A stretch of DNA of 64,000 bases from an uncultured Microbacterium sp. (lineage in GTDB: Bacteria; Actinomycetota; Actinomycetes; Actinomycetales; Microbacteriaceae). The DNA is taken from the NCBI RefSeq assembly GCF_900078385.1, contig NZ_FLQR01000010.1, positions 1-64,000 on the forward strand, read 5' to 3'. Shown here in pieces: positions 1 through 64,000 of this stretch; position 1 is the stretch's first letter; every line of letters starts with the position of its first letter. The translations under genes and the position numbers were made by a program. Below the pieces are notes generated by a model that was given only the letters and a program-made list of their open reading frames with translations, made no database searches and had not been told where the DNA came from.

Positions 1-193
1 CCGCGAGCTCGACGTCGGCCTTCTTGCCGGCGGCGGCCTGCACGTAGACCTCGTTGGAGACCGGCTCGAGCACATCGAACGTGTCGCCGTCCACCGAGTC
101 GACGAACTGCCCGTCGATGTAGTGCTGGATGCGCGCAGGCAGGTCGGCGGGGACGTGGCGCCGGTCCAGGGCGGGGGCGGTGGTGTCGGTCAT
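1..193 (-). CDS. hpaE: 5-carboxymethyl-2-hydroxymuconate semialdehyde dehydrogenase-like aldehyde dehydrogenase, N-terminal part (truncated by window edge)
   Basis: Reverse strand from ATG at 193 reads MTDTTAPALDRRHVPADLPARIQHYIDGQFVDSVDGDTFDVLEPVSNEVYVQAAAGKKADVEL, typical HpaE/ALDH N-terminus; runs off the left edge. Confidence 0.7.
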   Translation of the reverse strand, partial: MTDTTAPALDRRHVPADLPARIQHYIDGQFVDSVDGDTFDVLEPVSNEVYVQAAAGKKADVELA

Positions 194-215
194 GGGGTTA
201 CCTCCAGGGACGGGA

Positions 216-905
216 TCAGAAGGCCGGGAGACCGAGGGTCTCGTCGGGGTGCTCGTGGATGAGGTAGGCGTCGAGGGTCGCCGAGCGGTGTCGGCGGGCG
301 GCCTTCTCGATCTCGCCGAGGGGCGCGCCCGTCTCGATGAGCTGCAGGATGTTCTCGTGCTCGCGCACGGACTCCTGCGCGCGGCCGGGGACGAAGCTGA
401 ACGTCGAGTCGCGCAGATGCCCGAGTCGCGCCCACTCCGCGTCGACGAGCTCGAGCATGCGGGGGTTCGCGCACTTGGCGAACAGGATCGCGTGGAACTG
501 CTGGTTCAGGGCCGTGAAGGCGCGCGGATCGAAGTCCTCGAGTCGCGCGATCATGCGCTCGTTGATCTGCCGCGCGCTGCGGATGTCGTCCGCCGTGAGG
601 CGGCGCGATGCCAGGGCGGTCGCGGTGCCCTCGAGGATCGAGAGGGCCTGCATGCTGAAGCGATACTGGGAGTCGTCGACCATGGACACGTGGGCGCCGA
701 CGTTCCGCTCGAACGTCACGAGTCCCTCGGCTTCGAGCTGGCGGATCGCCTCCCGCACGGGGACGACGCTCATGTCGAGCTCGTTCGCGATGGTGCCCAG
801 CACGAGGCGGTAGCCCGGTGTGAACTCCTGCCCCGCGATCCGGGCCCGGATCCAGTCGTAGGCGCGCTGCGACTTGCTCTGCGACGCCTGCGTCGTCTCG
901 GTCAT
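216..905 (-). CDS. GntR family (FCD-type) transcriptional regulator
   Basis: MTETTQASQSKSQRAYDWIRARIAGQEFTPGYRLVLGTIANELDMSVVPVREAIRQLEAEGLV is a GntR winged helix followed by a helical effector domain; start overlaps the stop of the upstream gene. Confidence 0.9.
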   Translation of the reverse strand: MTETTQASQSKSQRAYDWIRARIAGQEFTPGYRLVLGTIANELDMSVVPVREAIRQLEAEGLVTFERNVGAHVSMVDDSQYRFSMQALSILEGTATALASRRLTADDIRSARQINERMIARLEDFDPRAFTALNQQFHAILFAKCANPRMLELVDAEWARLGHLRDSTFSFVPGRAQESVREHENILQLIETGAPLGEIEKAARRHRSATLDAYLIHEHPDETLGLPAF

Positions 906-2398
906 CGGTTCTCCTCCCGGGCCTCGAAGCGGGCGCGCCACTCGGCGTTCATCGGGAACAGGCCGTGCACGGGGTGACCCGCGGCGACCTGCTCGGCGAT
1001 CCAGGCGTCCTCGTCCTCCTGGGCGAGGGCGGCGTCGGCGACCTCCTCGGCCAGCGCGGGCGGGATGACGATGACGCCGTCCGCGTCGCCGACGATGATG
1101 TCGCCGGGCTGCACCGTGGTGCCGCCGCACGCGATCGTGACGTCGAGGTCCCACGGCACGTGCTTGCGGCCGAGGACCGCCGGGTGCGCGCCGGAGGAGT
1201 AGACCGGGATGCCGACGGCGGCGACGGCGCCGGCATCCCGCACACCGCCGTCGGTGACGATGCCGGCGGCGCGCTGCGCGTGCGCACGGATGGCGAGGAC
1301 ATCGCCGAGGGTGCCCGAGCCGGTCTCTCCGCGGGCCTCGATGACGATGACCTCGCCCTCCTGCACCGCGTCGAACGCGCGCTTCTGCGCGTTGTAGCCG
1401 CCGCCGTGGCTGTCGAAGAGGTCTTCGCGGTTCGGGACGAAGCGCAGCGTCTTCGCGGTGCCGATGATCTTCCGGTCGGGATGGTTGCCGCGGACGCCGT
1501 CGATCGTGACGTTGTCGAGCCCGCGCTTGCGCAGCTGCTGCGACAGTCCGGCGACGGGCGTGCGCTCCAGCTTGGCGCGGAGCTCGGCCGAGAGCGCGGG
1601 CGCCGCGGCGGGCAGGCCCGCCGCCTCGCGCGATCCCCAGGCCTCTTCGCGCTGCGTGTCGTCGACGGCGGGGAGCGAGCCCAGGTCGGCGTCGAACGCG
1701 GGGCCCTCGCCCTGCGTCACCGTCGTGACGAGCCGTCCGGAGGTCGCGGCCGTCGCGGGGGAGTCGACCTCCACCTCGACGACGTCGCCGGGGACGATGA
1801 CCGACGAGCCGGCCGGGGTGCCGGTGAGGATGACGTCGCCGGTCTCGAGGGTGAAGTGCTGGGAGAGGTCGGCGACGAACTGCGCGAGCGGGAAGAGGAG
1901 GCCGGCGGTGTCGTCGTCCTGGACGAGGCGGCCGTTGACCCACGTGCGCACGCGGAGGGCGGCGGGATCCACGGTGCGCGCGTCGATGAGGTCGGGGCCG
2001 AGGGGGGTGAACCCGTCGCCGCCCTTGGAGCGCACGTTCGAGCCCTTGTCGTTCGCGCGCAGGTCGTAGAGGCCGAGGTCGTTCGCGGCGGTCACCCAGC
2101 CGACGTGACTCCAGGCCTCTGCGGCGGCGACGCGCTTGGCCGGGGTCCCGATGATGAGGGCGATCTCGCCCTCGAAGGCCAGCAGCTCGGTGCCGGCGGG
2201 ACGCTCGACGGTGCCGCCGGAGGCGGCGACCGAGCTGGATGACTTGAAGAAGTACGACGGTGCCGCCGGTCGCCGACCGCGCTGATCGGCGCGGGAGACG
2301 TAGCTCAGATGCACCGCGATGATCTTCCCGGGGCGAGCCGGGAGCGCGGCGTAACGCGGGTCCGCGGCATCCGGTCGGGTGTCGTTCTCGGTGGTCAT
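902..2398 (-). CDS. Fusion of fumarylacetoacetate hydrolase (FAH/HpaG-like) domain with C-terminal RraA-like (4-hydroxy-4-methyl-2-oxoglutarate aldolase) domain
   Basis: N-terminal half has FAH motifs (FEGEIALIIG, GWVTAANDLGLYDLR, LTGTPAGSSVIVPGDVVEVEV); C-terminal half has RraA motifs (GIVTDGGVRDAGAVAAVGIPVYSSG, VQPGDIIVGDADGVIVIP). Confidence 0.85.
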   Translation of the reverse strand: MTTENDTRPDAADPRYAALPARPGKIIAVHLSYVSRADQRGRRPAAPSYFFKSSSSVAASGGTVERPAGTELLAFEGEIALIIGTPAKRVAAAEAWSHVGWVTAANDLGLYDLRANDKGSNVRSKGGDGFTPLGPDLIDARTVDPAALRVRTWVNGRLVQDDDTAGLLFPLAQFVADLSQHFTLETGDVILTGTPAGSSVIVPGDVVEVEVDSPATAATSGRLVTTVTQGEGPAFDADLGSLPAVDDTQREEAWGSREAAGLPAAAPALSAELRAKLERTPVAGLSQQLRKRGLDNVTIDGVRGNHPDRKIIGTAKTLRFVPNREDLFDSHGGGYNAQKRAFDAVQEGEVIVIEARGETGSGTLGDVLAIRAHAQRAAGIVTDGGVRDAGAVAAVGIPVYSSGAHPAVLGRKHVPWDLDVTIACGGTTVQPGDIIVGDADGVIVIPPALAEEVADAALAQEDEDAWIAEQVAAGHPVHGLFPMNAEWRARFEAREENR

Positions 2399-2428
2399 GA
2401 GCTCCCTCGCTCTTGCGTCGTATTCGAA

Positions 2429-2440
2429 ATCGTATATGAT
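2429..2440. promoter_or_regulatory. GntR-type operator candidate
   Basis: ATCGTATATGAT in divergent promoter between FAH-RraA operon and MHS transporter. Confidence 0.55.
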
Positions 2441-2519
2441 CGGCACGACCGAGGCAAGCACCGCTCGGTCGCCCACACCACAGACGACGTCGTCGACCTT
2501 GACACAGGAGTCATCCCAC

Positions 2520-3914
2520 ATGAGTGCAACCCCATCCTCCCGCCGGTCCGAGGGATTCACCCCGACCGGCACGATCGCCAGTCACGGTGACCGCCGCCGC
2601 GTCGTCTTCGCAACCGTCGTCGGCACGACCGTCGAGTGGTACGACTTCTTCCTCTACGCGTCCGCCGCCGGACTCGTCTTCGGGGCGCTGTTCTTCGAGC
2701 CGGCCGGCAAGGAGTTCGGGCAGATCCTGTCGTTCCTCACGGTCGGCATCAGCTTCCTGTTCCGCCCGCTCGGCGCGTTCCTGGCCGGTCACCTCGGCGA
2801 CCGCTACGGCCGCCGCCTCGTCCTGATGCTGACCCTCATCCTCATGGGCGTCGCGACGACGCTCGTCGGCCTCCTGCCGACGTACGCCGCGATCGGCATC
2901 GCCGCCCCGATCCTCCTCGTCTTCCTCCGCATCCTGCAGGGCATCTCGGCCGGCGGAGAGTGGGGCGGCGCCGTCCTCATGGCCGTCGAGCACGCACCCA
3001 AGGCCAAGCGCAGCCTCTTCGGCGCCTCCCCGCAGCTCGGTGTGCCCCTCGGCCTCCTGCTGGCGAGCGGCATGCTGGGCCTCATGGCCCTCATCGCGCC
3101 GGGCGACGCGTTCCTCGAGTGGGGCTGGCGTGTGCCGTTCCTGCTGAGCTTCGTGCTCATCCTCATCGGCTACTACGTGCGCCGGAAGGTCGAGGAGAGC
3201 CCCGTCTTCCTCGAGCTCGCCGAGCGCAAGGAGAAGAGCCGGATGCCGATCGTGCAGCTCTTCCGCAAGCACGCGCTGCTCGTGATCATCGCTGCCTTCG
3301 TCTTCGCGGGCAACAACGCCGCCGGCTACATGACGACGGGCGGCTACATCCAGCGGTACGCCACCGACCCCGAGGGGCCCGTGGGCCTCGCCACCGCCGA
3401 CATCCTCGGCGCCGTGACGATCTCCGCCCTCTCGTGGCTGGTCTTCACCTGGCTGGCCGGCTGGACCGGTGACAAGATCGGCCGGCGCAACACGTACATC
3501 ATCGGCTGGGCGCTGCAGCTCGTCGGCGTCATCGCGCTGTTCCCGCTCGTCAACACCGGCGACATCGGCCTGCTGACCCTGGGGCTCGTTATCCTCACGG
3601 CCGGTCTCGGCTTCACCTACGGACCGCAGGCGGCGCTCTACGCGGAGCTCTTCCCCGCCAGCATCCGCTTCTCCGGCGTCTCGATCTCGTACGCGATCGG
3701 CGCGATCCTCGGCGGCGCGTTCGCCCCCACCATCGCGACCGCTCTCGTGCAGGCCACCGGGACGACCGCGTCGGTCACCTGGTACCTGGTCGGCATGACG
3801 CTCCTCGGGCTCATCGCGACGCTGCTGCTGCGCGACCGCAGCGGGATCCCGCTCGGCCCGGACCACGAGGAGGAGCAGGCGCAGAGCCCCATCTACGGGG
3901 TCGCGAAGGCCTGA
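2520..3914 (+). CDS. MFS transporter, metabolite:H+ symporter (MHS) type
   Basis: 464-aa polytopic protein; VVGTTVEWYDFFLYASAAGLVF and GHLGDRYGRRLVLMLTLILMGVATTLVGLLPTY. Confidence 0.85.
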   Translation: MSATPSSRRSEGFTPTGTIASHGDRRRVVFATVVGTTVEWYDFFLYASAAGLVFGALFFEPAGKEFGQILSFLTVGISFLFRPLGAFLAGHLGDRYGRRLVLMLTLILMGVATTLVGLLPTYAAIGIAAPILLVFLRILQGISAGGEWGGAVLMAVEHAPKAKRSLFGASPQLGVPLGLLLASGMLGLMALIAPGDAFLEWGWRVPFLLSFVLILIGYYVRRKVEESPVFLELAERKEKSRMPIVQLFRKHALLVIIAAFVFAGNNAAGYMTTGGYIQRYATDPEGPVGLATADILGAVTISALSWLVFTWLAGWTGDKIGRRNTYIIGWALQLVGVIALFPLVNTGDIGLLTLGLVILTAGLGFTYGPQAALYAELFPASIRFSGVSISYAIGAILGGAFAPTIATALVQATGTTASVTWYLVGMTLLGLIATLLLRDRSGIPLGPDHEEEQAQSPIYGVAKA

Positions 3915-3926
3915 ACCGCGGACGAT

Positions 3927-3965
3927 CCGAGGGACCGCGACGCCGCCCGCGTCGCGGTCCCTCGG
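3927..3965. terminator. Bidirectional terminator between convergent genes
   Basis: Perfect 17-bp inverted repeat CCGAGGGACCGCGACGC-cgccc-GCGTCGCGGTCCCTCGG between stops at 3914(+) and 3970(-). Confidence 0.8.
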
Positions 3966-3969
3966 CGTC

Positions 3970-4689
3970 TCAGCCCTCGAGGGCCTCGCGGATGGCGGTG
4001 GCCGACCGGTGCAGGCGTGCCGCGATGTCGGCCGGGGCGGGGGCGCCGCCCACGTGCACGACCGCGATCGCGGCGGGGCGCGTCCCGCCGCGCAGGCGCA
4101 GCGGCACGGAGACCGCCTGCACCGTCGGGATCACCTCGTCGTGGCTCGTGGCGTAGCCGCGGTCGGCGGCCTCGGCGATCTCGGCGCGGAGACGGTCGTC
4201 CACCTCGACGGGCCACTCGCTCGGAGGGAGGGTGGAGAGGATGGCCTTGCTGGGGGCGCCGACCGTGATGGGATGCCGCGCGCCGGGACGCTGCGCGACC
4301 GACGCGACCGCGTGCCGCGGCTCGACGCTCGCGAGCGTGATGCACTCGTCGCGGTCGAGGATCGCGAGGAAGCACGTCATCCCGAGCTCGTTGGCGACCG
4401 CGGTGAGCTCGGGGAGGGCCTCGGACTGGAGGTCGGGGGCGACCCCGGCCGCCAGCGCGGCCATCCGCGCGCCCAGCGCCAGCCGCCCGCCCGAGTCGCG
4501 GGACACCAGCGCATGGCCCTCGAGCGTCCGCACGAGGCGATAGGCGATGGAGCGGTGCACGCCGATGCGGCGGGCCACCTCGTCGATCGTGACCGGCTCC
4601 CGTGCGTCGGCGAGGATCTCCAGGATCCGGATGCCGCGGCTCAGTGTCTGGGATGCCGGCGCCTCCGCGGGTGTGCTGCGTTCGGCCAT
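3970..4689 (-). CDS. IclR family transcriptional regulator
   Basis: SQTLSRGIRILEILADAREPVTIDEVARRIGVHRSIAYRLVRTLEGHALV HTH plus IclR effector domain. Confidence 0.9.
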   Translation of the reverse strand: MAERSTPAEAPASQTLSRGIRILEILADAREPVTIDEVARRIGVHRSIAYRLVRTLEGHALVSRDSGGRLALGARMAALAAGVAPDLQSEALPELTAVANELGMTCFLAILDRDECITLASVEPRHAVASVAQRPGARHPITVGAPSKAILSTLPPSEWPVEVDDRLRAEIAEAADRGYATSHDEVIPTVQAVSVPLRLRGGTRPAAIAVVHVGGAPAPADIAARLHRSATAIREALEG

Positions 4690-4734
4690 CGGCATCCTTT
4701 CGCTCGCTCAGCGCCCCTTGCGGGGGATCGAGCG

Positions 4735-4783
4735 GTCGTATACGATCTGTTCAATAGTAGAACGGTGCGTTCGAATATAGAAC
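4735..4783. promoter_or_regulatory. Composite operator: GntR-type palindrome followed by two IclR-type boxes
   Basis: GTCGTATACGATC 4735-4747; GTTCAATAGTAGAAC 4749-4763; GTTCGAATATAGAAC 4769-4783, between divergent IclR and monooxygenase genes. Confidence 0.6.
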
Positions 4784-4838
4784 ACGCCGATCGAAACCAC
4801 AACCCTCGACGACGCAGCCGAGGAAAGGATCGACGACG

Positions 4839-6725
4839 ATGCAGTTCCACCACCACGGGTACATCTCGGCAGACCCCCGTCTCCGTCCCGCCGCCGGCAC
4901 CGGGATCGACCGCCCCGCCGACCTGCCCGACGAGATCGACGTGCTCGTCGTCGGCTCCGGGCCCGCCGGCATGCTCCTCGCCGCCCAGATGTCGCAGTAC
5001 CCCAGCGTGACGACCCGCCTCATCGAGCGCCGCGACGGGCGCCTCGCGATCGGCCAGGCCGACGGGATCCAGGCGCGCAGCGTGGAGACCTTCCAGGCGT
5101 TCGGGTTCGCGCAGCGGATCATCGCGGAGGCCTACCGGATCACCGAGATGAACTTCTGGGCGCCCGACCCCGCGGACTCCTCGAAGATCATCCGCACGGC
5201 GCGCGCCGAGGACGACCCGCACGGCATCAGCGAGTTCCCCCATCTCATCGTGAACCAGGCGCGGGTCCTCGACTACTTCGCCGAAGTCGCCGTCGACTCT
5301 CCCGCTCGCATCACGCCCGACTACGGCATCGAGTTCGTGGGCCTCACGGTCGGCGAGGGCGAGTTCCCCGTCGAGGTCGTCGTTCGTTACGTCGCGGGCG
5401 AGCGCGCCGGCGAGGAGCGGACGGTCCGAGCCAAGTACGTCGTCGGCTGCGACGGCGCCCGGAGCCGGGTGCGGGAGGCCATCGGGCGCAAGCACATCGG
5501 CGGGCAGTCCCAGCACGCGTGGGGCGTCATGGACGTCCTCGCCGTGACCGATTTCCCCGACATCCGCACGAAGTGCGCCATCACGTCGCGGGCCGGGAGC
5601 ATCCTGCACATCCCGCGCGAGGGCGGCTACCTCTTCCGCATGTACGTCGACCTCGGGGAGGTGCCCGAGGGGGACAACGGCCATGTGCGTGCGACTCCGC
5701 TGGACACGATCATCGCGAAGGCGAACGACATCCTCACGCCGTACACGCTCGACGTGAAGGACGTCGCGTGGTGGTCGGTGTACGAGGTCGGGCACCGTGT
5801 CACCGACAAGTTCGACGACGTCGAGCCCGGCGCCGATCACGCACCGCACGTCTTCATCTGCGGCGACGCCTGCCACACCCACTCGGCGAAGGCCGGGCAG
5901 GGCATGAACGTGTCGATGCAGGACGGGTTCAACCTCGGCTGGAAGCTCGGCGCCGTGCTCACCGGCCAGGCGCCGGAGAGTCTCCTGGAGACCTACTCGG
6001 CCGAACGCCAGGTCATCGCGCAGAACCTCATCGACTTCGACAAGGAGTGGTCGAGCCTCATGGCCAAGAAGCCGGAGGAGTTCTCCAGCCCCGAGGAGCT
6101 CGCGGAGTTCTACACGTCGACGGCGGAGTTCCCCGCGGGATTCATGACGCAGTACACGCCGTCGATGATCGTCGGAGAGGCCGTGGACCAGGACCTGGCG
6201 ACCGGCTTCCCGATCGGCAAGCGGTTCAAGTCGCACCCCGTCGTGCGCATCGCCGACACGGTCCCCGCGCACCTCGGCCACCACGCGCGCGCGGACGGAC
6301 GCTGGCGCATCTACGCTTTCGCCGACCGCGACGCCACGGCGCTGCGGTCCTGGGCGGAGTGGCTCGCGACGGCGCCGGACTCGCCGCTGCACACGTACAC
6401 CCCTGCGGGGACCGACCCGGACAGCGTGTTCGACGTGAAGGCGATCTATCAGCAGGACCACGCCGAGGTCGAGGTCGGCGACATCCCGCCCGTCTTCCTG
6501 CCGCGCGTGGGACCGTTCGAGCTCATCGACTACGAGAAGATCTACGCCGCCGAACCCTCCGACGACATCTTCGAGGCCCGCGGGGTCGATCGCGGCGGCG
6601 CCGTCGTCGTCGTCCGCCCGGACCAGTACGTCGCGCACGTGCTGCCGCTGTCGGCGACCGAGGAGCTGGCGGCGTTCTTCGCGCAGAGCATGCTCCCCGC
6701 CCGCGCCTCCGCCGCAGTGGTCTGA
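4839..6725 (+). CDS. FAD-dependent aromatic monooxygenase (3-hydroxybenzoate 4-monooxygenase / phenol 2-monooxygenase family)
   Basis: DVLVVGSGPAGMLLAAQMSQ (GxGxxG), YVVGCDGARSRVREAIG (DG motif), HVFICGDACHTHSAKAGQGMNVSMQDGFNLGWKL (GD motif), long C-terminal thioredoxin-like region. Confidence 0.85.
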   Translation: MQFHHHGYISADPRLRPAAGTGIDRPADLPDEIDVLVVGSGPAGMLLAAQMSQYPSVTTRLIERRDGRLAIGQADGIQARSVETFQAFGFAQRIIAEAYRITEMNFWAPDPADSSKIIRTARAEDDPHGISEFPHLIVNQARVLDYFAEVAVDSPARITPDYGIEFVGLTVGEGEFPVEVVVRYVAGERAGEERTVRAKYVVGCDGARSRVREAIGRKHIGGQSQHAWGVMDVLAVTDFPDIRTKCAITSRAGSILHIPREGGYLFRMYVDLGEVPEGDNGHVRATPLDTIIAKANDILTPYTLDVKDVAWWSVYEVGHRVTDKFDDVEPGADHAPHVFICGDACHTHSAKAGQGMNVSMQDGFNLGWKLGAVLTGQAPESLLETYSAERQVIAQNLIDFDKEWSSLMAKKPEEFSSPEELAEFYTSTAEFPAGFMTQYTPSMIVGEAVDQDLATGFPIGKRFKSHPVVRIADTVPAHLGHHARADGRWRIYAFADRDATALRSWAEWLATAPDSPLHTYTPAGTDPDSVFDVKAIYQQDHAEVEVGDIPPVFLPRVGPFELIDYEKIYAAEPSDDIFEARGVDRGGAVVVVRPDQYVAHVLPLSATEELAAFFAQSMLPARASAAVV

Positions 6726-6744
6726 CCGGGGCGGAGGAGCTCGA

Positions 6745-8397
6745 TCAGGAGTTCACGCGGATGATCTCCTGCTGGTACGGCGCGACCACCGACGTCGAGA
6801 CGCGGCAGTCGAGCATCAGGAACGGGCGATCGGATGCCGGGAGCTCGGCCCAGCGCGCGAGTGCGTCGAGGTCGTCGAGCGTCCGCACGACGACGCCCTC
6901 CGCGCCGACGGCGCGGGCGAGTCCCGCGAAGTCGACCTCGGGGATGAGCATCGGCTCGCGGGCGAGGCCCTGGAGTCCGTACAGGTTGACCTCGGCGCCG
7001 TAGGCGGCGTCGTTCCAGACGACCGCGAGCCCCCGGCCGCCCGCGACGCGGACGGCCGACTCGAGGTCGGCGAGGGCCATGAGCCCGCCGCCGTCGCCCG
7101 TCGTGAGCACGACGGTCGATGTCGGCTTGGCGAGCGCGGCGCCCGGCACCGACGGGAACCCGAGTCCGATGGACTGGTACGCCGTGCCGACCATGATCAT
7201 CCGGTCCGGTGACGCCACGGGCCAGTACATGTTCGCCCAGCCGATGAAGTGCCCGCCGTCGGAGACGACGACGCGGTCCGCGGGGAGCAGTTCGCCGATC
7301 CGCGTCGCGACCGAACGCGGGTCGAGGCGACCGTCGTCGGCGAGGTCGTCGCCGCGCTCCTGGGCGCGCAGCGGCGCGATCTCGATGCTCTCCCGCCACC
7401 CGCTGGATTGCGTGCCCCCCTCGACGAGAGCGTCGACGATCGCACGGGCGGCGACGGCGGCGTCGGCGCGGAGGAAGCGCCCGACGTGCGCGTGGGTGGC
7501 CGCCGGCGCTGTATCGATCTGCACGACGTGGGTGCCCGGCGCGAAGAGGTCGCCGAAGCGCATCGTGAACTGGTTGAGCGACGCGCCGAAGATCACCGCG
7601 ACGTCGGCCTCGCGGACGAGCTCCATGGCGCCCTCGGCACCGAAGCCCCCGGTGACGCCCAGGTCGAACTCGGTGCGCGGGAAGACGCCGCGGCCGAGGG
7701 CCGTGGAGGCCGTCACGGCGCCGGTCAGGTCGGCGAGGGCCCCGAGCGCCTCGCCGGCGCCGGAGATCCACGCGCCGTGGCCGGCGAGGAGGAACGGCTT
7801 CTTCGCGCCGGCCAGTGCGCGCGCGAGGTCGGCGACGGCAGCGCGCGCGAACGGCGTCGCGGGCGCGAGCGGGGCCGGCAGCCGCGGATTGGGCGCGGCC
7901 GGGACGGGCCCGGCGTCGAGCTTCGCGACGTCGTAGGGGATCGCCAGCACGGTCGGCACCCGGTAGCTGAGCGCGTGCTCGATCGCGATGGCGGTGGTGG
8001 CCGCCGCATCCGCCCGCCCGACCGTGTAGGTGCGGGCGCCGACCGCCGACGCCAGCGCGATCTGATCGACATCCCACGGCCGCGGGCCGGAGGTCGGTTC
8101 GTCGCCGACCACGAGGATCAGGGGCACGCGTGCCTGCACCGCCTCGGCCAGCGCCGTCAGCGTGTTCGTGAAGCCGGCGCCGTACGTCGCGGTCGCCGCG
8201 GCGAGCCCGCCGCCCGCGCGGTGATAGGTGTCGGCGGCGACGACACCGCCCGCCTCGTGGCGCATCGCCGTGAACGCGACGTCGGTGGAGCGCTCGAGCG
8301 CATCGAGGAAGTACGCGTTCCCGTTGCCCATCACCCCGAAGACGTGGTCGATGTGGCGCGCGAGGGTGTGGGCGACGTGCGCGGAGACGGTGGGCAC
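6745..8397 (-). CDS. Thiamine pyrophosphate-binding enzyme (acetolactate synthase / 2-oxoacid decarboxylase-like)
   Basis: Conserved RHEAGG glutamate near N-terminus; TPP motif GDGGGLMALADLESAVRVAGGRGLAVVWNDAAYG. Confidence 0.8.
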   Translation of the reverse strand: MPTVSAHVAHTLARHIDHVFGVMGNGNAYFLDALERSTDVAFTAMRHEAGGVVAADTYHRAGGGLAAATATYGAGFTNTLTALAEAVQARVPLILVVGDEPTSGPRPWDVDQIALASAVGARTYTVGRADAAATTAIAIEHALSYRVPTVLAIPYDVAKLDAGPVPAAPNPRLPAPLAPATPFARAAVADLARALAGAKKPFLLAGHGAWISGAGEALGALADLTGAVTASTALGRGVFPRTEFDLGVTGGFGAEGAMELVREADVAVIFGASLNQFTMRFGDLFAPGTHVVQIDTAPAATHAHVGRFLRADAAVAARAIVDALVEGGTQSSGWRESIEIAPLRAQERGDDLADDGRLDPRSVATRIGELLPADRVVVSDGGHFIGWANMYWPVASPDRMIMVGTAYQSIGLGFPSVPGAALAKPTSTVVLTTGDGGGLMALADLESAVRVAGGRGLAVVWNDAAYGAEVNLYGLQGLAREPMLIPEVDFAGLARAVGAEGVVVRTLDDLDALARWAELPASDRPFLMLDCRVSTSVVAPYQQEIIRVNS

Positions 8398-8639
8398 GGA
8401 AGAACCTCCGGAGACAGGACGGATGCGGGGAGCCGTATGTGTCTCGCGCGTCCGGTCCCGTGCGGATGCGACGTCGCATCACGCGAGCCGGGACGGCTGC
8501 GTGCCCATTTTTCGAGCACCGGCGGGCCTCAGGCCGTGCCGGACGGTCCGAGTATACGGGCGGGCCGCGCGGGTGCACGCGCCGCGTCATCGGGGCGCGC
8601 GTGAGGCGACGCTCGACGGACGCCACCCGGGCGACGTAG

Positions 8640-8653
8640 GATCGTATACGATC
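8640..8653. promoter_or_regulatory. GntR-type operator candidate
   Basis: Perfect 14-bp palindrome GATCGTATACGATC upstream of 8696(+) CDS; related ATCGTATATGAT at 2429-2440 and GTCGTATACGATC at 4735-4747. Confidence 0.6.
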
Positions 8654-8695
8654 TACCTGGATGCGGAACGGCATCCCATCGACGAGGGAGTCACC

Positions 8696-10168
8696 GTGAG
8701 CGAGAACCGCGAGACCGAACTGCTGGCGAGCGTGCCGGACGGACTGTTCATCGGGGGCGCATGGCGCCCCGCCGAGGGCGGCGCGACGCTGACCGTGTCC
8801 GATCCCGCGACCGGCGCCGTGGTCAAGGAGATCGCCAGCGCATCGGTCGCCGACGGGAAGGCGGCGCTCGACGCCGCCGTCGCCGCGCAGGATGCGTGGG
8901 CCGCGACGCCCGCACGCCGGCGCGGCGAACTGCTGCGCCGGGCGTTCGACCTGCTGCAGGAGCGCAAGGAGGACTTCGCGCTCCTCATGACGATCGAGAT
9001 GGGCAAGCCGCTCGCCGAAGCTCGCGGCGAGGTCGCCTACGGCGGCGAGTTCCTCCGCTGGTTCAGCGAGGAGGCGCCGCGCATCCAGGGGCGCTACGGC
9101 GCGAACCCCGAGGGCACCGGCCGCATGATCGTCACGCAGCACCCGGTCGGCCCGTGCTTCCTCATCACGCCGTGGAACTTCCCGCTCGCGATGGCCACCC
9201 GCAAGATCGCGCCCGCGCTCGCCGCCGGCTGCACCGTCGTGATCAAGCCGGCCGCGCTGACGCCGCTCACGACCCTCGCCTTCGTCAAGCTCCTCGAGGA
9301 CGCGGGCCTTCCCGCCGGCGTCGTCAACGTCGTCACGACCGCATCCTCCGGCCCCATGTCCGAGGCGATCATCCGCGACCCCCGCCTGCGCAAGCTGTCC
9401 TTCACCGGCTCGACCCCCGTCGGCGTGAAGCTCCTCGAGCAGGCCGCGCACGGGGTGCTCCGCACGTCGATGGAGCTCGGCGGCAACGCGCCCTTCGTCG
9501 TCTTCGACGACGCCGACCTCGACAAGGCCGTCGACGGCGCCATCGCGGCGAAGTTCCGCAACATCGGCCAGGCCTGCACCGCCGCGAACCGCTTCATCGT
9601 GCACCGCTCCGTCGCCGACGAGTTCGCCCGCCGGGTCACCGAGCGGGTGCAGGGCTTCCGCTCGGGCCGCGGCACGGAGGACGGCGTCGTGATCGGCCCG
9701 CTCATCGACGACAAGGCGGTCGCGAAGGCGGACCAGCTCGTCCAGGACGCCGTGCAGCGCGGCGCCACGCTGCGCACCGGCGGTGCGGAGATCCCCGGAG
9801 ACGGCTCGTTCTACGAGGCGACGGTGCTCTCGGACGTGCAGCCGGGCAGCGACATCCTGCGCGAGGAGATCTTCGGACCCGTTCTCGCGATCGTCCCCTT
9901 CGACGACGAGGACGAGGGCGTCCGCATCGCCAACGACACCGAGTACGGCCTGGTGTCGTACGTCTACACCGAGAGCCTCACGCGCGGCCAGCGGATGATC
10001 GAGCGCCTCGCGACCGGGATGATGGGCCTCAACATCGGCGTCGTCTCCAACGCCGCGGCACCCTTCGGCGGCTGGAAGCTCTCCGGCCTCGGCCGCGAAG
10101 GCGGCGCCGAGGGCATCCACGAGTACCTCCAGACGAAGTACACGCTGACCCCCGACCCGTTCGCCTGA
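8696..10168 (+). CDS. NAD(P)-dependent aldehyde dehydrogenase, succinate-semialdehyde dehydrogenase-like
   Basis: GTG start; FITPWNFPLAMATRKIAPALAAGCTVVIKPA, SMELGGNAPFVVFDDADLDKAV, NIGQACTAANRFIVH. Confidence 0.85.
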   Translation: MSENRETELLASVPDGLFIGGAWRPAEGGATLTVSDPATGAVVKEIASASVADGKAALDAAVAAQDAWAATPARRRGELLRRAFDLLQERKEDFALLMTIEMGKPLAEARGEVAYGGEFLRWFSEEAPRIQGRYGANPEGTGRMIVTQHPVGPCFLITPWNFPLAMATRKIAPALAAGCTVVIKPAALTPLTTLAFVKLLEDAGLPAGVVNVVTTASSGPMSEAIIRDPRLRKLSFTGSTPVGVKLLEQAAHGVLRTSMELGGNAPFVVFDDADLDKAVDGAIAAKFRNIGQACTAANRFIVHRSVADEFARRVTERVQGFRSGRGTEDGVVIGPLIDDKAVAKADQLVQDAVQRGATLRTGGAEIPGDGSFYEATVLSDVQPGSDILREEIFGPVLAIVPFDDEDEGVRIANDTEYGLVSYVYTESLTRGQRMIERLATGMMGLNIGVVSNAAAPFGGWKLSGLGREGGAEGIHEYLQTKYTLTPDPFA

Positions 10169-10229
10169 GCGGCGCGGAGGACCGCGACGGGGGATGCCGG
10201 ATGTCGCCGCCGCGCGGCAGGATGGCGGC

Positions 10230-11309
10230 ATGGACGTCGTCCGCATCCGGTCCGAGCGGCTGCGCTCGCACCGCCTGAGCGCTCCCGCGCCCTCCGTCGC
10301 CGAGGCGGCGGCGCACATGCTCGCGACGCAGGCGCAGGAGTTCTGGGGCGGTCGCTGGGCGCTCGCCGCCCGCACGCGCGGGCAGCCGCGCCTGTCCGAC
10401 GTGGATGCGGCCTTCGACCGGGGGGAGATCGTCCGCTCCTGGACGATGCGCGGCACCATCCACGCGATCCCGGGCCGCGACCTCGGCTGGGTCCTGTCGA
10501 TCACCGCCGAGCGTCAGCGTCGTCAGGCGGCGGCCGTGCACCGTCGTGAGGGGATCGACCTCGATGAGCGGCGACGGGCCGAGGTCGCCGCGCGCGCGGC
10601 GCTCCGCGGCGGCGACCGCCTGACCCGCAAAGAGCTGTTCGAGGTCTGGGAGGCGGCGGGCGTGTCCACGGGCGGCCAGCGCGGCTATCACCTGCTCGTC
10701 GCCCTATCGCTGAGCGGCATCCTGTGTCAGGGGCCGGTCGTGCCGCGCACCGGCGGTCCCACGCGGGAGCAGTACTTCGTCCTGGTCGAGGACTGGGTGC
10801 AGGATGCCGCGACGCCCGCCGATCCGCTCGCCGAGTACTTCGCGCGGTTCATCGCCTCGCACGGCCCGGCCGGCGCGCGCGACTTCGCGTGGTGGTCGGG
10901 GCTGCCGCTCGGTGAGGCGCGCCGCGCCGCCGAGGCCGCGGGTGACCGGCTGCGCGTCGTGAGCGATGACCGGGAGCCGCAGTACGTCGTCGCCGGCCCC
11001 GCGCCGCGGCGCGCCGCCGGCCTTCCGGAGGTCGTCGCCCTCCCGCCGTTCGAGGAGTACTACCTCTCCTACGCCGACCGCACGGTGCCGTGCGCACCGG
11101 AGTTCCTCGCCGCGATCGGGCCGAGCATGAACGGCATCGTCCGCCCGATCCTGGTCGCCGACGGCGAGGTGGTGGGGGTGTGGACCCATTCGGTGGCCGT
11201 CGGCCGGCACGCCGATGACCCGGTGCCGGAGCTGTTCGCCCGGGGAGCGGCGAGCGACGCAGCGGTCGCGGCGGCGCTGGATCGTTACCGCCGGTTCATC
11301 ACCGGGTGA
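10230..11309 (+). CDS. Winged-helix DNA-binding domain protein (AlkZ/HTH_42-like)
   Basis: [29 protein letters not shown] ... [26 protein letters not shown] resembles the winged-helix DNA glycosylase family. Confidence 0.7.
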
Positions 11310-11328
11310 GCCGGTTCTCGCGGGCGGA

Positions 11329-12777
11329 TCAGCCCTCCGCGTGGCGGTCGAGGAAGGCGTAGACCTCGCCGTCATCCACGCCGGGGAAGGCCCCGCGTGG
11401 CAGCGGGGAGAACATCTGCATGTGCACGCGGGCACTCGGCCACGCCTTGTCCTCCCAGCGCGCCGTCAGATCGGCCGGGGGACGCCGGCAGCACGCCTCG
11501 TCCGGGCAGGTCGAGGTCGCCCGCTTCGCGGTCTCGCGTCCGCGGAACCATCGGGCGTCGTCGAACGGCACGCCCACCGTGATCGAGTACTCGCCCTCCG
11601 TCGTCGACCCGGTCTGGCTCGAGCACCAGAAGGTTCCGGCGGGGGTGTCGGTGTACTGGTAGTGCTCGGTCGTCCGGTTCTGCTCGCCGAAGGCCGACCG
11701 GGCCGCGAACTTGCGGCACACCATCTGGCCCTCGACGGCGCCCGTGACGTCCATGGGCAGCGGGAGCTCGTCGTTCTCGTACACGCGGTTGATGGCGCCG
11801 GCGCCGTCGACGCGGAGGAAGTGCAGCTTGATGTCGAAGTGCTCGGTCAGCAGGTTCGTCATCCGCATGCCCGCGGCCTCATGGGTGACGCCGAATGCGT
11901 CGCGGAAATCCTCGACGGCCAGGTTGCGGTCCTTCTTGGCCTGGCTGAGGAATGCGACCGACGCCGTCTCGGGCATGAGGCAGCAGGCCGCGTAGTAGTT
12001 GATCTCGAGGCGCTGCTGCAGGAAGTCGGCGTAGTCGGTCGGGGGTGTGTGACCCAGCAGCCGGTGCGCCATCGCCTGCAGCGCCATCGAACGGAGGCCG
12101 TGCCCGCCCGGGATCGACGCGGGGGGCAGGTAGATGCGACCGTTCTGCAGGTCCGTGACCGACCGGGCGGAGTGCGGCAGGTCGCCGGCGTAGATGAGCT
12201 CGAAGCCGAGCTGCTCCGCCATGATGCTCACGCTGCGGTGGGTGAGGGCGCCGGACACGTGTCCCGCCGCGCGCAGCTGCTTCTCCGCGAGCTTTTCGAT
12301 GTCGACGAGGTAGTTGTTCTTCTCGCGCATGAGCAGGCGCAGCTCGGTGTTGGCGCGACGCGCCTCCTCGGGGGTCGCGATCGCCTCGCGCTCGCGCCGC
12401 TGCAGCTCGCGATGCAGGCCCAGGATCGTCTCGATCGTCTCGTCCGACATCGTCTTCGTCACGCGCACCGGCGGGATGCCGAGCCGGCGGAAGACGGGGC
12501 TGGACTGCGCGCGGTCGAGCTCCAGTTCGAGAGCCGCGCGCCGGTTCGGCGGCTCGGTGGAGAGCAGGTCGGAGACCTCTGTCCCCGTCGCTCGGGCGAT
12601 CGCCTGCAGCAGCGACAGCTTGGGCTCGCGCTTCCCGTTCTCGATGAGGCTGAGCTGACTGCCGGCCACACCGACGATCGCGCCGAGCTCGTCCAGCGTG
12701 TAGCCGTGGGAGACCCGGTGATGGCGGATGCGGTGGCCCAGGGTCGACAGCTCGAAGGATGCGGAGGAGGGCGCCAT
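11329..12777 (-). CDS. XRE-family / short-chain fatty acyl (ScfR, RamB-like) transcriptional regulator
   Basis: N-terminal HTH ([40 protein letters not shown]) with IrrE-like and C-terminal ScfR-type Cys-rich domain ([11 protein letters not shown]). Confidence 0.85.
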
Positions 12778-12894
12778 TCCTTGAATATATCGAAAGAATC
12801 CAGATTCTTGCGCCACTCGGGGTCGGTAAGACCTCCGCGGGGCGAGGCACAGTGGAGGAACGACGACCTTGTCCCTCGACTCGAAGGAATCGCC

Positions 12895-14781
12895 ATGGCC
12901 CTCGCCGACATCTTCACCACCCGCCCCGTCCCGATCCAGCGACCGGCGGCGCTCACCGGCGTTTTCGGCGAGCGCCCGCAGCTGGCCGGCGAGGGGATGG
13001 CGAAGCTGTACGGCTGGGTCGAGGAGATCGCCGCGCTGACCGAGCCGGCCCGCATCCACTGGGTGGATGGCTCCCGCGGCGAGAGCGAGGCGCTCCTGCG
13101 CGAGATGGTCGACGAGGGCAAGCTCATCAAACTCAACCCCGAGTGGCGGCCGGGCTCCTACCTGGCCCGCTCGCACCCGAGCGACGTCGCTCGCACGGAG
13201 GGTCGCACCTTCATCGCCTCCGAGCGCGAAGAGGACGCCGGCCCCACGAACAACTGGGTCGCCCCGGACGAGATCCGTGCGACGATCACCCCGCTCTTCG
13301 CCGGCTCGATGCGCGGTCGCACGATGTACGTCGTGCCGTTCTCGATGGGCGCCGTCGGCGGGCCCCTGTCGCACATCGGCGTGCAGGTGACCGACAGTGC
13401 GTACGCCGTCGCGTCGATCGGGATCATGACCCGCGTCGGGTCGAGTGTGATCGAGCAGATCGCGGACGGCAAGCCGTGGGTCAAGACCGTGCACTCCGTC
13501 GGCGCGCCCCTCGCCCCGGGTCAGCAGGACGATGCCTGGCCCTGCAACGACGAGAAGTACATCGTCCACTTCCCTGACACGCTCGAGGTCTGGTCGTTCG
13601 GCTCCGGCTACGGCGGGAACGCCATCCTCGCGAAGAAGTGCTTCGCGCTGCGCATCGCCTCCGTCATCGGGCGGGACGAGGGGTGGCTCGCCGAGCACAT
13701 GCTGCTGATCCGCGTCATCGACCCGCAGGGCAAGGCCTACCACGTGGCCGCCGCCTTCCCGTCGGCGTGCGGCAAGACGAACCTCGCGATGCTCCGCCCC
13801 ACGATCCCGGGCTGGCGCGTCGAGACCCTCGGCGACGACATCGCCTGGATCCGCCCCGGCGAAGATGGCCGCCTCTGGGCCATCAATCCCGAAGCAGGCT
13901 TCTTCGGCGTCGCGCCGGGCACCGGCGAGTCCACGAACGTCACGGCCGTCGAGACCCTCTGGGGCAACACGATCTTCACGAACGTGGCGCTCCGCCCCGA
14001 CGGCGACGTCTGGTGGGAGGGCCTCACGGATGAGGCGCCCGCCGAGCTGACCGACTGGGAGGGCAAGCCCTGGACGCCCGCATCCGGCACGCCCGCAGCG
14101 CACCCCAACTCGCGCTTCACCGTGAGCGCGGGGCAGTGCCCGCAGATCGCTCAGGACTGGGACGCCCCCGAGGGCGTGCCCCTGGATGCCATCCTGTTCG
14201 GCGGCCGCCGCGCGACGAACGTGCCGCTCGTCGTCGAGGCCACCGACTGGACGCACGGCGTCTTCCTGGGGTCCAACATCTCGTCCGAGCGCACCGCCGC
14301 CGCCGAGGGCACGGTCGGCGAACTGCGCCGCGACCCCTTCGCGATGCTGCCGTTCTGCGGGTACAACATGGCCGACTACTTCGGCCACTGGCTCAAGGTG
14401 GGCCAGTCCCTCCGCTTCGATCGCGCTCCGCGGATCTTCCAGGTCAACTGGTTCCGCAAGGGCTCGGACGGGCGGTTCCTGTGGCCCGGCTTCGGCGACA
14501 ACTCGCGCGTGATCGACTGGATCATCCGTCGCATCGACGGCACCGTCGGCGCTGTGGACAGCCCGATCGGCCGCCTCCCGCTGACCGAGGACCTGAACCT
14601 CGACGGCATCCACGTGCCGCAGGAGGACCTCGACGAGCTGTTCGCCGTCGACCCCGAGCTGTGGCTGCACGAGGCCGACCTCACCGAGGAGTTCTACCGC
14701 ACGTTCGACGGCAAGGTGCCCGCGCCGCTGTATGCCGAGCTCGCGGCACTCCGGTACCGCCTGAAGCGCACGCAGCTCTGA
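12895..14781 (+). CDS. pckG: Phosphoenolpyruvate carboxykinase (GTP)
   Basis: [12 protein letters not shown] kinase motif, [16 protein letters not shown]-type region, 628 aa. Confidence 0.95.
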
Positions 14782-14810
14782 CCTTCGCGGTGTTGCTGCG
14801 GGCCGGGACC

Positions 14811-15107
14811 CGCCGTTCGGCGCGGATGAACGGGCGACCCCCGGTTGATCCGCGGCAAAGTGTGGGTCGCGCGGCCCTGCACCGGCCATTCGGCGCGGGT
14901 GAACGGGCGACCCCCGGTTGATACGCGACGAAGTGCGGGTCGTGCGGCGCTTCACCCACCATTCGGCGCGGGTGAACCCGCGCGCCATTCGGCGCGGGCG
15001 AACCCATCCGCCATTCGGCGCGGGTGAACGGGCGACCCCCGGTTGATCCGCGGCAAAGTGTGGGTCGCGCGGCGCTGCACCCACCATTCGGCGCGGGCGA
15101 ACCCTCG
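14811..15107. repeat. Compound tandem array of 73-bp and 26-bp units (family 1)
   Basis: CRCCRTTCGGCGCGGGTGAAC unit starts at 14811, 14884, 14957, 14983, 15009, 15082: spacings 73, 73, 26, 26, 73. Confidence 0.9.
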
Positions 15108-15200
15108 CCGGGCTTCCCCTGGCGCACACCCTCGCCTGGCCTGCCCGCCCGCGCGACACCCCGCCTGGCCTGCCCGCCCGCGCTACCCGCCGCGCCGAGG

Positions 15201-17105
15201 TCAGGCGAGCAGCTGGCGCTGCGCGAGCTCGCGGTACAGGGGCACCGTCGCGACGAGCTCGTCGTGCGTGCCCTGGCCGACGACGCGTCCACGGTCGAGG
15301 ACGACGATGAGGTCGCTGTCGATCACGGTCGACAGGCGGTGCGCGATCACGACGAGCGTGCGGCCGGTGGCGACCGCGTCGATGGCGTCGCGCATCCGCT
15401 GTTCGTTGAGGCCGTCGAGCGACGAGGTCGACTCGTCCAGCAGCAGGATCGGGGGAGCGGCCAGCAGCGCCCGGGCGATCGCGAGGCGTTGGCGCTCGCC
15501 GCCGGAGAGCATCACGCCCGCCTCGCCGACGGGCGCCGCGAGCCCCAGCGGGCTGCGCTCCAGCACGTCGCCGAGGTTGACGGCGCGGAGAACGCGCTCG
15601 CAGTCGGCATCCGACGCGTCCGGCGACGCGAGGCGCAGGTTGTCGCCGATCGTCCCGGCGAGGGTCGGGGCGTCCTGCTCGACGTAACCGAGCTGCGCGC
15701 GCAGCGCGAGACGGTCGAGCGTCCGGACGTCCGCGCCGCCGAGCAGCACCGCGCCGGACGTCGGGTCGTAGAACCGCTCGATGAGGGCCAGGGTCGTCGA
15801 CTTCCCGGCCCCGGACGGCCCGACGAGCGCGACGCGCGTCCCCCGCGGCACACGGAACGACACGCCGCGAAGCACATCCCCCTCCGGCGCGTCGAGCGTG
15901 AGGCCGGCGCGGTCGGCGCGCACCTCGGTCAGGGTCTTCAGCGCCTCCGACTCCGCCGACCGGCGCGCCGAGACGACGGCATCCGGGTAGGAGAAGTGCA
16001 CATCGCGGAACTCGATCGCCGCCACGCCGTCGGCGACATCCGCGGCACCGGCGCCGACCTCTTTCACCCCCGCCGCCACCGCGACATCGTCGGCGGTCTC
16101 GGTGGGGAGGTCGAGCACCTCCTGGATGCGGCCGAGCGCGCCGAGCGCCTGGTTCACCGACGTGATCGCCCCGAAGAAGGACCCCAGCGGCGCGATGAGG
16201 AAGAAGAGGAACATGACGAAGGTCACGAGGGACGCGATCGAGATCGCGCCGGATGCCACGCGCAGGCCGCCCACGCCGAGCACCACCAGCAGCGACAGCT
16301 GCAGCGCGACACCGGCGATCGGGACGACGAGCGCCGACGCCTTCGCGACGCTCACACCCGCGTCGTACGCGTCGGCGGCGGTCGCCGAGATCGCGGCCTG
16401 CTCACGGTCGGCGGCGCCTGCCGCGCGGATCGTCCGGATCGAGCCGATGGCGCGCTCCACCCCGGACGCGAGTTCGCCCACCTTCTCCTGCTGCACCTGC
16501 GTCGAGCGGCGGATGCGGCCGCTGAGGACGCCCACGACTCCGACCGAGACGCCGACGACGACGAGGATCAGGAGCAGAAGGACGGGGTCGATCACGAGCA
16601 TCGCGATGATCGCGCCCAGGAAGATCAGGGCGTTGCCGACGGAATCGGCGAGACCCTGCGTCAACACCGCGTAGAGGAGCGTCGTGTCGGTGCCGACGCG
16701 CGAGACGAGGTCGCCGGTGCGGCGCGCATCGTACTCCTGGACGGGCAGGTGCAGGAGCCGCGCGATGAGGCGTCGGCGACTGGACAGCACGACGGCCGTG
16801 CCGGTGCGCTGCAGCAGATAGTGCTGGAACCCGCTGATCAGCGAGGAGACGATGACGAGTGCGACGAGCGCCCAGACGAGGATGCCGAGCGCGGCGCCGG
16901 ACTGCACCCGCTCGATCAGCTGGCCGACGACGAGGGGCTGCCCGAGCGTCGTGACGGCGGCGAGGATGCTGAGCACCGTCACGAGCACGATGACGCCCTT
17001 GTGCTCGAACAGGAACGGGAGCAGCTGGCGCAGGCTCGCGCGCGGGCCGTCGTCCTTCGCGGGGCGGCGCAGTCCGCGGGAGCGGCGGGCGGTGTCGGCA
17101 GACAT
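15201..17105 (-). CDS. ABC transporter ATP-binding protein/permease (multidrug/lipid exporter type)
   Basis: Fused TMD-NBD; Walker A GPSGAGKST, signature LSGGERQRLAIARALL, Walker B ILLLDEST. Confidence 0.9.
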   Translation of the reverse strand: MSADTARRSRGLRRPAKDDGPRASLRQLLPFLFEHKGVIVLVTVLSILAAVTTLGQPLVVGQLIERVQSGAALGILVWALVALVIVSSLISGFQHYLLQRTGTAVVLSSRRRLIARLLHLPVQEYDARRTGDLVSRVGTDTTLLYAVLTQGLADSVGNALIFLGAIIAMLVIDPVLLLLILVVVGVSVGVVGVLSGRIRRSTQVQQEKVGELASGVERAIGSIRTIRAAGAADREQAAISATAADAYDAGVSVAKASALVVPIAGVALQLSLLVVLGVGGLRVASGAISIASLVTFVMFLFFLIAPLGSFFGAITSVNQALGALGRIQEVLDLPTETADDVAVAAGVKEVGAGAADVADGVAAIEFRDVHFSYPDAVVSARRSAESEALKTLTEVRADRAGLTLDAPEGDVLRGVSFRVPRGTRVALVGPSGAGKSTTLALIERFYDPTSGAVLLGGADVRTLDRLALRAQLGYVEQDAPTLAGTIGDNLRLASPDASDADCERVLRAVNLGDVLERSPLGLAAPVGEAGVMLSGGERQRLAIARALLAAPPILLLDESTSSLDGLNEQRMRDAIDAVATGRTLVVIAHRLSTVIDSDLIVVLDRGRVVGQGTHDELVATVPLYRELAQRQLLA

Positions 17106-17188
17106 GACGGGTTGTCCTCGGTTCTGGAGGGAGAGGAGGGGGCGGATGCCGGTTCGCGGCGCGGGACGTGCGAGAGGCGCGGGTGCTT

Positions 17189-17401
17189 CTATCTTCGCCC
17201 GTACTTCTTGTGCACGGCCTGGCGGGTGACGCCCAGGGCGTCCGCGATCGCGACCCAGGAGTAGCCCTTCCCGCGCGCGCGACGGACCTGCTCGGCCTCG
17301 GCGCGCGCGAGCTCGGCGTACAGCGCGTGCAGACGCCGGAGCTCGGGGAGCGGATCGCCGCCTTCGGCGGCGCCGATCGCGGTGCGCAGCTGGTCGCTCA
17401 C
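17189..17401 (-). CDS. Small helix-turn-helix regulator
   Basis: 70 aa from GTG with upstream GGGAGG; ends GYSWVAIADALGVTRQAVHKKYGRR HTH; longer ATG start at 17443 is possible. Confidence 0.75.
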   Translation of the reverse strand: MSDQLRTAIGAAEGGDPLPELRRLHALYAELARAEAEQVRRARGKGYSWVAIADALGVTRQAVHKKYGRR

Positions 17402-17448
17402 GTGCCCTCCCGGAGTGTCGGTCGCAGGCCGCGGGTGCGGCATCCGTC

Positions 17449-17493
17449 GTCAACCATAGTTGACAAACGAGCGCGCTGTCAACCGTGGTTGAC
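17449..17493. promoter_or_regulatory. Twin palindromic operators
   Basis: GTCAACCATAGTTGAC 17449-17464 and GTCAACCGTGGTTGAC 17478-17493 between divergent transporter units. Confidence 0.6.
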
Positions 17494-17535
17494 GCCCCCG
17501 GTCGGAGTGTCCCCGGCCTTCGCTAGGGTTGTCCG

Positions 17536-18477
17536 GTGCCTCAACCCGTCATCGCCGCCCAGAACCTCGTGAAGGCCTACAAGGTCAAGGGCAAGCCCGA
17601 CTTCCTCGCCGTCGACGGGCTGTCCTTCGAGGTCGCGCCGGGGGAGTCGTTCGGTCTTCTCGGCCCCAACGGCGCGGGCAAGTCGACGACCATGAAGATG
17701 ATCGGCGCGGTCTCGACGCGCACGAGCGGCGACCTCACGATCCTCGGCCTCGACCCGGATCAGTACGGGCCGGAGATCCGTTCGCGCCTGGGGGTCGTGC
17801 CGCAGCAGGACAACCTCGACGGCGAACTGAACGCCCGCGAGAACCTCTACATCTACGGACGCTACTTCGGCCTGCCGGGCAAGGTCTGCCACGAGAAGGC
17901 CGATGAGCTGCTCGCCTTCGCGCAGCTTGAGGACAAGGCCAAGAGCAAGGTCGACCAGCTCTCCGGCGGCATGAAGCGGCGCCTCACGATCGCGCGCGGC
18001 CTCATCAACGATCCGCGCATCCTGCTGCTCGACGAGCCGACCACGGGCCTCGACCCGCAGGCGCGGCACGTCCTGTGGGATCGCCTGTTCCGCCTCAAGG
18101 AGCGCGGCACGACGCTCGTGCTCACGACCCACTACATGGACGAGGCCGAGCAGCTCTGCGACCGGCTCATCGTCGTGGACAAGGGCCGCATCATGGCGGA
18201 GGGCACCCCGTCCTCGCTCATCCGCGCGCACTCCAGCCGCGAAGTGCTCGAGGTGCGCTTCGGCTCCGACCGCAACGCGCAGGTCGCCGGCCAGCTGGAG
18301 GCGGTCGGCGATCGGGTCGAGGTGCTCCCGGACCGCATCCTCATCTACACCGAGAACGGGGAGGCCGCGCTCGAGCGCGTAACGGCTGCCGGCCTCGACC
18401 CCATCACGAGCCTCGTGCGCCGATCGAGCCTCGAGGACGTGTTCCTGCGCCTCACCGGAAGATCGCTGATCGAATGA
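17536..18477 (+). CDS. ABC transporter ATP-binding protein (DrrA/NodI-like)
   Basis: GLLGPNGAGKSTTMKMI, LSGGMKRRLTIARGLI, ILLLDEPTTGLDPQAR. Confidence 0.92.
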   Translation: MPQPVIAAQNLVKAYKVKGKPDFLAVDGLSFEVAPGESFGLLGPNGAGKSTTMKMIGAVSTRTSGDLTILGLDPDQYGPEIRSRLGVVPQQDNLDGELNARENLYIYGRYFGLPGKVCHEKADELLAFAQLEDKAKSKVDQLSGGMKRRLTIARGLINDPRILLLDEPTTGLDPQARHVLWDRLFRLKERGTTLVLTTHYMDEAEQLCDRLIVVDKGRIMAEGTPSSLIRAHSSREVLEVRFGSDRNAQVAGQLEAVGDRVEVLPDRILIYTENGEAALERVTAAGLDPITSLVRRSSLEDVFLRLTGRSLIE

Positions 18478-19328
18478 GCGCCACCTCGACGAACCCGACC
18501 CTCGACGAGCTGCGCGCCGAGGCCATGGAATGGGGCCGCAAGCCGCGCCGGCTCGGCAGCTGGTACGTGACCGAGCACATGGTGCGGGCCATGCGCGCCT
18601 ACGGCTGGACGATCATCGTCGGCGCGCTCGGGCAGCCGATCATGTACCTCCTCGGACTCGCGGTCGGCCTCGCCGCCCTCATCCAGGCGCCGATCGTGGA
18701 TCACGGGCAGGAGGTCAGCTACCTCGTCTTCGTCGCGCCCGCGCTGCTGGTGACGGCCGCGATCGCGGTGGCATCCGAGGAGATGACCTACCCCGTCATG
18801 GCGGGCTTCAAGTGGCGGCGGTACTTCTACGGCTTCAACGCATCGCCGCTCGGCAGCGCGCAGATCGCGAACGGCGTGATCGCAGGAGCGGCCGCGCGGA
18901 TGTTCGTCGCCGTCGCGGCGTATTACCTGTTCATCTGGATCTTCGGCGCCGTGCCGAGTCCCGCGACGGGCTGGATCGCGATCCTCGCGGGCGTCGGGGC
19001 CGGTCTCGCCTTCGGCATTCCGTTGATGGCATACGCCGGGTCGATCGAGGACGACAAGGGGCAGTTCGCCCTCGTGCAGCGGTTCCTGTTCATGCCGATG
19101 TTCCTCTTCTCCGGCACCTTCTACCCGCTGGAGACACTGCCGGGCTGGCTCCAGTGGATCGGCTGGATCTCACCGCTGTGGCACGGCGCGCAGATCGGCC
19201 GGGTCGCGACCTACGGCGCCGACGTGGATGCCGGACTGCTCGCGGTGCACGTCGCCTACCTGCTCGTGCTCTGCGTCGTCGGCTACCTGTGGGGCCGCCG
19301 CGTCTTCATAGAGAGGCTCGCGAAGTGA
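18474..19328 (+). CDS. ABC-2 type transporter permease
   Basis: ABC2_membrane-type topology; ATGA overlap with preceding gene. Confidence 0.85.
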   Translation: MSATSTNPTLDELRAEAMEWGRKPRRLGSWYVTEHMVRAMRAYGWTIIVGALGQPIMYLLGLAVGLAALIQAPIVDHGQEVSYLVFVAPALLVTAAIAVASEEMTYPVMAGFKWRRYFYGFNASPLGSAQIANGVIAGAAARMFVAVAAYYLFIWIFGAVPSPATGWIAILAGVGAGLAFGIPLMAYAGSIEDDKGQFALVQRFLFMPMFLFSGTFYPLETLPGWLQWIGWISPLWHGAQIGRVATYGADVDAGLLAVHVAYLLVLCVVGYLWGRRVFIERLAK

Positions 19329-20143
19329 CCGCCGTCGTCGATGCCGCCACCCGTCGCGGGGGAGTCCGCGCCCTGTGGGCCGGGAACCCCGGCGCCGTCG
19401 TGCAACGGGGCCTCCTGGCCGCGCGATCGTCGAGCTGGATCGTCGTGCTGTCGGGCTTCTTCGAGCCGGTGTTCTATCTGGCATCCATGGGGATCGGCCT
19501 CGGCTCGCTCGTCGGCGACCTGCAGACCTCGCAGGGCGTCGAGGTGAGTTACGCCGCGTTCATCGCGCCGGCGCTGCTGGCCGTTTCGGCGATGAACGGC
19601 GCGATCTACGACTCGACGTGGAACGTCTTCTTCAAGCTCAACTACGGCAAGCTCTACGAGGGGATGCTGTCCACCTCGCTGGGCCCGCTCGACGTCGCGT
19701 TCGGCGAGATCCTGTACGCGCTGCTGCGCGGCCTGCTGTACGCGTCGGGATTCATGATCATCATGCAGATCCTCGGGCTGAACCTCTCCCCGACGGCGAT
19801 CCTCGCGATCCCCGCCGTCCTGCTGATCGCGTTCGGCTTCGCGAGCCTCGGCATGGCCGTGACGAGCTACATGAAGACGTTCCAGCAGATGGACTGGATC
19901 AACTTCGTGCTGCTGCCGATGTTCCTCTTCTCGGCGACCTTCTACCCCATCACCGTGTACCCGGAGATCGTGCAGGGGATCGTCATGGCCTTCCCGCTCT
20001 GGCATGGCGTGGAGCTCGTCCGCGGGCTGACGACCGGCGTCCTGTCCGGCGACATGCTGTGGCACATCCTCTACTACGTGGTCATGATCGCGGTGGGACT
20101 CGTCTTCACGACCAAGCGCCTCCGCGTCCTGTTCCTCGACTGA
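19325..20143 (+). CDS. ABC-2 type transporter permease
   Basis: GTG start overlapping previous stop; FLFSATFYPITVYPEIVQGIVMAFPLWHGVELVRG. Confidence 0.85.
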   Translation: MTAVVDAATRRGGVRALWAGNPGAVVQRGLLAARSSSWIVVLSGFFEPVFYLASMGIGLGSLVGDLQTSQGVEVSYAAFIAPALLAVSAMNGAIYDSTWNVFFKLNYGKLYEGMLSTSLGPLDVAFGEILYALLRGLLYASGFMIIMQILGLNLSPTAILAIPAVLLIAFGFASLGMAVTSYMKTFQQMDWINFVLLPMFLFSATFYPITVYPEIVQGIVMAFPLWHGVELVRGLTTGVLSGDMLWHILYYVVMIAVGLVFTTKRLRVLFLD

Positions 20144-20156
20144 CTCCGCCGCACGA

Positions 20157-20290
20157 GGCTTCATCCGCGGCATCGTGCGGATGCGGGCCGGCGGCACCCG
20201 CATTTCGGCGCCGATGAAGCGCGCCCTGCCGTCTCATCCGCGGAGAAGTGCGGGTGCTCGGCCCACGGACCCGCCATTCGGCGCGGGTGA
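20157..20290. repeat. Diverged family-1 repeat copies
   Basis: CGCATTTCGGCGCCGATGAAG at 20199 and CGCCATTCGGCGCGGGTGAAG at 20272, exactly 73 bp apart; TCATCCGCGGAGAAGTGCGGGT matches the TGATCCGCGGCAAAGTGTGGGT part of the 14.8-kb unit. Confidence 0.75.
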
Positions 20291-20363
20291 AGGCGGGGGC
20301 CCGGTCCCCACGCCGCGCTGCGCGAAGTCCGCCGCCGGGCCGCGCGTGGACCCGCAGAGACGA

Positions 20364-20397
20364 CGGATGCCGCGAGGCCGAGGCCCCGCGGCATCCG
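20364..20397. terminator. Hairpin terminator candidate
   Basis: CGGATGCCGCG ... CGCGGCATCCG 11-bp inverted repeat between convergent genes. Confidence 0.6.
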
Positions 20398-20413
20398 CGT
20401 TTCGAGGTGAACG

Positions 20414-21871
20414 TCAGAGCGAGGCGGTCTCGCCGAGCCCGATGTTGGTGTCGTATTCGACGTCCTTGGTCTCCTTCGAGAGGATCAGCGCGATGAACGT
20501 CAGGACGCTCGCGCCGGTCAGGTACACCCCGACGAGCCACGGCTGGCCGTCGGCCGTCGCCCACAGGGCCACCGCGACGATCGGCGCGAGGGCGGCGCCG
20601 AGGATCGACGAGACGTTGTAGGAGATCGCCGAGCCGGTGTACCGCACGTTCGTCGGGAAGAGCTCGGGGAGGACCGCGCCCATCGGGCCGAACGTCGCGC
20701 CCATGAGCATGAAGCCGATGATGAGGAACGCCTGCACGAGCGCGCCGGTGAACTTGGGGTCCAGCTGCGGCATCAGGAAGACGTTGAAGAGCAGGCCGAA
20801 CACGCCGATCGCACCGGTGATCCAGAGCAGAAGCTTGCGCCGGCCGATCGAGTCGGCGATGGGGCCGGAGAGCAGCGTGAAGATGCCGAAGAACACGACG
20901 CCGATGATCTGCATGATGACGAAGTCGGTGTAGCCGAAGCCGAGCCCGGGCACATAGGTGGCGGGGTCGAACGCCGTACCGGCGGTCTCTGCCGCCTGCT
21001 GCGCCGCCTCCAGGCCCGCCTTCGTGCCGTAGGAGAGCGTGAAGCTCGTCATGAGGTAGAAGAGCACGTAGGTCGCCAGCATGATGAACGTGCCGAGGAT
21101 CAGCTGCCGCCAGTGCCGGCGGACGACCTCGCCCAGCGGGAACTTGCGGATCGCGCCGGTCCTCTCCGCCTTCGCGAACGTCTCCGACTCGACGAGCTTG
21201 AGACGCACCCACAGGCCGATGATGACCATGACGGCGGAGAACAGGAACGGCACGCGCCAGCCCCACGCGAGGAAGGCCTCGGAACGCTGCGCGGGGCCGT
21301 CGGGGTGCGGCAGCGCGAAGTTGATGAGCAGGAAGACCGTGTTCGCGATGATGAAGCCGATCGGCGCACCCAGCTGCGGGAACGTGCCGTACCAGGCGCG
21401 CTTGCCGGCCGGAGCGTTCTCGGTCGCGACCAGCGCCGCACCGGACCACTCACCGCCCAGCGCGAACCCCTGGAAGAGCCGCAGGACGAGGAGCAGGAGC
21501 GCCGCCCACCAGCCGATCTCGTTGTAGGTGGGGAGCAGGCCGATGAGGAAGGTCGCGACGCCCATCGTGAGGAGGGATGCCACGAGGGTGGCCTTGCGGC
21601 CGAACTTGTCGCCGAAGTGGCCGAAGATGACCGCGCCGATGGGGCGGGCCACCATGGCGGCGCCGAAGACGGCGAACGAGGACAGCAGCGCCGTCGTGTC
21701 GTCGCCGGTGGGGAAGAAGAGGATGGGGAAGACGAGGACGGCGGCGGTCGCGTAGACGTAGAAGTCGTAGAACTCGATCGTTGTGCCGACCAGGCTCGCC
21801 GTGATGACGCGGGAGCGGGGGTTGGCGGGAGTGGTGGGGGCCGCGGAGGCGGTCGTCGAAGCTGCAGACAT
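20414..21871 (-). CDS. MFS transporter, MHS type
   Basis: SLVGTTIEFYDFYVYATAAVLVFP, GHFGDKFGRKATLVASLLTMGVATFLIGLLPTY. Confidence 0.88.
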   Translation of the reverse strand: MSAASTTASAAPTTPANPRSRVITASLVGTTIEFYDFYVYATAAVLVFPILFFPTGDDTTALLSSFAVFGAAMVARPIGAVIFGHFGDKFGRKATLVASLLTMGVATFLIGLLPTYNEIGWWAALLLLVLRLFQGFALGGEWSGAALVATENAPAGKRAWYGTFPQLGAPIGFIIANTVFLLINFALPHPDGPAQRSEAFLAWGWRVPFLFSAVMVIIGLWVRLKLVESETFAKAERTGAIRKFPLGEVVRRHWRQLILGTFIMLATYVLFYLMTSFTLSYGTKAGLEAAQQAAETAGTAFDPATYVPGLGFGYTDFVIMQIIGVVFFGIFTLLSGPIADSIGRRKLLLWITGAIGVFGLLFNVFLMPQLDPKFTGALVQAFLIIGFMLMGATFGPMGAVLPELFPTNVRYTGSAISYNVSSILGAALAPIVAVALWATADGQPWLVGVYLTGASVLTFIALILSKETKDVEYDTNIGLGETASL

Positions 21872-22042
21872 GCGGGGAGGAGGACCTGTCAGTGGAAGGG
21901 AAGTCCTCGTGGGACGCACCGGTGGCGGGCATCCGTGGCAGGGGTGGCGCGGCGGACGCGGCGACGTGGGGCACCGGGGCGCCGGCGATGTCGCCGACGC
22001 ACGAGGGTCGAGTTTACCCTCGGTTCACGGCGCCGGCCGGGT

Positions 22043-22393
22043 TCAGCGCCAGAGCAGCGCGATCGCGGCGTTGCCGAAGGTGAGGATGCCGATGAGCCAG
22101 AACACCGCGGGCGGGACGGCGCCGGCCTTGCGACCGCGGGCGGCGCCGATGCCGAGCAGGGCGCCGATCACGAGCAGGATGACGAGCTTCGTGCCGATCT
22201 TGACGTAGTTCAGGTCGTACTCGATGCCCCACGGTGCGGCGAGGGCGAAGCCGGCGACACCGGCGATCGCGAGTCCCCAGTGCATCAGCCGCGTGATGCG
22301 GCGCTCGCCGACGGCTTCGACGACCCAGGCGCCGAACAGCACGGCGAAACCGACGAGGTGGACGAGGACGACGGCGTGACGCAGGATCTCCAT
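22043..22393 (-). CDS. Small integral membrane protein, function unknown
   Basis: 116 aa, about four predicted hydrophobic helices. Confidence 0.7.
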   Translation of the reverse strand: MEILRHAVVLVHLVGFAVLFGAWVVEAVGERRITRLMHWGLAIAGVAGFALAAPWGIEYDLNYVKIGTKLVILLVIGALLGIGAARGRKAGAVPPAVFWLIGILTFGNAAIALLWR

Positions 22394-22454
22394 GCCGTCA
22401 GTCTAGCTGAAGGTCGGTGCGACCGGGACCGACGGCGCGGCCGGTTGCCCCGGC

Positions 22455-22928
22455 TCAGCCGTGCAGGTCGCGCAGCACGAGCGCCGTGCGCAGCGCGGCG
22501 TCGGCCGCCTCGGCGCCCTTGTCCTCTTTCGAGCCCTCCAGGCCCGCACGGTCGAGGCCCTGCTGCTCGTCATCCAGCGTCAGCACGCCGAAGCCCACCG
22601 GCTTGCCGGTGTCGAGCGCGACGCGGGTCAGCCCGTCGGTGGCGGCGGCCGAGACGAAGTCGAAGTGCGGCGTGCCGCCGCGGATGATGACGCCGAGCGC
22701 GACCACCGCGTCGGCGCCCGCCTCCAGCGCCGTCTTGCTCACGACGGGGAGCTCGAACGATCCGGGCACGCGCACGAGCCGCCACGACGCGCCGGACGCG
22801 TCGAGCACGCGGCGCGCGCCGGCGACCAGGCCCTCGGTGATCACGTCGTGCCACTGCCCCGCCACGACGACGACGCTCAGCCCCGTCGCGTCGATCGGCT
22901 GCGTCTCCGGGGCGCCGTGTCCGCTCAT
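22455..22928 (-). CDS. ribH: 6,7-dimethyl-8-ribityllumazine synthase
   Basis: [39 protein letters not shown]. Confidence 0.95.
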
Positions 22929-24199
22929 GCCTTCGTCTCCTCGCTGCGCGCCAGCGCGCTGTCCAGGTCGCCCGTGTCGATGATGTGGCCCATCCGGTCG
23001 CGCTTGGTGGCGAGGTACTGGTGGTTGTTGGCGCCGACGCCGACCAGCAGCGGGACCTGCTCGACGATGTCGAGTCCGAGCTGGCGCAGCTGATTCACCT
23101 TGTCGCTGTTGTTCGTCAGCAGGCGGATCTTCTCGACGCCGAGGTCGGCGAGGATGCCGGCGGCCGCGGCGTAGTCGCGCGCGTCGGCCGGGAGGCCGAG
23201 CGCGAGGTTCGCGTCGACGGTGTCGAGGCCGCGCTCCTGCAGGCTGTACGCGCGCAGCTTGTTGATGAGGCCGATGCCGCGTCCCTCGTGGCCGCGCATG
23301 TAGATGACGACGCCGCCATCCTGTTCGACCGCGTCGAGCGCGGCGTCCAGCTGCGGTCCGCACTCGCACTTGAGGGAGCCGAAGGCCTCCCCGGTCAGGC
23401 ACTCGGAGTGCACGCGCACGAGCGGTGCGTCCTCGGCGAGATCGCCGGACACGACGGCGATGTGGTCGGTGCCGGTGATGCGGTCCTTGTACGCGAGGAA
23501 GCGGAACGCGCCGTGCGAGGTCGGCACCTGCGCCTCGGCGCGCAGGCTGACGCGGCGCTTCTGCCCTTGCTCGGTGTGCGCCCCCGCGACGCTCGTCCCG
23601 TCGAGGTGCGCGATGAGCTGCTCGATCGTGATGACCGGGATGCCCTCCCGCTCGCCCAGCTCCAGAAGCCCCGGCAGACGCATCATGCTGCCGTCCTCGG
23701 CGACGACCTCCCCGATCGCGCCGACCGGCTGCAGTCCGGCGAGCCGCATGAGCTCGACAGCGGCCTCGGTGTGGCCGGCGCGCTCGCGCACGCCCCCGTC
23801 GACGGCGCGGAGGGGGAGGATGTGGCCGGGCCGGATCACCGAGGTGGGTGTGGAGGCCGGGTTCGCGAGCACGTTGAGGGTGTGCGCGCGGTCGGCGGCG
23901 CTGATGCCGGTCGAGATGCGGTCGGCGGCGTCGACGCTCACCGTGTAGGCGGTGCTCCGGCTGTCCTCGTTGACCGCGACCATGGGCGGCAGGTCGAGCC
24001 GGTCGGCCCAGTCTGCGGGCATCGGTGCGCAGAGGAACCCGCTGGACCAGCGGATGGTCCAGGCGAGCCACTCGGGCGTCGCGAGCTCGGCGGAGAGGAT
24101 GACGTCGCCCTCGTTCTCACGGTTCTCGTCGTCCGCGACGATGACCGGCTTGCCGGCGCGCAGGGCTTCGAGGGCCTCGGGGATGGTGGAAAGGCTCAT
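22925..24199 (-). CDS. ribBA: Bifunctional 3,4-dihydroxy-2-butanone-4-phosphate synthase / GTP cyclohydrolase II
   Basis: [16 protein letters not shown] (RibB) and [22 protein letters not shown] (RibA zinc site), [11 protein letters not shown]. Confidence 0.95.
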
Positions 24200-24825
24200 C
24201 GGGAGCCTCCTTCGTGGGTGGGGGTGAATGCGAGGAGGCGCTGCACGTGCCGCGCCAGGATGTCGGTCTCGAGGTTGACGTGGTCGCCCGCAGCGCGCGC
24301 TCCGAGCGTGGTCACCTCGAGCGTCTCGGGGATGAGGGACACCTCGAACCAGTGCGCGTCGGCGTCGGCCGGCGAGGTCGCGCTGACGGTGAGCGAGACG
24401 CCGTCGACGGTGATCGAGCCCTTGTCGACCACGAGCGGAGCGAGGGATGCCGGCAGTCCGACGCGGAGGACCCGCCACTGCGCTCCGGGGCGCACCTCGA
24501 GCAGCTCGCCGGTGCCGTCGACGTGGCCCTGCACGATGTGCCCGCCGAGGCGGCCGTGCGCGGCCATGGCGCGCTCGACGTTGACGGGCGCACCGGTCGC
24601 GACGGCGCCGAGCGTGGACATCTCGAGCGTCTGCTTCATGACGTCCGCGGTGAACCAGTCGGGGCCCTGGTCGACGACGGTGAGGCACACGCCGCTGATC
24701 GCGATCGAGTCGCCCTGGTGGGCGTCCGAGACCGCGAGCGGGGCCCGCACGGTGAGGCGGACGCCGTCGCCGGACGGCGCGACCGCCGTGACGGTGCCCT
24801 GTTCTTCGATGATGCCGGTGAACAT
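24196..24825 (-). CDS. ribE: Riboflavin synthase alpha chain
   Basis: MFTGIIEEQGTV, duplicated lumazine-binding repeats GGHIVQGHVDGTG. Confidence 0.95.
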   Translation of the reverse strand: MFTGIIEEQGTVTAVAPSGDGVRLTVRAPLAVSDAHQGDSIAISGVCLTVVDQGPDWFTADVMKQTLEMSTLGAVATGAPVNVERAMAAHGRLGGHIVQGHVDGTGELLEVRPGAQWRVLRVGLPASLAPLVVDKGSITVDGVSLTVSATSPADADAHWFEVSLIPETLEVTTLGARAAGDHVNLETDILARHVQRLLAFTPTHEGGSR

Positions 24826-25883
24826 CAGGCGCTCTCCTTGGGGTGGGCGACGATCAGCAGGTCGTCGCCGAGTCGTTCGATGGATGTCACGGTCAGGCGC
24901 CGCTGCGCGGCGATCGTGTCGACGCCGAGCACCCGGAGCGCGGGCCGGTCGGCGCCGTCCGTCCCGGCGCCGAGGAGCGTCGGGGCGAGGTACGCGAGGA
25001 CCTCGTCCACCAGGCCGGCGCGCAGGAAGGCGCTCGCGATCGTGGGGCCGCCTTCGACGAAGACGCGGTGCACACCGGCGTCGCGCAGCTCGGCCAGCAG
25101 CGACGGCTCGTTGGGGCTCTCGCCGCCGAGGTTCTCGCCGTCGCGGTGCAGGAGGGGCAGCGGATGCCGGCGCACGGCGGCGTCGTCGGGGACGGCGCGG
25201 GCGCCGAGGACCACCGGCTGCGGCTGATGGGGGTAGAGGGTGCCGTCGGGGCGGCGGGCCGTGAGGGCGGGATCGTCGCTGAGCAGCGTGCCGGTGCCTA
25301 CGACGATGGCATCCGCCTCGGCGCGGCGCCGGTGCACGTCCGCGCGCGCGTCGGGTCCGGTGATCCACTGGCTCGTGCCGTCGGCGGCGGCGGCGCGGCC
25401 GTCGAGGGACTGCGCCCACTTGACGGTGACGTGCGGGCGCCCGAGGCGCTGAACGGTCAGCCAGGAGTCGAGGAGGGCCGTGGCCTCCTCGATGAGCACG
25501 CCGGGCACGACCTCGACACCCGCCGCGCGCAGGCGGTCGGCGCCACCCGCGGAGTGCTCGCCCGGATCATCGAGCGCGTAGACGACCCGCGCGACGCCGG
25601 CCTCGATGAGGGCGACCGCGCACGGTCCCGTCCGGCCGGTGTGGTTGCAGGGCTCGAGGGTGACGACGGCGGTCGCGCCGCGCGCGCCCCCGGCGGGAAG
25701 CTTCGAGAGCGCGTCGACTTCGGCATGCGCCGTGCCGGCGCCGCGATGCCAGCCTTCGGCGAGGACGGCGCCGTCGGGGGAGAGCAGGACGGCCCCGACC
25801 TGCGGGTTGACCCCGCGCGGGCCCTGGAGGGCGAGCTCGAACGCGCGCCGCATGGCGTCGCGTTCGCGGTCCGTCGCGCTCAT
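24825..25883 (-). CDS. ribD: Bifunctional diaminohydroxyphosphoribosylaminopyrimidine deaminase / 5-amino-6-(5-phosphoribosylamino)uracil reductase
   Basis: GTAHAEVDAL and TLEPCNHTGRTGPC deaminase zinc motifs, C-terminal reductase. Confidence 0.93.
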   Translation of the reverse strand: MSATDRERDAMRRAFELALQGPRGVNPQVGAVLLSPDGAVLAEGWHRGAGTAHAEVDALSKLPAGGARGATAVVTLEPCNHTGRTGPCAVALIEAGVARVVYALDDPGEHSAGGADRLRAAGVEVVPGVLIEEATALLDSWLTVQRLGRPHVTVKWAQSLDGRAAAADGTSQWITGPDARADVHRRRAEADAIVVGTGTLLSDDPALTARRPDGTLYPHQPQPVVLGARAVPDDAAVRRHPLPLLHRDGENLGGESPNEPSLLAELRDAGVHRVFVEGGPTIASAFLRAGLVDEVLAYLAPTLLGAGTDGADRPALRVLGVDTIAAQRRLTVTSIERLGDDLLIVAHPKESA

Positions 25884-25951
25884 CCCTGGTCCTTGCGTTC
25901 AGGCTCCGGGGGCGTGCGGCGCAGAAGGGCCGCCGGGCGTGCGCCGCGGCG

Positions 25952-26092
25952 TCCTCGTGCTGCCTCCCATCCGGACTAGCGACTTTCGTCGCATCACCGT
26001 CGGTCCCGGATTTCCACCGGATCAACCCCTCGGAGAACGAAGGGCTCGCGGACTGTCACCGCCGGTTCGGATTCCCACCGACCCCGGAGCAC
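25952..26092 (-). promoter_or_regulatory. FMN riboswitch (RFN element)
   Basis: Reverse strand CTCCGGGGTCGGTGGGAATCCGAACCGGCGGTGACAGTCCGCGAGCCC...TTGATCCGGTGGAAATCCGGGACCGACGGTGA...AGTCCGGATGGGAGGCAGCACGAGG, upstream of ribD. Confidence 0.95.
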
Positions 26093-26217
26093 GTGTTGTT
26101 GCTCACGAGTGTAGTCAACGCGCGGCATCGGGGTTCATTCCCGTCATGCCCCGTCATGCCCGCGCGCCGCGTCCCGTGCGCCGGTGAACACGTAGCCTGG
26201 AGGCGGAGGCGCGACAC

Positions 26218-27915
26218 ATGGACACACCCACCCCGGGCTCGGCCCGACTGCGCGAACGGCCGTACGCCGACGTTCTCGTCATCGGCGGCGGCATCAACGG
26301 CCTGGCCACATTCCGCGATCTGGCGATGCAGGGCGTCGACGTCGCCCTCGTGGAGCGCGGCGACTTCGTCTCCGGCGCCTCGGCGGCATCCAGCCACATG
26401 ATCCACGGCGGCATCCGGTACCTCGAGAACGGCGAGTTCCGGCTCGTCCACGAGGCGGTGACCGAGCGCAACGCGCTGCTGCGGATCGCGCCGCACTACG
26501 TGCAGCCCCTGCAGACCACCATCCCGATCTACTCCACCTTCTCCGGCATCCTCTCCGCGCCGCTGCGGTTCCTCCGCCACGGCGCGGGCAAGCCGCGGGA
26601 GCGCGGGGCCGCGCTCATCAAGATCGGGCTCGTGATCTACGACTCCTTCTCGCGCGGCGGTGGCCGCGTCCCCCGGCACGAGTTCCACGGCCGCAAGCGC
26701 TCGCTGGCGCAGCTGCCGCAGCTGAACCCGACCGTCACGTACACCGCGACGTACTGGGACGCGTCGCTGCGCGACCCCGAGCGGCTCGCCCTCGACGTGC
26801 TGCGCGACGCGCTCGCCGCCGGCGGAGACAAGGCGCGGGCGGCCAACTACACGGCCGCCGTGGGCGCGGAGGGCGGCAAGGTCGTGCTGCGCGACGAGAC
26901 GGGGGAGGACTTCGCCTTCGCGGCATCCGTCGTCGTCAACGCCTCCGGTCCGTGGACCGACATCACCAACCACGCGCTCGGTGACCCCACCGCCCACATG
27001 GGCGGCACGAAGGGGTCGCACATCGTCCTCGACCACGACGAGCTGCTCGCCGCGACGGGCGGGCGGGAGCTCTTCTTCGAGCACTCCGACGGTCGCATCG
27101 TGCTCATCTACCCGCTGCATGGCCGCGTGCTCGTGGGCACCACCGACATCGAGCACGAGATGGGCGAGCCGATCGTGTGCACCGAGGTCGAGGTCGACTA
27201 CTTCTTCGAGCTCATCGGCCAGGTGTTCCCCGCGATCCCGGTGGACCGCTCGCACATCGTCCATCGCTTCGCGGGTGTCCGGCCGCTGCCGGGGCACGGC
27301 GACCTGGCGCCGGGCTTCGTCTCGCGCGACTACCGCATCGAGGCGACGAAGCTCCCCGGCCCCGTCGAGGCGACGGTCCTGAGTCTCGTCGGCGGCAAGT
27401 GGACCACGTTCCGCGCGTCCGCCGCCCACCTGGCCGACCGGGCGCTGGAGCTCCTCGCGCAGCCGCGTCGCCGCAGCACGAAGGGCGTGCCGATCGGCGG
27501 AGGGGTCGGGTACCCGCAGTCCGAGCGCGCGCGCCGCCAGTGGCTCGCACCGTACGCCGAGACGCTCGGGTTCGAGCGGGCCGCGCGTCTCCTCGACCGG
27601 TACGGCACCGTCGCTGCCGACGTGGCGGCGGCCATCGCCGCCGACCCGGACGACGCACCGCTGCAGACCGTGCCCCAGTTCAGCACGGGCGAACTCCGTC
27701 ACCTCGCCCGCACGGAGTGGGTCGCTCACCTCGACGACATCCTGCTGCGGCGCACCGGGATCGCGTTCCGCGGTGCGGCGACGCCCGAGGCCACGGCCGA
27801 GATCGCGGCGGCGGTCGCGCCCGTCTTCGGCTGGGACGATGCGACGCGGGATGCCGAAGCGGCGCGGGCGCTCGCGTCGGTGCGCTCAGCCGAGCCGGCG
27901 GCGCTCCGCGACTGA
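26218..27915 (+). CDS. glpD: Glycerol-3-phosphate dehydrogenase
   Basis: ADVLVIGGGINGLATFRDLAMQGVDVALVERGDFVSGASAASSHMIHGGIRYLENGEFRLV. Confidence 0.93.
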   Translation: MDTPTPGSARLRERPYADVLVIGGGINGLATFRDLAMQGVDVALVERGDFVSGASAASSHMIHGGIRYLENGEFRLVHEAVTERNALLRIAPHYVQPLQTTIPIYSTFSGILSAPLRFLRHGAGKPRERGAALIKIGLVIYDSFSRGGGRVPRHEFHGRKRSLAQLPQLNPTVTYTATYWDASLRDPERLALDVLRDALAAGGDKARAANYTAAVGAEGGKVVLRDETGEDFAFAASVVVNASGPWTDITNHALGDPTAHMGGTKGSHIVLDHDELLAATGGRELFFEHSDGRIVLIYPLHGRVLVGTTDIEHEMGEPIVCTEVEVDYFFELIGQVFPAIPVDRSHIVHRFAGVRPLPGHGDLAPGFVSRDYRIEATKLPGPVEATVLSLVGGKWTTFRASAAHLADRALELLAQPRRRSTKGVPIGGGVGYPQSERARRQWLAPYAETLGFERAARLLDRYGTVAADVAAAIAADPDDAPLQTVPQFSTGELRHLARTEWVAHLDDILLRRTGIAFRGAATPEATAEIAAAVAPVFGWDDATRDAEAARALASVRSAEPAALRD

Positions 27916-27973
27916 CGCGCGGTAGCGTGACAGGCAGACCTGCCCGCAGGTCACGACTCGACGAGGAGGCCGC

Positions 27974-29512
27974 GTGGCAGACCATGTGATCGCGATCGAC
28001 CAGGGGACCACCTCGACCAGGGCGATCGTCTTCGACGTGAACGGGATGCCGGTCGCGACCGCCCAGCGGGAGCACGAGCAGATCTTCCCGCGCGCCGGCC
28101 GCGTCGAACACGACCCGGTCGAGATCTGGACGAACACGCAGTGGGTGCTCGCGCGCGCGCTCGGCCAGGCCGGGCTGAACGCCGCCGACATCGCCGCGAT
28201 CGGCGTCACGAACCAGCGCGAGACCGCCGTCGTCTGGGACCGTCGCACCGGACGGCCCGTGCACAACGCGATCGTCTGGCAGGACACCCGGACGCAGCCG
28301 CACATCGATGAGCTCATCGCGGCACACGGCGTGGACGCGTACGCCGACACGACGGGCCTGCCCCTGGCCACGTACTTCTCCGCGTCCAAGGTGGGCTGGA
28401 TCCTCGACAACGTCGAGGGCGCCCGCGCCGCCGCGGACGCGGGCGACCTCATGTTCGGGACGACCGACACCTGGGTGGTGTGGAACCTGACGGGCGGCCG
28501 GGACGGCGGCATCCACGTCACGGACGTCACGAACGCGAGTCGCACCCTCCTGATGGACCTCCATACGCTCGAGTGGTCGGACGACCTCCTCGCGGTGTGG
28601 GGCATCCCGCGGGTGATGCTGCCGGAGATCCGGTCGTCCTCCGAGATCGTCGGCGAGGTGCAGCTGCCGGGCGTGCTGCGCGGCGTTCCGATCGCCGGGA
28701 TCCTCGGCGACCAGCAGGCCGCCACGTTCGGGCAGGCCGCGTTCGAGGCGGGGGAGTCGAAGAACACCTACGGCACGGGGAACTTCCTGCTCGTCGGCAC
28801 GGGCACCGAGATCGTCCGGTCCGAGGCGGGTCTCATCACGACCGTCGCGTACCGGCTCGGCGAGGAGCCGGCCCGCTACGCGCTGGAGGGCTCGATCGCC
28901 GTGACCGGCTCGCTCGTGCAGTGGCTGCGCGACAACCTCGGCATCATCCGCCGCTCCGAAGAGGTCGAGACCCTCGCCGCGTCGGTCGAGGACAACGGCG
29001 GCGCGTACTTCGTGCCGGCGTTCTCGGGCCTGTTCGCTCCGTACTGGCGGCCCGATGCACGTGGCGCGCTCGTGGGTCTCACCCGCTACGTCACGAAGGC
29101 GCACATCGCGCGCGCCGCGCTGGAGTCCACCGCCTTCCAGACCCGCGACGTCATCGAGGCCGTCGTCTCCGACACCGGGCGCGCGCTCGCGGAGCTGCGC
29201 GTGGACGGCGGGATGACGCGCAACGACGCCCTCATGCAGTTCCAGGCCGACATCCTGGGACTCCCGGTCGTCCGGCCGGAGATCGTCGAGACGACCGCGC
29301 TCGGCGCGGCATACGCCGCCGGACTCGCCGTCGGCGTCTGGCCCGATCTCGACGCGCTGCGCGCCCAGTGGCGCGAGGACGTCCGCTTCGAGCCGCGGAT
29401 GGCGGAGGAGGAGCGGGAGCGGCGCTACCGCCTGTGGAAGAAGGCCGTCGCGAAGTCGCTCGACTGGGTCGACGACGACGCGCGCATCATGATGGGCACG
29501 ACCGGGTCCTGA
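27974..29512 (+). CDS. glpK: Glycerol kinase
   Basis: [54 protein letters not shown]. Confidence 0.95.
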
Positions 29513-29522
29513 GCCGCGTCCG

Positions 29523-30386
29523 TCACTTGAGCAGACGGGAAAGGCGCCGGTCGGCCAGGATCTTGCCGCCGGTCTGACACGTCGCGCAGTATTCCAGGCT
29601 GTTGTCGGCGAAGAACACCGAGCGCACCGTGTCGCCGCACACCGGGCACGTCTCGCCGCGCCGCCCGTGCACGGCCATCCCCCGGCGCTTGGCGTCCTTG
29701 AGGTCGGCGGGCGGCTTACCCGACGCGGTGGCGACCGCGTCGGCGACCGTGTCGCGGAGTGCCGCGTAGAGTCGGTCGATCTCGGCATCCGTCAGCGTCG
29801 CGGCCAGCGCGTAGGGCGACATCTTCGCGACGTGGAGGATCTCGTCGGAGTACGCGTTGCCGATGCCGGCGATCACCGACTGGTCGCGGAGGACGCCCTT
29901 GATCTGCGTCCGCCGCCCCGCCAGCAAGCCCGCGAACACGTCGCGGGTGAAGGTCTCGTCGAGCGGGTCGGGGCCGAGGCGGGCGATGCCGGGGACGTCC
30001 TGCGGGTCGCGGGCCGCGTACACGGCCAGCGATTTCTTCGTGCCGGCCTCGGTGAGGTCGAAGCCCGAGCCGTCGTCGAAGCCGACCCGCAGCGCGATGG
30101 GCGTCTTGCCGGGGCGGATGAGCGCGGGCGACAACTGGTCGTACCACCGCAGCCATCCGGCCTTGGCGAGGTGGAAGACGAGGTGGATGCCGGCATCCGT
30201 CGAGAGGTCGACGAACTTGCCGTGCCGCGCGGCACCCGTGACGGTCGCGCCGCGCAGCGCGTCGATCGGCGGGTCGTAGGTCTTCAGAGCCGCGATGTTC
30301 GCGACGGAGACCTTCGTGACGGTCAGGCCCGTCACGCGCTCGCCGAGGTAGTCGACGAGGCCCTGCACTTCCGGCATCTCCGGCAT
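29523..30386 (-). CDS. Fpg/Nei family DNA glycosylase
   Basis: MPEMPEVQGLVDYL N-terminus, VIAGIGNAYSDEILH, zinc finger CPVCGDTVRSVFFADNSLEYCATCQTGGK. Confidence 0.92.
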   Translation of the reverse strand: MPEMPEVQGLVDYLGERVTGLTVTKVSVANIAALKTYDPPIDALRGATVTGAARHGKFVDLSTDAGIHLVFHLAKAGWLRWYDQLSPALIRPGKTPIALRVGFDDGSGFDLTEAGTKKSLAVYAARDPQDVPGIARLGPDPLDETFTRDVFAGLLAGRRTQIKGVLRDQSVIAGIGNAYSDEILHVAKMSPYALAATLTDAEIDRLYAALRDTVADAVATASGKPPADLKDAKRRGMAVHGRRGETCPVCGDTVRSVFFADNSLEYCATCQTGGKILADRRLSRLLK

Positions 30387-30419
30387 GCCGTCATCCTGCC
30401 ACGGCCTGCCGACCTCGGG

Positions 30420-30986
30420 TCAGTCCCCGAGCACGTCCCACTGCTGGGGTTCGCGGTCGTCGCGGGGGAGGAGCCCCGCGATCCAGCCGTCGTCGCGGCG
30501 GCCGGCGCCGTTGGCGAGGGCCGCGCGGATGAGCCCCTCGTACCGGAAGCCGAGGGTGCGGGCGGCCCGCGCCGAGGCGGTGTTGCCGACGACGGCCCGC
30601 CACTCGATGCGCGCGAGGCCGAGGCCGTCGGTCGAGAACCCCCAGTCGACGACGGCCCGGCACGCCTCGGTGAGGAGGCCCTTCTTGCGGTAGGCGGAGG
30701 CCATCCAGTAGCCGATCTCGGCGTCGCCGCGCCCGAGGTGGTGCAGGCCCACCATCCCGGTCAGGGCGCCGTTCAGCCGGATCGCCCAGGTCGCCTCCGA
30801 GCCGGACTCCCACCACTGCGCGCTCTTGGCCACGAAGCCGACGGCGTGCTCGCGCTCGTACGGCTGGGGCACCGTCGTGTACCGCTGGATGTCGCGGTCC
30901 TGGCAGGCCCCGAAGATGGCGTCGACGTCGGCATCGGTCGGCGGGGAGAGTACGAGTCGCGCCGTGGTCAGCGTCACCGGTTCCAT
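30420..30986 (-). CDS. GNAT family N-acetyltransferase (RimJ/RimL-like)
   Basis: LTTARLVLSPPTDADVDAIFGACQD ... IEWRAVVGNTASARAARTLGFRYEGLIRAA. Confidence 0.88.
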   Translation of the reverse strand: MEPVTLTTARLVLSPPTDADVDAIFGACQDRDIQRYTTVPQPYEREHAVGFVAKSAQWWESGSEATWAIRLNGALTGMVGLHHLGRGDAEIGYWMASAYRKKGLLTEACRAVVDWGFSTDGLGLARIEWRAVVGNTASARAARTLGFRYEGLIRAALANGAGRRDDGWIAGLLPRDDREPQQWDVLGD

Positions 30987-31010
30987 CCCGTCACCCTATC
31001 GACGACGCAC

Positions 31011-31087
31011 GCGCCGCAACTCCGCCTTGACGGGTTCGCGGTCGTCGTGTCGCGTCCATGCCCCCCGCATCGGCGGAGTTGTTGCAC
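31011..31087. repeat. Family-2 palindromic element a
   Basis: GCGCCGCAACTCCGCC [45 nt] GGCGGAGTTGTTGCAC. Confidence 0.85.
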
Positions 31088-31159
31088 GAGTGCACGGCGT
31101 GACACGGTCCCTTCCCGCCCGCCCGCGCGCACGCGGGCGGAGCCCCGCGACCCCCTCGC

Positions 31160-31236
31160 GTGCCACAACTCCGCCTCCGCGGCCACCGGCCCGGACGAAC
31201 GACCGGAATCGGCGCTGTGAGGCGGAGTCACGGCAC
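31160..31236. repeat. Family-2 palindromic element b
   Basis: GTGCCACAACTCCGCC [45 nt] GGCGGAGTCACGGCAC. Confidence 0.85.
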
Positions 31237-31357
31237 AGGTCCGGCGGCCGGATCGTGCCGGGCGCCGCCTCCTCCCCATCCGGACGGGCCGTCCTCGCTC
31301 TCCCCGGATCGTGACCCCGGTGTCCATCGGGCCGGGCGGTCCGGCCACCGTGTCCGG

Positions 31358-32221
31358 ATGATCGGCCCTTACGACTTCGCCACTCGCGCCGACCTCGTCG
31401 CCGCGGGCTTCTCCCGCCGGACGCTCGCTGCGGCGCTCACCAGCGGACACATCGTCCGCGCCCGGCGCGACAGGTACCTGACGGCATCGGCCCCGCCCGC
31501 GCTCCTGGAGGCGGTGCGCGTGGGCGGCCGGCTGACCTGCCTCAGTCTGCTGCAGCTGCTCGGCGTCTTCGTCCACACGAACACGGTCACCCACGTACAC
31601 GTCGTCCGCGGCGCGAGCCGGTTGCGCTCAGCGACGAATCCGGCCCGACCGCTCGAAGCGCGCCGGATTCGCGCGAGCCGGGTCCACTGGATGCCGCTCA
31701 TCCGATCGGACCGCGGGCACAGCGCGTGCGTCGACATCGTCGACGCGCTCGTGCACGCCGTGCGATGCCAGCCGGCGCGCTACGCGGTGGCATCCCTCGA
31801 CAGTGCCCTCCACTTGAGGCTCATCGGCGAGGTCGAGATCGCCGAGATCTTCGCGGCGCTGCCGCGCAGATTCGCGGTACTCCGCAGACTCGTCGACGGG
31901 CGGGCGGAGTCCGGCACGGAGACCCTCGTGCGACTGATCGCCCGCTCGCTCGGCTGCCGGGTCGAGCTCCAGGTCTTCTTCGAGGGCGTGGGCCGCGTCG
32001 ACCTGGTCATCGACGGGTGGCTCGTCGTCGAGTGCGACAGCAAGGAGTTCCACGAGTCCTGGGCGCAGCAGGTCAAGGACCGCGCACGCGACGCCGCCTT
32101 GGCCGCGCGGGGCTGCACGTCGTTGCGGTTCACTGCCGCGCAGGTCCTCTACCGGCCCGAGGAGGTCGTCGCCGCGTTGCGCGGACTCAGCTCCGCGCAC
32201 CGCCGCTGCCGGGTGTCCTGA
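31358..32221 (+). CDS. Orphan AbiEi-antitoxin-N-like / DUF559 (Vsr-like endonuclease fold) domain protein
   Basis: N-terminal FATRADLVAAGFSRRTLAAALTSGHIVRARRDRYLTA (AbiEi-like wHTH); C-terminal GRVDLVIDGWLVVECDSKEFHES...RDAALAARGCTSLRFTAAQVLYRPEEVVAAL (DUF559 nuclease-fold pattern). Confidence 0.75.
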   Translation: MIGPYDFATRADLVAAGFSRRTLAAALTSGHIVRARRDRYLTASAPPALLEAVRVGGRLTCLSLLQLLGVFVHTNTVTHVHVVRGASRLRSATNPARPLEARRIRASRVHWMPLIRSDRGHSACVDIVDALVHAVRCQPARYAVASLDSALHLRLIGEVEIAEIFAALPRRFAVLRRLVDGRAESGTETLVRLIARSLGCRVELQVFFEGVGRVDLVIDGWLVVECDSKEFHESWAQQVKDRARDAALAARGCTSLRFTAAQVLYRPEEVVAALRGLSSAHRRCRVS

Positions 32222-32255
32222 GTCCCCCCGTTTCGCCGCACGCGGACGGGCGGAC

Positions 32256-32333
32256 GTCCACCAACTCCGCCAGCGCCCAGGCGCATCGGCCGCCGCGAGT
32301 GGCCGGACGCCCGCTCAGGCGGAGTTGCGGCAC
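32256..32333. repeat. Family-2 palindromic element c
   Basis: GTCCACCAACTCCGCC [46 nt] GGCGGAGTTGCGGCAC. Confidence 0.85.
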
Positions 32334-32393
32334 CCCGGGCCTCGGCAGCCGCGCCGCGCGCGGCGGCATCGGTCAGGCCGAGACCTCAACGCC

Positions 32394-33398
32394 TCAGACG
32401 CGGCGGAGGAGGCCCATCTTGTCGTAGACGTCGGCGAGGGTCTTGTCGGCGACCTCGTCGGCGCGGGCGGCGTTGGCTGCGAGGACGCGGTCGAGCTCGG
32501 CGGGGTCGTCCAGCAGCTCGAGCGCGCGCCGGCGCACCGGGCCGAACTCCTCCACGACGACCTCGGCGAGACCCTTCTTGAAGTCGCCGTAGCCGCGGCC
32601 CGCGTACTCGTCCTCGATCGCCGGGATCTGCCGGCCCGTGAGGGCGGCGTAGATGACCAGCAGGTTCGACACCCCGGGCTTGGCCTCGCGGTCGTACCGC
32701 ACCGAACCCTCGGAGTCGGTCACGGCCCGCATGATCTTCTTCGCCGACAGGGCGGGGTCATCGAGCAGCCACAGGACGCCGGCATCCGACTCGGCGGACT
32801 TCGACATCTTCGCCGTCGGCAGCTGCAGGTCGTAGATGCGCGCGGTGTCCTGCTGGATGACGGGGATCGGCACCCGGAAGGCCTCGCCGTAGCGGGCGTT
32901 GAACCGCTCCGCGAGGTCGCGGGTCAGCTCGACGTGCTGCTTCTGGTCGTCGCCCACCGGCACGATGTCGCTCTGGTACAGCAGGATGTCGGCGGCCATG
33001 AGCACCGGGTAGGTGAAGAGGCCCACATTCGTGGCATCGGCGCCGTAGCGCTGCGACTTGTCCTTGAACTGCGTCATCCGCGACGCCTCGCCGAAGCCGG
33101 TGATCGTGGAGAGGATCCACGCGAGCTCGGCGTGCGCGCGGACATGCGACTGCACGTAGAGCGTCGACTTCGACGGCTCGATGCCGGCGGCGATGTACTG
33201 CGCGGCCGTGCGGCGCGTCTTCTCGCGCAGCTCCGACGGGTCGTTCGGCTGCGTCAGGGCGTGCAGGTCGACCACCGAGAAGTAGGCGTCGTAGGACTCC
33301 TGCAGGTCCCGCCACTGCATGAGCGCCCCGATGTAGTTGCCGATCTGGAGGGAATCGGCGGAGGGTTGCATACCGGAGTACAGGCGGGGTTTGCTCAC
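32394..33398 (-). CDS. trpS: Tryptophanyl-tRNA synthetase
   Basis: RLYSGMQPSADSLQIGNYIGA, KMSKSAESDAGV. Confidence 0.95.
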   Translation of the reverse strand: MSKPRLYSGMQPSADSLQIGNYIGALMQWRDLQESYDAYFSVVDLHALTQPNDPSELREKTRRTAAQYIAAGIEPSKSTLYVQSHVRAHAELAWILSTITGFGEASRMTQFKDKSQRYGADATNVGLFTYPVLMAADILLYQSDIVPVGDDQKQHVELTRDLAERFNARYGEAFRVPIPVIQQDTARIYDLQLPTAKMSKSAESDAGVLWLLDDPALSAKKIMRAVTDSEGSVRYDREAKPGVSNLLVIYAALTGRQIPAIEDEYAGRGYGDFKKGLAEVVVEEFGPVRRRALELLDDPAELDRVLAANAARADEVADKTLADVYDKMGLLRRV

Positions 33399-33549
33399 CG
33401 GACAATCCTACGGGCGCGGATGCCGGCACCCGCGCCGCGGGCCGGCGCCGGGCGTCGGGTTATGCACGGCCCGTAGCCGCGCGCTCCCCCGTCCCGGGAG
33501 TACCGTGAAGGGTGCGGCAAGGACCGCCGCACCGACCGGAAGTCGGACG

Positions 33550-34407
33550 ATGATCGACTCCACTGCGCCTCTGGGTACCGGCGCGACGCCGGTTGCTCCG
33601 CCGCGCCGTGCGGCCTTCTTCGTCTCCGACAGCACCGGGATCACGGCCGAGACGCTGGGCAGCGCGCTGCTGGTGAATTTCCCCGGCATCGCGTTCGACC
33701 ATCACACCATCCCGTTCGTCGACACCGCGTCGCGCGCCGCGGCGGTCGTCGCCGAGGTCGAGCGCGCCGCGGCCGCCGGCCAGGGCCCCATCATCTTCAC
33801 GACCGTCAAGCAGGCGTCGCTGCGCGCGCTGCTGGCGGCGGCGCCCGCGGTCACGATCGACCTGCTCGCGGGTCACCTGGTCGAACTCGAGCGCGCACTC
33901 GGCACAACGGCATCCGAGCAGCTCGGCCAGTACCACGGCGTCGGAGACCTCGAGAAGTACCACGCGCGGATGCGCGCGGTGGAGTACGCGATCGAGCACG
34001 ACGACGGGCAGAGCGCGCGTGCGCTCGACCTCGCCGACGTCATCGTCATCGCGCCGAGCCGGTGCGGGAAGACCCCCACGACGATGTACCTGGCGCTGCA
34101 GTACGGCCTCCTCGTCGCCAACTACCCGCTCACCGACGACGACTTCCCCACCGAGGGGCTTCCGCGCACCGTCGCGCGGTACGCCGCGCGGTGCTTCGGG
34201 CTGACCACGACGCCGCTGCGCCTCAGCCAGGTGCGTCACGAACGCCGGCCCAGCTCGCGATACGCGAGCCTCGCCCAGTGCACCCTCGAGCTGCGTCGCG
34301 CCGAGGAGCTGTACCGGCGCCACCGCATCCCGTTCCTGAATTCCTCGACGAAAAGCGTCGAGGAGATGTCGGCCGTCATCATGCAGACCATGAAGCTGCG
34401 GACGTGA
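33550..34407 (+). CDS. ppsR: Phosphoenolpyruvate synthetase regulatory protein (kinase/pyrophosphorylase, DUF299)
   Basis: [49 protein letters not shown]; immediately upstream of ppsA. Confidence 0.93.
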
Positions 34408-34433
34408 CGGTCCTGATTCGAGGAGACAGTGAC

Positions 34434-36845
34434 ATGACCAACATCCTGTGGTTCCACGAGATCGGCATGGCCGACCTGCCCCAGGTGGGCGGCAAGAACG
34501 CGTCGCTCGGGGAGATGGTCTCCGAGCTCGCCGACGCCGGCGTGCGGGTGCCGGGGGGCTTCGCGACGACGGCCGACGCGTACCGCACGTTCCTGGAGAC
34601 CGACGACCTCGCCGGGCGCATCCAGACCGCGGTCGGCGCGCTCGACATCGACGATGTCGCCGAGCTCGCCCGTGTCGGCGCGCAGGTGCGGCAGTGGATC
34701 GAGGAGCAGCCGTTCCCGCCGGCGCTGGACCGCGACATCCGGGAGGCGTTTGCGCAGCTCCTCGCCGCCGACCCCGACCCGGACCGCGTCACGTGGGCCG
34801 TCCGCTCCAGCGCGACGGCCGAAGACCTCCCGGACGCGTCCTTCGCGGGGCAGCAGGAGACCTTCCTCAACATCGGCGGCGTCGACAACATCGTGCAGGC
34901 GGTGCACCACGTGTTCGCCTCGCTCTACAACGACCGCGCGATCGCGTACCGCGTGCACCACGGCTTCGACCACTTCGACGTCGCGCTCTCCGCCGGCGTC
35001 CAGCGCATGGTGCGCGCGGACGTCGGTGCCTCCGGCGTCATGTTCACAGTGGACACCGAGTCCGGGTTCGACCGTGCGGTGTTCATCACGAGCGCGTACG
35101 GACTCGGCGAGGCCGTCGTGCAGGGCGCCGTCAACCCGGATGAGTTCTACGTCTACAAGCCGAGCCTGCGCGAGGGCCGCCCCGCGATCCTCAAGCGGCA
35201 GGTCGGGGAGAAGGCCGTCGCGATGCGGTACACCGCGGGCACCGCGGCCGGTTCGTCGACCGAGTTCGTCGACGTCCCCGCGGCCGATCGTGTGCACTTC
35301 AGCATCACGGATGCCGAGGTGCACGAGCTCGCCCGGCACGCCCTGGTGATCGAGGACCATTACGGCCGCGCGATGGACATCGAGTGGGCCCGGGACGGCG
35401 TCGACGGCAAGCTGTACATCCTGCAGGCTCGACCGGAGACGGTGGTGTCGCGCGACGACGGCGCGATCCTGCGCCGGTTCGTGCTGAAGGAGCGCGGCAC
35501 CGTGCTCGTCACCGGCCGCGCGATCGGGCAGCGGGTGGGCGCCGGTCCGGTCAGGGTGCTGGAGAGCATCGCGCACATGGACCGGTTCCAGCCCGGCGAC
35601 GTGCTCGTGGCCGACATGACCGACCCGGACTGGGAGCCCATCATGAAGCGGGCCTCCGCGATCGTCACGAACCGCGGCGGGCGCACGTGTCACGCCGCGA
35701 TCATCGCGCGCGAGCTCGGCATCCCCGCCGTCGTCGGCACGGGGTACGCGACGCGCACGCTCCGCGACGGCACCGACGTGACCGTCTCCTGCGCGGAGGG
35801 CGACGACGGCTTCGTCTACGACGGGATCCTCGACGTCGCCGAGGAGGAGACGCACCTCGACGCCATGCCCGAGATCCCCGTGAAGATCATGATGAACGTC
35901 GGCACCCCCGATCAGGCGTTCAGCTTCTCGAAGCTGCCGCACCGCGGGGTGGGCCTGGCCCGTCTCGAGTTCATCATCAACCGGCAGATCGGGGTGCACC
36001 CGCGGGCGCTGCTGGAGCGCGACAGCCTGCCGGCCGAGGTGCGCGAGGAGGTCGACCGGATGACGGCGGCGTACCCGAACCCCCGGGAGTACTTCGTGCA
36101 GCGGATCGCCGAGGGGGTCTCGATGATCGCCGCCGCGTTCGCGCCGTGGCCCGTCATCGTGCGGATGAGCGACTTCAAGACCAACGAGTACGCCAACCTC
36201 CTGGGCGGCGACCGCTACGAGCCGCACGAGGAGAACCCGATGATGGGCTGGCGCGGCGCATCCCGCTACGTGTCGCCCGACTTCCGCGCGTGCTTCGACA
36301 TGGAGTGCGAGGCGCTGCGGTTCGTGCGGGATGAGATGGGTCTGACCAACCTGAAGATCATGATCCCGTTCGTGCGCACGGTGGCCGAGGGTGCGGCGGT
36401 GGTGGAGCTGCTCGCGGAGAACGGGCTGCGCCGCGGCGAGAACGGACTCGAGGTCGTGATGATGTGCGAGGTGCCGTCCAACGCGCTGCTGGCCGACGAG
36501 TTCCTCGACGTCTTCGACGGGTTCTCGATCGGCTCCAACGACATGACCCAGCTCGTCCTGGGTCTGGACCGCGACTCGGCGCTCGTCGCGGCGACCTTCG
36601 ACGAGCGCGACCCCGCCGTGCTGCGGGTGCTCCAGATGGCGATCGACGCGTGCCGGCGTCGGGGGAAGTACATCGGCATCTGCGGTCAGGGTCCGTCCGA
36701 CCACCCGGACCTCGCCGAGTGGCTCGTCGCGCAGCAGATCGAGTCGATGTCGCTGAACCCCGACACCGTCGTCCAGACGTGGCTGCGTATCGCGGCGAAG
36801 CTCGCGGAGAAGGATGCGGCCAGGGAGGTGCAGCCGAGCCGGTGA
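34434..36845 (+). CDS. ppsA: Phosphoenolpyruvate synthase
   Basis: [51 protein letters not shown]. Confidence 0.95.
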
Positions 36846-36864
36846 CCGCCGCGGCCGCCCGGAC

Positions 36865-37719
36865 TCAGCCCGCGACGGGCAGGCCCACGGCGTAGTCGGC
36901 GACGACGGGCGCGTGGTCGCTCCACCGGGTGTCCCACGAGGGGGCGCGGACCACGGTGTACGCCGTGACGCGCTCGGCGAGGGCCGGGGAAGCCAGGTGG
37001 TAGTCGATGCGCCACCCGGTGTCGTTGTCGAACGCCTTGCCACGGTTCGACCACCACGTGTACGGACCGTCGATCTCGCCGTGGAACGTGCGGCCGATGT
37101 CGACCCAGCCGAGGCCCGGCCCCTCAGACCCGTCGACACCGGTCACGGTCTCGCCCGCGCGTCCCAGGAACCGGTCGAAGTAGGCGCGCTCGCGGGGGAG
37201 GAAGCCGGCCTTCTTGACGTTGCCCTTCCAGTTGCGGATGTCGAGTTCGCGGTGCCCGACGTTCAGGTCGCCGGTGATGAGCGCGAGGCCGGCGCCGAGC
37301 TGCGGCATCCGGGACTCCATGGCGTCGAGGAAGGCGTACTTCGCGAGCTGGCGCTCGGTGTCGGCCTCGCCCGTGAAGACGTAGGCGCTCACGACGGTCA
37401 CGGTCTCGCCGTCGACGTCGATGTCGGCTTCGACCCAGCGTCCCTTCGAGTCGAGGGTGTCGTCGCCGAGCTCGGTCCGCCAGATCTCCAGCGGCTCCCG
37501 GGTCGCGATGGCGACGCCCGCGCGACCCTTCGCCACGGCTTCGTCGTTGACGATGTGCCAGCCCGGGAGGGCGGCCGCGAGGTCGGCGGCCTCGGCGCGC
37601 ACCTCCTGCAGTGTGAGGACGTCGACGGCCGCTGCCTCGAGCCACGGCATCATCCCCTTGCGGGCGGCGGCGCGGATGCCGTTGACGTTGACGGTGGCGA
37701 TGCGGAGCGTGCGGGTCAC
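36865..37719 (-). CDS. xthA: Exodeoxyribonuclease III
   Basis: LRIATVNVNGIRAAARKGMMPWLEAAAVDVLTLQEVRA, ITGDLNVGHRELDI, SDHAPVVADY. Confidence 0.92.
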   Translation of the reverse strand: MTRTLRIATVNVNGIRAAARKGMMPWLEAAAVDVLTLQEVRAEAADLAAALPGWHIVNDEAVAKGRAGVAIATREPLEIWRTELGDDTLDSKGRWVEADIDVDGETVTVVSAYVFTGEADTERQLAKYAFLDAMESRMPQLGAGLALITGDLNVGHRELDIRNWKGNVKKAGFLPRERAYFDRFLGRAGETVTGVDGSEGPGLGWVDIGRTFHGEIDGPYTWWSNRGKAFDNDTGWRIDYHLASPALAERVTAYTVVRAPSWDTRWSDHAPVVADYAVGLPVAG

Positions 37720-37750
37720 CGGTCAAGCCTAGCCAGGGCCCCGGACAGCC

Positions 37751-39004
37751 TCACTCCAGCAGGGAGCCGCGACGGCGGGGCGGGGCGGGGGCGGCGGCGA
37801 TCACCTCGGCGAGCTCGTCGCTGGCCTGACCGACCGCCCGATCGGCCCACCAGCGCCGGTACCACGGGGCGGCGGCGTGCGCCTCCTCGGCGGTCCGCAG
37901 CCGCACGCGCGCGGCGAGCAGCAGCGCCTCGTGCTCCTCGCGCAGGCGGTCGGCCTCGGACTTCTCCAGCAGCGGCACGTTCTCGTCCTTCGCCGTGACG
38001 GCGATCCACGCCGCCGAGACGAGCGTCGCGATGCCCATCACGCGGAACCACACCAGGAGTCCCACGAAGATCGCGAAGGTCGCCAGCAGGGGATTGGTCG
38101 GCGTGTACGCGAGGAGGAGCCCGGCCGCGAGCTGCAGGAGCGTGATCGCGATGCTGCCGACGAGCGCCCCGGGCCAGATCGTCCGCCACCGCCGCGACGT
38201 CCCGGTGAGGAACCAGAACAGGGCTGCCAGCGCCGCGGCGTTGATGAGAAGCGAGACGAGGACGGACAGGACCTGGACGGTCCCGTTGTAGAGGTACGAG
38301 TCGGTCCCGAAGCCGAACAGCGACAGGACGGTCCGCAGCGACCACGTGCCGACGAGACTGAGGACCGAGCCCACGACGAGCGCCGACCCGAAGGCGACGG
38401 CGGCGAGGAGGTCCCGTGCTTTCAGCAGCACGTACGACCGGCTGTCGTAGGGGAGGCCGAAGATGTCGCGCACCGCCCGCCGCGCGAAGGTCACGAACCC
38501 GATGGCCGTCCACGCCGCCGCGACGAGCGCGATGGCGCCCGTGACGGCGAGGACGCCGGAGTTGCCGCTCGTGATCTGCTCCACCTGCGCATGGGAGATG
38601 AGCCCGTCGTCGGCGTCGCCGATGAGTCCGGGGATGTAGGAGTTGATCACCTCGATGAGTCCGCGGACCGCCGTCGGGCTGCCGCCGAGCCAGAGCCCCA
38701 CCGCCGCGAAGGCCACGTAGATGGCCGCGAAGAACGCGAACAGCGCCTGATAGCTCACTCCGGCGGACAGCAGGAAGCCGTTGTGCTGCAGGAAATGCCG
38801 CCAGACCCGGACGGGGAACCAGCCCAGCGTGCGCCGCGTGAGCGCCGTGGCGCGGCTGATCGGCGCGTCGAACCGCTGCCGCAGCGCGGTCTGGCGCGCC
38901 TCCCACCGGACGCGCAGGCTCTCCTCTTCGGCGCGCGCGGCCGCGGCGACCCGATGCGGGGCGTGCGGTGCGGGGTCGCCGGAAGCGGGGTCGGACACGC
39001 TCAC
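37751..39004 (-). CDS. YihY/BrkB-family inner membrane protein
   Basis: HNGFLLSAGVSYQALFAFFAAIYVAFAAVGLWL; six hydrophobic segments; GTG start. Confidence 0.85.
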   Translation of the reverse strand: MSVSDPASGDPAPHAPHRVAAAARAEEESLRVRWEARQTALRQRFDAPISRATALTRRTLGWFPVRVWRHFLQHNGFLLSAGVSYQALFAFFAAIYVAFAAVGLWLGGSPTAVRGLIEVINSYIPGLIGDADDGLISHAQVEQITSGNSGVLAVTGAIALVAAAWTAIGFVTFARRAVRDIFGLPYDSRSYVLLKARDLLAAVAFGSALVVGSVLSLVGTWSLRTVLSLFGFGTDSYLYNGTVQVLSVLVSLLINAAALAALFWFLTGTSRRWRTIWPGALVGSIAITLLQLAAGLLLAYTPTNPLLATFAIFVGLLVWFRVMGIATLVSAAWIAVTAKDENVPLLEKSEADRLREEHEALLLAARVRLRTAEEAHAAAPWYRRWWADRAVGQASDELAEVIAAAPAPPRRRGSLLE

Positions 39005-39044
39005 ACCCTAGCCAGCCGGGGTGCGGGAGGGCATCCGCACGGCC

Positions 39045-39812
39045 TCAGCCGCGCAGGACCGCCTGCTTGACCTCGGCGATCGCCTTGGTCACCTCGATGC
39101 CGCGCGGGCACGCCTCGGTGCAGTTGAAGGTCGTGCGGCAGCGCCACACGCCTTCCTTGTCGTTGAGGATGTCGAGGCGCACGTCGCCGGCGTCATCGCG
39201 CGAGTCGAAGATGAAGCGGTGCGCGTTGACGATCGCGGCGGGGCCGAAGTACTGGCCGTCCGTCCAGAACACGGGGCACGACGAGGTGCACGCGGCGCAC
39301 AGGATGCACTTCGTGGTGTCGTCGAAGATCGCGCGGTCGGCGATCGACTGCACGCGCTCCTTTCCGGGCTCGGGCGTCGAGTTCGCGATGAGGAACGGCT
39401 GCACCTCGCGGTAGGAGGCGAAGAACGGCTCCATGTCGACGATGAGGTCCTTCTCCAGCGGCAGGCCCTTGATCGCCTCGACGTAGATCGGCTGCGAGAT
39501 GTCGAGGTCCTTGATGAGCGTCTTGCACGCGAGCCGGTTGCGCCCGTTGATGCGCATGGCGTCGGAGCCGCAGATGCCGTGCGCACACGAGCGGCGGAAC
39601 GACAGCGAGCCGTCGACCTCCCACTTGATCTTGTGCAGCGCATCCAGGACGCGGTCGGTCGCGTAGAGCTCGACGTCGTAGTCCACCCAGCGCGGCTCGG
39701 CGTCGATCTCCGGATCGAACCTCCGGATGATGAACGTGACGAGGAACGACTGGATGCCGGTGTCGTTGGTCTGCTCGGCGGGCGCGGCCGCGTCGGGGGC
39801 GACGATCGTCAT
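39045..39812 (-). CDS. sdhB: Succinate dehydrogenase iron-sulfur subunit
   Basis: SCAHGICGSDAMRING, CILCAACTSSCPVFW, CTEACPRGIEVTKAI. Confidence 0.95.
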   Translation of the reverse strand: MTIVAPDAAAPAEQTNDTGIQSFLVTFIIRRFDPEIDAEPRWVDYDVELYATDRVLDALHKIKWEVDGSLSFRRSCAHGICGSDAMRINGRNRLACKTLIKDLDISQPIYVEAIKGLPLEKDLIVDMEPFFASYREVQPFLIANSTPEPGKERVQSIADRAIFDDTTKCILCAACTSSCPVFWTDGQYFGPAAIVNAHRFIFDSRDDAGDVRLDILNDKEGVWRCRTTFNCTEACPRGIEVTKAIAEVKQAVLRG

Positions 39813-41617
39813 CAGTACTTCCTCTCCATCGGCTGGTAGCGCGTGATCACGACGGGCTTCCAGTCCAGGCGGATGTGGTCCTCCGGGTGCGAGGATCCCG
39901 CATCCCCGGAGAGGTACGCCATCGTGTGCTGCATGTAGTTCTCGTCGTCGCGCTTGGGGTAGTCGTCGCGCATGTGGCCGCCGCGACTCTCCTTGCGGTT
40001 GCGGGCGGTTACGACGACGACCTCGGCGATGTCGAGCAGGAAGCCGAGCTCGACCGCCTCGAGCAGGTCGGTGTTGAACCGCTTGCCCTTGTCGTCGACG
40101 TGGACGTTGCGGTAGCGCTCGCGGAGGTCCGCGATGACGTCCATGACCTCGGACAGGGACTCGTCGGTGCGGAACACCTGCGCCTTGCGGTCCATCTCGT
40201 CCTGCAGCGTCTTGCGGAGCACCGCGATGCGCTCGGTCCCGGCGTTGTTGCGCAGGCCCTCGAGCAGCTCCCGCACCTCACGGGCCGGGTCCTCGGGCAT
40301 CGGGACGAACTCCGCCGTCTGGACGTACTCGACCGCGTTGCGGCCGGCGCGCTTCCCGAACACGTTGATGTCGAGGAGCGAGTTGGTGCCCAGGCGGTTC
40401 GAGCCGTGCACCGAGACGCACGCGCACTCGCCCGCGGCGTAGAGACCGGGGACGACGGTGGTGTTGTCGCTCAGCACCTGCGCGTCGACATTGGTGGGGA
40501 TGCCGCCCATCGCGTAGTGCGCGGTCGGCATGACCGGGACGGGCTCGACGACCGGGTCGACGCCGAGGTAGGTGCGGGCGAACTCCGTGATGTCGGGGAG
40601 CTTGGTCTCCAGGACCTCGGCGCCCAGGTGCGTGCAGTCCAGCAGCACGTAGTCGCGGTGCGGTCCCGCGCCGCGGCCCTCGGCGACCTCCTGCACCATG
40701 CAGCGCGAGACGATGTCACGCGGGGCGAGGTCCTTGATGGTCGGGGCGTAGCGCTCCATGAAGCGCTCGCCGGAGGCGTTGCGGAGGATCGCGCCCTCAC
40801 CGCGCGCGCCCTCGGTGAGCAGGATGCCGAGACCGGCGAGGCCGGTCGGGTGGAACTGGAAGAACTCCATGTCCTCCAGGGGCAGGCCCTTCCGCCACAC
40901 GACCCCGACGCCGTCGCCCGTGAGGGTGTGGGCGTTGGAGGTCGTCTTGAAGATCTTGCCGAACCCGCCGGTGGCGAAGATGACGGCCTTCGAGTGGAAG
41001 ACGTGCAGGTCGCCGGTGGACAGTTCGTAGGCGACGACGCCCGCGACCTGGGTCTTCCCGGCCTCGTCCTTCACCGTGATGAGGTCGAGCACGTAGAACT
41101 CGTTGAAGAAGTTGATGCCGAGCTTGACGCAGTTCTGGAACAGCGTCTGCAGGATCATGTGGCCGGTGCGGTCCGCCGCGTAGCACGCGCGGCGCACGGG
41201 GGTCTTGCCGTGGTCGGCCGTGTGCCCGCCGAAGCGGCGCTGGTCGATCTTGCCCTCGGGGGTGCGGTTGAACGGCAGCCCCATGTTCTCGAGGTCGATG
41301 ACGGCGTCGATGGCCTCCTTGGCGAGGATCTCCGCGGCATCCTGGTCGACGAGGTAGTCGCCGCCCTTGACGGTGTCGAAGGTGTGCCACTCCCAGGAGT
41401 CCTCTTCGACGTTCGCGAGGGCCGCCGCCATGCCGCCCTGCGCGGCACCGGTGTGCGAGCGCGTCGGGTACAGCTTGGAGATCACGGCGGTCTTCGCTCC
41501 GGGGCCCGCTTCGATCGCGGCACGCATGCCGGCGCCGCCGGCACCGACGATGACGATGTCGAACTCGTGGTAGTGGACGCCGTCCTTGACGACGGTGGCT
41601 GCGGTCTGGGTGCTCAC
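39812..41617 (-). CDS. sdhA: Succinate dehydrogenase flavoprotein subunit
   Basis: [52 protein letters not shown] start. Confidence 0.95.
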
Positions 41618-41665
41618 GTGTGGGATGCCTTCGTCTTCTGCTTCGTCGTCGTCACTGTCGCGGCC

Positions 41666-41734
41666 GTCACTGCTCTGGAGATCACTGCTCTGGAGATCAC
41701 TGCTCTGGAGGTCACTGTTCTGGAGATCACTGCG
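41666..41734. repeat. 15-bp tandem repeat, four units plus partial, between sdhD and sdhA
   Basis: RTCACTGYTCTGGAG at 41666, 41681, 41696, 41711, partial at 41726. Confidence 0.95.
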
Positions 41735-42179
41735 CGGCGCACATCTCGATCAGCCAGTCCGTCGTGCTGTTCTCGATGCCCAGGCACGGGTCGAACGTGA
41801 ACACCACGAGGGTGCCCAGGAGGATCAGGAACCCGGAGGCCAGCCAGAGCGCCCAGACCAGGACCGTGCGGATGCGCTCGCCGTGCACGTAGTCGTTGAC
41901 GATCGTGCGCATGCCGTTGGCGCCGTGGATGAGGGCGAGCCACAGCATCAGCACGTCCCACCACTGCCAGAACGGCGTCGCGAACTTGCCGGCGACGAAC
42001 GCGAAGTCGATGCCGTGGATGCCTTCGCCGACCATCAGGTTGACGAAGAGGTGGCCGAAGATCAGGACGATCAGCAGCACGCCGGAGGCGCGCATGTAGA
42101 TCCAGCCCCACTTCTCCAGGTTCGGGCCGCTCTTGCGCGGCTTCGGCGTGCGGGGCGCGGCCAGGGTGTCGGCGGTCAT
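41727..42179 (-). CDS. sdhD: Succinate dehydrogenase hydrophobic membrane anchor subunit
   Basis: Position in sdhCDAB order; [25 protein letters not shown] heme/quinone-anchor motif. Confidence 0.9.
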
Positions 42180-42613
42180 CAGTGTCCCCCTCCGAGCTGC
42201 GAGAAGACGATCGGGATGTGTCGCGCGGCGAAGCCGAGCGTCGTCACCGCCCACAGGCCCAGGACGCCCCACCACAGCTGGCGCTGGTGGCGCGTGGCCC
42301 ACGGCCACAGGTCGACGGCGATGATGCGGAGGCCGTTGAACGCGTGGTAGACGATCGCCGCCACGAGCGCGACCTCGCCGAGCCCCATGATCGGGTTCTT
42401 ATAGGTCCCGATGACGGCGTCGTAGGCCTCGGGCGACAAGCGGATCAGTGCCGTGTCGAGGACGTGGACGAGCAGGAAGAAGAAGATGGCGACGCCGGTG
42501 ACGCGGTGCAGCACCCACGACCACATTCCCTCTCGACCGCGGTACAGCGTGCCGCGCGGGGTCCGGGATGTGGTCTGGCTTACCGACGGTGTGACGCGTG
42601 CTGGTGCAGACAC
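42179..42613 (-). CDS. sdhC: Succinate dehydrogenase cytochrome b556 subunit
   Basis: GMWSWVLHRVTGVAIFFFLLVHVLDTALIRL; GTG start. Confidence 0.92.
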   Translation of the reverse strand: MSAPARVTPSVSQTTSRTPRGTLYRGREGMWSWVLHRVTGVAIFFFLLVHVLDTALIRLSPEAYDAVIGTYKNPIMGLGEVALVAAIVYHAFNGLRIIAVDLWPWATRHQRQLWWGVLGLWAVTTLGFAARHIPIVFSQLGGGH

Positions 42614-42761
42614 GGTCGTCCTCCCTTGGTGTGAACGGGCGCCTCTGCCGGACGGGGTGACCGTCCTCCCCGGGGGGAGTTCGGGCCTCATCGCCGCACA
42701 CGGGCGCTCCGTTCATCCTATTCCCGTCCCCGCGGGGGAGGCGACGAAGGCCCACCTAAGT

Positions 42762-42779
42762 TCTCTCGACATCGAGAGA
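42762..42779. promoter_or_regulatory. Candidate operator in sdhC-manC divergent promoter
   Basis: TCTCTCGA-CA-TCGAGAGA, perfect 8-bp arms. Confidence 0.55.
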
Positions 42780-42822
42780 TCTCCACAGGTCGGCCACGGG
42801 GCCGCCCGATAGGGTCGGGGGC

Positions 42823-43938
42823 ATGGTGGACAAGATCGAAGACTTCTACGCGGTCATCCCGGCCGGCGGCGTCGGCAGCCGGCTGTGGCCCCTGTCGCGC
42901 GCGGACGCTCCCAAGTTCCTCCATGACCTGACCGGCTCCGGCCGCTCGCTCCTGCGGGACACGTGGGATCGCCTCGAACCGCTCGCCGGCGCCGACCGGA
43001 TCGCCGTCGTCACGGGCCGCGCGCACCGCGCCGCCGTCGAGGACCAGCTGCCCGGCATCCCCGACATGAATGTGTTCCTCGAGTCCGAGCCGCGCGACTC
43101 CGCGGCCGCCATCGGCCTGGCCGCGGCGATCCTGCACCGGCGCGAGCCCGACGTCATCATCGGCTCGTTCGCGGCCGACCACGTCATCCGGGTGCTGCCT
43201 GTCTTCCACTGGGCCGTCCAGCAAGCCGTCGCGGTCGCCCGCGAAGGCTACATCTGCACGATCGGCATCACCCCGACGGAGCCCTCGGTCGGATTCGGAT
43301 ACATCAAGAAGGCCGGGATGCTCGCGGTCGACGGTGCGCCGGAGGCGGCGCTGGTCGAGCGCTTCGTCGAGAAGCCCGACCTCGACACGGCCAAGGAGTA
43401 TGTCGCCTCGCGCGACTTCCTGTGGAACGCCGGGATGTTCATCTCCCGCGCGGACGTGCTCCTTGCCGAGATCGAGGCGAACAACCCCGCCCTGCACGCG
43501 GGACTGATGGAGCTCGCCGAGGCGTGGGACGACCGCGAGCGTCGCGGGCCGGTCGTGGACCGCGTGTGGCCGAACCTCGAGAAGATCGCCATCGACTACG
43601 CCGTCGCCGAGCCCGCCGCGCTGAAGGGCCGCCTGGCCGTCGTGCCCGGGCACTTCGACTGGGACGACGTCGGCGACTTCGCGAGCCTCGCCAAGCTGAA
43701 CTCCGGCGGCCGCAAGAACGACCTCGCCATCCTTGGCGAGAACGCCCGCATCCTCTCCGATGCCGCGAGCGGCATCGTCATCAGCCACACGCAGCGGGTC
43801 ATCAGCCTGATCGGCGTGAAGGACATCGTCGTCGTCGACACGCCCGACGCGCTCCTGGTGACGACGAGCGAGCACGCGCAGCGGGTCAAGGGCGTCGTGG
43901 ATGCGCTGAAGCTCACCGGTCGCGGCGACGTCCTCTGA
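42823..43938 (+). CDS. manC: Mannose-1-phosphate guanylyltransferase
   Basis: AVIPAGGVGSRLWPLSRADAPKFLHDL, VERFVEKPDLDTAKEY. Confidence 0.92.
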   Translation: MVDKIEDFYAVIPAGGVGSRLWPLSRADAPKFLHDLTGSGRSLLRDTWDRLEPLAGADRIAVVTGRAHRAAVEDQLPGIPDMNVFLESEPRDSAAAIGLAAAILHRREPDVIIGSFAADHVIRVLPVFHWAVQQAVAVAREGYICTIGITPTEPSVGFGYIKKAGMLAVDGAPEAALVERFVEKPDLDTAKEYVASRDFLWNAGMFISRADVLLAEIEANNPALHAGLMELAEAWDDRERRGPVVDRVWPNLEKIAIDYAVAEPAALKGRLAVVPGHFDWDDVGDFASLAKLNSGGRKNDLAILGENARILSDAASGIVISHTQRVISLIGVKDIVVVDTPDALLVTTSEHAQRVKGVVDALKLTGRGDVL

Positions 43939-44095
43939 GCCCTCGCGGAGTGCGCAGGATGCCACCTGCGTGACGGGTTCATTGCGTCTTTGTAACCATT
44001 CCCTCTCACACGGTCGCGCAGGGTGCAAACGAGGCGTCACACTAGGTAGCTTTCATCTGATCCCGCGAAGTCCGCGGTCATCAATGGAGGCTGCA

Positions 44096-45247
44096 TTGAC
44101 CATCTCGACCACCCAGAAGCTCGCCGGCATCGCGGGCACGGCGCTGCTGATCGCCGCCCTCGCCGGCTGCGGCACCGCTCCCGAGGCGAACCCGACCAGC
44201 GCACCCAGCGGCGAGGCCCCCACCGTCGTCGACGGCTTCCTGCCCTGCCTGATCTCCGACGCCGGCGGCTGGAACGACAAGTCGTTCAACGAGTCCGCCA
44301 AGAACGGCATGGACCAGGCCGCCGAGGAGCTCGGCGTCGAGCCGCTCGAGTTCGAGTCGGCCAACGACAACGACTACGCGCCCAACATGGAGACCGCTGT
44401 CTCCGAGGGCTGCACGTTCATCATCGCCGTCGGCTTCAAGCTGGCCGCCGCGACCGTCGCCGCAGCGACCGCCAACCCCGACCTGCAGTTCGCGATCATC
44501 GACGACTACGCCGACGGCACGCAGGTCGACGACGCCGGTGACCCGATCTACGACGGCGCCCCCGATGCTCCGAACATCAAGCCGCTCGTCTTCAACACGG
44601 CCGAGGCCGCGTACCTCGGCGGCTACGCCGCTGCGGCGTGGTCGGCGGAGTCCGGTGTGAACAAGGTCGGCACCTTCGGCGGCATGCAGATCCCGTCGGT
44701 CGCCGTGTTCATGGACGGCTACCAGCTCGGTGTCGAGAAGTACAACGAGGACAAGGGCGCCTCCGTCCAGCTGTTCGGCTGGGACATGGCGACGCAGAAG
44801 GGCTCGTTCACCGGCGCCTTCGACGCGAACGACACCGCCAAGCAGACGGCCCAGGGTGTGCTCGACCAGGGTGTCGACGTGCTCCTGCCCGTCGGCGGCC
44901 CGGTCTACCAGAGCGCTGCCGCGGCCATCGCCGACAGCGGTGAGGAGACCCTCATGCTCGGTGTCGACAGCGACCTCGCCGTCGCCGACACGAGCGTCAC
45001 CGACATCACGCTGGTGTCGATCATGAAGGCGATCGACGTGGCCGTCCACGACGCGACCATCGCCGCCGCCGCGGGCGACTTCGACCCGGCTCCGTACGTC
45101 GGCACGCTGGACAACGAGGGTGTCAAGCTCTCGAGCTTCCACGACTTCGAGTCGCAGCTGCCCGATGGCCTGCTCGACGAGATCGCCGCCCTCCAGGAGT
45201 CGATCATCGCCGGCGACATCACGGTGGAGTCGCCGAACTCCCCGTGA
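44096..45247 (+). CDS. BMP/Med-family nucleoside-type ABC transporter substrate-binding lipoprotein
   Basis: Lipobox LIAALAGCG; GGWNDKSFNESAKNGMDQAAEELGVE; TTG start preceded by GGAGG (alternative ATG 44084). Confidence 0.88.
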   Translation: MTISTTQKLAGIAGTALLIAALAGCGTAPEANPTSAPSGEAPTVVDGFLPCLISDAGGWNDKSFNESAKNGMDQAAEELGVEPLEFESANDNDYAPNMETAVSEGCTFIIAVGFKLAAATVAAATANPDLQFAIIDDYADGTQVDDAGDPIYDGAPDAPNIKPLVFNTAEAAYLGGYAAAAWSAESGVNKVGTFGGMQIPSVAVFMDGYQLGVEKYNEDKGASVQLFGWDMATQKGSFTGAFDANDTAKQTAQGVLDQGVDVLLPVGGPVYQSAAAAIADSGEETLMLGVDSDLAVADTSVTDITLVSIMKAIDVAVHDATIAAAAGDFDPAPYVGTLDNEGVKLSSFHDFESQLPDGLLDEIAALQESIIAGDITVESPNSP

Positions 45248-45261
45248 TCTGAACGGAACAC

Positions 45262-45300
45262 CACTCGGGGCGGGCCAGCGCAAGCGGCTCGCCCCGAGTG
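45262..45300 (+). terminator. Intercistronic hairpin downstream of substrate-binding protein
   Basis: CACTCGGGGC ... GCCCCGAGTG, 10-bp arms. Confidence 0.65.
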
Positions 45301-45364
45301 TCGTCCGGACGACACATCGATGGTGCCCTCCCGCCGGGGAGCAGGTGCCGGATAAGGTGCTGAT

Positions 45365-46879
45365 ATGAAGCTCGAGCTCCGCGGAATCACGAAGAGATTC
45401 GGCAGCCTCGTCGCCAACGACCACATCGATCTCGTGGTCCAGTCGGGGGAGATCCACGCTCTCCTCGGCGAGAACGGCGCCGGCAAGTCCACGCTCATGA
45501 ACGTGCTGTACGGCCTCTACACCGCCGACGACGGGGAGATCCTGCTCGACGACGTCGTCCAGCACTTCCGCGGACCGGGTGACGCGATGGCGGCCGGCAT
45601 CGGCATGGTCCACCAGCACTTCATGCTGATCCCCGTCTTCACCGTCGCCGAGAACGTCATGCTCGGCCACGAGGACACGAAGGGCCTCGGCCGCCTCGAC
45701 CTGCAGAAGGCCCGCCAGCACGTGAAAGCCGTCGCCGACCGCTTCGGATTCCAGATCGACCCCGACGCGCTCGTGGGCGACCTCCCGGTCGGTGTGCAGC
45801 AGCGCGTCGAGATCATCAAGGCGCTCTCGCGCGACGCGAAGGTGCTCGTGTTCGACGAGCCGACCGCGGTGCTCACACCGCAGGAGACCGACGAGCTCAT
45901 GGCGATCATGCGCCAGCTCCGCGACGAGGGCACCTCCATCGTCTTCATCACCCACAAGCTCCGCGAGGTCCGCGAGGTCGCCGACCGGATCACCGTCATC
46001 CGCCTGGGCAAGGTCGTGGGGGAGGCCTCGCCCACCGCCACCAACGCCGAGCTCGCCTCGCTCATGGTCGGCCGCGCCGTCGAGCTCACCGTCCACAAGG
46101 CACCCCCGCAGATCCGCGAGGGCGGCCTGGAGGTCCGCGATCTCCGCGTCCTCACCGCCACCGGGGCCATCGTCGTCGACGACGTGAGCTTCGACGTCCG
46201 GCCGGGCGAGGTGCTCGCCGTCGCCGGCGTCCAGGGCAACGGTCAGACCGAACTCGTCGAGGCCATCGTCGGCCTCGCGGTGCGCACCGAGGGATCCATC
46301 CGCCTGGGCGGGGAGGAGCTCGTCGGCAAGAGCGTCCGCGGCATCCTCGAGTCCGGCGTCGGGTTCGTCCCCGAGGACCGCACGGAGGACGGGCTGGTGG
46401 GCGGATTCACCGTCGCCGAGAACCTCATCCTCGACCGCTCCACCGACCCGGCGTTCTCGACCTTCGGCACCATCCGCCGCGGCGTGCTCGACGAGTTCGC
46501 CCGGGAGCGGATCACCGAGTTCGACATCCGCACGCAGGGCGCCCAGACCCCGGCCGGAACGCTCTCCGGCGGCAACCAGCAGAAGGTCGTCATCGCACGC
46601 GAGATGAGCCGTGATCTCAAGCTGCTCGTCGCCGCCCAGCCCACCCGCGGCGTCGACGTCGGCTCCATCGAATTCATCCACAAGCGCATCATCGAGACGC
46701 GGGATGCCGGCATCCCCGTCGTCGTGGTGTCCACCGAGCTGGACGAGGTCACCGCACTCGCGGACCGGATCGCGGTCATGTACCGCGGGACGATCGTGGG
46801 CATCGTCCCCGGCGACACCCCGCGCGAGGCCCTCGGCCTCATGATGGCCGGCGCAACCGAACCGGAGGTGACCGCATGA
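45365..46879 (+). CDS. ABC transporter ATP-binding protein (duplicated NBD, nucleoside/BMP type)
   Basis: GENGAGKSTLMNVLYGLYTADDGEI, second NBD LSGGNQQKVVIAREMSRDLKLLVAAQPTRGVDVGSIEFIH. Confidence 0.92.
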   Translation: MKLELRGITKRFGSLVANDHIDLVVQSGEIHALLGENGAGKSTLMNVLYGLYTADDGEILLDDVVQHFRGPGDAMAAGIGMVHQHFMLIPVFTVAENVMLGHEDTKGLGRLDLQKARQHVKAVADRFGFQIDPDALVGDLPVGVQQRVEIIKALSRDAKVLVFDEPTAVLTPQETDELMAIMRQLRDEGTSIVFITHKLREVREVADRITVIRLGKVVGEASPTATNAELASLMVGRAVELTVHKAPPQIREGGLEVRDLRVLTATGAIVVDDVSFDVRPGEVLAVAGVQGNGQTELVEAIVGLAVRTEGSIRLGGEELVGKSVRGILESGVGFVPEDRTEDGLVGGFTVAENLILDRSTDPAFSTFGTIRRGVLDEFARERITEFDIRTQGAQTPAGTLSGGNQQKVVIAREMSRDLKLLVAAQPTRGVDVGSIEFIHKRIIETRDAGIPVVVVSTELDEVTALADRIAVMYRGTIVGIVPGDTPREALGLMMAGATEPEVTA

Positions 46880-48183
46880 GCGGTTCGACGCCCGGCGCCG
46901 ACGACGCGGCGCGCCCCACCGAGCAGCTGCCGCCGGCCACCGGTCCGCTGACCGGGGAGCAGGTGCCCGCCCCACCGCGCTCCAACGTCTTCTTCCGGGA
47001 CCTGATGCGCGGCAGCGCCGTCACGACGTTCCTCGCGATCGTGCTGGCGATGATCGTCGGCGGCGTGCTGATCGCGATCACCAATGAGGCCGTGCAGGCG
47101 GCCGCGGGCTACTTCTTCTCGCGCCCGGGCGACACGATCGTGGCGATCTGGAACGCCGTCTACAACGGCTACGAGGCGCTCTTCCGCGGCGCGGTGTTCA
47201 ACCCGCGCGCGCCGAGCTTCGAGGCGCAGATCCGCCCCATCACCAACTCGCTCGGCTTCGCGGCCCCGCTGATCGCCGCCGGCCTCGGTGTCGCCCTCGC
47301 GTTCCGCGTGGGACTGTTCAACATCGGTGCCCGCGGCCAGATGCTCATCGGTGCGATGTTCGCCGGGCTGTTCGCGTTCAACCTCGACCTGCCCATGTGG
47401 CTCCACCTGCCGATCACGCTCGTCGCCGGCATCGTCGGCGGGGCGCTGTGGGGCGGACTGGTCGGTCTCCTGAAGGCGAAGACGGGCGCGCACGAGGTGA
47501 TCCTCACGATCATGCTCAACTACGTCGCGTTCTACCTCCTGCTGTGGATGCTGCGCAGCCCCGGGCTCCTGCAGATGACGGGCAGCAACCAGCCCCAGAC
47601 GAAGCCGACGCCGGCGTCGGCCCAGTTCCCCGAGCTGCTCGGTCCGCTGTTCCCCGCCCTGGACTGGGGCTTCGTGGTCGTGCTGCTGGCGACCGTGTTC
47701 GTCTGGTGGCTGATCGAACGGTCGAGCCTCGGACTCCGTCTGCGCGCCGTGGGTGAGAACCCGCACGCGGCACGTGCCGCGGGCATCAACGTCGAACGGC
47801 TCTACGTCTACGCGATGCTCTTCGCCGGCGGACTGGCGGGACTTGCCGCCATGAACCAGATCCAGGGCACCGTGGTCACCGGCTTCGGCGCCACGATCGA
47901 CGCCGGCATCGGGTTCGACGCCATCACCGTGGCGCTCCTCGGCCGGAGCCGGGCGTGGGGGACGTTCGCGGCCGGCATCCTGTTCGGCGCGCTCAAGGCG
48001 GGGTCGTTCTCGATGCAGGCGCAGGGCATCCCCGTCGACATCGTGCTCGTCGTCCAGTCGCTCATCGTGCTCTTCATCGCCGCGCCGCCGCTGCTGCGCG
48101 CGGTGTTCTTCCTCCCCAAGACCGAAGTCGAGAAGGCGTCCAAGGCGCGAGCCAAGGCCGCGAAGAAGGCGGTGGCGGCATGA
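46876..48183 (+). CDS. ABC transporter permease (nucleoside type)
   Basis: GLFNIGARGQMLIGAMFAGLFAF; MALFAGGLAGLAAMNQIQG-type permease core. Confidence 0.9.
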   Translation: MSGSTPGADDAARPTEQLPPATGPLTGEQVPAPPRSNVFFRDLMRGSAVTTFLAIVLAMIVGGVLIAITNEAVQAAAGYFFSRPGDTIVAIWNAVYNGYEALFRGAVFNPRAPSFEAQIRPITNSLGFAAPLIAAGLGVALAFRVGLFNIGARGQMLIGAMFAGLFAFNLDLPMWLHLPITLVAGIVGGALWGGLVGLLKAKTGAHEVILTIMLNYVAFYLLLWMLRSPGLLQMTGSNQPQTKPTPASAQFPELLGPLFPALDWGFVVVLLATVFVWWLIERSSLGLRLRAVGENPHAARAAGINVERLYVYAMLFAGGLAGLAAMNQIQGTVVTGFGATIDAGIGFDAITVALLGRSRAWGTFAAGILFGALKAGSFSMQAQGIPVDIVLVVQSLIVLFIAAPPLLRAVFFLPKTEVEKASKARAKAAKKAVAA

Positions 48184-49469
48184 GCGCGCCCACATCCACG
48201 CTCGAAGCGGACGACGGCACGATCCAGCTCGCCGTCGTCAAGGAGCGCCAGTTCAAGGTGCCGATCGTGTTCGGCGTCGTCATCGTGCTCCTCGGCGCGC
48301 TGTTCGCCTTCGCTCCCCGCGACGGCGTCTCCACCTTCCGGCTCGGCGACCCGTCGTCCGCGATCCCGCTGCCCGAGGTCGGACTGCCGACCGCGACGAC
48401 CAGCTGGATCCTGCTGGCCGTGCTCGTCGTCCTCGCCCTCTGGGCCGCGTGGGTGGCCTGGTCCTACCGCCGGACGCCGCTGTGGCTCACCGCGGTCTTC
48501 GGCGTCGTCGGCGTCTTCGCCTTCCTCGTGTGGGCGGCCGCCGGCGGCCTCGTCCCCGTGTCGAGTCTGCTGTTCGGGGCCGTCTCCCTCTCGGTGCCGC
48601 TCGTCTTCGGCGCCCTCGGCGGCGTGATCGGCGAACGGGTCGGCGTCGTCAACGTCGCCATCGAGGGCCAGCTGCTCCTGGGCGCCTTCTCCGCCGCGCT
48701 GCTGTCCAGCATCACCGGCAACCCGTTCGTGGGCCTCGTCGGCGCCATGATCGGCGGCGTCCTGGTCTCGCTCGTGCTGGCGGCGTTCGCGATCAAGTAC
48801 TTCGTCGACCAGGTCATCGTCGGTGTCGTGCTCAACGTGCTGGTGACCGGACTCACCGGCTTCCTCTACGGCGCGCTGCTCGTGCCGAACGAGATCGAGC
48901 TGAACCGCCCCGAGCGGTTCGGCCGCATCGAGATTCCGCTCCTGAGCGACATCCCGATCCTCGGCCCGGTCCTGTTCAACCAGACCTTCATCGTGTATCT
49001 GATGTACATCACGGTGGCCGTCGTCGCGTGGGGCCTGTACCGCACGCGGTGGGGACTGCGGCTGCGCGCCGTGGGTGAGCACCCGCAGGCCGCCGACACC
49101 GTCGGCGTCAAGGTCAACGCGACCCGCTTCTGGAACGTGACGCTCGCCGGCGCCATCGCCGGCGTGGGCGGGGCGTACTTCACGCTCGTCTCCGTGCCGC
49201 AGTTCGGCAAGGAGATGACCGCGGGTCTCGGCTTCATCGCCTTGGCCGCCGTGATCTTCGGTCGGTGGGATCCCATCCGGGCCACCCTCGCGGCGCTGCT
49301 CTTCGGCTTCGCGACCAACCTGCAGAACCTGCTGACGATCCTGAAGACCCCGATCCCCAGCGAGTTCATGCTCATGCTGCCCTACGTCGTGACGATCCTC
49401 GCCGTCGCGGGATTCGCCGGGCAGATCCGCGGGCCGGCGGCATCCGGCAAGCCGTACATCAAGGGATGA
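48180..49469 (+). CDS. ABC transporter permease (nucleoside type)
   Basis: GERVGVVNVAIEGQLLLGAFSAALLSSITGNPFVGL; overlaps preceding stop. Confidence 0.9.
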   Translation: MSAPTSTLEADDGTIQLAVVKERQFKVPIVFGVVIVLLGALFAFAPRDGVSTFRLGDPSSAIPLPEVGLPTATTSWILLAVLVVLALWAAWVAWSYRRTPLWLTAVFGVVGVFAFLVWAAAGGLVPVSSLLFGAVSLSVPLVFGALGGVIGERVGVVNVAIEGQLLLGAFSAALLSSITGNPFVGLVGAMIGGVLVSLVLAAFAIKYFVDQVIVGVVLNVLVTGLTGFLYGALLVPNEIELNRPERFGRIEIPLLSDIPILGPVLFNQTFIVYLMYITVAVVAWGLYRTRWGLRLRAVGEHPQAADTVGVKVNATRFWNVTLAGAIAGVGGAYFTLVSVPQFGKEMTAGLGFIALAAVIFGRWDPIRATLAALLFGFATNLQNLLTILKTPIPSEFMLMLPYVVTILAVAGFAGQIRGPAASGKPYIKG

Positions 49470-49470
49470 C

Positions 49471-49869
49471 ATGACCGACATCGACTGGGACCAGCTGCGC
49501 CACGTCGCGACCGACGCCATGCGCCGCGCGTACGCTCCGTACTCCCGCTACAAGGTGGGCGCCGCAGCGCTCGTGAGCGACGGACGCATCGTGTCCGGCT
49601 GCAACGTGGAGAACGCGTCCTACGGCGTGGGGCTGTGCGCGGAGTGCGCCCTCGTGGGCGACCTGCACATGTCCGGCGGCGGCGAGCTCGTCGCGTTCGT
49701 GTGCGTGAACAACGACGGCGAGACGATCATGCCGTGCGGTCGCTGCCGGCAGCTGCTGTACGAATTCGCGCTGCCCGGGATGCTGCTGGAGACCGTGTCC
49801 GGCATCCGCACGATCGACGAGGTCCTGCCCGACGCGTTCGGGCCGCGCGACCTCGAGGCCGCGCGATGA
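49471..49869 (+). CDS. cdd: Cytidine deaminase
   Basis: CNVENASYGVGLCAECALVGDLHM and PCGRCRQLL zinc motifs. Confidence 0.95.
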   Translation: MTDIDWDQLRHVATDAMRRAYAPYSRYKVGAAALVSDGRIVSGCNVENASYGVGLCAECALVGDLHMSGGGELVAFVCVNNDGETIMPCGRCRQLLYEFALPGMLLETVSGIRTIDEVLPDAFGPRDLEAAR

Positions 49870-51155
49870 GCGTCGAGCCGTTCGACGCCGTCGACGTCAT
49901 CCGCACCAAGCGCGATGGGGGAGCGGTCCCCGAGGACGCCCTCCGCTGGATGATCGACGCGTACACGCGCGGCTACGTCGCCGACGCGCAGATGGCGTCG
50001 TTCGCGATGGCGATCCTCCTCAACGGGATGCAGCGCGACGAGATCCGGGTCATGACGGACGCCATGATCGCCTCCGGGGAGCGGATGAGCTTCGCCGGTC
50101 TCGGCAAGCGCACCGTCGACAAGCACTCCACCGGCGGGGTCGGCGACAAGATCACGCTGCCGCTGGCCCCCCTCGTCGCGTCCTTCGGCGTCGCGGTGCC
50201 GCAGCTCTCCGGCCGCGGGCTCGGCCACACCGGCGGGACGCTCGACAAGCTCGAGTCCATCCCGGGCTGGCGCGCCGCCCTCAGCAACGACGAGCTCGTC
50301 GCGCAGCTCCGCGGCGTCGGCGCCGTCATCTGCGCCGCCGGCTCGGGTCTCGCCCCCGCCGACAAGAAGCTCTACGCGCTGCGCGACGTGACCGGCACCG
50401 TCGAGGCCATCCCGCTCATCGCCTCCAGCATCATGAGCAAGAAGATCGCCGAGGGCACCGACTCGCTCGTCCTGGACGTGAAGTTCGGCTCCGGTGCGTT
50501 CATGAAGGACGTCGACCGCGCCCGCGAGCTCGCCCGCACGATGGTCGCGCTCGGCACCGACTCGGGCGTGGCCACGACCGCGCTGCTCACCGACATGAAC
50601 ACGCCGCTGGGCCTGGCGATCGGCAACGCCAACGAGGTGCGCGAGTCCGTCGACGTGCTCGCCGGCGGCGGCCCGGCCGACGTCGTCGAGCTCACCGTCG
50701 CGCTCGCGCGGGAGATGCTCGCCCTCGCCGGCCAGCCCGACGCCGACGTCGACGCGGCGCTCCGCGACGGGCGCGCCATGGACGCGTGGCGCGAGATGAT
50801 CCGCGCGCAGGACGGCGACCCCGACGCCGCGCTGCCCCAGCCCCGCGAGACGCACACCGTCACGGCCGACGCCGACGGCGTCGTGACGCGCCTGGAGGCC
50901 CTGCCCTTCGGGGTGGCGGCGTGGCGCCTGGGCGCCGGACGCGCCCGCGCCCAGGACCCGGTCATCCACGCGGCCGGCATCGACCTGCACGTCAAGCCCG
51001 GCGACCGGGTCGTCGCAGGACAGGCGCTGTTCACCTTGCTCGCCGACGATGAGACCCGTTTCGCGCGCGCCCTCGACGCGCTCGACGACGCGTGGACGAT
51101 CGGCGCGGAGGCTCCGGCATCCACTCCGCTCGTCCTCGAGCGCATCACCGCCTGA
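49866..51155 (+). CDS. deoA: Thymidine/pyrimidine-nucleoside phosphorylase
   Basis: VDKHSTGGVGDKITLPLAPLVA, SGRGLGHTGGTLDKLESIPG. Confidence 0.94.
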   Translation: MSVEPFDAVDVIRTKRDGGAVPEDALRWMIDAYTRGYVADAQMASFAMAILLNGMQRDEIRVMTDAMIASGERMSFAGLGKRTVDKHSTGGVGDKITLPLAPLVASFGVAVPQLSGRGLGHTGGTLDKLESIPGWRAALSNDELVAQLRGVGAVICAAGSGLAPADKKLYALRDVTGTVEAIPLIASSIMSKKIAEGTDSLVLDVKFGSGAFMKDVDRARELARTMVALGTDSGVATTALLTDMNTPLGLAIGNANEVRESVDVLAGGGPADVVELTVALAREMLALAGQPDADVDAALRDGRAMDAWREMIRAQDGDPDAALPQPRETHTVTADADGVVTRLEALPFGVAAWRLGAGRARAQDPVIHAAGIDLHVKPGDRVVAGQALFTLLADDETRFARALDALDDAWTIGAEAPASTPLVLERITA

Positions 51156-51214
51156 CGGACCGCCTGACGGCCTCACCGCCTGACGGACCGCCTGACGGCC
51201 TCACCGTCTGACTG
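51146..51214. repeat. 28-bp tandem duplication at deoA stop codon
   Basis: CACCGCCTGACGGACCGCCTGACGGCCT at 51146 and 51174, partial at 51202. Confidence 0.9.
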
Positions 51215-51244
51215 CACCACCGCTTGAGAAGGAGCCCCACCCCC

Positions 51245-52360
51245 ATGGCAACCGACACGCACGCCGACGCGACCCTGCAGGGCGTCCGCATCCAGAGTCT
51301 GCCGAAGGTGTCGCTCCACGACCACCTCGACGGTGCGCTGCGCCCCCAGACGATCATCGAGCTGGCCGCCGAGATCGGCCTGGATGTGCCCAGCACCGAC
51401 GCCGACGACCTCGCCGACTGGTTCGAGGACCAGAGCGACTCCGGCTCGCTCGTGGAGTACCTGAAGACGTTCGACCTCACGACCGCCGTCATGCAGACCC
51501 GCGACGGGCTCCGCCGCGTCGCGCGCGAATTCGTCGAGGACCTGGCCGCGGACGGCGTGATCTACGGCGAGGTGCGCTGGGCGCCCGAGCAGCACCTCGC
51601 GCGGGGACTCTCCCTCGACGAGGCCGTGCAGGCCGTGCAGGAGGGCATCGAAGAGGGTGAGGATGCCGTCGACGCGGGCGGCAAGGCGATCCGCGTCGGC
51701 CAGCTCATCACGGCGATGCGCCACACCGATCGGTCGCTCGAGATCGCCGAGCTCGCCGTCGCGCACCGCGGCCGCGGCGCCGTCGGCTTCGACATCGCCG
51801 GCCCCGAGGACGGCTTCCCGCCCTCGAACCACCGCGCCGCCTTCGACTACCTCGCGTCGGAGTTCTTCCCCGTCACGGTGCACGCCGGCGAGGCTGCGGG
51901 CCTGGATTCCATCCGCTCGGCCCTCATCGACGGACGCGCGCTGCGCCTCGGCCACGGGGTGCGCATCGCGGAGGACCTCGACGTCGTGCAGGAGAAGGGC
52001 GAAGAGGTCTTCGTGCAGTTCGGCGACCTCGCCCGCTGGGTGCGCGACCGGGAGATCCCGCTCGAGCTGTCGCCGTCGTCCAACCTGCAGACCGGCGCGA
52101 TCACGCGCTGGGGCACGCAGCTGGAGGACCACCCGTTCGACCTGCTCTACCAGCTGGGCTTCTCGGTGACGGTGAACGTCGACAACCGCACGATGAGCCG
52201 CACGTCGCTCACGCGCGAGCTGAAGCTCCTCGCCGACGCGTTCGAGTACACGCTGGAGGACCTCGAGGCCTTCCAGCTGAACGCCGCGGCCGCCGCGTTC
52301 CTCTCCGTCGAGGAGCGGGAAGAGCTGATCGAGCTCATCGCGGAGGGCTTCGACCGCTGA
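51245..52360 (+). CDS. add: Adenosine deaminase
   Basis: LPKVSLHDHLDGALRPQTIIELA, VTVHAGEAAGLDSI, LGHGVRIAEDL. Confidence 0.93.
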   Translation: MATDTHADATLQGVRIQSLPKVSLHDHLDGALRPQTIIELAAEIGLDVPSTDADDLADWFEDQSDSGSLVEYLKTFDLTTAVMQTRDGLRRVAREFVEDLAADGVIYGEVRWAPEQHLARGLSLDEAVQAVQEGIEEGEDAVDAGGKAIRVGQLITAMRHTDRSLEIAELAVAHRGRGAVGFDIAGPEDGFPPSNHRAAFDYLASEFFPVTVHAGEAAGLDSIRSALIDGRALRLGHGVRIAEDLDVVQEKGEEVFVQFGDLARWVRDREIPLELSPSSNLQTGAITRWGTQLEDHPFDLLYQLGFSVTVNVDNRTMSRTSLTRELKLLADAFEYTLEDLEAFQLNAAAAAFLSVEEREELIELIAEGFDR

Positions 52361-52384
52361 GCGCGGCCGGCCGACCGGAACTGT

Positions 52385-52402
52385 CGCCCGCCCTCGCGGG
52401 CG
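52385..52402 (+). terminator. Short GC hairpin downstream of add
   Basis: CGCCCGC-cctc-GCGGGCG. Confidence 0.4.
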
Positions 52403-52464
52403 GCACCCGCACGCCCTATCCTGAGCGATATCCGAGCGGTATCGCTTGGCGGTGGGGAGAGGTC

Positions 52465-53058
52465 ATGGCAGTGTTCTCACGCGGTTTCGGCGGTCGGAGG
52501 CGCGAGACCGACCCGGCGATTCCGCCCGGCCAGTACCTGACGAAGGACTTCCCCGTCCTCTCCGCCGGGCCGACGCCCCGCATCCCGCTCGACGAGTGGA
52601 CCTTCCGGGTCGTCACCGAGAAGGCCACGACCACGACCTGGACGTGGGAGGAGTTCCAGGCGCTGCCCATCGAGGAGATCGACACCGACATCCACTGCGT
52701 CACCCGGTGGTCCAAGCTCGGCACGTCGTGGCGGGGCGTGTCGGTGGACACCCTGATGGCCGCCGTCGACACCGACGCGCAGTTCGCGATGGCCCACTCC
52801 TACGGCGGGTACACGACGAACGTCCCGATGGCGGACCTCCTCGGCGGCAAGGCGTGGGTCGCGTTCGAGTTCGACGGCGCACCGCTCGCGCCGGAGCACG
52901 GCGGTCCGGCGCGGCTGCTCGTGCCGCACCTCTACTTCTGGAAGAGCGCGAAGTGGGTCAACGCGCTGGTGATGCAGGATCGCGACCGGCCCGGATTCTG
53001 GGAGCAGAACGGCTATCACCTGCACGGCGACCCATGGACCGAGGAGCGCTATTGGTGA
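52465..53058 (+). CDS. Sulfite oxidase-like molybdopterin oxidoreductase
   Basis: EEIDTDIHCVTRWSKLGTSWRGVSVDTLMA with conserved Cys; GGPARLLVPHLYFWKSAKWVNALVM. Confidence 0.85.
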   Translation: MAVFSRGFGGRRRETDPAIPPGQYLTKDFPVLSAGPTPRIPLDEWTFRVVTEKATTTTWTWEEFQALPIEEIDTDIHCVTRWSKLGTSWRGVSVDTLMAAVDTDAQFAMAHSYGGYTTNVPMADLLGGKAWVAFEFDGAPLAPEHGGPARLLVPHLYFWKSAKWVNALVMQDRDRPGFWEQNGYHLHGDPWTEERYW

Positions 53059-53777
53059 CCGTCGGCGGCTGGCGCCCGGCGACCCTCGCCGCCGCCCGTC
53101 CCGCCACCGCCCACGCGCGCATCCTGACCCTGCACGTCCCGGGCTGGCCGGGGAACCTGCCGGGCCAGCATCTCGACATCCGTCTGACGGCCGAGGACGG
53201 CTACCAGGCCGAGCGTTCCTACTCGATCGCGTCGTCCGGGCCCGGTGAGACCGTGGAGCTGGGGGTGGACCGCGTGGACGACGGCGAGGTGTCGCCCTAC
53301 TTCGTGGACGTCATCGAACCGGGCGACGCGCTCGAGGTGAAAGGCCCGCTGGGCGCCTACTTCGTGTGGGATGCCGCCGACCCGGCCCCGGTGCAGCTCA
53401 TCGCCGGCGGCTCGGGGATCGTCCCGCTCCTCGCGATGGCCCGTGCCCGGTCGGTCGCCGGCGGGCACGCGCCGTTCCGCCTGCTGTACTCCGTGCGCTC
53501 ACCGGGCGACGCCATGTACCGCGACGAGGTCGCGGGCCTGACCGCGGCCGGAATCACGGTGGACTGGCGGTACACGCGGCACGCGCCCGCCGACTGGACC
53601 GGCCCCGTGGGCCGGCTCACGGCGGACGGCCTCGCGGCCAGCGCGTGGCCGCCGGAGGCGGCCCCGACCGTGTTCGTCTGCGGTCCGACGGGTTTCGTCG
53701 AGGCGACCGCCGACCTGCTGGTCGCCGCCGGGCACCCGGCGGAGCGGGTCCGCACCGAGCGATTCGGAGGAGCCTGA
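53055..53777 (+). CDS. FAD-binding ferredoxin/flavodoxin reductase-like oxidoreductase
   Basis: ERSYSIASS flavin motif, LIAGGSGIVPLLAMAR, VFVCGPTGFVEAT; GTG start. Confidence 0.85.
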   Translation: MTVGGWRPATLAAARPATAHARILTLHVPGWPGNLPGQHLDIRLTAEDGYQAERSYSIASSGPGETVELGVDRVDDGEVSPYFVDVIEPGDALEVKGPLGAYFVWDAADPAPVQLIAGGSGIVPLLAMARARSVAGGHAPFRLLYSVRSPGDAMYRDEVAGLTAAGITVDWRYTRHAPADWTGPVGRLTADGLAASAWPPEAAPTVFVCGPTGFVEATADLLVAAGHPAERVRTERFGGA

Positions 53778-54082
53778 TGGACGTCTCTCCCCACCACGGA
53801 GCGCCGCCGGACGAGCCGCATGGCCCGGTCCGCCACGTCGACGGCAATGCCCTCGCGGGCCTCCTCGCCGACGTCTTCGCAGGCGACATGACGATGGCCC
53901 TCCTCGCGTGCGGACACTGCGGGCAGGTCGGCCCGCTCGCGGCCGCGTCGGTGGAGGACGACGGAGCCGCGGCGATCGTCCGCTGCCGCGCCTGCACGCG
54001 GACGCTCCTCACCGTCCTGCGCCTCGACGGCCGTCTCTCGCTCCGCATCGGCGGACTCTCGCGCCTCGACCTCGCGTTGTGA
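53777..54082 (+). CDS. Small zinc-ribbon-like protein (DUF6510-like)
   Basis: VDGNALAGLLADVFAGDMTMALLACGHCGQVGPLAAA...VRCRACTRTLLTV; CxxC...CxxC. Confidence 0.7.
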   Translation: MDVSPHHGAPPDEPHGPVRHVDGNALAGLLADVFAGDMTMALLACGHCGQVGPLAAASVEDDGAAAIVRCRACTRTLLTVLRLDGRLSLRIGGLSRLDLAL

Positions 54083-54103
54083 CGCGCCGGCCGCGGGCCG
54101 GGT

Positions 54104-55438
54104 TCATCCGCGGGTCGTCCGCCGTGTGCGGAGCGCGGTGCGGGCGGGCTCGCGGAGCGAGCGGATGAGGGCGCGCACCGTCCCGCGATAGGCGTCCTTG
54201 TTGACGTAGTACGCCATGCGTTCGAGCCCCAGGTAGCGGTAGCCGCCGGTCAGGTCGGGCCACGGGACGTTCACGCGGCGCCGGAACAGCGACGCGCGCT
54301 CCGGGTGGTCGACCTCGGCGCGCAGGTACGCGGCGATGAGCTCGGCCTGCTCGTAGCGGCCCTGCCACCCGAGCCCGGACGCCTCGACCATCCCCATCAC
54401 GAACAGGCCGTTGAAGGACGGCGGGAAGATGTTGAGGAAGAGCGTCGGCGCCATCCCGGTCCAGTTGAGGTCGGCGCGCTCGACGAACGGGTAGTCCAGC
54501 CGGTACCCGGTCGCGAGCAGCACGGTGTCGTACCGTCCGTGCGTGCCGTCGCGGAAATGGACCGTGTCGCCCTCGAACCGTGCGACGTCGGCGCGGATGC
54601 GCAGGTCGCCCTGGCCGAGGTGTCCCAGGATCAGCGTGTTGACGATCGGATGCGACTCGTAGATCCGGTGGTCCGGCTCCGGGAAGCCGAACCGGACGGG
54701 ATCGCCGGTGAACGCGCGGAGCACGCGGGAGTCGACGAACTGCTTGATCCGCGGGGGGAGGGGACGGCCCTGGTTCAGCGTGTCGGCGGGCCGACCGAAC
54801 AGGTAGCGGGGGACGAAGTGGTAGCCGCGGCGGACGCTCATCTCCACGGATGCCGCGGAGTGGACGGCATCCACCGCGATGTCGCAGCCGGAGTTGCCGG
54901 CGCCGATGATCAGCACGCGCTTGCCGTCGAGCTGCCGGGCGCTGCGGTAGCCGCTCGTGTGCAGGATCTCGCCGGTGAACGTGCCGGGGAAGTCGGGCAT
55001 CCGGGGCGCGGCCAGCGTGCCGTTCGCGATGACGACGCCCGCGTACCGCGCGGTGCGCTCGCCGTCCGGACCGGATGCCGTGACGGTCCAGTCGCCGTCG
55101 TCATCCCGACGGAGCGCGGTGACGGTCGTGTCGAACCGATAGTGCGCGGCCAGGCCGAAGTGCTCGGCGTACTCGCGGAAGTACGCGACCAGCTCGCGGT
55201 GGCTCGGATAGTCCGCCGTCGTGCGCATGGGGAACTCCGCGAACTCGGTCGTCGTCCGCGAGGAGATGAGATGCGCGGATTCGTACACCGTGGAGCGCGG
55301 ATTGTCGATGTCCCACAGGCCGCCCACCCCCCGCGAGGCCTCGAAGCCGTCGAAGGCGATGCCCTCGCGCTGCAGCGCCCGCGCGGCAGCGAGTCCGGAC
55401 GGACCCGCGCCGACGACGGCGTAGCGACGCTCCCGCAT
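54104..55438 (-). CDS. Flavin-containing monooxygenase-like NAD(P)/FAD oxidoreductase
   Basis: YAVVGAGPSGLAAARALQREGIAFDGFEA, VLIIGAGNSGCDIAVDA, ATGY motif. Confidence 0.9.
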   Translation of the reverse strand: MRERRYAVVGAGPSGLAAARALQREGIAFDGFEASRGVGGLWDIDNPRSTVYESAHLISSRTTTEFAEFPMRTTADYPSHRELVAYFREYAEHFGLAAHYRFDTTVTALRRDDDGDWTVTASGPDGERTARYAGVVIANGTLAAPRMPDFPGTFTGEILHTSGYRSARQLDGKRVLIIGAGNSGCDIAVDAVHSAASVEMSVRRGYHFVPRYLFGRPADTLNQGRPLPPRIKQFVDSRVLRAFTGDPVRFGFPEPDHRIYESHPIVNTLILGHLGQGDLRIRADVARFEGDTVHFRDGTHGRYDTVLLATGYRLDYPFVERADLNWTGMAPTLFLNIFPPSFNGLFVMGMVEASGLGWQGRYEQAELIAAYLRAEVDHPERASLFRRRVNVPWPDLTGGYRYLGLERMAYYVNKDAYRGTVRALIRSLREPARTALRTRRTTRG

Positions 55439-55449
55439 GCCCCGGTCGA

Positions 55450-56604
55450 TCAGGCGCCGAGCTCCCGCTGGCGCTGCGCGACGAGGGCCTCGACCCGGGC
55501 GAAGAGGGGATGATCGGTCTCGAGCCCGGTGACCGATGCCGTGAAGTCCTCCGCGGACTCCTCGCGCAGGCGGCGCTGCAGCTCGACGGCCTGCTCGTCC
55601 GCCGCGTCGTCGAAGAGGAGCGCAGCACCCACGGCGGCCAGCAGGCCGTCGACGGACAGGCCGCGCTCGGCGGCCTCGGCAGCCGGCCCGATGAAGCGCT
55701 CGTGCCGGGACAGCTTGCGGAGGGGCTGCCGTCCGACGCGGCCGACGGTGTCGGGGAGCGCGGGGTTGGCGAAGCGGCGCAGGATCGTCGCACGGTACTC
55801 CGCGAGTTCGCCGGCGTCGAGGCCGTGCTTGGCGACGAGGAGCGCGGAGGTCTCCTCGAGCGCGGCGGAGACCTTCGCGGCGATCGCCGGATCGGCGAGC
55901 ACATCGGAGATCTTGTCCACGCCGGCCTGCGCGCCGAAGTACGCCGTCGTCGCGTGCCCCGTGTTGACTGTGAAGAGCTTCCGCTCGATGTAGGGGCCGA
56001 GGTCGTCGACGAAATGGGCGCCCGGGATCGTCGGCGGGTTCTCGCCGAACGGCGGCCGTTCGATGGCCCACTCGTAGAACGGCTCGACCGTGACATCCAC
56101 GCCGGAGCCGGCCGGCTGGGCGGGGACGATGCGGTCCACCGCGGTGTTGGCGAACACGGCGCGGGCGGACAGGCCGTCCCACGCGTCGCCCGCCTGTGCG
56201 CGGATCTCGTCGCGCAGCTGGTCGGTCGCGTTGATCGCGTTCTCGCACGCCATGATCTGCAGGGGCGGGGCGGACGGATCGCGCAGGGCCAGCGCGGCGA
56301 GGATGTGCGGGGCGACGAACTTCAGGATCGTGGGGCCGACGGCCGTCGTGACGACGTTCGCCGTGGCGATCTCGTCGACGACCGCCTGCGGGTCTGTGGC
56401 GCTGTTGAGGGCGCGGAAGCCGGTCACGACCTTGTCGGTACCGCCCTCGCCGACCTCGTGCACGGTGTACTCCGAGACGGCGTTGATGGCGTCGACGAGC
56501 GGCGCCGCGACGTCGGAGAAGACGAGGTCGTAGCCGCCCTCGTGGAGCAGGAGCCCCACGAAACCCCGGCCGATGTTGCCGGCCCCGAAATGGACCGCCT
56601 TCAT
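55450..56604 (-). CDS. mtlD: Mannitol-1-phosphate 5-dehydrogenase
   Basis: [32 protein letters not shown]. Confidence 0.95.
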
Positions 56605-57041
56605 GCGTCGTTCACCGACGACAGCATGCCGTACAGCTCTTCGGGCGTCTGCGCCTCCTTGAGACGGGCGACCTCGTCGTCGTCGGAGAAGATCAGCGCG
56701 ATCTGCGACAGGATCTCGAGGTGCTCATCGCCCTTGCCGGCGATGCCGACCACGAAGGTCACCGGCTCGCCGCTCCAGTCCACGCCCCCGTCGTAGCGCA
56801 CGAACGACAGTGCGGAGTCGAGGATCGTGTCCTTCGTCTCGTTCGTGCCGTGCGGAATCGCCAGCTCGTTGCCCATGTAGGTGGACACCGTCATCTCCCG
56901 CTGCTGCATCGCGTCGAAGTACGCGCTCGTCACGGCGCCCGCCGCCTCGAGGATGTCGGCGGCCTCCTTCATCGCGTTCTCCTTGCTCACCGAGCCGGAG
57001 TGGATGCGGACCTGTCCGACGTTGAGAACCTCGCGTGCCAT
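56601..57041 (-). CDS. mtlF: PTS mannitol EIIA component
   Basis: [22 protein letters not shown] active-site His region. Confidence 0.93.
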
Positions 57042-57072
57042 GTCTGTCTCTCTTCCTTGTGGGTCGTTCGGA

Positions 57073-57131
57073 CTCGGAAGGCCACGAGGCCGGGTGCGTC
57101 GCGCTGCCCGGCCCCGCGGCGGTCTTCCGAG
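57073..57131 (-). terminator. Intercistronic stem-loop between mtlA and mtlF
   Basis: CTCGGAAG ... CTTCCGAG outer arms with inner GGCCGGG ... CCCGGCC. Confidence 0.5.
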
Positions 57132-57132
57132 A

Positions 57133-58698
57133 CTACGCGCGGCGGTGGTGCTGATCCACGACCAGCTGCACGACCTCGTCGTACTTCGGCGAGTTCATGA
57201 AGTTGTCCACCGACACGTGCATGGCATCCGGCGTGTGCTTGCGCGCGCGATCCGTCAGCTGCTGCTGCGTGATGACCAGGTCGGCGGAGGAGTCGAGGTT
57301 CGCGATCGCCTTGTTGACGACCGTGACGTCCTCGATGCCCGCCTTCTTGATCTTGCTGCGCAGCACGCTGGCGCCCATCGCGGAGGAGCCCATACCGGCG
57401 TCGCAGGCGAAGACGATGTTGCGCACCTCCTTGTCGGTGACCACCGAGGTGGCGCCGGCGCCGGCGGCGACACCGGCCGCAGCCGCATCGTCACCGCGCA
57501 GTCCGCCGAGGTACTCGGACTTCTTGCCCTTGTTGGCCTCGGTCTGGTCGACGGCCGACGTGAACCGGTCGGTGCCGGCCGCCTCGGCGGCGAGGTCGCG
57601 CTTGCGCGAGGCCCGCAGGATGATCCCCGCGACGATGAACGTGACGGCGGCCGAGAGGACGACCGAGAGGATGACGCCGACGTAGCTGTCGTTGGCGGTC
57701 TGCAGCATCACGGCGATGATGCTTCCTGGGGCGGCCGGTGCCCGCAGGCCCGTGTCCAGGAGCATGTTGGTCGTGACACCGGTCATGCCACCCGCGATCA
57801 GCGCGAGGATCAGCACCGGCTTCATGAGCGCGTACGGGAAGTACACCTCGTGGATGCCGCCGAAGAACTGGATGATGGCGGCGCCCGGAGCCGACGCGCG
57901 TGCCGCGCCGATGCCGAAGAACGTGAACGCGAGCAGCAGACCCACACCGGGGCCGGGGTTGGCCTCGAGGAGGAAGAGGATCGACTTGCCCTGCTCGTCC
58001 GCCTGCGCGATGCCGAGCGGGGTGAGCACGCCGTGGTTGATGGCGTTGTTCAGGAAGAAGACCTTCGCAGGCTCGATCAGGATGCTCGTCAGCGGCAGCA
58101 GGTTGTTCTCCACGAGCCAGCTCACCGCGTTGCCGAGGACGGTCATGATGCCGTTCACGAGCCACGCGATCGGGTAGAAGCCGACGACGGCCATGATGAA
58201 GCCCCAGATGCCCGCCGAGAACATGTTCACGAGCATCTCGAAGCCTGCCCGGACCTTGCCCTCCCAGAGGCTGTCGAGCCACTTCATGGTGTAGGCCGCG
58301 AGCGGTCCCATGATCATCGCGCCGATGAACATGTGGATCTGGCCGAGCTGCGGCTCACCCTCGGCGAGGGTCGCGTTGAACTGCGCGATGAGCAGGTCGG
58401 AGCCCGCGATCGCACCCATCGTCGCGATGGTCGCGACGACGCCACCGCGCTGCTTGTAGACCATGTAGCCCGCCGTGTAGGCGATGATCAGCGGCAGCAG
58501 GTAGTGGATGAACGGGCCGACGATCGTGGCCAGGTCGGCGTTGGGCGTCCACCCCACGTCGATGAAGAACGCGGTGAAGATACCCCATGCGATGAGGGCC
58601 GGGATGTTCGGCATGATCATGCCGGAGAGGAATGTGCCGAATCGCTGAACGCCGACCCGGATACCTCCGCGCGTGGTGGGATTGGACGCCGTTGTCAT
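57133..58698 (-). CDS. mtlA: PTS mannitol EIICB component
   Basis: GTFLSGMIMPNIPALIAWGIFTAFFI; IIB NIVFACDAGMGSSAMGASVLR. Confidence 0.95.
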   Translation of the reverse strand: MTTASNPTTRGGIRVGVQRFGTFLSGMIMPNIPALIAWGIFTAFFIDVGWTPNADLATIVGPFIHYLLPLIIAYTAGYMVYKQRGGVVATIATMGAIAGSDLLIAQFNATLAEGEPQLGQIHMFIGAMIMGPLAAYTMKWLDSLWEGKVRAGFEMLVNMFSAGIWGFIMAVVGFYPIAWLVNGIMTVLGNAVSWLVENNLLPLTSILIEPAKVFFLNNAINHGVLTPLGIAQADEQGKSILFLLEANPGPGVGLLLAFTFFGIGAARASAPGAAIIQFFGGIHEVYFPYALMKPVLILALIAGGMTGVTTNMLLDTGLRAPAAPGSIIAVMLQTANDSYVGVILSVVLSAAVTFIVAGIILRASRKRDLAAEAAGTDRFTSAVDQTEANKGKKSEYLGGLRGDDAAAAGVAAGAGATSVVTDKEVRNIVFACDAGMGSSAMGASVLRSKIKKAGIEDVTVVNKAIANLDSSADLVITQQQLTDRARKHTPDAMHVSVDNFMNSPKYDEVVQLVVDQHHRRA

Positions 58699-58726
58699 TG
58701 CTGGTTCTCCTTCTGGTGAGCCGTGG

Positions 58727-60388
58727 CTAGGCCACGGTGTCGGCTGCGGCTTGGGCCGCAGCTCGGGCTGATGCCGCCCCGTCGGCGGCGAGGGCAGCCG
58801 CGGCGATGCGCTCGGCATCGTCGCGGGTGTACTTCAGGAGCGTCGCGCGGACATCCGCGAGCGCGGTGGGCGCCATCGACAGGGTCGTGGCGCCGAGGCC
58901 GACGAGCACCACCGCGAGGAGCGGATCGGCCGCCGCCTCGCCGCAGATGCCGACCGGCTTGCCGGTCGTCCGGCCTGCGGCGCCGGTCATGCCGATCAGC
59001 TGCAGGACGGCGGGGTGCCACGGGTCCTGGAACGAGGAGACCGAGCCCAGGAGGCGGTCCGCCGCCATCGTGTACTGGGTCAGGTCGTTCGTGCCGATCG
59101 AGGCGAAGTCGGCGATGCCGAGCACCTTCTCGGCCATGAGAGCCGCCGACGGGACCTCGACCATGACACCGGCGGTCTTGATGCCGTAGTCGCGGCAGAG
59201 CGTGGTGAAGTACTCCGTCTCCTCGACCGTGCCGATCATGGGGGCCATGACCCACAGGTCGGCCTGCGTCGCAGCCTGAGCCTGCTGCAGCGCCGTCAGC
59301 TGTTCGCGGAGGATATCCTCGCTGGCCCGGAGCGACCGGATGCCGCGGAGCCCGAGAGCGGGGTTCTCCTCGTGCGCGTCGTTCAGGAACGCGAGGGGCT
59401 TGTCGGCGCCGGCGTCCAGCGCCCGGACGACGACCTTCTTGCCGGGGAACGCGTTCAGCAGCTCGGTGTAGGCCTTGGCCTGCTGCTCGACCGTCGGCGC
59501 CTGCGAGGAGCTGAGGAAGAGGAACTCGGTGCGGAACAGCCCCACGCCCTCCGCGCCGAGCTCGACGGCTTCGGCGGCGCCTTCGGGCTTGCCGAGGTTC
59601 GCGAGGAGCGGCACGGCGGTGCCGTCGGCGAGGGCGCCGGGCGTGATCGGCGCGGACGCGGCGGTGCGCCGCGCGTCGGCCCGGTGCTGCGCCTGGCTCA
59701 GCTCGTCGTCGGACGGACTCGCCGTCACGACGCCCTTGGCGGCATCCACGATGACGATCTCGCCGTCGGCGAGGTCCTTCGCGGCGGCGGCGCCGACGAC
59801 CGCGACGATCGACTTCTCGCGGGCGAGGATCGCCGTGTGCGAGGTCGGACCGCCATCGGTCGTGACGAGGGCGAGGACCTTGTCGAGGTCCAGCAGGGCG
59901 GTGTCGGCCGGCGCGAGGTCCTTGGCGACGAGGACGAACGGGTGGCCGGGGTCGGGGATGCCGGGTGCCGGAAGGCCGCGAAGCCGCGCGATGACCCGCT
60001 GGGCGACGTCGTCGAGGTCGGCGGCGCGCTCGCCGAGGTAGCCGCCCATCGCGGCGAGGGTGTCCCGGAACCGCGCGAAGGCGTCGTGGACGGCGAACTC
60101 GCCGGTCTTGCCGGCGGCGGTGCGGGTGAGGACCTCCTGGTCGAGCGTGGGGTCCTCGGCCATCATGGCCTGCGCCTCGAGCACCTCGCGGGCCAGGCCT
60201 CCGGCCTGCGCGCCACGCGTCTCGAGCTCCCGGGCGACGACGGCGACGGCATCCCGGACGCGCGCGATCTCCTCCTCCGGCGAGAGCGTGCTGGGCACGT
60301 CCTCGGGGGCGGGCAGGGGCTCGGCCATCCGTGCCACCGGTCCCTGGGCGACTCCCAGGCCGATGCCGACTCCGCGCAGTTCACTCAT
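58727..60388 (-). CDS. ptsI: Phosphoenolpyruvate-protein phosphotransferase (enzyme I)
   Basis: TDGGPTSHTAILAREKSIVAVVG phospho-His; LFRTEFLFL; IGTNDLTQY. Confidence 0.95.
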   Translation of the reverse strand: MSELRGVGIGLGVAQGPVARMAEPLPAPEDVPSTLSPEEEIARVRDAVAVVARELETRGAQAGGLAREVLEAQAMMAEDPTLDQEVLTRTAAGKTGEFAVHDAFARFRDTLAAMGGYLGERAADLDDVAQRVIARLRGLPAPGIPDPGHPFVLVAKDLAPADTALLDLDKVLALVTTDGGPTSHTAILAREKSIVAVVGAAAAKDLADGEIVIVDAAKGVVTASPSDDELSQAQHRADARRTAASAPITPGALADGTAVPLLANLGKPEGAAEAVELGAEGVGLFRTEFLFLSSSQAPTVEQQAKAYTELLNAFPGKKVVVRALDAGADKPLAFLNDAHEENPALGLRGIRSLRASEDILREQLTALQQAQAATQADLWVMAPMIGTVEETEYFTTLCRDYGIKTAGVMVEVPSAALMAEKVLGIADFASIGTNDLTQYTMAADRLLGSVSSFQDPWHPAVLQLIGMTGAAGRTTGKPVGICGEAAADPLLAVVLVGLGATTLSMAPTALADVRATLLKYTRDDAERIAAAALAADGAASARAAAQAAADTVA

Positions 60389-60416
60389 CGTCGTGTCCTC
60401 GTTCCGTTCTTCTTCT

Positions 60417-60704
60417 TCACTCGTCGTGGTCGGTCGTCAGCAGCTCGGCCAGCTCGTCGAGCACGTCGTCGGCGGCGTCCCCGTCGGCGATCAGGGTCAC
60501 GTAGTCGCCCTTCTCGGCACCGAGGGAGATAACCCCCAGGATGCTGGCGGCGTTCACCGGGCTGCCGGATCCCTTGGAGATCGACACCGGGATGCCGGCA
60601 TCCTTCACCGCCTGCGCGAACAGCTTCGCGGGGCGGGCGTGCAGCCCGTTGGACGAGCCGATGCGGATCGTCCGGGTGGCCTGCGGTGCGGACTCTTCCG
60701 TCAT
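60417..60704 (-). CDS. ptsH: Phosphocarrier protein HPr
   Basis: IGSSNGLHARPAKLFAQAVKDAG phospho-His15 motif. Confidence 0.95.
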   Translation of the reverse strand: MTEESAPQATRTIRIGSSNGLHARPAKLFAQAVKDAGIPVSISKGSGSPVNAASILGVISLGAEKGDYVTLIADGDAADDVLDELAELLTTDHDE

Positions 60705-61042
60705 GGGATGTTCCTCTCGGTGGCGTCTTCGTCCGCGGGTGCGGCCAGGGCGGTGTCGACCAGGGCGAGCGTGCGCGTCCCGTCGATGTCGGCGAACACG
60801 TCGTCCGGCAGCAGCACGACGCGCGCGCCGCGGTAGGCGGCATCCCGTCGGATGTGCTCGAGCGAGCGACGCAGGTGGGGGCCCACGAGCACGACGTCCG
60901 CGGCATCCAGATCGATGGCCAGGGACTGCTCGGTGCCGGCGACGGCACTGATGTCCCGTCCGGCCGCCTGGGCGGCATGGCGCACACGCTGCGCGACGAA
61001 CGTGCTCGACGCTCCCGCGCCGCACACCACGAGGATCCTCAT
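60701..61042 (-). CDS. Stand-alone PTS IIB-like protein (lactose/cellobiose IIB fold)
   Basis: MRILVVCGAGASSTFVAQRVRHAAQ P-loop-Cys; 113 aa; ATGA overlap with ptsH. Confidence 0.8.
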   Translation of the reverse strand: MRILVVCGAGASSTFVAQRVRHAAQAAGRDISAVAGTEQSLAIDLDAADVVLVGPHLRRSLEHIRRDAAYRGARVVLLPDDVFADIDGTRTLALVDTALAAPADEDATERNIP

Positions 61043-61151
61043 CGACCCGCCTCCTTCTTCGCCATTCTTGTGAAAGTGCTGGGAGCGGACAACCAGGTTC
61101 GCTTCCGCGGGGGAGGAAACTCCGTCGCGGGGTCGTGGTTGACTGTCCTCC

Positions 61152-63071
61152 GTGAGCAGAGCCAGGCAGGATCGCGTCGTCGCCCTGCTCACGCGACGCG
61201 GCGAATGGACGACCGCCGCAGAGCTCGCCGACGCGATCGGCGTGACCCCGCGCAGCATCCGGAGCTACGTCACGGGCCTGAACGCGCGCGTCGCGGACGG
61301 AGTCGTGGTCGAGTCGGGTCCGCAGGGCTACCGCCTCGGGCCGGACGCCGGCGCTGCGCTGCGGACGACGGGCCCGGACGCCTCCGCGCCGCGGGAGCGC
61401 CTGCACCGCCTGGTACGGGCGATCCTCGCCGCGCCGGACGGGGTGGATGTCTTCGAGATCGCCGACACCTTCCATGTCAGCCCCGCCACGGTGGAGGCCG
61501 ACCTCGGTCGCGTGCGGGCCCTGCTCGGCGGAACGGAGCTGACCCTCGAGCGCGCCGCGTCCCGCGCGCGTCTGCGTGGCACCGAGATGGCGCAGCGGAG
61601 ACTCCTCAGCAGACTCGCCCACGAGGAGACGGAGGACGGCGCCTTCGATCTGGAGGCGCTGCGTCGAACGCTCGGGGAAGGATCGATCGGCGCCAGAGCC
61701 TTCGGCCCGTTCAAGGCGGAGCTCGTCTCCGGCCTCGGGAATCTCGGCTACTTCGTCAACGAGTTCGGCATCGGCGACGTCATGATGCACATCGCGATCG
61801 CGGCCGACCGGGTCGCCGGCGACCATGCGCTCGACGACGGCGGCGAGGGCTCCACGCCTGCGCAGATCGCGGAGCTCATCGATCGGCTCAGCGCGGACCA
61901 CCTCGGCGTGCGCCTCGGCAGCGGGGACCTCAGCCACCTCGCCGCGATCGTGCAGAGCCGGGTCATCGCACCCGGCGCGGCCGCGCCCGCCGAGGTCATC
62001 CGCGAGCGGGTCGACCCCGAGGTGGAGGCCGCGGTCCGCGGCGTCGTCTCCCGCGCCGCCGCGGAGTTCCTCGTCGACCTCGACCATGACGACTTCGTCA
62101 TGCGGCTGTCGCTGCACGTGCAGAACCTCCGCGAGCGCGCGCGGGAGCAGGCATGGTCGCGGAACCCCCTGACCCGGTCGCTCAAGACGACGTACCCGAT
62201 GATCTTCGAGGTCGCGGTGTTCATCGCGGACGGGCTGCGGGGACTCCTCGGCATCCCGCTGCTCGACGACGAGATCGCGTACATCGCCATGCACGTCGGC
62301 GGGCGGCTCGAGCGCAGCCGCCGCGCCGGCGCCCTGCTGACGGCGACGATCGTCTGCCCCGGGTACTACGAGCTGCACGAGCTGCTGCGCTCGAGCGTCG
62401 ACCGCTCCCTCGGCGGGGCCATCGAGGTCGTCGACGTCGAGACGCGGGTCGACCCCGACTGGGAGTCGATCGACAGCGACCTGATCCTCAGCACGATCGA
62501 CCCGCCGCTCACCTCCGACCGGGTCGTGCGCATCCAGCCGTTCCTCACCGAGGCCGACGTGGAGCGCGTGCAGGCGGCGGCGGGGCGCGTGCGGCGGGCC
62601 CGGCGCCTCGCGCGGCTGCGCGCCGAGCTCGAACGCTACTTCTCGCCCGAGGCGTTCGTGCACGGCCTCGGCGCCGGCGTCGACGAGGAGCAGGTCATCC
62701 GCCGCCTCGGCGGTCTGCTCGTCGCGCAGGGGGTCATCGCCGAGGACTACGTCGAGCGGACGCTGGAGCGCGAGCGGCTCTCCTCCACGGCGTTCACCGA
62801 CGCGCTCGCCGTCCCGCACGCGATCGGGATGTCCGCCACCCGCACCTCGATCGCCGTGGGCATCGCCGACCCGTCGATCCCGTGGGGCGATGCGCGCGTG
62901 CAGGTCGTGGCCATGGTGGCGTTCTCCGAGTCCGACCGCGCCGCGTTCCAGACCGTGTTCGAGCAGCTCGTCGAGGTCTTCAGCGAGCGGGAGAGCGTCC
63001 AGCGGATCCTGCGCCGGGGGACGACCTTCACGGCATTCCTTGACGAACTCGTCGCCGTGGTGGACGGCTAG
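61152..63071 (+). CDS. mtlR: PRD/BglG-type transcriptional activator of mannitol genes (MtlR-like) with C-terminal EIIA-like domain
   Basis: N-terminal HTH, two PRDs (NLGYFVNEFGIGDVMMHIAIAADR; FLVDLDHDDFVMRLSLHVQNL), EIIB-like (TATIVCPGYYELHELL), EIIA-like (ALAVPHAIGMSATRTSIAVGIADPSIPWG). Confidence 0.88.
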   Translation: MSRARQDRVVALLTRRGEWTTAAELADAIGVTPRSIRSYVTGLNARVADGVVVESGPQGYRLGPDAGAALRTTGPDASAPRERLHRLVRAILAAPDGVDVFEIADTFHVSPATVEADLGRVRALLGGTELTLERAASRARLRGTEMAQRRLLSRLAHEETEDGAFDLEALRRTLGEGSIGARAFGPFKAELVSGLGNLGYFVNEFGIGDVMMHIAIAADRVAGDHALDDGGEGSTPAQIAELIDRLSADHLGVRLGSGDLSHLAAIVQSRVIAPGAAAPAEVIRERVDPEVEAAVRGVVSRAAAEFLVDLDHDDFVMRLSLHVQNLRERAREQAWSRNPLTRSLKTTYPMIFEVAVFIADGLRGLLGIPLLDDEIAYIAMHVGGRLERSRRAGALLTATIVCPGYYELHELLRSSVDRSLGGAIEVVDVETRVDPDWESIDSDLILSTIDPPLTSDRVVRIQPFLTEADVERVQAAAGRVRRARRLARLRAELERYFSPEAFVHGLGAGVDEEQVIRRLGGLLVAQGVIAEDYVERTLERERLSSTAFTDALAVPHAIGMSATRTSIAVGIADPSIPWGDARVQVVAMVAFSESDRAAFQTVFEQLVEVFSERESVQRILRRGTTFTAFLDELVAVVDG

Positions 63072-63098
63072 CGCGCTGCGCCCGCCGATGCGAGGACG

Positions 63099-63168
63099 CT
63101 GAGAAGCCACATCCGGCATGAGAAACCACGCCGGAGGTGGTTTCTCATGCTGATCGTGGTTTCTCGGC
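63099..63168. repeat. Family-3 nested palindromic element A
   Basis: GAGAAGCCAC [45 nt] GTGGTTTCTC with inner perfect CATGAGAAACCAC-gccggag-GTGGTTTCTCATG. Confidence 0.9.
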
Positions 63169-63181
63169 CGGCCGGGCGCCG

Positions 63182-63754
63182 TCAGGGTCGCGCGAGCCTG
63201 GTCTGCAGTCCCAGCCGGACCGCGGGCCACTCGTGCGGGAGGATCGAGTAGACGACCGTGTCGCGCAGCGTCCCGTCGGGTCCCAGTCGCGCGTTCCGCA
63301 GCACGCCGTCCTGCTTGGCGCCGAGCCGCTCGATCGCCGCGCGCGATTGGCGGTTGTGCCAGTGCGTGCGGAACTCCACGGCGATCGCATCGCACGCCTC
63401 GAAGGCGTGACCGAGGAGCAGGAGCTTCGCGGCCGTGTTCACCGCCGTCCGCTGCACGCGTGTGGCGAGCCAGGTGTAGCCGATCTCGACATGGCGGTTC
63501 GGCTGGTCGACGTTGCAGAACGTCGTCATGCCGACGGCGCGGCCCGCGTGGAGCACGGCCCACGGGTTCATGCGACCGGCATCCCGCTCGGCGAGACGGA
63601 ACGCGATCTCCTCCGCGGGCGACGCGGGCACCGACGTGTACCAGGCGTACTCGAGCCCCGTGGCGGCCTCGGCGAGGTCGTCCGCGTGGTCCGCGGCGAG
63701 CGGCTCGAGCCGCACGTGGTCGTTCTCCAGGACGCGGGGCTCGGTCAGCAGCAC
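63182..63754 (-). CDS. GNAT family N-acetyltransferase (RimJ/RimL-like)
   Basis: VRLEPLAADHADDLAEAATG ... IGYTWLATRVQRTAVNTAAKLLLLGHAFEACDAIAVEFRTHWHNRQSRAAIERLGAKQDG; GTG start. Confidence 0.88.
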   Translation of the reverse strand: MLLTEPRVLENDHVRLEPLAADHADDLAEAATGLEYAWYTSVPASPAEEIAFRLAERDAGRMNPWAVLHAGRAVGMTTFCNVDQPNRHVEIGYTWLATRVQRTAVNTAAKLLLLGHAFEACDAIAVEFRTHWHNRQSRAAIERLGAKQDGVLRNARLGPDGTLRDTVVYSILPHEWPAVRLGLQTRLARP

Positions 63755-63797
63755 GCCGTTCAGCCTACCGAGCGGGGTCCGGCGAAGCCGTGCAGCG

Positions 63798-63867
63798 CTG
63801 AGAAACCACATCCGGCATGACAAACCACGCCGGAGCGGGTTTCTCATGTTGATCGTGGTTTCTCAGC
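63798..63867. repeat. Family-3 nested palindromic element B
   Basis: CTGAGAAACCAC...GTGGTTTCTCAGC, same orientation and length (70 bp) as copy A with only a few mismatches. Confidence 0.9.
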
Positions 63868-63913
63868 GGCGCGGCCGCGGGGCGCAGTGCGGCGAGACCG
63901 CCGGGCGGGCGGG

Positions 63914-64000
63914 TCAGGCCGAGGCGGCGGCGACGAGCTCGCGCGCGCCGGCGTCGAGCGCGGCGAGCCGCGCCGCGGCGTCCTCGGCGGAGGTCCCGCG
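63914..64000 (-). CDS. C-terminal end of a CDS truncated by window edge, product unknown
   Basis: Open frame on minus strand ending RGTSAEDAAARLAALDAGARELVAAASA*. Confidence 0.4.
   Translation of the reverse strand, partial: RGTSAEDAAARLAALDAGARELVAAASA

Follow-up and report, generated by a model that had tools for sequence, protein, structure and literature searches.

Where a lone gene is bracketed by short inverted repeats, it can be asked whether the repeats merely lie beside the gene or belong to the protein that it encodes. This question is raised by a 64-kb stretch of a Microbacterium genome (referred to here as the window), in which three such elements surround an orphan gene. A sequence-only reading of the window had likened the arrangement to the REP elements that flank RAYT genes, and had suggested a nuclease, not a RAYT, with palindromic elements of its own. 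As checks, it had named the presence of elements elsewhere, the co-occurrence of elements and nuclease, and agreement between the lineages of the arms and of the DUF559 protein.

Elements and Gene in the Window

Re-examination of the window confirmed that a single orphan gene is bracketed by elements a, b, and c (Table 1), with coordinates, arms, and spacings exactly as first read. The arms follow the consensus GTGCCRCAACTCCGCC / GGCGGAGTTGYGGCAC, in which the second arm is the complement of the first, and they match it at 15 and 15 (a), 16 and 14 (b), and 13 and 16 (c) of the 16 positions. The 64-kb window has exactly five copies of CAACTCCGCC, every one of them inside one of the three elements. 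The 3′ end of element b is 121 bp upstream of the nuclease ATG. Element c lies between the end of the nuclease gene and the end of trpS, where two other genomes (G188 and G081) likewise carry an element. The genes around the nuclease are those for a GNAT acetyltransferase, a mutM-like protein, and TrpS.

Table 1. Positions of the gene, its domains, its neighbors, and the three elements in the window.
Feature	Position	Strand	Description
GNAT acetyltransferase	30420..30986	-	conserved neighbor of orthologues
Element a	31011..31087	.	arms GCGCCGCAACTCCGCC / GGCGGAGTTGTTGCAC; 45 nt between 16-nt arms
Element b	31160..31236	.	arms GTGCCACAACTCCGCC / GGCGGAGTCACGGCAC; 45 nt between arms
Orphan gene, 287 aa	31358..32221	+	AbiEi-like winged-HTH N-terminus and Vsr-like (MTES_1575/DUF559) nuclease C-terminus
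N-terminal half, residues 1-130	31358..31747	+	diverges in step with the arms, most strongly at residues 61-110
C-terminal nuclease domain, residues 181-287	31898..32218	+	invariant residues E188, R192, Q205, G212, V214, D215, E225, D227, H232, D241, R244
Element c	32256..32333	.	arms GTCCACCAACTCCGCC / GGCGGAGTTGCGGCAC; 46 nt between arms
Tryptophanyl-tRNA synthetase (trpS)	32394..33398	-	conserved neighbor of orthologues

The nuclease frame is open upstream as far as a GTG at the first base of element b (31160-31357). The resulting 66-aa extension matched no Pfam family, and it is probably not translated.

The Orphan Nuclease

The 287-aa protein is matched by PF18741 (E 4e-8), PF04480 (E 5e-5), and PF13338, AbiEi_4 (E 0.0016). 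By the cut-offs of Pfam it falls below that of PF18741 and of AbiEi_4 and above that of PF04480. Among 28 members of the family compared, 27 match PF18741 at E 0.01 or better and 10 match AbiEi_4 at that level (best 7.7e-6). The catalytic residues E188, D215, E225, D227, and H232 are invariant over the 28 sequences, which, together with the PF18741 and PF04480 matches, bears out the DUF559/Vsr-fold C-terminus first read from the letters. Because every invariant acidic and histidine residue is kept, the Vsr-like domain is probably active as a nuclease, and cutting or nicking probably matters; cleavage is inferred here, without cleavage data. Relatives of Vsr type in the PDB are 3hrl (E 8e-8) and, weakly, 3r3p (E 0.11). 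A structure prediction from the single sequence had a mean pLDDT of 34.5 and was not used as evidence.

The absence of an AbiEii partner had also been claimed. A missed AbiEii gene was sought among the neighbors of the nuclease and none was found, nor does any other constant partner gene adjoin it; the neighbors are housekeeping genes that differ by locus.

Nuclease Relatives and Their Own Arms

The loci of 30 close homologues (52–61% identity, the window’s gene included) were scanned for inverted repeats with no arm sequence given in advance. An element flanks most of them on at least one side, and its arm sequence is particular to each species (for example, CGTACCGTATTCAGTCT in G018, CGTACCGTTCTCAGGA in G144, and CGTTCATAACTCCGGATG in G086). 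The upstream element of orthologues lies about 100–140 bp before the start of the protein match. In Microbacterium, inverted-repeat flanks are found with orthologues (52–61% identity) and with paralogues (45–52%), and the paralogues, which occupy other loci, have arms that are different again. A good part of the distant actinobacterial relatives (28–40% identity) are flanked by inverted repeats as well; L279 and L283 are among those whose upstream and downstream arms match.

Among 76 nuclease genes, 36 are preceded and 35 followed by a repeat with a score of 13 or more, whereas the 44 control genes have none upstream and one downstream (p 2e-15). For genes with repeats on both flanks, the arms of the same gene are more similar (11.7) than those of different genes (5.2). 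Chance repeats were ruled out by the counts for control genes and for reversed patterns.

Elements that adjoin the nuclease are sometimes duplicated in tandem with flanking DNA, the copies being about 170–210 bp apart (L143:2414-2719, L130, L134, and L229). In the genome G160, two strong inverted repeats of another type (scores of 20 and 16; L103:1540-1699) are found about 1.3 kb from a long-class element (see below for spacing classes).

Scattered Copies in Microbacterium Genomes

The pattern ACTCCGCC-N40-60-GGCGGAGT is found at nine places in the 3.14-Mb genome from which the window comes, and its reversed control at none. With two weaker intergenic pairs added (C9:296258 and C11:225300) and one chance coding match dropped, the genome possesses about ten elements, and other genomes have up to 22 or more copies. 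Elements are thus present elsewhere, as the first of the checks named above had it. Sites in this genome lie between housekeeping genes, including tilS/ppa, trmH-like/Nramp-like, purD, and glmS/acpS (product names read from the sequences), and one element is located in frame inside an ABC-F gene.

Scattered copies bear the arm of their own species. Coding sequence makes up 86% of the DNA, yet 35 of the 39 copies examined fall between genes. Convergent, tandem, and divergent gaps are occupied roughly in proportion to background, and since neighbor orientation is near background, promoter placement is not the rule.

Other genomes were searched with a covariance model of the 98-bp class (elements with 68 spacer bases) and with a 98-bp pattern. 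The pattern is present in 19 of 32 genomes with an orthologue at the trpS locus versus 6 of 166 without one (Fisher p 2.7e-13), and the median number of covariance-model matches is 17.5 versus 1 (p 7e-15). Elements and nuclease therefore co-occur as the sequence-only reading had foreseen, with the reservation that both probes were derived from orthologue flanks, so that the test is biased towards orthologues and paralogue-linked families are missed. Some genomes without a close orthologue still yield covariance-model matches, perhaps due to paralogues. Element length is sharply defined: a pattern with 67 spacer bases is found at far fewer places than one with 68. Because arms vary by species, a strict genome-wide pattern applied to GTDB contigs was matched only in Microbacterium sp. 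oral taxon 186 and by two unrelated matches.

Arms Follow the Enzyme

A site unrelated to the nuclease locus is offered by the ABC-F gene, whose linker has an in-frame element at the same place in most species compared, with an arm sequence that differs between species. In G015, GTGCCGAGTGCAGG is found exactly both in the ABC-F linker and beside the nuclease, and the ABC-F arm also agrees with the resident nuclease in G010, G049, G052, G062, G105, G137, and G188. Over 16 genomes, the match between the ABC-F and nuclease arms of the same genome exceeded that of all 100,000 permutations (p about 1e-5). The ABC-F arms of G074, G119, G144, and G175 do not fit the nuclease flanks compared, perhaps because the set of paralogues compared was incomplete.

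Similarity of the arms was then related to similarity of the protein. The Mantel r is 0.26 for residues 1–60, 0.35 for residues 61–110, and 0.11 for the C-terminal half; the partial correlation with the arms is 0.23 for the N-terminal half given the C-terminal half, and -0.02 for the C-terminal half. These correlations are modest and partly reflect phylogeny. Since the arms track the N-terminal half and not the nuclease half, residues 1–130 are the likely reader of arm sequence, an inference from covariation without binding data. The agreement of arm and DUF559 lineages named as a check thus holds by way of the N-terminal half, and the ABC-F site adds a match in trans.

The ABC-F linker, in the second nucleotide-binding domain (L303-L332), is a recurrent in-frame home for several arm families; it is 32 aa long without an element and up to 63 aa long with one.

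Spacing Classes and Interiors

Measured between equivalent arm positions (core to core), the elements cluster at 63, 74–76, and 84–87 bp. These classes, referred to as short, middle, and long, are about 11–12 bp apart, near one helical turn. Single loci can combine them: L142 and L154 each have one short-class and one long-class element with related arms, and L138 has one middle-class and one long-class element.

In the 98-bp class, the arms are conserved (positions 1–15), there is almost no information at positions 22–41, and a central dyad is located near CCGCGGAATTCCGCGG. Symmetric complementarity is mostly 0.27–0.52 at positions 16–41, and central pairing is weak only. The unrelated interiors noticed in the window are also found among 49 elements of this class from seven genomes, whose interiors, outside the central dyad, are no more alike than shuffled sequence: identity is 0.368 whether copies are compared within or between genomes, and 0.366 once shuffled; arm identity in the same elements is 0.91 within and 0.71 between genomes. 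The element is read as two protein sites joined by a spacer, an inference without binding data, and not as a long hairpin.

Between ppa and tilS, four species retain the arms and the 45-nt distance and do not retain the interior. Two comparisons of close species show interiors that have diverged further than one or both flanks: at tilS in G000 and G133, interior identity is 0.66 versus 0.96 in the left flank, and at trmH in G188 and G081 it is 0.49 versus 0.69 and 0.73 in the flanks. Few pairs enter this comparison, and constraint on the flanks is possible. Certain pairs of close species thus have interiors at least as diverged as the adjoining DNA, with element length exactly retained (L091, L101, L108, and L109 at ppa/tilS; L089, L100, and L111).

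Gain and Loss

The closest relative in the set, G133, has a 91% identical ABC-F protein. Its gap between the GNAT and trpS genes is only about 160 bp, versus about 1.4 kb in the window, and the nuclease gene and all three elements are absent. Elements are missing as well at purD, at glmS/acpS, and at two C9 sites, and those at tilS/ppa and in the ABC-F gene are kept; in all, seven of the nine checked are lost. This joint loss of gene and elements could be coincidental. At three of four aligned empty sites in G133, a CGGCAC-like end similar to the outer arm is retained (L112, L114, and L110 versus L403, L394, and L395), possibly as an excision scar or a target preference. No target-site duplication was recognised at these four sites, where the flanks have diverged and short duplications could be missed.

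Close relatives differ in whether single sites carry an element, yet the interiors of the elements share no ancestry. Near-identical copies with unrelated flanks, which would mark recent transposition as a unit, were sought and none were found. A single strong pair had near-identical interiors (G177, C11 and C15), but it sits in a larger 93% duplicated stretch and is therefore uninformative on transposition.

Known Systems and Alternative Explanations

The main rival to an element family maintained by the enzyme is a transcription regulator with a regulon. The protein would be an AbiEi-like autoregulator acting on paired repeats, the scattered elements would be the operators of further genes, retained by selection on host gene control, and the nuclease fold would be vestigial or serve dimerisation only. 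AbiEi proteins bind paired 23-bp inverted repeats in their own promoters (PMC7319586), and the present system is like them in its AbiEi_4-like winged-HTH N-terminus, its family-specific repeat sequence, and its paired inverted repeats upstream of the gene, at the above distance from the start in many species. Persistence at orthologous places such as ppa/tilS, with arms and length kept and interiors not, is also in its favor, and missing interior ancestry fits operators. What a regulon does not readily accommodate is the near-background mixture of convergent, tandem, and divergent sites, along with sites at gene ends and in ABC-F coding sequence, the invariance of the catalytic residues, and sets of target genes that change greatly between close relatives. 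A regulon remains possible, if unlikely. In comparison with AbiEi itself, the protein has an added nuclease C-terminus and no AbiEii partner, its repeats are separated by about 45–68 nt and not by 3 or 13 bp, and they also occur downstream and throughout the genome.

A second alternative, of which we are more doubtful, is a classical REPIN-like mobile element that the nuclease, in place of a RAYT, moves as one unit. Two inverted arms of ~16 nt at a set distance, a bracketed enzyme gene, extragenic copies, and long persistence are all features of REPINs (PMC3116915). The likeness extends to the variable interior, to a lone chromosomal enzyme gene between elements of its own, and to an arm class specific to the enzyme lineage, and presence or absence at single sites would be expected of a mobile unit. 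However, interiors are unshared even among 15 copies compared in one genome, no recent copies of the kind sought above were found, and there is no interior complementarity beyond the arms and the short central dyad, unlike REPIN hairpins. The arms are not themselves REP palindromes, copies number about 10–25 and not hundreds, and the enzyme is not a Y1/HUH transposase. A RAYT elsewhere in the genome was ruled out, as Y1_Tnp (PF01797) is absent from it; 1 of 198 Microbacterium genomes is positive. The layout is REPIN/RAYT-like, but two defining features that were tested fail: there is no Y1 transposase and no extended hairpin. The sole Y1 transposase of the 198 genomes (G041:C15:20980-21342, L353) belongs to a genome without element matches in the pattern and covariance-model searches.

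A type IV toxin-antitoxin or defence module with an overlooked toxin gene is suggested by the AbiEi-like N-terminus and by one plasmid homologue annotated as an AbiEi family antitoxin, but with no AbiEii or constant partner, housekeeping neighbors that vary by locus, and weak PADLOC matches, it is very improbable. Least plausible of all are ordinary short repeats untied to the nuclease, such as transcription terminators or nucleoid-protein sites that flank it by chance: intergenic palindromes are common and the window alone amounts to one gene and three repeats, but the idea is strongly disfavored by species-differing arms that, at an unrelated site, agree with the resident nuclease and by control genes without such flanks, and the arms are 45–68 nt apart without a T run and frequently in divergent placement.

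Two further systems invite comparison. A precedent for recognition of a long target in two parts is the Vsr-fold homing enzyme I-Bth0305I, which binds nearly 60 bp as a dimer (PMC3943268), and the weak 3r3p profile match connects the present protein with Vsr-like (EDxHD) homing endonucleases. In contrast to these, the gene is not in an intron, its target is uninterrupted, the sites on both sides are intact, and inheritance is vertical at set loci. Miniature inverted-repeat transposable elements (MITEs) are likewise short, non-coding units with terminal inverted repeats that are present or absent at single sites. Unlike MITEs, the elements have unrelated interiors and no recognised target duplication at the aligned empty sites, and no parent transposase that shares their ends was seen in a search limited to Y1.

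A Proposed Pairing of Nuclease and Cognate Elements

The explanation in which reasonable confidence is placed is that of an orphan, vertically inherited nuclease with a cognate family of two-armed palindromic elements, similar to REPINs and RAYTs in its working and homologous to neither. Beneath it lie direct observations, namely the elements, their bracketing of the gene, species-specific arm matching, the N-terminal link, set spacing, intergenic placement, gain or loss at single sites, and the absence of a RAYT. Binding, cutting, maintenance by the enzyme, and autoregulation are inferred, and whether the enzyme moves, rewrites, or only binds the elements has not been shown. The proposal that a nuclease, in place of a RAYT, has palindromic elements of its own is upheld by the copies, the co-occurrence, and the arm matching. 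That the elements are its substrates, as first suggested, is only an inference, and they are not simply copied REPIN-like mobile units, as shared interior ancestry is missing. That absence also counts against the favored explanation, since copy-and-paste predicts such ancestry for recent copies. It argues against recent copying of whole units and leaves either site-by-site selection (regulon or architecture) or rewriting of the arms by the enzyme.

In the favored mechanism, the AbiEi-like N-terminal half would read the arm sequence, as covariation suggests, in the way that AbiEi binds paired repeats. Two or more protomers would occupy the pair of inverted arms, whose distance is fixed, so that the interior would merely be a spacer of set length, and the Vsr-like domain would act on the bound site. 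Copies that bracket the gene could provide autoregulation and mark the gene as that of the matching enzyme, and scattered intergenic copies would be sites of action of the same protein. Most likely, the nuclease would nick or cut at elements, and repair would create, rewrite, and remove them over evolutionary time. RAYT transposases are thought to create, rewrite, and remove REPINs in a comparable way. A more specific picture, towards which there is only a slight inclination, is co-evolution of a winged-HTH-guided Vsr-like nuclease with its two-armed sites: as specificity shifts, the arms would follow through rewriting or selection of the arms alone, with interiors free, in a partnership unrelated to transposases, restriction, toxin-antitoxin systems, or homing.

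Significance and Distribution

Many Microbacterium genomes encode several DUF559/MTES_1575 proteins with an AbiEi-like front end, and other actinobacteria have them as well, usually without a known role; a chromosomal nuclease of this type (DNA cutting being inferred) is common in soil actinobacteria. In the open-access literature searched, no description was found of DUF559 with inverted repeats, or of palindromes with Vsr nucleases in actinobacteria. The findings point to a previously undescribed protein-plus-element system that resembles REPIN/RAYT and is built from an unrelated enzyme. The cognate elements are a first concrete handle on what DUF559/MTES_1575 proteins bind, and function is testable with a short set of oligonucleotides. 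If the system is confirmed, the REPIN/RAYT way of life, that of a domesticated enzyme with its own palindromes, arose at least twice from unrelated enzymes. The many natural arm variants, in turn, constitute a ready-made specificity code that links about 100 nuclease residues to DNA sequence.

One genome, G080, has a trpS-type nuclease (L338, G080:C1:337000-340300) flanked by TCCGTATTCAGTC arms. It still possesses three AACTCCGCC-type elements (C1:582433, 606560, and 960472), as do its relatives G081 and G188, and these are perhaps relics of a replaced nuclease specificity.
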